From: an uncultured beta proteobacterium
Lineage (GTDB): Bacteria; Pseudomonadota; Gammaproteobacteria; Burkholderiales; Nitrosomonadaceae
Length of the DNA: 33,817 nucleotides
NCBI GenBank assembly: GCA_900696615.1
Contig: CAADGS010000103.1
Location: forward strand, 1-33,817
Direction: 5' to 3'
The notes beneath the pieces are model-generated. The model made no database searches. It worked only from the letters and a program-made list of their open reading frames with translations, and had not been told where the DNA came from. Of the stretch, positions 1 to 33,817 are shown in pieces. Made by a program: the position numbers and the translations under genes. How positions within the stretch are numbered: position 1 is the first letter of the stretch; every line of letters begins with the position of its first letter.

Positions 1-267
1 CTCAAAATTTCGGCAGCTAAATTAGCCTTTTCTTCCCTAATTTAACTACACCTCTCAGGCTAGTCGACATCACCACTTAAAGTCAAGTCATTTGTCATAA
101 AATTTATTCATACTTCCATAACAATCTTTCTAATTTCTTGTATTTCTCTTTTTGAATAAGTATCTGAAAGTAAAGTAAGCTAAAATTGCTTTGACAAAAT
201 GACTTAATCCTAAAAAATCATCGCACTAAAATTTTACTGCCGAATTATGCTCTATACTAATTTCATA

Positions 268-666
268 CTATGCAACACAAGATATTGCATATTTTCGTAT
301 TATGCTTAATAAACCCTCAGCAGTAAATGGTTTTGTTAAATAATCATCGGAACCGGCAATTCGACCCTTGGCCTTATCAAACAAGCCATCCTTGCTAGAT
401 AGCATAATCACTGGTATAGATTGATAAATAGGATTTTTCTTAATTAACATGCATGCTTGATATCCATCCAAACGAGGCATTACGATATCAATAAAAATAA
501 TATCTGGCGGATCATCGACAATTTTGGACATTGCTTCGAATCCGTCTTCCGACGACTGAACCACACACCCGGAGGATTTCAAGAAAATTTCCGCACTTTT
601 TCGGATCGTGTTACTGTCATCCACGATCATGACCTTAATACCTTTCAGCGTATTGGTACTATCCAC
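268..666 (-). CDS. pilG: PilG-like twitching-motility response regulator (stand-alone receiver)
   Basis: 132 aa REC domain: VMIVDDS, FIDIVMPRLDGYQACMLIK, PVIMLSSKDGLFDKAKGRIAGSDDYLTKPF; closely resembles remembered PilG sequences. Confidence 0.85.
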   Translation of the reverse strand: MDSTNTLKGIKVMIVDDSNTIRKSAEIFLKSSGCVVQSSEDGFEAMSKIVDDPPDIIFIDIVMPRLDGYQACMLIKKNPIYQSIPVIMLSSKDGLFDKAKGRIAGSDDYLTKPFTAEGLLSIIRKYAISCVA

Positions 667-770
667 GAAGACTCCTTATTCATCTATCAAAACAATATCT
701 TATAATTCGCATTTACCGTCCTTTCGCAATACAATTGGATCAATTACTTTTCCAGATCCTAATAGAAAAT

Positions 771-2228
771 TCACTTTCGCCAGAAAGCAGGTGTAAAGAT
801 AACCAGCAATGTAAAAAACTCCAATCTCCCAAGTAGCATCGCAAAACTACATATCCAAGTCTGAAAATCAGTTAGTTGCGCATAAGTATTTGCCGGTCCC
901 ACTTCACCAAGACCGGGACCTAAGTTATTGATACATGCCACTGTCGCTGAAAAAGCAGTGACAAAACTCAATCCACTCAGCGTTAATATAATTGTCATCA
1001 GTACGATGCTCACAGTGTATACAAATAAGAAGATAAGCACGGCCAGTATGACTCGATTAGCAACAATATTTCTACCCAGCCTGGCCGGAATAACTGCGTT
1101 AGGATGCATAATCGCTATCATTTCTCGATATACTTGCTGATACAAGATTCGGGCACGGATCATTTTGATTCCCCCTCCGGTAGAGCCTGAAGAAGTGCAA
1201 AATCCAGATAAAAATAACATCCATAACGGTATAAACATTGGCCACTGAGTGTAATCGGTATTACTGTAGCCGGTAGTTGTCGCAACCGAAACAATATTGA
1301 AAGCTGCATAACGCAATGCCGTCAACGGGTCAGCATAGATATCGGTAAACCACAAATACAACGCCAATCCAATACAACTGCCTAGAACAATAACCAAATA
1401 CCAGCTAAGCTCAGAATCATAGCGATAAGCAGTTAAGTTTTTTGCCCGCCAGACTAAGAAGTGAGTTGCAAAATTTACCCCTGCAATCAACATAAATACA
1501 ATTGCAACAGCTTCAATAAGCGGAGAGTCCCAATAGCCATAACTAGCATCGTGGGACGAAAACCCACCCAATCCCAAAGTTGTAAAGGCGTGAACGACAG
1601 CATCAAACCAATCCATACCGGCCCAATTATAGGCAATAGCACAAACCAAAGTTAGGCTTGCGTAAATAGACCATAAGCCCTTGGCAGTCTCAGCAATACG
1701 GGGGGTGAGTTTATTTTCTTTCATGGGACCAGGTATTTCAGCATTCATTAATTGGCGACCGCCGACTCCTAGCAATGGTAAGATCGCAACCGCTAATACA
1801 ATCAAACCCATTCCACCTAGCCATATAATCTCGCCACGCCATAGATTAATCGATGGCGGCAATTGATCAAGACCGGTTAGAACTGTACCGCCACTAGCAG
1901 TTAATCCTGAAACAGCTTCAAAATAAGCCATACTCAGGTTAAGTTCAGGTAAATAAAATAACAAAGGTAACATGGCAAAAACTGGCAGCACAGACCAAAC
2001 CATCACAACCAACAAAAAACCATCTCTTGTTTGCAACTCACGCTTATAGTGACGCGTAGCCAGCCACATCACAAAACCGGCTCCCAAGGTGATCATAAAA
2101 GATTCTTCAAATGCTGATCGTGCACCATCTTTGTTCCACTCCGCCAGCGCCAACGGAACAAGCATAGTGAGTCCAAAAATCAGTACCATTTTGCTTAGGA
2201 CATTGACAACAGCAAAAAGCCTATTCAT
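771..2228 (-). CDS. trkH: Trk potassium uptake system membrane subunit TrkH
   Basis: 485 aa polytopic protein with four filter-like Gly motifs (TASGGTVL, TLGLGGFS, ATTTGYSNTDY, NNLGPGLGEVGP); next to trkA. Confidence 0.92.
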   Translation of the reverse strand: MNRLFAVVNVLSKMVLIFGLTMLVPLALAEWNKDGARSAFEESFMITLGAGFVMWLATRHYKRELQTRDGFLLVVMVWSVLPVFAMLPLLFYLPELNLSMAYFEAVSGLTASGGTVLTGLDQLPPSINLWRGEIIWLGGMGLIVLAVAILPLLGVGGRQLMNAEIPGPMKENKLTPRIAETAKGLWSIYASLTLVCAIAYNWAGMDWFDAVVHAFTTLGLGGFSSHDASYGYWDSPLIEAVAIVFMLIAGVNFATHFLVWRAKNLTAYRYDSELSWYLVIVLGSCIGLALYLWFTDIYADPLTALRYAAFNIVSVATTTGYSNTDYTQWPMFIPLWMLFLSGFCTSSGSTGGGIKMIRARILYQQVYREMIAIMHPNAVIPARLGRNIVANRVILAVLIFLFVYTVSIVLMTIILTLSGLSFVTAFSATVACINNLGPGLGEVGPANTYAQLTDFQTWICSFAMLLGRLEFFTLLVIFTPAFWRK

Positions 2229-2240
2229 GGCAATTATCTT

Positions 2241-3692
2241 TTATATGAATCCGACACTGACTTGAAAGAGTTTTTCTACTTCACGAATCATTTTTCTATT
2301 AATCACAAATAAAATTACATGATCCTCTTGCTCTATAATCGTGTCATGATGGGCGATGATCACTTGTATGCGCTTGTCTGATTGACGGCGAAGCTCTTTT
2401 TCCTCGGGTGCCAGATCTACACCAAATATATTTTCAGATTTTGGCAATCCTCGAACAATAGCGCCGATAGTAGCGCCTTTCGGCAGTTTGATATCCTCAA
2501 TTTTTCTTCCTACCACACGAGATGATTTGGCATCTCCATGTGCAACCAATTCCATAGCTTCCGCCGCTCCACGCCGCAAACTATGGACTGCTTCCACATC
2601 GCCATGACGAACATAAGCCAGCACCGAACCAATTGTCACTTGAGCAGGTGAAATAGCGATATCGATACCGCCACTTTGTACCAAATCTACATACGCACGG
2701 CGATTGATAAGCGCGATAACTTTGTCTGCCCCCAATCGCTTTGCCAATAGAGATGACATAATATTATTCTCGTCATCATTTGTGAGCGCACAAAACATAT
2801 CCATGTCAGCGATATTCTCGCTTTCGAGCAAGGTTTCATCGGTTGCGTCACCATACAATACCAAGGCATTGTGCACTTGTTCCGCCAAGCGCTCGCAGGC
2901 CTGATAATTATGCTCAACTATCCTGACTTGGTAATCGTGCTCCAGCGCTTGTGCCAGTCGTTTACCAATTCTACCTCCACCGGCAATCATCACATGTTTA
3001 ACAGGCTTATCCATGCTCCTTAATTCACGCATGACGGTACGAATATTTTCTGTTGCCGCGATGAAAAACACTTCATCCTCAGCTTCGATGACTGTATCTC
3101 CTTCAGGAATAATGGGGCGATCTTTGCGAAAAATGGCTGCTACCCGGGTATCGACATTTGGTACATGTTTACGCAGTTCCTGCAATTGCTGTCCAACCAA
3201 GGCACCGCCTTTTAACGCGCGAACCGCAACCAAACTTACTTTACCCGATGCAAAATCGAGTACTTGTAGCGCCTCAGGAAACTCAATTAATTTTTCTATA
3301 TATTCAGTGAGGATTTGTTCCGGACTAATAGCAAAATCAACACAAAAATTATTATCCGAGAAAATCTCGGGGTGCGCCAAGTATTCAGTAGAACGAATTC
3401 GCGCAATTTTTGTGGGCGTATTAAACAAGGTAGCAGCGAGCTTACAAGCTACTAGATTGGTTTCGTCATTTTCAGTGACCGCTAAAACCATATCCGCATC
3501 GTGCGCGCCAGCATTCGTAAGCACCGAGGGATGTGAGGCATTGCCAACAACCGTTCGCAGATCGAAACGGTCTTGCAACAACCCCAACCTTTTCGAATCC
3601 AGGTCGACCACGGTAATATCATTTGCTTCGCTGACCAAGCTCTCTGCTACTGAAGAACCGACTTGTCCCGCGCCGAGTATTATAATTTTCAA
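2241..3692 (-). CDS. trkA: Trk system potassium uptake protein TrkA (two RCK/TrkA-N, TrkA-C domains)
   Basis: 483 aa; MKIIILGAGQVGSSVAESL and second Rossmann HVMIAGGGRIGKRLAQAL. Confidence 0.95.
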   Translation of the reverse strand: MKIIILGAGQVGSSVAESLVSEANDITVVDLDSKRLGLLQDRFDLRTVVGNASHPSVLTNAGAHDADMVLAVTENDETNLVACKLAATLFNTPTKIARIRSTEYLAHPEIFSDNNFCVDFAISPEQILTEYIEKLIEFPEALQVLDFASGKVSLVAVRALKGGALVGQQLQELRKHVPNVDTRVAAIFRKDRPIIPEGDTVIEAEDEVFFIAATENIRTVMRELRSMDKPVKHVMIAGGGRIGKRLAQALEHDYQVRIVEHNYQACERLAEQVHNALVLYGDATDETLLESENIADMDMFCALTNDDENNIMSSLLAKRLGADKVIALINRRAYVDLVQSGGIDIAISPAQVTIGSVLAYVRHGDVEAVHSLRRGAAEAMELVAHGDAKSSRVVGRKIEDIKLPKGATIGAIVRGLPKSENIFGVDLAPEEKELRRQSDKRIQVIIAHHDTIIEQEDHVILFVINRKMIREVEKLFQVSVGFI

Positions 3693-3742
3693 TTAAATGC
3701 TCTGCTCCGCTTCAAATTTTCTATCTTCGCAATTTTAATTGT

Positions 3743-4543
3743 CTACCGATTTTCGCGCACCCAATCACGCCACTGAGCAAATAATTCAGGATCCAGCGCT
3801 GCAATCACCGATCGTTTCCACGGCGAACCCGCCCAATAATCGTCCTGATCAAAGCCGCACATATTCCCCCCGGCCTCCTCAAGAATGAGCGAGCCAGCCG
3901 CATAATCCCATGGCTTTTGTCCGCCATGCAGGTACAAATCAAAATAACCGGCCGCGGTATAGCACCATTCTAGGGCGCAAGCGCCATAATTTCGCTGCGA
4001 AGCATAAGGTGGATAAGCTGCCACTTTCGCTGCCAATTTTCGATCGAGTCGTTTCAAATCTACATTGGCTGTCGCGCTCTCCATAGTAGGTACATATTTC
4101 TTAATCGGCAAAGCGATTCCATTAAGAAAAGCACCGCCACCTTTTGAAGCATAGAACATTTCATTGGTTACCGGGTTATAAATAACCCCCACCACACCTC
4201 GGCCTTGTTCCATAAAAGCAACCGAAATTGCAAAATAAGGTAATCCATTGAAAAAATTGGATGTGCCATCAATCGGGTCAATACTCCATAGCCCTGTATT
4301 ACCTTTCTCCCACTGCACTTTCTGTTCCGCATCGGACATTTCTTCGCCCATCGCAGCGGCGGGACGAATTCTCTGCAAAGTTTCGAGCAAGGCATTTTGA
4401 GCTTCAACGTCAGCCTCAGTAAAAAAACTGCCATCCGCTTTCAGTTGCCGGTCTACTTTTAAATAACGCGGCATAATCACTTGCTGCGCAACATCTTTCA
4501 CGGCCGCGATAATTTTTTCGAGCACGCTTATTCCACCCGCCAT
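3743..4543 (-). CDS. inositol monophosphatase family protein
   Basis: 266 aa; WSIDPIDGTSNFFNGLPYFAIS and KPWDYAAGSLILEEAGG IMPase signatures; overlaps the upstream gene start by 16 nt. Confidence 0.9.
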   Translation of the reverse strand: MAGGISVLEKIIAAVKDVAQQVIMPRYLKVDRQLKADGSFFTEADVEAQNALLETLQRIRPAAAMGEEMSDAEQKVQWEKGNTGLWSIDPIDGTSNFFNGLPYFAISVAFMEQGRGVVGVIYNPVTNEMFYASKGGGAFLNGIALPIKKYVPTMESATANVDLKRLDRKLAAKVAAYPPYASQRNYGACALEWCYTAAGYFDLYLHGGQKPWDYAAGSLILEEAGGNMCGFDQDDYWAGSPWKRSVIAALDPELFAQWRDWVRENR

Positions 4544-5085
4544 TTGATAGAGCAGCCAATGCTGGGAATTTGGTCCTGTGGACCATGACCTGTCTTCGCA
4601 ACTTGCAACATAGCCTCAAACAAATCCCGACGCACATCTGCCGGTGCTGCTTCTTTGCGTGAAGCATCCAAACGTCCACGATATTGCAATTCCAATTCAC
4701 TATTGAATCCAAAAAAATCAGGCGTGCAGACTGCACCATATTGCTTGGCAATATCCTGAGTTTCATCCCACACATACGGGAAGGGATAATTCAACTTTTT
4801 GGCCACCAATGCCATATTCTCAAAGGAGTCCTCCGGATAATCGGCCGGATCGTTGGACATGATCGCAATAGCGTTAATCCCGTGCAATTTCAATTCGTTG
4901 GCATCACGAATAATGCGATCTTGCACTGCCTTCACATAAGGACAGTGATTACAAATAAACATCACCAGCAATCCGTTTACTCCTTTTGCCGATGCGAGGT
5001 TATAACGTTTTCCATCGACACCCAACAAATCAAAATCAATTGCTTTCCAGCCAAAATCACATACCGGTGTTGTTAAACTTACCAT
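4528..5085 (-). CDS. thioredoxin-like / AhpC-TSA family protein with CNHCPYVKAV motif
   Basis: 185 aa; thioredoxin-like fold segments, NGLLVMFICNHCPYVKAVQDRI. Confidence 0.85.
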   Translation of the reverse strand: MVSLTTPVCDFGWKAIDFDLLGVDGKRYNLASAKGVNGLLVMFICNHCPYVKAVQDRIIRDANELKLHGINAIAIMSNDPADYPEDSFENMALVAKKLNYPFPYVWDETQDIAKQYGAVCTPDFFGFNSELELQYRGRLDASRKEAAPADVRRDLFEAMLQVAKTGHGPQDQIPSIGCSIKWRVE

Positions 5086-5239
5086 TTACCCTCTCCTACC
5101 ATTGATATTAATCCTGTGCTACTTATCAGCGCACGCTTACCAAATTCAATATGATGATCAGCATTGCCGGATAAATATCGTGCTATATTATCATGAGTCC
5201 ATTTACGGAAAATGTCATTGGCCACGTTCAGATCTCATC

Positions 5240-5983
5240 ATGCATGCGCGTTTCTATCATCCTGCCGAAATCGTTATTGGAAAGATCGTTGAATTATCCT
5301 CTGATAACAAGCATCATGCCATGCGGGTATTGCGCCTGAAAAAAGGCGATTCGATCACATTATTTAATGGCCATGGCGGAGAATATTCCGCGCACATCGA
5401 AACAATTAATCGATCCACCACAACAGCTGTAATTGAGGATTATTACGATAAGGAACGCGAGTCGCCGCTAACGATAGAACTTGTACAGGCAATATGCGTA
5501 AATGAAAAAATGGATTGGATTATACAAAAGTCGGTAGAACTGGGTGTAACCTCCATTCAACCTATCAGTACAACACGCAGCATCGTGCACCTGTCTGATG
5601 AGCGTGCATGCAAGCGTTTGCAACACTGGCAAAAAGTTATCATCTCAGCCTGTGAGCAATGCGGTAGAAATCTTGTGCCCCAGGTACTGCCTTTAAGTTC
5701 TCTATCTGACTGGCTCAGCCAAAAAAAATCGCACCCCATACACGATGTTCGGCTCCTGTTGATAGCTTCAGCTATTACGCGACTGCGTGATATAGCCAAG
5801 CCGACTGGCACTGCCGGCACATCGCTGCTGGTCGGACCTGAAGGGGGATTTACTTCCGAAGAGGAAGCTGCAATTTTACATACAGGTTTTGTTCCAATCC
5901 GTTTAGGCAAACGCACTCTTCGCACGGAAAGCGTTGCTCTGGCGACCATTTCGGCCCTACAAACGCTATGGGGTGACTTCTAG
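5240..5983 (+). CDS. rsmE: 16S rRNA (uracil(1498)-N(3))-methyltransferase RsmE
   Basis: Product homology: MHARFYHPAEI..., NHAMRVLRLKKGD-like KHHAMRVLRLKKGDSI, LVGPEGGFTSEEE, RLGKRTLRTESVALATISALQ. ORF track begins at 5102 but family-like N-terminus begins at in-frame ATG 5240. Confidence 0.92.
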   Translation: MHARFYHPAEIVIGKIVELSSDNKHHAMRVLRLKKGDSITLFNGHGGEYSAHIETINRSTTTAVIEDYYDKERESPLTIELVQAICVNEKMDWIIQKSVELGVTSIQPISTTRSIVHLSDERACKRLQHWQKVIISACEQCGRNLVPQVLPLSSLSDWLSQKKSHPIHDVRLLLIASAITRLRDIAKPTGTAGTSLLVGPEGGFTSEEEAAILHTGFVPIRLGKRTLRTESVALATISALQTLWGDF

Positions 5984-6023
5984 ATAACGAGCGGTTTCTC
6001 ACCGTTTTATTTCAATATTTACC

Positions 6024-7364
6024 ATGCACATCAACATTCCTACTGAATTTGTCTCTTGGTTCCGCTCCGTTACGCCCTACATCAATACATTTCGGGGAAA
6101 AGTTTTTGTCATTGGTTTTAATGGTGAAATGATTACCGATGCAAAATTTGTTCATTTTATTCACGATATCAATCTATTAGCTAGTCTGGGTGTCCGCTTG
6201 GTACTAGTGCATGGCGCGCGGCCGCAAATTCAGTTGCGCTTGGATGAATCGCAACTGAAAACTCAAACCGTGATGGATATTCGTGTCACGGATCCTGCTG
6301 CATTGCAATGTGTCAAGGAGTCGGTAGGAAGAATTCACCATGAAATCGCCGCCTTACTATCGATGGGTCTACCCAATTCCCCCATGGCAAACGCCGCAAT
6401 TAAGGTTTCTAGTGGTAATTTTGTCATCGCTTGTCCGTATGGCGTAATTCATGGTGTCGATTTATTGCATACCGGGAAGGTTCGAAAAATCAATGTACAA
6501 GCCATTACCTCAAATTTAGAACAAGGCAGCGTAGTGCTTATTTCCCCACTCGGTTATTCCCCGACAGGAGAAATTTTCAATCTAACCATGGAAAATGTAG
6601 CAACCGAAACCGCCATTGCTTTACGCGCTGAAAAATTGATTTTTCTCTGGGATACACTAACTCAGCATACGTCACCCGCTGAAGAAAAGATGCCATTGCC
6701 GCGCGAAATGACTGTAGAGGAGACAAAATCGCTTTTAGGTGAAAAGAAAATAGCCACTCAACTGTCCGAAGAAGTCCAGCTTTTTCTCCAATGCGCAATT
6801 AAAGCTTGCGAAATGCCGGTAGCCCGCGTGCATTTAATCAATCGCCATACCGATGGCGCCATTTTGCAAGAACTTTTTACGCACCATGGAATCGGCACGA
6901 TGATTTCCAAGGAAACGCTACAAGCCATCAGAAAAGCAAGAATTGATGATGTTGGCGGTATTTTGAAACTAATTGAACCACTCGAAGCCGAGGGTATATT
7001 GGTCAGGCGTGGCCGAGAGTTACTAGAAATTGAAATCGACCGCTTCATCGTTCTTGAACATGATGGCATTATTCTCGGTTGTGCGGCACTTTATCCGTTT
7101 TCGGAGGAAAATTCCGGGGAACTGGCCTGTTTGGCGATTCATCGCGATTACCGCAATTTTGGGCATGGTAACCGCTTGCTAAAATATATCGAAGCTCAGG
7201 CTGCCTCTCAAGGGATTCACACCCTGTTTGTTCTCACCACACATGCCATGCATTGGTTTATTGAGCATGGTTTTAGCGTCACCACTCCTGCGGATTTGCC
7301 TAAAGCCAAGCAGAATTTTTATAACTATCAACGCCGCTCGAAAGTTCTGATCAAGCATTTATAG
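6024..7364 (+). CDS. argA: amino-acid N-acetyltransferase (N-acetylglutamate synthase)
   Basis: 446 aa; N-terminal amino-acid-kinase-like domain plus C-terminal GNAT (GELACLAIHRDYRNFGHGNRLL). Confidence 0.95.
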   Translation: MHINIPTEFVSWFRSVTPYINTFRGKVFVIGFNGEMITDAKFVHFIHDINLLASLGVRLVLVHGARPQIQLRLDESQLKTQTVMDIRVTDPAALQCVKESVGRIHHEIAALLSMGLPNSPMANAAIKVSSGNFVIACPYGVIHGVDLLHTGKVRKINVQAITSNLEQGSVVLISPLGYSPTGEIFNLTMENVATETAIALRAEKLIFLWDTLTQHTSPAEEKMPLPREMTVEETKSLLGEKKIATQLSEEVQLFLQCAIKACEMPVARVHLINRHTDGAILQELFTHHGIGTMISKETLQAIRKARIDDVGGILKLIEPLEAEGILVRRGRELLEIEIDRFIVLEHDGIILGCAALYPFSEENSGELACLAIHRDYRNFGHGNRLLKYIEAQAASQGIHTLFVLTTHAMHWFIEHGFSVTTPADLPKAKQNFYNYQRRSKVLIKHL

Positions 7365-7465
7365 CATTACCAAGCAAGATGCACGGTGGCTGTTTACGCA
7401 AAACAAGGAACATTTCATAATGGCGTTTTTTTCCACTAAGTGTTATTAATTGATTAGGAGCATAC

Positions 7466-7744
7466 ATGGCGAGAATGGTGAAATGTATCAAGCTGGGTCA
7501 CACAGCTGAAGGCCTGGATTTTCAAACCTATCCTGGCGAACTCGGTAAACGAATATTTGATAATGTTTCCAAAGAAGCCTGGAATCAGTGGCTCAAACTC
7601 CAAACCATGCTGGTAAACGAAAATCGCCTCAATCTCTCTGATCCTAATGCGCGAAAGTATCTGGCCGAACAACTGGAAGCCCATTTCTTTGGCGCAGGAG
7701 CGGAACAGCCAATAGGTTATGTGCCTCCGAAAAAATCAGCATAA
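7466..7744 (+). CDS. yggX: probable Fe(2+)-trafficking / oxidative damage protection protein
   Basis: 92 aa; [66 protein letters not shown] upstream. Confidence 0.95.
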
Positions 7745-7854
7745 GCAGAATTTTGTATGCATATACTGAGATGACTATTCATGTCATCCAAGCAACTGCG
7801 GTGCAAATGAAAACTCGAATCTGATTGAATCAATCGCGATTAGATATAATCCCA

Positions 7855-8262
7855 TTACCGATGATACTCGCCAGATCTCTCAGGCTGATATGTGATTTCT
7901 TCTATACGAACATTCATCAATCCGCCGTTTGGCTTAGGCCATTCAATTTCATCACCTTGAGAAAGCCCTAAAAGCGCACTTCCCACAGGGGTCAGTATGG
8001 AAATCTTCCCCTTCTCAGCATCCGAATCCTTGGGATATACCAGAGTCAACAAAAATTCACTGTTCAAAGACTCCACTTTAAATCTCACTGTTGAATTCAT
8101 TGTGACAACCGTAGCAGGAATATTCTTAGGATCGACCACATCAGCACGAGCGAGTTCTTCTTCAAGATCATTTATCCCTGGAAAATTATCATCAGTCATT
8201 GATAACAGGATATTTTCAAGCCTTTCCACATCAAGTGATGAGAGTATGATTTTAGGTTTCAT
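7855..8262 (-). CDS. rnk: nucleoside diphosphate kinase regulator (Rnk/GreA-C family)
   Basis: LVYPKDSDAEKGKISILTPVGSALLGLSQGDEIEWP GreA_GreB C-terminal domain. Longer ORF begins 8298; MKPKIILSSLDVERLE at 8262 looks like the native start. Confidence 0.85.
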   Translation of the reverse strand: MKPKIILSSLDVERLENILLSMTDDNFPGINDLEEELARADVVDPKNIPATVVTMNSTVRFKVESLNSEFLLTLVYPKDSDAEKGKISILTPVGSALLGLSQGDEIEWPKPNGGLMNVRIEEITYQPERSGEYHR

Positions 8263-8356
8263 GAGCAACCATTCCTTTTTAAAATGTCTAATCGCCATTC
8301 AACAAATAAATAGCGATCAAGAACAGAATATACGAATTAATACAGATAAGATAAAC

Positions 8357-8376
8357 CTGACCTAAAGGTAGGTCAG
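8357..8376. repeat. 7-bp dyad upstream of rnk
   Basis: CTGACCT-aaaggt-AGGTCAG. Confidence 0.5.
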
Positions 8377-8468
8377 ACATCAATTTGACTACAGATAAAC
8401 TACCAACTGCGGAAAGTAGATGGATTAGCGCAGCTTGGATGCACGTCTACCTATACCAGGCTAAACAC

Positions 8469-8528
8469 GTAAGAATCAACACTGTTAGAATCAAAGCTAC
8501 CGTTTTAGTTCAAGCAGATGATTCTTAC
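8469..8528. repeat. 10-bp inverted repeat in the rnk-fba intergenic region
   Basis: GTAAGAATCA (8469-8478) / TGATTCTTAC (8519-8528), perfect arms, 40-nt loop. Confidence 0.55.
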
Positions 8529-8661
8529 CAAATTTATGAAATAAAAAAACAACCAACTATCAACGGTGCTTTTTGAGCAAGTCGTTTAGTCAAAATAGTA
8601 TCGACATAACAAGCGTGCATTGCATATCGAAAGCGAGGCACTACTAAATCACATTAATTAA

Positions 8662-8698
8662 TCCTATGATTGATGAAATATACCATCCAATCATAGGA
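8662..8698 (-). terminator. candidate transcript-end hairpin downstream of fba
   Basis: TCCTATGATTG-ATG / CAT-C-CAATCATAGGA: 11-bp perfect arm plus 3 bp across a one-nt bulge, 18 nt after the fba stop; AT-rich but no clean T-tract. Confidence 0.5.
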
Positions 8699-8716
8699 CT
8701 ACAGACATCTAAACAA

Positions 8717-9781
8717 TTACTTGATTACCGCATTCAGTTCACCTTTAGCATAGCGATTCGCCATGCTTTCCAGTGAAATCGGTTTGATTTTACTGGCCTG
8801 GCCGGCACAGCCAAAAGCTTCAAAGCGAGCCTTACAAATTTCTTTCGCAGCCGCAGTCGCTTCTTTCAGGTATTTGCGCGGATCGAAATTGCTTTTATCC
8901 TGTTCTAAGCTGCGACGAATCGCACCGGTCATGGCTAATCGGATATCGGTATCAATATTGACTTTGCGAACACCATATTTAATGCCTTCCTGAATTTCTT
9001 CCACCGGTACGCCATAAGTTTCCTTAATATCGCCGCCGTATTTGCGTATGATTTCCAACCAATCTTGTGGTACTGAACTGGAACCGTGCATCACCAAATG
9101 TGTATTAGGAATACGTGCATGGATTTCCTTGATGCGCTGAATCGCTAAAATATCGCCTGTGGGTTTACGGGTAAATTTGTACGCGCCGTGCGAAGTTCCG
9201 ATCGCAATTGCCAATGCGTCCACACCGGTTTTACGCACGAAATCGGCAGCTTCTTCCGGATCTGTCAACAACTGATCATGCGACAGCACACCTTCAGCGC
9301 CGTGCCCATCTTCCGCTTCCCCCATACCTGATTCCAGCGAACCCAGACATCCCAACTCACCTTCCACCGAAACACCGACAGAATGAGCGATATTCACCAC
9401 ATCTGCCGTCACTTTGACATTGTAATCATAAGTAGAAGGGGTTTTAGCATCTTCTTTTAACGAACCATCCATCATGACACTCGAAAAACCGCTACGGATG
9501 GCATTCACACATACTGATGGCGAAGCGCCATGATCCTGATGCATTACGATGGGAATATGCGGATAAGCTTCAACAGCAGCAGCAATCAGGTGCCTCAAGA
9601 AAGCCTCTCCGGCATATTTTCTTGCACCTGCGGAACCTTGCATGATCACTGGGCTGTTGCATTCATCAGCTGCTTGCATGATGGCTTGGATTTGTTCCAG
9701 ATTGTTAACGTTAAATGCAGGCAAACCGTAACCGTTTTCCGCCGCATGATCGAGTAATTGTCTGAGTGATACAAGTGCCAT
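8717..9781 (-). CDS. fba: class II fructose-bisphosphate aldolase
   Basis: 354 aa; [41 protein letters not shown] upstream. Confidence 0.96.
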
Positions 9782-9909
9782 TTAAATCTCCTTTAAAAAA
9801 TTGTCATAACAAATCACGTTCTAGTATAAGCCATTATCTTTAATAAATATCTTTTCACTTTTCATTGCATGACCGGCAACCGATATTCAAGTATGGTTGC
9901 GCCAATAAT

Positions 9910-11364
9910 TCACGAAACATCATCAATGCCATGCCTCAACTTCCATTCTCCTACTTTGATAATTTTCATGGTATTGGTACCACCGGATTTACCGACAGGC
10001 TCACCAATTGTCATAACCATGATATCACCATTGCGCACAACGCCACGGTTTAGCAATTCTTCTTCTGCCAGATTAAGAATAATTTCAGGATCGCTTAATC
10101 CTTCGCCAAATTCGACTGGATAAACACCTCTAAACAGCGTTACCCGCCTGCGTGTGTCTTCATTTGGACTTAACGCAAAAATAGGTACTTTGGAACTTCT
10201 ACGTGACATTAACAATGCGGTGACGCCACTTTGTGTCAGTGCGGCAATCGCGCGTATCTGCAAACCACTGGCTGTAAACATGGTTGCACGCGCAATAGCT
10301 TCTTCAATGGTTACTTGATTTACTGTTATCGCACGCCGATCATGACTAACCAAATATTCTTTTTCTGCTTCTTGGCAAACTCTTGCCATTGCTTCCACAG
10401 CTTCTACCGGGTATTCGCCGGCAGCCGATTCAGCCGACAGCATCACTGCATCGGTGCCATCCAGTACTGCATTAGCAACATCGGATACTTCAGCGCGTGT
10501 AGGAATTGGATTAGTAATCATGGATTCCATCATCTGTGTGGCGGTCACAACCAATTTATTATTTGTTCTTGCCGCGCGAATCATTCTTTTCTGCAACGCT
10601 GGAACTGCCGCATCACCAACTTCGACAGCCAGATCACCACGCGCAACCATAATGGCATCTGATGCTTCCAGGATATCATCCAGCGCAAGAATAGCCTCTG
10701 AGCGTTCAATTTTGGCCATAACCATACCTTTCCCGCCGGCTTCCTGCATCAACGCACGCGCTTGCCTGATATCATCGCCAGAGCGTACAAATGACACAGC
10801 TAAATAATCTGCGCCAAATTCTGCAGCCGTCTTGATATCTTCCAAATCCTTGCTAGTTAGTGCTGGTGCACCGAGTCCACCACCCTTGCGATTAATGCCT
10901 TTGTTGTTCGACAGCACACCACCTTGCTCAACCACACAAAATACCTGGTGTTCTCTAACTGAGGATACACTCAGCACAATACGGCCATCGTCGAGCATAA
11001 GAGTCGCACCCGCTTCTAAATCATTCGGTAATTCCTTGTAGTCCAGACCGACTCTCTCCTGGTTACCCAATTCGCAGAAAGAATCGAGGATAAATTGATC
11101 ACCGATTTCCAGTCTGATTTTACCGTGTTCAAATTTGCCAACCCGTATTTTGGGGCCTTGCAAATCGGCCAAAACACCTACGGTTCGTCCGGCTGCTCGC
11201 GCCAATGAGCGTGTCAATTCGGCAAATTCGATATGCTGTTCGCGTGTGCCATGTGAAAAATTGATCCGAACAACATCGACACCAGCCATAATCATGCGTT
11301 CTAATATTTTTGGATTAGTACAAGCCGGTCCCAGTGTCGCTACAATTTTTGTTCTTCGAATCAT
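9910..11364 (-). CDS. pyk: pyruvate kinase
   Basis: 484 aa; MIRRTKIVATLGPA, VMAKIERSEA, MVARGDLAVE, DAVMLSAESAAGEYP. Confidence 0.97.
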   Translation of the reverse strand: MIRRTKIVATLGPACTNPKILERMIMAGVDVVRINFSHGTREQHIEFAELTRSLARAAGRTVGVLADLQGPKIRVGKFEHGKIRLEIGDQFILDSFCELGNQERVGLDYKELPNDLEAGATLMLDDGRIVLSVSSVREHQVFCVVEQGGVLSNNKGINRKGGGLGAPALTSKDLEDIKTAAEFGADYLAVSFVRSGDDIRQARALMQEAGGKGMVMAKIERSEAILALDDILEASDAIMVARGDLAVEVGDAAVPALQKRMIRAARTNNKLVVTATQMMESMITNPIPTRAEVSDVANAVLDGTDAVMLSAESAAGEYPVEAVEAMARVCQEAEKEYLVSHDRRAITVNQVTIEEAIARATMFTASGLQIRAIAALTQSGVTALLMSRRSSKVPIFALSPNEDTRRRVTLFRGVYPVEFGEGLSDPEIILNLAEEELLNRGVVRNGDIMVMTIGEPVGKSGGTNTMKIIKVGEWKLRHGIDDVS

Positions 11365-11376
11365 AATCCGTATAAA

Positions 11377-12555
11377 TTAATGAGCACGCTTTTCCAATAT
11401 TTCCACTGCTGGTAATTTTTTGCCTTCTAAAAACTCAAGAAATGCACCACCTGCTGTTGATATATAAGATACCTTGTCGTAGATATCGTATTTCTGAATT
11501 GCCGCAATCGTATCGCCACCGCCCGCCAGCGTGAAAGCACTGGTTTCTGCAATTGCTCGGGCAATTTTCTCAGTTCCTGCGCCAAACTGGTCAAATTCAA
11601 ATACACCCACGGGTCCGTTCCAAACCACGGTACCGGCTCGCATAATAATGTCCACGAGTTCTTGGGCACTCTTTGGGCCGATATCAAAAATCATGTCATC
11701 GTCGGCAACATTACTGGCTTCCTTTAATACAGCCGGTTCGTTAGCATCAAATTTTTTACCCACCACAACATCGACAGCAATCGGTATCGAAGCATTACGT
11801 TTAGCCATTTTGTCCATTAAAGCCTTAGCTGTTGGCACTAAATCATCTTCGCACAAGGATTTTCCAACATTTTTTCCGGTAGCTTTTAAAAAAGTATTGG
11901 CAATGCCACCACCTACCACCAGTTGGTCAACTTTTTCAGATAGCGATTCGAGTACCGTCAGTTTGGTAGATACTTTCGAACCGCCAACAATCGCTACCAT
12001 TGGACGCGCCGGATTCAATAGCGCTTTGGTCAGTGCTTCCAGCTCCTCAGTGAGCAGAATGCCTGCGCAAGCCACAGGCGCGTATTTGGCAATGCCGTGT
12101 GTTGATGCCTCCGCACGATGTGCGGTGCCAAATGCATCCATCACGAATACATCACATAATTTCGCATACTTTTGTGCGGTTTCCTCCAAATTTTTCTTTT
12201 CACCTCTATTGATGCGGCAATTCTCCAACACCACCAATTCTCCATCGGCTAATTCAAAGCCAGTATCCAGCCAGTCCCGGATTAACCGTACTGACTTATT
12301 CAGTCGATTGGCAATATTATCTGCTACAGGCTTAAGCGAATTTTCTTCGCTCCATTGCCCTTCTTCCGGTCGACCAAGATGCGATGTCACCATGACTTTG
12401 GCGCCTTGTTTGAGACAGTGATTAATTGTGGCCATTGAGGCGGTTATACGTGCATCAGAGGTAACTTTACCATCTTTTACTGGCACGTTTAGATCAGAAC
12501 GGATAAATACCCGCTTACCTTTTAGATCAAGATCTACAACTTTGATAACTGACAC
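11377..12555 (-). CDS. pgk: phosphoglycerate kinase
   Basis: [32 protein letters not shown], [12 protein letters not shown]. ORF track starts at 12597, but a GTG at 12555 is preceded by GGAG at about 6 nt and gives the expected N-terminus [16 protein letters not shown]. Confidence 0.96.
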
Positions 12556-12583
12556 GGCAAACTCCAGAATTGTCTTTAAAAAT

Positions 12584-12611
12584 ATAAAGGATAGCAAACG
12601 CTACCCTTTAT
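12584..12611 (-). terminator. candidate intrinsic terminator/attenuator between gap and pgk
   Basis: Minus strand ATAAAGG-G-TAGC GTTT GCTA-T-CCTTTAT (11 pairs, one mismatch, 4-nt loop), then ATTTTTAAAG; 28 nt upstream of the pgk GTG. Confidence 0.5.
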
Positions 12612-12704
12612 GTGCGATCTTATTTCGAATTGAATATCAACGACGCTAAATTAACCAGGATTATCAATCCATCTCCTAATTGAACTAACGCATATTTGAA
12701 AGTT

Positions 12705-13758
<1,054 letters not shown>

Positions 13759-13783
13759 CTTTTATCAATCATAAGTTATTAAA

Positions 13784-15799
13784 TTAGAGAATATCTTTTA
13801 CTGTCTTAATCACATTTTCTACAGTAAAACCAAAATGCTTAAATAACACATCTGCAGGAGCCGATTCGCCAAAGGTATCAATACCTACTACCGCACCATC
13901 CAAACCGACATATTTTCGCCAGAAATCAGTTACACCAGCTTCAATAGCAACCCGCTTAATACCTTTTGGCAGCACACTGTCTTTATAGGATAATTCCTGT
14001 CGATCGAAAATATTGGTACATGGCATGGAAACCACCCGCACATAAATACCTTCTTGCGCCAATGCCTTTTGTGCATTCATTGCCAATCCCACTTCCGAGC
14101 CAGTGGCGATCAACACTGCTTGCGGCTTACCGTTATCTGCTTCCGATAAAACATAACCACCTTTGTCAATCAATTGAATAGTCGCTGCATCGCGTTTCTG
14201 AAATGGCAGATTTTGACGACTGAATATCAATATTGAAGGACCCGTTTTTCTTTCAATGGCACGCGCCCAACAAACTGTTGACTCAACCGTATCACATGGC
14301 CGCCATACATCCATATTGGGGATATATCGTAATGTAGCCGTTTGCTCTACAGGCTGATGCGTGGGTCCATCTTCACCCAAACCGATTGAGTCATGGGTGA
14401 AAACAAAAATATTACGAATTTTCATCAAGGCAGCCATGCGTAGGGCATTACGCGCATACTCAGAAAACATCAAGAAAGTGGCGCCATAAGGAATCAAGCC
14501 GCCATGCAGCGACAACCCATTCATAATTGCACTCATGCCGAATTCACGCACGCCATAATAAATATAATTACCGCCATTTAGCTGGTCAATTCCTTTTGAA
14601 CCAGACCATAAAGTCAAATTAGACCCAGCCAGATCAGCCGAACCACCAATCAATTCAGGCAACACAGGTGCCAAACCTTCAATGGCATTTTGCGAAGCTT
14701 TCCTGCTGGCAATTGTTTCCGCTTTCCCATTAACCTGATTGATTATACTTTGTACGTAATCATTCCAATTTGACGGCAGGTCACCCGCCATTCTGCGGTT
14801 AAATTCGGCAGCTTCGGCAGGATATCTTTCAGCATATTCTGCAAATTTCTCGCCCCATTCGGTTTCAAGCTTTTGACCTTTTGCTCTGGCATCCCATGCA
14901 CTATAGACATCTTGTGGAATTTCAAAAGGCGCATGATGCCAACCTATATGTGGACGAGCTGCAGCAATTTCTGCATCCCCTAATGCAGCACCATGTACGG
15001 AATGTGTATTAGCCATATTAGGCGAACCCATTCCAATCACAGTTTTACAGCAAATCATCGATGGCTTGTTATTTACTCGTTTCGCCTCCTCAATCGCAGC
15101 TTCAATCGCCATAGGATCGTGACCATTGACGTCAGGAACTACGTGCCAGCCATAGGATTCAAACCGCTTAGGTGTGTCGTCGGTAAACCAGCCTTCAACA
15201 TGGCCATCAATAGAAATACCGTTATCATCGTAAAAACAAATTAACTTACCCAAACCAAGCGTTCCCGCCAACGAGCAAGCTTCATGGGAGATGCCTTCCA
15301 TCATGCAGCCATCCCCCAGAAAAACATACGTATAATGATCTACGATATTATAACCAGGTCTATTAAATTCGGCAGCCAACACTTTTTCAGCAAGCGCCAT
15401 ACCTACTGCATTCGTAATTCCTTGACCTAGTGGGCCAGTTGTGGTCTCTACACCGGGTGTATAACCATATTCCGGATGTCCAGGCGTCTTAGAATGAAGT
15501 TGCCGAAACTGCTTCAACTCTTCCATCGGCAAATCGTAGCCGGTCAAATGCAACAAAGCATAAATCAGCATGGATCCGTGACCGTTGGAAAGGACAAATC
15601 GATCACGATCCACCCACATTGGATTACTAGGATTATGACGCAGATGGTGGATCCACAGCACCTCAGCGATTTCTGCCATTCCCATCGGCATTCCGGGATG
15701 TCCAGAATTGGCTTTTTGCACCGCATCCATCGCCAGTGCCCGAATCGCACTGGTCAAATTCCTAAACACCGGCGCGTCAAAATCCTTGAATGTACCCAT
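13784..15799 (-). CDS. tkt: transketolase
   Basis: 671 aa; [53 protein letters not shown]. Confidence 0.97.
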
Positions 15800-15880
15800 T
15801 TAATACTAACTCCCTTAAATTTTCATCAAACAAAAACGATCACACCAGCCTATCAATTACAGATTGCTGGCAAAGTTAGC

Positions 15881-15909
15881 ATTATCTCTTAAGACGGGTA
15901 ATACGACAA
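15881..15909 (-). promoter_or_regulatory. candidate sigma70-type promoter for the tkt-gap-pgk-pyk-fba cluster
   Basis: Minus strand TTGTCG (15909-15904), 17-nt spacer, GATAAT (15886-15881); about 80 nt upstream of the tkt ATG. Confidence 0.5.
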
Positions 15910-15966
15910 CTAGAAACCTTCATTTTGCGTATAAAACCAACCCAGTAGGAAAATTCCCCGTTTCTA

Positions 15967-17229
15967 TCAATTCCCCCGCAATTTGATTCCCAACAATTTT
16001 ATTTTACGATAAAGATGTGTTCTCTCTAGGCCTGCTCGATCAGCAACCCGGGTCATATTGCCATTTTCTTGGTCAATCAACCGTTCGAAATAAGTTCTTT
16101 CAAACAAGTCACGCGCCTCGCGCAACGAGAGATCTAAAGGAATCTCTGGTGTCACAGAAGACGAAGCGGATTCAGGAAAAACCATGGCTTGCTGAACCGC
16201 ATCAACCGAGATTTCATCGCCTGTACATGTCAATGCCAAAGAATGCACTACACCCGTGAGCTGTGTCAAATTACCAGGCCAGTCATAATTTCGTAAGCAA
16301 TTTAATGCAGCAGTAGTGAATTGCAGCGATGAAGATGCTTCGCCCGACTCAACAAAACGCGATAAAATTTGGTTGGCTAATTCTGGAACGTCTTCCCGAT
16401 GCGCTCTCAATGGCGGAATTCCAATACTAAGGCTACTAAGCGTCTCAAACAGCTTAGGCAAAAAAACTCCTTGCGCCGCTAATTCAGCGAGCGGTTGTGA
16501 CGTTGCGCAAACCAACCGCACGTTATACTTATCCAACTTGCTTAACAACAGCAACAGCCCTTTTTGCGCCAATTTATTAATATCGCCTATATCCTTTAGA
16601 AACAACAAGCCATCCCGTGCCAGTTCCAATAAATCAAGCGGTGAATCGGCCAGAGATGTTAATGTTTCTGGTTCTACCCAAGGCGTATTTGGGCGGTGCA
16701 AAAAACGAGCGCAAATTTCTGCACCAACACCTGGTTCCCCCATTAATAACAGCGGTGACTTCAAATTGGCGACCTGCTCCAATTTTTTTCTTAGCTCAAC
16801 AATTAAAGCCCCTTTGCCCAAGCTAGCGAGTGAAAGTGTCATGTGCTGCTTACTCTGTCCACCCCGCAAGGCCTTAATGACAGTACTTAACAGCTTTTGC
16901 AGCGGTATCGGTTTCTCTAAATAACCAAAGGCACCTATACGCGTTGCCTCTATAGCCGTATCAATGGTGCCATGCCCCGACATCATGATGACCGGCATTG
17001 TTAGCAAACCATTGCTAGCCCATTCTTTCAAAAGAGTAATGCCATCAGTATCAGGCATCCAGATATCCAGCAGCACTAGATCAGGGCGCGTCTGATTTCT
17101 CCAAACTCGGGCTTGCTCTGCATTTTCTGCCAACGCTACGCGATAGCCTTCATCACGCAAAATTTCCGACAGCAATTCACGTATACCAATTTCATCATCA
17201 ACAACAAGTATTGTATTGTTTGTTATCAT
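15967..17229 (-). CDS. NtrX-like response regulator: REC, degenerate AAA+ domain and Fis-type HTH
   Basis: 420 aa; receiver LVLLDIWMPDTDG; degenerate Walker A GEPGVGAE; Walker B position GLLFLKDIGD; HTH GNMTRVADRAGLERTHLYRKIKLLGIK; next to NtrY-like kinase. Confidence 0.88.
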   Translation of the reverse strand: MITNNTILVVDDEIGIRELLSEILRDEGYRVALAENAEQARVWRNQTRPDLVLLDIWMPDTDGITLLKEWASNGLLTMPVIMMSGHGTIDTAIEATRIGAFGYLEKPIPLQKLLSTVIKALRGGQSKQHMTLSLASLGKGALIVELRKKLEQVANLKSPLLLMGEPGVGAEICARFLHRPNTPWVEPETLTSLADSPLDLLELARDGLLFLKDIGDINKLAQKGLLLLLSKLDKYNVRLVCATSQPLAELAAQGVFLPKLFETLSSLSIGIPPLRAHREDVPELANQILSRFVESGEASSSLQFTTAALNCLRNYDWPGNLTQLTGVVHSLALTCTGDEISVDAVQQAMVFPESASSSVTPEIPLDLSLREARDLFERTYFERLIDQENGNMTRVADRAGLERTHLYRKIKLLGIKLRGN

Positions 17230-17452
17230 TTAAAATTTTCTCCGCTGCCGAAATGTAATCAGCTTGTCTATGACTGTCAATTTCCAGAGGTATCGTATAT
17301 CGATTCTCCCCTTAACAGTCCCTTCAAAATACTTTCAAGGAAATCGATGCAACATAAAAACATGCGAAAAAGTGCGATTTATGCACAATAAATGAGCATT
17401 CTGCGTGTAACTATATCAAAATTATTACCCTTTCTTGGATCACTCCATTGAT

Positions 17453-19627
17453 TCAACTCCTTTTAATTTCTGGTTTTGACACGCTCTTGCTCACTGCAGG
17501 TAAAAATATCGATATTTGTGCGCCATGAGGTTTGATATTTTGAATATGAATTACACCTTCATGCTCCTCTACAATTTTCTTCACAATGGGCAAACCCAAT
17601 CCTGTTCCCTTTGGTTTAGTTGTTACATAGGGTTCAAAAACCCGGACCCTAATTTCATCTGAGAATCCGCATCCATTGTCACGCACAATGAGCTGCACAC
17701 CGCTTTGCACCACTTCAGTTTTCACTTCAATCAATGGGTCTAACGCATCGATTAATGCATCCTGAGCATTTTGCAACAAATTATGTAGCACCTGACGTAA
17801 CTGGGTGGAATCTCCTTTAATCATTGGCAAATCATCCGCCAGTGTTTGTTTGATAGGTATGAGCTTATTACGATCAATCGTCATGCTTGAAACCTCATAC
17901 ATAGACAAGACCTCACGCACCAAACGGTTAAAATCAAGCTGACGTAACTCAAGTTCGGGAATACGGGCATATTGACTGAATTCATTGACCATTTTCTTAA
18001 GCGCTTCAACCTGATTCACGATTGTCTCGGTCGATCGCTGCAATACCCGCGCATCGTCCTCATTAAGCTTGTGTATAAGTTTATGTTGCACACGTTCGGC
18101 GGAAAGCTGAATTGGCGTCAAGGGATTTTTTATTTCATGCGCCAACCGGCGCGCAACCTCACCCCATGCAACCGCACGCTGCACCTGTAAAAGATTAGTG
18201 ATATCATCAAACACCACTACGCCACCGCCGCCGGATATCTTTGGCAAACGCGTTCCCCTTATCAATAACACCTGGTTCTGACTGTCTACCAGGCGCGTTA
18301 TCTGACGCTGCCATACCCCCCCCACTTCAGAACCAAAACCTTCCTTAATCTCGGTTACCAGCGCTTGCAGTTGCGGCTCATTGTCTACACATCCTTCAAT
18401 GATTGCACCATCCAAACTAATCAGTGGCACTTGCAATATTTGTTCAGCGCTTCGATTAGCCTTGGATAAAGTCAACTGTTCGTCAAATACCAATACTCCC
18501 GAAGAAAGGTTTGCCAGAATACTTTCCAGATGCGCGCGCGCGCTTTCCACCTCTTGCTGATTATGCTGCGCGGTTGCTTGCGCTTCCTCCAACTGCTGCG
18601 TCATCAAATTAAAAGATTCCGTCAATACACCCAGTTCATCACTACTTTGAACCAAATGCCGACGGCTATAGTCCCCTTGCGCAATAGCACGCGTACCCTC
18701 TGCTAACATCCCTAACGGAGCGCTCAATCTTTCACTGAGCAACGAAGCAGAAGCAAGGGCCGAAAACAAAGACAACAATAGTGCCAAAGTCAGGGTAACG
18801 CTGTACAACCATGTCAGCCCCTGGCGGGACAACGAAAGCTCCTGATAATCTTCAATCCCTGCCTGTACTCGCTCGGCATCTTTTGCCAATTGCAGCGGAA
18901 CAGGTTGCAGAAGCTGAAGCATTTGAATATCTTCTTTAAGATTCAGCACATTAACAGGAACGACTACACGAAGGTACAAACCTTTATCGATAATGGACTC
19001 AACTGCACTATAACCCTTCTGAATTCTAATTTGCCGCATCACCATAGTGTTAGGCACGCCTGGAAAAAGCGTTAAATTATTTTCACTAGAAAATGCAATG
19101 ATTCTGCCATCAGGGCTAAAAAGGGTCGCTTCTTCAACTTGAGATTGCAAAAGTAATTCGTTTAGCACGAGTAAAGGCGGATTCGAGGATTCCGAGGACA
19201 GCATTAATGCGGTTGCCTGTGCTTTCTTTTGTAATTCAGCCAGCAGGCTGTCAAGCATAGTGTGACCGAGATTTAAGCCTCCCTCAAGTGCCCGTTCCAC
19301 TCTCACATCAAACCAAGATTCAATACTCTTCCCAAGAAACTGTACCGATACGGCATATACCAAGGCACCTGGAAGTATCGCCATCAATGAAAAAATTACC
19401 ATTAACCTTAATGCCAATTTTGAACCAAACACACCTGATTTCAGTCTGCGCCTGAATCGCCAGAGCGAAAACCCCACAATAATCATGAGGAATGCCACGA
19501 AAGCAATATTAATACCCAATAACAAGCGATATTTGTGTTCAAAAAACTCAGTATTGGCACCCGCTGTGGCCAGCAGAAACAACATGACTGCTCCCACCCC
19601 TGCACCAATAATAAGCACATATTTCAT
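17453..19627 (-). CDS. NtrY-like membrane sensor histidine kinase (TMs, HAMP, PAS, HisKA, HATPase)
   Basis: 724 aa; ARRLAHEIKNPLTPIQLSAERV H-box, LHNLLQNAQDA N-box, DNGCGF and KGTGLGLPIVKKI G-boxes. Confidence 0.92.
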   Translation of the reverse strand: MKYVLIIGAGVGAVMLFLLATAGANTEFFEHKYRLLLGINIAFVAFLMIIVGFSLWRFRRRLKSGVFGSKLALRLMVIFSLMAILPGALVYAVSVQFLGKSIESWFDVRVERALEGGLNLGHTMLDSLLAELQKKAQATALMLSSESSNPPLLVLNELLLQSQVEEATLFSPDGRIIAFSSENNLTLFPGVPNTMVMRQIRIQKGYSAVESIIDKGLYLRVVVPVNVLNLKEDIQMLQLLQPVPLQLAKDAERVQAGIEDYQELSLSRQGLTWLYSVTLTLALLLSLFSALASASLLSERLSAPLGMLAEGTRAIAQGDYSRRHLVQSSDELGVLTESFNLMTQQLEEAQATAQHNQQEVESARAHLESILANLSSGVLVFDEQLTLSKANRSAEQILQVPLISLDGAIIEGCVDNEPQLQALVTEIKEGFGSEVGGVWQRQITRLVDSQNQVLLIRGTRLPKISGGGGVVVFDDITNLLQVQRAVAWGEVARRLAHEIKNPLTPIQLSAERVQHKLIHKLNEDDARVLQRSTETIVNQVEALKKMVNEFSQYARIPELELRQLDFNRLVREVLSMYEVSSMTIDRNKLIPIKQTLADDLPMIKGDSTQLRQVLHNLLQNAQDALIDALDPLIEVKTEVVQSGVQLIVRDNGCGFSDEIRVRVFEPYVTTKPKGTGLGLPIVKKIVEEHEGVIHIQNIKPHGAQISIFLPAVSKSVSKPEIKRS

Positions 19628-20214
19628 TCGTGGCCTTTTATGAACAGCGGCTGCTCAGGTGTCGGTAGCTTCATACGCCACTCCAGCTTTTCCGAACTCA
19701 AATTCCATTGATTGGAACCTATTGCTTCCACTTGAAATGGCTTAGGCATTCGGGTCAGATCTAGCCATACTCGTAGCGAAGCAATATATTCCACATCCTG
19801 CCTTAGCTCAGACTTAATACTGACCGGAAAATCATGCAACTGACCTAACGCCTGCAATGCTTCTTGCAGCGTGTTAAAGCTCTGCGAATAGGATGGATAA
19901 TTCAAGTGATATTGGCGCGTAAGCGCATAATACCTTAATCCAACTCTTAACTTACTACGGGCGACCTCATCGTTCAGCCAATACCAGCGTGAATCAACCA
20001 AACTGAATTTAGTCGCAAAATAAAGCACAACGCCTTTCTCAAGCGCTTGCTCCAAAGTTGCATTGAGAATAATCTCAGAGTCGACGCTGATAAGAAACTC
20101 TTGATTGACCGCAGCCAAATTGACAGATTTTATTTGAATACTACCCGCTTGTGTGGCTGTAGCTGGCACGATAAAAAACAACGCTAAAAGAATAAGTCTG
20201 ACTTGCAGCAACAT
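19624..20214 (-). CDS. DUF4390-like exported protein
   Basis: Signal-peptide-like MLLQVRLILLALFFIVPATATQA; position between rsmB and the NtrY kinase. ORF track extends to 20271 inside rsmB; the start at 20214 is an inference. Confidence 0.7.
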   Translation of the reverse strand: MLLQVRLILLALFFIVPATATQAGSIQIKSVNLAAVNQEFLISVDSEIILNATLEQALEKGVVLYFATKFSLVDSRWYWLNDEVARSKLRVGLRYYALTRQYHLNYPSYSQSFNTLQEALQALGQLHDFPVSIKSELRQDVEYIASLRVWLDLTRMPKPFQVEAIGSNQWNLSSEKLEWRMKLPTPEQPLFIKGHE

Positions 20215-20233
20215 TATTTGCCACGTATTTTGA

Positions 20234-21511
20234 TTAAATTTTCTGCAACAAACTATAAAAGAATCCATCATGTTGAATATTGGGTAACAATTGTCCCTTG
20301 CTCAATGTAGCTTCAGCAAGTGGTAATGGCATCGCATCGGAATGATGTTTAAGAAACTCCTCTATCTGCACGCTATTTTCTTCTGCAAAGACCGAGCATG
20401 TTACATAAAGCAACTTACCATTCTTATTTAAAATTTTCCATAAAGCATTCAAAATTGCCTGTTGATTTGTTGCAAACCTAACCAGATCGTTCTCACGCCG
20501 CAACCATTTGATATCGGGATGTCGACACACCACACCGGAGGCAGAACATGGCACATCGGCCAAAATACGATCAAACGATCGTCCATCCCACCATGACTCA
20601 GGACTTGATGCATCTCCACAGACTAGTCGCTCGGCCGTCATTTGTAGTCGCGTAAGGTTCTGCTGTATGAGTGCAAGCCTTCCCGAATCATTATCCAGCA
20701 ATGTCAGCATCACATCTGCAATTTCCAACAAATGCATACCTTTACCACCTGGAGCAGCGCATGCATCCAGCACACGCATGCCGTCATGAACATCCAAAAA
20801 TTGTGCTGCAAACTGCGCACCCGCATCTTGAACAGACACTAAACCAACGCCAAAACCCGGTAAATCCTCCACGGTTACCGCTTTTTTTAATTGCAACGCA
20901 TCATGGTCTATCAATTCGGCGCACAGTGACTTCTCGGCCAGTAGCTGGCGATAATCACCTACATTAGTTTTACGTCGATTGACCCGTAAAGTCATGGGAG
21001 GATGTTTATTACCAGCCTCCAGGATCGCTCGAAAATCATGTGGGTATTGTGATCGTAATTTGTCAATCCACCATTGCGGATAAGAATAGCGACCCGTATC
21101 ACTCTCAACCGCTTTTTTTAATAGGCTTTCACGCTGACGAATAAAATTACGCAATACAGCATTCACCAATCCTTGCATCCCTCTTCCTTGAACCAATGAA
21201 CGCGAAGCCAAAACTGCCTGATTTACAACAGTATGCGATTGCGCTTTGCTAAATTGCAATTGATATAAACTCACCAACAACAGATACTGCAGCTGTTTGT
21301 TTCGTAGCGGCCGTTCCAGCAACAAACCAAGAATAGCGCTTAATTGCCCATAAAAACGCAATACACCATAACTCAAATCTTGAATAGCTCCCCTCTGCTG
21401 CTTCGATAATACGGTGTTTGCACGCCAAGTTTGCTGCAATACCGAAGTCAGGCTTTCGCCGGCCATGACCTTACTTATCGCAGAAGCTGCATCAAGCTGA
21501 ACCCTAATCAT
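20234..21511 (-). CDS. rsmB: 16S rRNA (cytosine(967)-C(5))-methyltransferase RsmB
   Basis: 425 aa; VLDACAAPGGKGMHLLEI, DVPCSASGVVCRHPDIKW, LLYVTCSVFAEEN. Confidence 0.95.
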   Translation of the reverse strand: MIRVQLDAASAISKVMAGESLTSVLQQTWRANTVLSKQQRGAIQDLSYGVLRFYGQLSAILGLLLERPLRNKQLQYLLLVSLYQLQFSKAQSHTVVNQAVLASRSLVQGRGMQGLVNAVLRNFIRQRESLLKKAVESDTGRYSYPQWWIDKLRSQYPHDFRAILEAGNKHPPMTLRVNRRKTNVGDYRQLLAEKSLCAELIDHDALQLKKAVTVEDLPGFGVGLVSVQDAGAQFAAQFLDVHDGMRVLDACAAPGGKGMHLLEIADVMLTLLDNDSGRLALIQQNLTRLQMTAERLVCGDASSPESWWDGRSFDRILADVPCSASGVVCRHPDIKWLRRENDLVRFATNQQAILNALWKILNKNGKLLYVTCSVFAEENSVQIEEFLKHHSDAMPLPLAEATLSKGQLLPNIQHDGFFYSLLQKI

Positions 21512-22460
21512 ATGTCACAGTAGCATGACTCTGTTTAGAAAAACACTCACCTATCTTCAAAGGATTACCCGCAAGAAAATCAGCCACCCCTAATCTTTTG
21601 CCGCCCGATTTTTGTATCATCTCAATCTGCAACATCCCGGAACCACACGCAACAGTGATATTTTCCCGGTCTATAGCGACAATTTCTCCCGGTACGTTTG
21701 CGTTTCCCACGATTGTCTTTGCCCGCCAGATCTTTAGCAACATGCCCTGACAATGACTATAAGCTCCAGGAGTTGGATCATATGCTCGCACCATTCGATT
21801 TATTTGTTCCGCACTTTGATGCCAATCGATTTCGGTTTCGCTTTTTGTTATTTTGGCTGCATAAGTAGCTTGCGCATCATCCTGCAAAATTGGAATTAAT
21901 CCATCTTGGTTAAGTAATGCTAGAGCCTCGACGATACTTTTAGCGCCCAACTCACTTAATCTATCGTGTAATGTCTGAGTTGTATCTGTCGGCGCAATAC
22001 TCAAGTGATGCTTCAGTAACATTGCTCCCGTGTCCAACCCTGCATTCATTTGCATAATTGTGACACCTGTTTCCGGATCCCCTGCCAGGATGGCCCGTTG
22101 AATCGGAGCGGCACCGCGCCAGCGTGGCAATAGCGATGCGTGAATATTGACACAACCCATTCGGGGAATATTGAGTATCGCTTCGGGCAATATTAAACCA
22201 TAAGCTGCGACCACCATCACATCAGCATTGCATGCGCGCAATTGCTCTTGCGCTTCGGAAGTTTTAAGCGTCGGTGGTTGCAGCACAGTAAGATTATGAT
22301 ATTGAGCACGCTGTTTAACCGCACTGGCCGTATTTTTCATTCCCCGGCCTGCAGGACGGTCTGGTTGCGTTAAGACCAGGACAATTTTGTGATTTGCCTT
22401 GATCAAAGCATCCAGGGCTGTTGCAGCAAAAGGAGGGGTTCCGGCGAAAATAATTCTCAT
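21504..22460 (-). CDS. fmt: methionyl-tRNA formyltransferase
   Basis: MRIIFAGTPPFAATALDALI, CVNIHASLLPRWRGAAPIQRAI; native start at ATG 22460 rather than ORF start 22475. Confidence 0.96.
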   Translation of the reverse strand: MRIIFAGTPPFAATALDALIKANHKIVLVLTQPDRPAGRGMKNTASAVKQRAQYHNLTVLQPPTLKTSEAQEQLRACNADVMVVAAYGLILPEAILNIPRMGCVNIHASLLPRWRGAAPIQRAILAGDPETGVTIMQMNAGLDTGAMLLKHHLSIAPTDTTQTLHDRLSELGAKSIVEALALLNQDGLIPILQDDAQATYAAKITKSETEIDWHQSAEQINRMVRAYDPTPGAYSHCQGMLLKIWRAKTIVGNANVPGEIVAIDRENITVACGSGMLQIEMIQKSGGKRLGVADFLAGNPLKIGECFSKQSHATVTYD

Positions 22461-22579
22461 CCCAAGAACACCCATTCCTCAAAAGCCACCTTCATCTCAG
22501 CCCGCCTGTATGAATATGAAAAACAATCTTAATAACTCTAATATTTAAGTCGACCTGCAGAAAATTCCCAACCATGCCA

Positions 22580-23083
22580 TTACATAACACTACGCTGTTT
22601 TTTCTTCAATCTTGCCAAGGTTCGTGATTGTTTAAGCTTTGACCAGTATTCAATAAATACTTTTCCGGCCAGATGATCCATTTCATGCTGAATACATACC
22701 GCCAACAGTCCATCGGCATTTAAAGTAAAAGACTCTCCGCCAACATTTAATGCACTTACAGTAACCGATTCAGCACGCTGAACTTTTCCATAAATACCGG
22801 GAACCGACAAACAACCTTCCTCATAGTCAGAAACGCCATTACGAGCGATAATTTCCGGATTAATCAATACTAGTAACTGATCATGCGTTTCCGAAATATC
22901 AATAACAATAATCCGTTCATGCACATTCACTTGCGTTGCCGCCAATCCTATTCCCGGTGCAGCATACATCGTCTCAGCCATATCCTCTACCAATTCGCGC
23001 ACCCTGTCGGTGATTCGTTCGACTGGTGCCGCCACCGTATGTAGCCTGTCATCCGGATATTGTAATATTTTTAATATAGCCAT
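22580..23083 (-). CDS. def: peptide deformylase
   Basis: 167 aa; GIGLAATQVN, EGCLSVPG, QHEMDHLAGKVFIEY. Confidence 0.97.
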   Translation of the reverse strand: MAILKILQYPDDRLHTVAAPVERITDRVRELVEDMAETMYAAPGIGLAATQVNVHERIIVIDISETHDQLLVLINPEIIARNGVSDYEEGCLSVPGIYGKVQRAESVTVSALNVGGESFTLNADGLLAVCIQHEMDHLAGKVFIEYWSKLKQSRTLARLKKKQRSVM

Positions 23084-23178
23084 AAAAAATGTATAGTGAT
23101 AATAAATAATTACTTAAATTAGACCGTATCACGAATCAGTCATTCAATCTTTCCTATAATTCGCTAGCGGAGTGATTC

Positions 23179-24213
23179 ATGCAAAAATTTATTATAGCCG
23201 TGATTTTAGTTTTTGGTCTTCTTTCTACGACATCAGCCAGAACTGATAGCACTTTGCTGCGCAGTAACAGCCCTGATCGTCATGTGGTAGTGCCAGGCGA
23301 CACACTTTGGGGAATCGCTTCTAAATTTTTAAATGACCCCTGGCGATGGCCCGAAGTCTGGGGATTAAATAGAGAACAAGTAAAAAACCCGCACAAGATC
23401 TATCCCGGCGACATTGTAATTGTGGAAAGATCGCTGCAAGGAGTTCGATTACGATTAGCTGAAGACAGTAACGAAATCAGAACAATCAAATTATCGCCTA
23501 AAATACGTATCGAACAAACAGCCACTGCCGCCATTCCCAGCATCCCCGCAGCCACCATCGAACCTTTTCTAAGCCAACCGCTGGTTATTGAAAAAGATGG
23601 GCTTACCAATGCGCCTTATATACTCGGCTCCGGCGATAATCGCGTTGTCTTAAGCACTGGCAATACTGCTTATGTCAGCGGCTTACCCAAAGATAAAGGT
23701 AACGCCTGGCAGCTTTTCCGTTCCGGCAAAGCATTCAAAGATCCAGACCAGAAAGGTCTAATTCTGGGTTATGAAGCGATATACCTCGGAAATGCCAGGG
23801 CCGAAGCCTTTGCCGATGTAAGCACGGTGACTATCACACTTGCTAAGGAAGAAATCCTTAAAGGTGATCGCTTAGTACCTGCACCTGATATTATATTTAA
23901 CAATTATGCACCACACGCACCGGACTTCTCTATTAATGGCCGCATTATCTCAGTATATGGCGGCGTCACCGAAATAGGTAGAAACGCAATCGTAACGCTT
24001 AATAAGGGCAAATTAGACGGCCTGGAAATGGGGCACGTACTGGCGATTTACCGAAGAAGCCAAGCTAAATCCCTGCAAGGAGAAATGGTGCAACTTCCCG
24101 ATGAACGAACAGGATTGGCATTTGTGTTTCGTGTCTTCGATAAGCTATCCTACGCGCTGGTCGTTCAAAGCACGCATTCAATCAGAATCTTGGATGCCGT
24201 TAAAACCCCTTAA
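23179..24213 (+). CDS. LysM-domain exported protein
   Basis: 344 aa; signal-peptide-like N-terminus, then VVVPGDTLWGIASKFLNDPWRWPEVWGLNREQVKNPHKIYPGDIVIV. Confidence 0.88.
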   Translation: MQKFIIAVILVFGLLSTTSARTDSTLLRSNSPDRHVVVPGDTLWGIASKFLNDPWRWPEVWGLNREQVKNPHKIYPGDIVIVERSLQGVRLRLAEDSNEIRTIKLSPKIRIEQTATAAIPSIPAATIEPFLSQPLVIEKDGLTNAPYILGSGDNRVVLSTGNTAYVSGLPKDKGNAWQLFRSGKAFKDPDQKGLILGYEAIYLGNARAEAFADVSTVTITLAKEEILKGDRLVPAPDIIFNNYAPHAPDFSINGRIISVYGGVTEIGRNAIVTLNKGKLDGLEMGHVLAIYRRSQAKSLQGEMVQLPDERTGLAFVFRVFDKLSYALVVQSTHSIRILDAVKTP

Positions 24214-24235
24214 TTATCCCTAAGTTCGTGTAGTT

Positions 24236-25330
24236 ATGTCACATCCGGCAGATATCGAATCATGGCTGAACCTTTGCCTTATTGATGGCCTAGGCGACGA
24301 AGCTATTCGACGGCTACTGGTTGCATTCGGTAACCCGACAGCAATTTTGTCCGCAGATATTACTGCAATGGAACGCATCGTAAAAAAACCCATAGCCGAG
24401 CGCATCATGCAAGGAGCAGACCGCAATAAAATCTCAGCCGCGCTCAAATGGCTGGAAGATCCGATCAATGCTGTCGTGACGCTCGCTGATCCGGATTACC
24501 CAGCACAACTGCTTAACATAGCCGATCCGCCCCCACTACTCTATTTCAAAGGCCGACGCGAATTATTGCAACTACCCGTATTGGCAGTCGTTGGTAGTCG
24601 CAATGCTACGCCACAAGGCTTATCTAATGCTGAAGTTTTTTCAGAAGCCGCTAGTAATGCCGGTCTTTGTATCGCTAGCGGCATGGCGCTTGGCATCGAC
24701 ACCGCCGCTCATCAGGGAGGGTTACGTGGTTCCGCTGCCAGTATGGCTATCGTCGGCACAGGCCTGGATATTGTCTATCCAGCAAAAAATCACCCTTTGG
24801 CTCACAAATTGGCAAAAGAGGGTGCACTAATCTCTGAATTTCCACTTGGAACACCTGCAATTGGCAGGAATTTTCCCCGCAGAAACCGCATTATCAGTGG
24901 AATAAGTCAAGGTTGCCTAGTAGTGGAAGCAGCACTGCGCAGTGGCTCGTTAATTACCGCAAGACAAGCGTTGGATCAGGGACGCGAAGTCATGGCAATT
25001 CCCGGTTCGATTCATTCACCTCTATCTAAAGGATGCCATGCGTTGATTAAACAAGGCGCAAAGCTTGTTGAAAATACGCAAGACATTTTTGATGAATTGA
25101 ACTTTCTTCCATCAACCCATAATAAGAATAGTGTAGAAAAAATTGCTGTTAAAAACTCAACTGAAAATACAGCATTACTCAAATATCTAGGTTATGATGT
25201 CGTAGATATCGACACGTTGTGCGCCCGAAGCGGCTTGACGACTGAAGTGGTATCAGCCATGCTATTAACGCTTGAGCTTGACGGTCAGGTTAGCAGCTTG
25301 CCCGGTGGATGCTACCAGAGAATTCAATGA
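24236..25330 (+). CDS. dprA: DNA-processing protein DprA (Smf)
   Basis: 364 aa; VVGSRNATPQG, ASGMALGIDTAAHQGGL, GTGLDIVYPAKN, SEFPLGT, FPRRNRIISGIS. Confidence 0.95.
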   Translation: MSHPADIESWLNLCLIDGLGDEAIRRLLVAFGNPTAILSADITAMERIVKKPIAERIMQGADRNKISAALKWLEDPINAVVTLADPDYPAQLLNIADPPPLLYFKGRRELLQLPVLAVVGSRNATPQGLSNAEVFSEAASNAGLCIASGMALGIDTAAHQGGLRGSAASMAIVGTGLDIVYPAKNHPLAHKLAKEGALISEFPLGTPAIGRNFPRRNRIISGISQGCLVVEAALRSGSLITARQALDQGREVMAIPGSIHSPLSKGCHALIKQGAKLVENTQDIFDELNFLPSTHNKNSVEKIAVKNSTENTALLKYLGYDVVDIDTLCARSGLTTEVVSAMLLTLELDGQVSSLPGGCYQRIQ

Positions 25331-25397
25331 CATCACACAATAATCAATCAGCGCTGCTAATTCCGTATTGATACTCATAACTTATTTATCGTGAATT

Positions 25398-25856
25398 ATG
25401 TTCGACATACTTATTTATTTATTTGAAAATTATTTTGATTCCGGCAGTTATCCGGATTCTGCAACCTTAACACGCAAACTCACCATGGCTGGCTTTGCAG
25501 ATGAAGATATTTCTGAAACTCTCGATTGGCTTTCAGAGATAGCAAAGCATGATACTGGAAATTATTCAACTCGCTTAATTGAAACTGATTCCTTTCGCTG
25601 TTATACAAACTACGAAATAGAAAAAATTGACACCGAAGGCCGAGGATTCATTTGCTTTCTTGAACAAGCCGGCATTATTAATCCATTACAGCGAGAATTA
25701 TTAATTGACCGTGTTTTGACAATGGATGAACATTCCTCCAGCCTTGAGAAAATCAAATTAATCGTTTTAACGGAACTGTGGATACAGAATCAACTTACAG
25801 ACGATGCCATACTAGAAAAATTATTAATCGTCAGTGACTCTCATTTCCGGCATTAA
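25398..25856 (+). CDS. smg: Smg family protein (DUF494)
   Basis: 152 aa; MFDILIYLFENYFD...; located between dprA and the topoisomerase gene. Confidence 0.88.
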   Translation: MFDILIYLFENYFDSGSYPDSATLTRKLTMAGFADEDISETLDWLSEIAKHDTGNYSTRLIETDSFRCYTNYEIEKIDTEGRGFICFLEQAGIINPLQRELLIDRVLTMDEHSSSLEKIKLIVLTELWIQNQLTDDAILEKLLIVSDSHFRH

Positions 25857-25942
25857 CACTGGCTCTACGTCGTATTTGATTTAACCAATCTATTCGTATG
25901 GCATAACTACAATAGTCGGCAACTGCTTTTTCTGACAATTTC

Positions 25943-28456
25943 ATGAGTAAATCATTAATTATAGCTGAGAAACCATCCGTAGCGGCTGATATTGCACGGG
26001 TACTGGGCGGCTTTACCAAACACACGGATTATTTCGAGAATGATCAATATGTTGTGTCTTCAGCGATTGGACACCTCCTCGAATTGGTAATTCCGGAAGA
26101 ATACGAGGTAAAACGAGGAAAGTGGAGTTTTGCAAATCTTCCGGTTATTCCACCTCATTTTGCTCTCAACCCGATCGAGAAAAGCTCCGCCCGCTTGAAG
26201 CTTCTAAGCAAGCTTATCAAACGCAAAGATATTGACACTCTCATTAATGCTTGTGACGCCGGTCGTGAAGGCGAGTTGATTTTTTATTACATCACGCGCC
26301 ATGTCGGCACAAACAAACCCATTAAGCGGCTCTGGTTACAATCGATGACCCCCGATGCAATCCGAGAGGGATTTACCAAATTATTGGATAACTCAGAGGT
26401 GGAATCTCTCGCCGAAGCGGCAGTTAGCCGATCAGAATCTGATTGGCTAGTTGGCATTAATGGCACGCGCGCCATGACTGCTTTTAACTCTCAGGAAGGT
26501 GGATTTCATAAAACCACCGTAGGCCGTGTACAAACACCAACATTAGCAATTCTTGTCGAGCGTGAAGAAAAAATCAAAAAATTCCGCCCACAAGATTTCT
26601 GGGAAGTTCATGCAACATTTGCAACTACCACGGGTAATTATATTGGCAAATGGTTTGATGAAAAATTCAGTAAAGACAAAATCAATCAAGAATTAAAACC
26701 TGAACGGTTATGGGAGTATGAGAAAGCAGTAGTCATTCATGACAAATGCCGAGGAAAGTCTGGACACGTCAGCGAAGAAAGTAAACCCAGTAAAGAAATT
26801 TGCCCGCTTTTGTACGATCTGACTAGCTTGCAGCGCGATGCAAATAGCCGTTTTGGTTTCTCTGCAAAGGTCACACTCGGATTGGCACAAGCTTTATATG
26901 AGAAACATAAGGTGCTGACTTATCCTCGTACAGATTCTCGCGCACTACCAGAGGATTATATTGCAATTGTAAAAGATACTTTGCAAAGCTTGGAAAATAC
27001 ACAATACGGAAAATTTGCCACGCAAATTCTGGCAACCAACTGGGTGATTCCCAACAAGCGCATATTCAATAACGCCAAAATCTCAGACCACTTTGCTATT
27101 ATCCCAACTTCACTCAATCCAACAAAATTAAACGAAGCCGAGACAAAACTATATGACCTGGTTGCAAAACGCTTCTTGGCAATTTTTTTCCCAGCGGCAG
27201 AATTTTTGATTACCACCCGCATCACACGCGTAGAAAACGAATCCTTCAAAACAGAAGGCAAAATCATGATTAATCCTGGCTGGCGAACAGTTTACGGTCA
27301 GTCGATTAAGACAGATGACGAAGAAGGTGATACCACGCTTGTTGCCATTACACCTGGCAAACCAGTCGTCACTGAAGAAATCGACATTATCGCCAATCAA
27401 ACTCGTCCGCCAGCAAGGTTTACTGAAGCTACTCTTCTTTCTGCCATGGAAGGAGCGGGCAAATTGGTAGAAGATGAAGAGCTGCGTGCCGCCATGAATG
27501 CAAAAGGCTTGGGCACACCGGCAACACGCGCAGCTATCATTGAAGGTTTAGTACTGGAAAATTATTTGCAGCGAATTGGACGGGAGCTCCATCCGACCGC
27601 CAAAGCTTTTTCGTTGATTACACTACTTCGTGGACTTAAGATTCCCGAACTTATTTCACCTGAATTAACAGGTAATTGGGAATTCCAATTACGCCAGATT
27701 GAACAAGGTAATTTAAAACGCGCGGCATTCATGGAAAAAATCGTCGAAATGACGCGTCATATTGTGGAACAAGCAAAGACTTCCCGCGGCGAAACAATTA
27801 CCGGGGATTTCTCTACACTTAAATCGCCCTGCCCGAAATGTGGCTGTACAGTACATGAAACTTACAAAAAATTTCAGTGCCAAAAGTGCGATTTTGCGTT
27901 GTGGAAAATTCTGGCTGGACGCCAATTTACCGTTGAAGAAATGGAAACTTTGATTACGCAGCGCCAGGTCGGTCCACTACAAGGTTTCCGAAGTAAAATG
28001 GGATCGCCTTTCAGTGCAATTATCAAACTCACCGACACTTTGGAAATGAAATTTGATTTCGGCAATACTGAAGAACTAGAAGCAATCGATTTCAGCGAGC
28101 AAACGCCCTTAGGTAAATGCCCCAAATGCAATCATGCAGTTTATGAGCACGGCTTGCATTACGTTTGTGAAAAGTCCATTGGTGCCAATCGTACTTGTGA
28201 TTTCAAGACAGGAAAAATTATCCTTGAGCGTCCAATCGAACGTGAACAGGTCACTAAGCTATTAGAAAGTGGAAAGACAGACTTACTTACAAAATTTATT
28301 TCCAAAAAAGGTAGACCTTTCTCTGCCTATCTGGTGAGAAATATCGACGGCAAAATAAGCTTTGAATTCGAGCAAAAAACACTTAAGAAAGCGACTGAAA
28401 CAAACTCAAAAGCAAAGCAATCAAAAAAACAACCGGCCCGTAAAACAGCTTCATAA
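25943..28456 (+). CDS. topB: type IA DNA topoisomerase, topoisomerase III-like, with C-terminal Cys motifs and basic tail
   Basis: 837 aa; MSKSLIIAEKPSVAADIARVLGGF, NACDAGREGELIF, LTYPRTDSRALPEDY, CPKCGCTV/CQKC and CPKCNHAVYEHG repeats. Confidence 0.93.
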   Translation: MSKSLIIAEKPSVAADIARVLGGFTKHTDYFENDQYVVSSAIGHLLELVIPEEYEVKRGKWSFANLPVIPPHFALNPIEKSSARLKLLSKLIKRKDIDTLINACDAGREGELIFYYITRHVGTNKPIKRLWLQSMTPDAIREGFTKLLDNSEVESLAEAAVSRSESDWLVGINGTRAMTAFNSQEGGFHKTTVGRVQTPTLAILVEREEKIKKFRPQDFWEVHATFATTTGNYIGKWFDEKFSKDKINQELKPERLWEYEKAVVIHDKCRGKSGHVSEESKPSKEICPLLYDLTSLQRDANSRFGFSAKVTLGLAQALYEKHKVLTYPRTDSRALPEDYIAIVKDTLQSLENTQYGKFATQILATNWVIPNKRIFNNAKISDHFAIIPTSLNPTKLNEAETKLYDLVAKRFLAIFFPAAEFLITTRITRVENESFKTEGKIMINPGWRTVYGQSIKTDDEEGDTTLVAITPGKPVVTEEIDIIANQTRPPARFTEATLLSAMEGAGKLVEDEELRAAMNAKGLGTPATRAAIIEGLVLENYLQRIGRELHPTAKAFSLITLLRGLKIPELISPELTGNWEFQLRQIEQGNLKRAAFMEKIVEMTRHIVEQAKTSRGETITGDFSTLKSPCPKCGCTVHETYKKFQCQKCDFALWKILAGRQFTVEEMETLITQRQVGPLQGFRSKMGSPFSAIIKLTDTLEMKFDFGNTEELEAIDFSEQTPLGKCPKCNHAVYEHGLHYVCEKSIGANRTCDFKTGKIILERPIEREQVTKLLESGKTDLLTKFISKKGRPFSAYLVRNIDGKISFEFEQKTLKKATETNSKAKQSKKQPARKTAS

Positions 28457-28556
28457 AGATACAGGCCTAGTCATTTTATATCTGCACTCTTCGTTTATTC
28501 TCAGTAAATTCAATTAATGCGTGAAATCAAGTGAATGAATTTCCGATATTTAAATG

Positions 28557-28802
28557 TTAAGAATAGAAATTAATGATGTATTTAATGATTCCTCCAGAAC
28601 CCATAATGATCATAATGAGTCCGCCAACGATCGCAGCACCTTCTAAAATAATAGAAATAAATGCACGTGCTGCATTATCGAATTCTTCTTCACCCAATAA
28701 ATTTTTTCGTTTTTCTCTACGATTCTTCACCCATAATTGTAGCCAAATAGCAACAGGGATAGTCAGTAAAGAAAACATCAAAGCAATTTCAGCATCTTCC
28801 AT
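28557..28802 (-). CDS. uncharacterised small membrane protein with two predicted TM helices
   Basis: 81 aa; hydrophobic segments around residues 8-26 and 52-79 separated by a charged KNRREKRKNLLGEEEF loop; GAGG upstream of ATG. Confidence 0.6.
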   Translation of the reverse strand: MEDAEIALMFSLLTIPVAIWLQLWVKNRREKRKNLLGEEEFDNAARAFISIILEGAAIVGGLIMIIMGSGGIIKYIINFYS

Positions 28803-29088
28803 TCATAAACCTCTTTTTTGTAAAAATAGTACAACCGTTTTGTGATTTTTTATTATGATTCAATCGCTCTACAAGCATCTAAAAAATCAGATAATACACA
28901 TGCCAATAAATTGATTGTGATAGATTACCTTATTCGAGATCGTTTAATAAAAAATTTTATTGTCTCAGTTATTTCGACTCAAATATTTTCAACAAAACAA
29001 CAACGATATCATCATATTTATATAAATATAAAAAGTATTTTTCATATCGCACAACGACATCATTATTCAATTTTACACGGCAAAAATC

Positions 29089-30402
29089 ATGACATGGCTT
29101 GATCTTCCATACGCCAAAGCAGCACGCGGTATTGTACAATTACCTGGATCAAAGAGCATTTCCAATCGCATTCTATTACTTGCCGCGTTGGCGCAAGGTA
29201 CGACGCATATCCACGACTTACTGGCTTCAGATGATACTGCACGAATGCTTGATGCACTCGTCAGGCTAGGTATTTCGGTCACACAAACCGGCACAAATGA
29301 TTACGATATCACCGGTTGTAAAGGCACATTCCCAGTTATCGAAGCGGAATTATTTCTTGGTAATGCTGGCACTGCTTTTCGCCCACTGACCGCTGCGCTG
29401 GCACTTATGCACGGACATTATCGATTATCGGGTGTGCCGCGTATGCATGAACGTCCGATTGCCAACCTGGTCGATGCATTGCGGCAACTGGGTGCAAATA
29501 TCGCTTATTCGGGCACCCCAGGTTATCCGCCCCTTGAAATCAAGCCTTCGAATTTACCGAATGACAGTAAAACCTTGTTAGTTACCGTACGAGGTGACGT
29601 CTCCAGTCAGTTTCTGACCAGTTTGCTGATGGCACTGCCCCTTAGTCAGAAAAAATCCATCATCCATGTATCAGGTACCCTGATTTCAAAACCTTACATT
29701 GAAATAACACTCGCTCAAATGCAGCGGTTTGGTGTAAAAGTCGAACATCACGACTGGCAACAATTTACGATACCCGCAAACCAAAGCTACCTGAGTCCTG
29801 CTCATATTACTGTGGAAGGTGATGCATCGTCGGCTTCCTATTTTCTCGCAGCGGGCGCCATTGGGCATGGCCCAGTGCGTGTCCAAGGAGTCGGACAGGA
29901 TAGTGTACAGGGCGATGTAGGTTTCGCAGCCGCATTGAAAATGATGGGTGCAAAAATCGCAATGGGAGAAAACTGGATAGAAGCCAGAGGCGCAGATGTT
30001 AATTGCAGCGGCAAATTTCTACATGCTATTGATTTGGACTGCAATCATATTCCGGATGCTGCGATGACGCTGGCGGTAACCGCATTATTTGCCGAAGGTG
30101 TTACAACATTACGCAATATAGCCAGCTGGCGTTTAAAGGAAACTGATCGCCTTGCCGCCATGGCAAATGAATTACGCAAGTTAGGCGCAATTATAGAAGA
30201 AGGCGTTGACTACTTACGTATCACGCCTCCAAGTAATGGTTTGACCCCTCACGCCGTCATCGATACTTATGATGATCATCGCATGGCTATGAGTTTCTCA
30301 TTGGCAGCGTTTGGCGTTCCTGTACGCATTAACGATCCTAGTTGTGTCGCAAAAACATTTCCCAATTATTTTGAAAAATTCTCACAAATCATAGAGATAT
30401 GA
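29089..30402 (+). CDS. aroA: 3-phosphoshikimate 1-carboxyvinyltransferase (EPSP synthase)
   Basis: 437 aa; [41 protein letters not shown]-like [35 protein letters not shown]. Confidence 0.96.
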
Positions 30403-30454
30403 GGCACCGACACCGTTTCATTTTCCATCATAACCAATGAATCTCAACTAACAC

Positions 30455-31135
30455 ATGCATAATAACGAAATTCCTGTTATAACCATCGACGGACCTTCGG
30501 CATCCGGTAAAGGCACAATCGCTCAACTAGTCGCTGCAAAGCTGGGGTTCCATTACTTAGACAGTGGCGCACTTTATCGGCTGGTCGCTCTCAAAGCAGC
30601 ACAATCTCTTGCTGACACAAAAAATTATGATTTACTCTCAAGTATCGCCAGAAATCTCGATGTAAAATTCAACGGTCAAGTCATTTATCTCGATGGTAAA
30701 TCCGTTACCGATGATATCCGTACTGAAGAGTGCGGTATCCTGGCTTCGCAATTGGCTGCTTACCCGGATATTCGCGAAGCGCTTAAAGAACGTCAGCGCG
30801 AATTCCGCCAACCGCCAGGTCTTGTTACAGACGGACGCGACATGGGGTCTGTTATCTTTCCCAATGCCATTCTAAAAGTATTTCTCACTGCCAGTGCCGA
30901 AATTCGTGCGCAAAGGCGATATAAGCAGTTGATAGAGAAAGGAATGAATGCTAACATCGCCAACTTATTGCACGATATCGAAAAACGTGACGAGCGCGAC
31001 AGTAATCGCAGCATTGCGCCTTTGCAACAAGGTGCTGATACAAGGTTACTTGATACAACATCACTCACCATATCCCAGGCGCAAGATACTGTTCTGTCCT
31101 GGTATAATGAAATTTGTGCAAAAACTCGCGTGTGA
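30455..31135 (+). CDS. cmk: cytidylate kinase
   Basis: 226 aa; VITIDGPSASGKGTIAQLVA, YLDSGALYRLVA, TDGRDMGSVIFPNA. Confidence 0.96.
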   Translation: MHNNEIPVITIDGPSASGKGTIAQLVAAKLGFHYLDSGALYRLVALKAAQSLADTKNYDLLSSIARNLDVKFNGQVIYLDGKSVTDDIRTEECGILASQLAAYPDIREALKERQREFRQPPGLVTDGRDMGSVIFPNAILKVFLTASAEIRAQRRYKQLIEKGMNANIANLLHDIEKRDERDSNRSIAPLQQGADTRLLDTTSLTISQAQDTVLSWYNEICAKTRV

Positions 31136-31266
31136 GTGGACAATAATCGTGTTTTCTTTGTGTGACATCAGAAAATACAATTATTTTGTCTGTTCAAACA
31201 CTTTATTAACTTACTATGCCCGCTTGGTGCAACCTAAGCCAAGGTATTATCAGGTATTTTTATATA

Positions 31267-32976
31267 ATGACTAATTCTTCCACAGTAACTAATTCCCAAG
31301 AAAGTTTCGCCGATCTATTTGAAGAAAGCCTCGCCCGCCAGGAAATGCGCGTTGGTGAAGTAATTACCGCTGAAGTTGTTCGCGTCGACTACAATATTGT
31401 AGTTGTTAACGCCGGACTCAAATCAGAAAGCTTCATTCCTGTCGAGGAATTTAAAAATGACCGTGGCGAAATTGAAGTCAAGCCCGGTGACTTTGTCAGC
31501 GTGGCCATTGAATCTCTGGAAGACGGATATGGCGAAACACGCCTCTCGCGTGACAAAGCTAAGCGCCTGACGGCCTGGCATGATCTGGAAGAAGCGATGG
31601 AAAGTGGAAAAATTGTTACCGGCATGGTCAATGGTAAAGTTAAAGGTGGTTTGACTGCGATGATTAACGGTATCCGCGCATTTTTACCAGGTTCTTTGGT
31701 CGATATCCGTCCCGTCAAAGATACAACACCTTATGAAAATAAGGAAATGGATTTCAAGGTCATTAAACTTGATCGTAAACGCAACAACGTTGTGGTTTCG
31801 CGCAGAGCAGTGTTAGAAGCAACACAAGGCGCTGATCGCGAATCCTTGTTATCCAATTTACAAGAAGGTGCAATCGTACACGGTGTGGTCAAAAATATTA
31901 CCGATTACGGCGCATTTGTTGATTTAGGTGGAATTGATGGCTTGCTGCATATTACCGACTTGGCATGGCGCCGTGTAAAACACCCATCAGAAGTGGTAAA
32001 TATTGGCGATGAAGTAACTGCCAAAGTGCTCAAGTTTGACCAAGAAAAAAATAGAGTTTCGCTAGGCTTAAAACAGTTGAGCGAAGATCCATGGGTTGGT
32101 CTGGCACGACGTTACCCAGCGCGCACCCGTCTATTTGGTAAAGTCACAAATCTCACTGATTACGGTGCATTTATCGAAATAGAACAAGGCATCGAGGGAC
32201 TCGTGCATATTTCTGAAATGGACTGGACGAATAAAAATGTTTATCCATCCAAAATGGTTCAATTAGGCGATGAAGTCGAAGTAATGATTCTTGAAATTGA
32301 CGAAGAACGTCGCCGTATTTCTTTAGGCATGAAACAATGCCAACCTAACCCATGGGAAGAATTTGCTGCAAGCCATGAAAAAGGTGACAAAGTCAGTGGC
32401 CAAATAAAATCCATTACAGATTTTGGTGTCTTTATCGGTTTACCGGGCAATATAGATGGCTTGGTTCATTTGTCTGATTTATCCTGGAATCAACCTGGAG
32501 AAGAAGCTGTTCTTAACTACAAAAAAGGTGATGAAGTCGAAGCGATAATTTTGTCAATCGATGTTGAACGTGAACGTATTTCTCTTGGTATCAAACAAAT
32601 GGAAGGCGATCCTTTTACCAGCTTCGTCGCTGAACATGATAAAAATAGCATTATCGAAGGCACTATTAAGTCCATTGATGCTAAAGGCGCCGTCGTTGCA
32701 CTGACAAATGACGTTGAAGGATATCTACGTGCTTCCGAAGTTTCCCGTGATCGGGTTGAAGACATTCGCACGCATTTAAAAGAAGGCGATAAAGTTGAAA
32801 CCATGATTATCAATATTGACCGCAAGAATCGCACCATTAATCTCTCAATTAAAGCAAAAGACAAATCTGATGAAACTACCGCCATGCAAAAAATTAAAGC
32901 TCCTGCGAACGCAGGCACTACCAGCTTGGGTGCTTTATTGAAAGCCAAAATGGACAGTAAAAATTCAGAACAATAA
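31267..32976 (+). CDS. rpsA: 30S ribosomal protein S1 (six S1 repeats)
   Basis: Six S1-like motifs including [25 protein letters not shown] and [28 protein letters not shown]; likely start ATG 31267 (ORF track starts at 31216). Confidence 0.96.
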
Positions 32977-32987
32977 GGAAAAAGTTC

Positions 32988-33278
32988 ATGACAAAATCCG
33001 AATTAATTACTCGGCTGGCATCACGTTTCCCGCAGTTGGTTACGAAGGATGCGGAACTCTCTGTCAAAACAATCATCGACGCGATGGCAAAAAGTTTGGC
33101 CCAAGGGCAACGCATAGAAATTCGCGGCTTTGGTAGTTTTGACTTGAATTATCGGCCTCCTCGCATTGGCCGTAACCCCAAATCAGGTGAAAAAGTGAAA
33201 GTGCCTGAGAAATACGTGCCGCATTTTAAAGCTGGCAAAGAAATGCGAGAACGCGTTGACTACAAAAGTAAAGAATAA
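32988..33278 (+). CDS. ihfB: integration host factor subunit beta
   Basis: 96 aa; [11 protein letters not shown]..., [48 protein letters not shown]. Confidence 0.95.
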
Positions 33279-33300
33279 TAGCTTATAAAATTCAACGCAG

Positions 33301-33339
33301 AGGGTAATCAGATTTGATTAGCATTAAACTGATTACCCT
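33301..33339 (+). repeat. perfect 11-bp inverted repeat between ihfB and lapA
   Basis: AGGGTAATCAG (33301-33311) / CTGATTACCCT (33329-33339), 17-nt loop. Confidence 0.75.
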
Positions 33340-33390
33340 GATCCAATTAATTGGTTGTTATTCATTAACTCGTATAGGCTCGACACTACT

Positions 33391-33603
33391 ATGATAAATT
33401 TATTCGCATGGCTTTTACGGATTGTAGTTTTTGTAATTCTTGCTGTTTTCGCTTCCAAAAACTCGCAACCGGTTATGTTGCAATACTATCTGGATAAAAC
33501 CATTGAATTACCCCTTAGTGTTGCGTTATTGATATTTTTCGCATTAGGTATCCTTCTGACATTGTTATTCGTAGGCCGCAACACTCAAGACAACGATAAC
33601 TGA
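33391..33603 (+). CDS. lapA: LapA-domain (DUF1049) inner-membrane protein
   Basis: [59 protein letters not shown]; follows ihfB; likely start ATG 33391 rather than 33355. Confidence 0.82.
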
Positions 33604-33626
33604 TAAAATTTTACGATGCATGCTCA

Positions 33627-33817
33627 ATGACTGATCCTCGAATCATAGTTGCGCTCGACTTCAACACTTCCATAGAAGCATTAATTTTTGCCGATAAATT
33701 AGATGCTCGTCTTTGCCGCCTGAAAGTTGGTAAAGAACTTTTTACCGCTGCAGGCCCACGATTAGTTGAAAGCCTGATGTTAAAAGGCTTCGATGTTTTC
33801 CTTGATCTGAAATTTCA
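33627..33817 (+). CDS. pyrF: orotidine 5'-phosphate decarboxylase, 5' portion truncated by the window end
   Basis: Own translation: [63 protein letters not shown]; open at window end and absent from the ORF track. Confidence 0.93.

Follow-up and report, generated by a model that had tools for sequence, protein, structure and literature searches.

NtrX response regulators, for which a review distinguishes four classes, are encoded beside their cognate histidine kinase NtrY. The gene order rsmB-plrP-ntrYX has been described for beta- and gammaproteobacteria (PMC13001219). PlrP, a DUF4390 protein, is the periplasmic partner of PlrS and, by genetic evidence, the third component of Bordetella PlrSR (PMC13001219). 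The response regulator PlrR must be phosphorylated and its phosphomimetic form is active (PMC13001219), and betaproteobacterial NtrX as a group is said to be without the AAA+ domain (PMC13001219, citing Bonato 2016). Caulobacter NtrX is reported to lack the GAFTGA motif (PMC10274813). In Sinorhizobium, phosphorylated NtrX binds CAAN2-5TTG, and overlap of this site with start sites accompanies repression (PMC9223101). Respiratory genes are affected in a Neisseria ntrX mutant (PMC12697260).

The window, the whole 33,817-nucleotide stretch of DNA analysed here, from an ammonia-oxidising Nitrosomonas, carries an ntrX gene preceded on the same strand by fmt, rsmB, a DUF4390 gene and ntrY (Table 1), so that both the adjacent ntrY and the upstream rsmB-DUF4390 pair which mark NtrYX loci in beta- and gammaproteobacteria are present. 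Its product has the receiver with phospho-acceptor Asp and the NtrX-type Fis HTH of the NtrX family. The top NCBIfam model for this protein is NF051870 (NtrX), with 259.9 bits over residues 6–415, which is below the curated cut-off of 600 bits. This model is no defining feature in itself, and it is the synteny, the best hits and the ortholog series that identify the protein as NtrX from its sequence, in agreement with the first-pass annotation. The genes that follow ntrX in the same orientation, those for transketolase and gap, pgk and pyk, make up a Calvin-cycle/glycolysis cluster (9910–15799).

The gap between ntrY and ntrX (17230–17452) is 223 bp in the window, 55–150 bp in most close relatives and 292 and 309 bp in two of them; outside the close relatives its median is about 2 bp. 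The gap contains a weak promoter candidate, which may be compared with the separate promoter of plrR in Bordetella. Judged by eye, a look-alike of its TTGACA-N17-TACATT pattern exists in several close Nitrosomonas relatives, and the count of promoter-like sites in the ntrX upstream region is no higher than chance. Alignment of the ntrY-ntrX gap among relatives revealed no convincing operator.

The first-pass annotation had described an open frame, given without strand, with an intact receiver and a dismantled AAA+ ATPase domain. The frame is real, encodes 420 residues and lies on the minus strand, and the receiver residues D11, D12, D55, S84 and K106 are all in place. The four altered motifs that it quoted, GEPGVGAE, GLLFLKDIGD, FLPKLFETL and WPGNLTQL, were found exactly as written, and no ELFG..GAFTGA stretch exists. 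In alignment, the window protein lacks the ELFGSE..YGLLEQANGG stretch of gammaproteobacterial NtrX. Among the features of bacterial enhancer-binding proteins, only the AAA+ fold itself is retained (PF14532, AlphaFold and Foldseek), while the Walker A Lys, the Walker B Asp, the arginine fingers, the sensor II Arg and the GAFTGA loop are all gone. The canonical Sigma54_activat model PF00158 matches the AAA+ part in two partial pieces only. The motif comparison is sound because four canonical sigma54 activators encoded in the same genome, used as an internal control, show intact Walker A, Walker B and GAFTGA motifs. The remnant still comprises 217 residues (137–353), so the window protein is not of the PlrR type, in which the AAA+ domain is absent.

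Table 1. Features of the ntrX locus in the window (positions of the whole stretch)
Feature	Position	Strand	Support
ntrX, 420-aa response regulator (REC, dead AAA+, lid, Fis HTH)	15967..17229	minus	
Receiver domain, residues 7-117	16879..17211	minus	PF00072, 1.7e-29
Phospho-acceptor Asp55 codon	17065-17067	minus	all five receiver signature residues retained
Degenerate AAA+ core, residues 137-274	16408..16821	minus	PF14532 Sigma54_activ_2, 4.5e-44
Walker A position, GEPGVGAE at residues 164-171, with Ala170 in place of Lys	16717..16740	minus	sequence and ortholog alignment
Shortened stretch at the expected place of the helix and the GAFTGA-bearing L1 loop	16609..16683	minus	alignment to gammaproteobacterial NtrX
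Former Walker B GLLFLKDIGD, residues 207-216	16582..16611	minus	sequence and orthologs
Arginine-finger region without its two Arg, FLPKLFETL, residues 256-264	16438..16464	minus	sequence and orthologs
AAA+ lid, residues 275-353, folded	16171..16407	minus	PF25601, 8e-15, and AlphaFold
WPGNLTQL in lid, sensor II Arg gone	16258-16281	minus	sequence
Fis-type HTH, residues 366-417, recognition region LERTHLYRKIKLLGI	15979..16134	minus	PF02954, 5.6e-5
ntrY, cognate histidine kinase (HAMP, PAS, HisKA, HATPase)	17453..19627	minus	Pfam
DUF4390 protein, PlrP homolog	19624..20271	minus	PF14334, 2.6e-44
rsmB, conserved upstream neighbour	20234..21511	minus	
Possible sigma70-type promoter of ntrX, TTGACA-N17-TACATT	17252..17280	minus	weak

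The AlphaFold model gives pLDDT values of 75–95, mostly at least 89, for blocks of the AAA+ core, and block means of mostly 85–95 for core and lid together; the pTM is 0.53 and the arrangement of the domains is uncertain. In Foldseek searches, the best solved fold neighbours were full-length Brucella NtrX (5m7n/5m7p), followed by NtrC1, NtrC4, LuxO, FleQ and VpsR. The closest sequence match of the AAA+ stretch is PDB 3co5 (E 9.6e-20), itself a dead domain, so that a solved structure of this kind already exists.

To see how far the motif loss extends, 80 orthologs from other genomes, with identities from 92 down to about 50%, were compared. Among the residues counted at the Walker A Lys position, no Lys was found in any of these 80 orthologs, and Lys was also absent from the commonest residues (Ala, Phe, Val, Ile and Pro) of 127 degenerate-type betaproteobacterial NtrX sequences. 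Therefore, the loss is due neither to chance nor to a sequencing error, and a local mutation is ruled out by the same motif loss in the orthologs. No close ortholog with canonical motifs, which would have undone the first-pass reading, was found in the 80 or in the wider set of 127. In the latter, Asp or Glu mostly stands in place of the first arginine finger. The signature residues of receiver and HTH are invariant or nearly so in the 80 orthologs; the five receiver residues are invariant across all 186 NtrX sequences examined, and R403 and R408 of the HTH are invariant in both the degenerate set (n = 127) and the set without AAA+.

The locus was further read in 80 other genome stretches, two of which (L142 and L143) held a paralog instead; in one (L193), ntrY and the DUF4390 gene were present and no NtrX was detected in the fetched stretch. 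Betaproteobacteria were taken as the order Burkholderiales of GTDB and compared with 39 Gammaproteobacteria outside this order. In the 39, NtrX is mostly about 455 aa long, Walker A has Lys in 29 and Arg in 8 of them, and 32 keep the first arginine finger; the Walker B Asp is already variable (13/39). Betaproteobacterial NtrX is about 420 aa long and has the dead AAA+ form, and at 20 Burkholderiales loci it measures only 207–270 aa after trimming, consisting of receiver, linker and HTH. These AAA-less loci keep rsmB, the DUF4390 gene, ntrY and the gene order. GAFTGA was found in none of the 39 gammaproteobacterial proteins and in none of the 186 sequences overall. Since it is absent even from Gammaproteobacteria that mostly keep Walker A, its loss is an older NtrX feature that lies outside the dismantling specific to Betaproteobacteria. 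The dead state itself is ancestral to all sampled Betaproteobacteria. The first-pass annotation was right that the window protein lacks GAFTGA, which is missing in 186/186 NtrX and so is not part of its dismantling; its reading is corrected in that the motif loss is no peculiarity of the window protein.

Partial erosion of NtrX motifs, often Walker A Lys to Arg, was also observed in 13 of the 39 Gammaproteobacteria (L163, L166, L180-L182, L184, L186, L190-L192, L194, L197 and L199), which suggests parallel ATPase decay. Three records titled as 'Bordetella parapertussis' MAGs (L015, L019 and L068) carry full-length dead-AAA+ NtrX; these titles are probably wrong, as the NtrX member of Bordetella is reported to be without AAA+.

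In the NtrY tree, a branch with full support separates the dead and AAA-less forms, taken together, from all other sequences, and well-supported branches keep the AAA-less forms apart in three positions. When the AAA-less forms were constrained to one clade, the log-likelihood was 108 lower and the constraint was rejected by the AU test (p-AU 1.2e-34), which rules out a single origin. The tree of the NtrX receiver and HTH, based on a shorter alignment, also needs three changes, without strong support, and does not force them. Because of the three placements, and because a domain once lost is unlikely to be regained, the AAA+ domain was excised at least three times from the dead form within Betaproteobacteria, assuming no recombination within the locus. 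We consider it rather likely that the locus records a staged series at one syntenic position, in which the sigma54 loop was lost first, the ATPase was then lost in the betaproteobacterial ancestor and at least three independent excisions followed, the remnant having long been a selected non-catalytic scaffold.

With a probability of about 0.8, the window NtrX is a phosphorylation-controlled, sigma54-independent DNA-binding regulator whose AAA+ remnant is a folded, non-catalytic scaffold. We infer phosphorylation, DNA binding, the use of sigma70 and the scaffold role from sequence and from analogy with described systems; the sigma70-type, spacer reading is preferred as the simplest because the phospho-switch and the DNA-binding region do not change, and it is the motor that changes, dies and disappears. 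NtrY would phosphorylate Asp55, with its activity probably tuned by the DUF4390/PlrP-like protein, and the dimer or oligomer state of phospho-NtrX would then shift. The Fis-type HTH would bind promoter sites, and transcription by the sigma70-type polymerase would be raised or lowered through ordinary contact or occlusion. The AAA+ remnant would neither hydrolyse ATP nor contact sigma54, although it may bind nucleotide non-catalytically, and would serve, between receiver and HTH, as a folded spacer or a scaffold for the dimer; an unstructured linker could take its place.

It is known that c-di-GMP tunes FleQ and VpsR. The remnant might likewise have become a sensor that tunes DNA binding when its altered pocket binds a nucleotide, second messenger or partner protein. 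The folded state of the domain, the purifying selection on it, the presence of FleQ and VpsR among its structural neighbours and the conservation of P-loop Gly167 and of the acidic residue after the lost Lys are all in line with such a role. However, few AAA+ and lid residues are invariant among the betaproteobacterial sequences, most of them of a structural kind (G167, Q222, P272, P282, W317 and L324), and the system survived the dropping of the domain at least three times, which makes a sensor unlikely.

Less likely still is that the AAA+ part is slowly eroding toward deletion without a role. The AAA+ dN is about 3-fold that of the receiver, and column entropy is higher in the dead AAA+ of the betaproteobacterial set than in gammaproteobacterial NtrX (1.95 versus 1.76); the partly eroded gammaproteobacterial forms and the repeated deletions would also fit slow decay. 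In contrast, dN/dS in the two least saturated pairs was 0.039 and 0.048 for the AAA+ part and 0.028 and 0.039 for the lid, compared with 0.012 and 0 for the receiver and 0.013 and 0 for the HTH; in most other pairs synonymous changes were saturated and dN/dS is only rough. The orthologs have open frames and near-constant length, and the fold of the window protein is predicted with confidence. These results indicate that the AAA+ part changes more quickly than the adjoining domains yet is clearly under purifying selection, and with the open frames they rule out a pseudogene. The suggestion of functional reassignment rather than neutral decay was thus upheld by conservation and selection.

RpoN was present in 72 of 80 genomes and absent in eight. 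Three of the latter (G040, G085 and G089, 98–100% complete) have neither of the two RpoN domains searched for nor a strong PF00158 protein, and still retain dead-AAA+ NtrX (L149, L148 and L151); two others (G031 and G076) lack RpoN and retain AAA-less NtrX. Because RpoN is absent there, NtrX in these five genomes cannot act through sigma54. Three genomes of family f41 (G041, G086 and G127) are also without RpoN; the NtrX query had no match in the first two and a weak one in the third, and they seem to have lost the whole NtrX system. The window genome has rpoN besides its four intact activators, so a global loss of sigma54 is ruled out as the cause. A role as sigma54 enhancer-binding activator, for example in mixed oligomers with one of these intact activators, is extremely improbable for a protein without GAFTGA, arginine fingers or Walker Lys, whose form persists in genomes without rpoN and whose relatives lost the whole domain. 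The independence from sigma54 and ATP hydrolysis that had been proposed for the window protein is supported.

The phospho-switch with a scaffold remnant would mean that a simple phospho-switch arose stepwise and repeatedly from an ATP-driven sigma54 activator. Betaproteobacterial NtrX is not uniformly AAA-less, since many lineages carry a dead AAA+, and the labels "sigma54-dependent regulator" and "nitrogen assimilation regulator" are misleading for a large NtrX group. The series provides natural chimeras for testing the role of a pseudo-AAA+ domain.

The kind of protein is largely known already, from alphaproteobacterial NtrX without GAFTGA, betaproteobacterial NtrX reported without AAA+ and the dead domain of 3co5. 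The staged series, a widespread dead-AAA+ intermediate and repeated excision were not found described in the literature searched, which did not include Atack 2013 and Fernandez 2017. Brucella abortus NtrX (5m7n/5m7o/5m7p) shares the domain order, the NtrY partner and the lack of GAFTGA, and aligns over the whole chain (E 1.1e-55). It keeps a GPSGAGKE Walker A, LDE in Walker B and FREDLFHRL, whereas the betaproteobacterial form lost all three and is about 30 residues shorter. Brucella NtrX reportedly binds ATP and does not hydrolyse it. The 3co5 domain, from a putative response regulator of Neisseria gonorrhoeae, resembles the window AAA+ in being dead, with GEAGSPFE, no GAFTGA stretch and LYVGDIAQ; its sequence nearly equals the NtrX of locus L147, but only the isolated domain is solved, and about one third of its residues are identical to those of the window protein. 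Bordetella PlrR shares the locus rsmB-plrP-ntrY/plrS-ntrX/plrR and depends on phosphorylation (PMC13001219), but its betaproteobacterial group is reported without AAA+, whereas a folded remnant of this domain survives in the window protein. The GAFTGA-less NtrC proteins of Rhodobacter capsulatus and Caulobacter are of NtrC type and act at sigma70-type promoters (PMC10274813). R. capsulatus NtrC still needs ATP binding, and the Caulobacter protein is predicted to bind and hydrolyse ATP; in contrast, the window NtrX has lost the nucleotide-site motifs.
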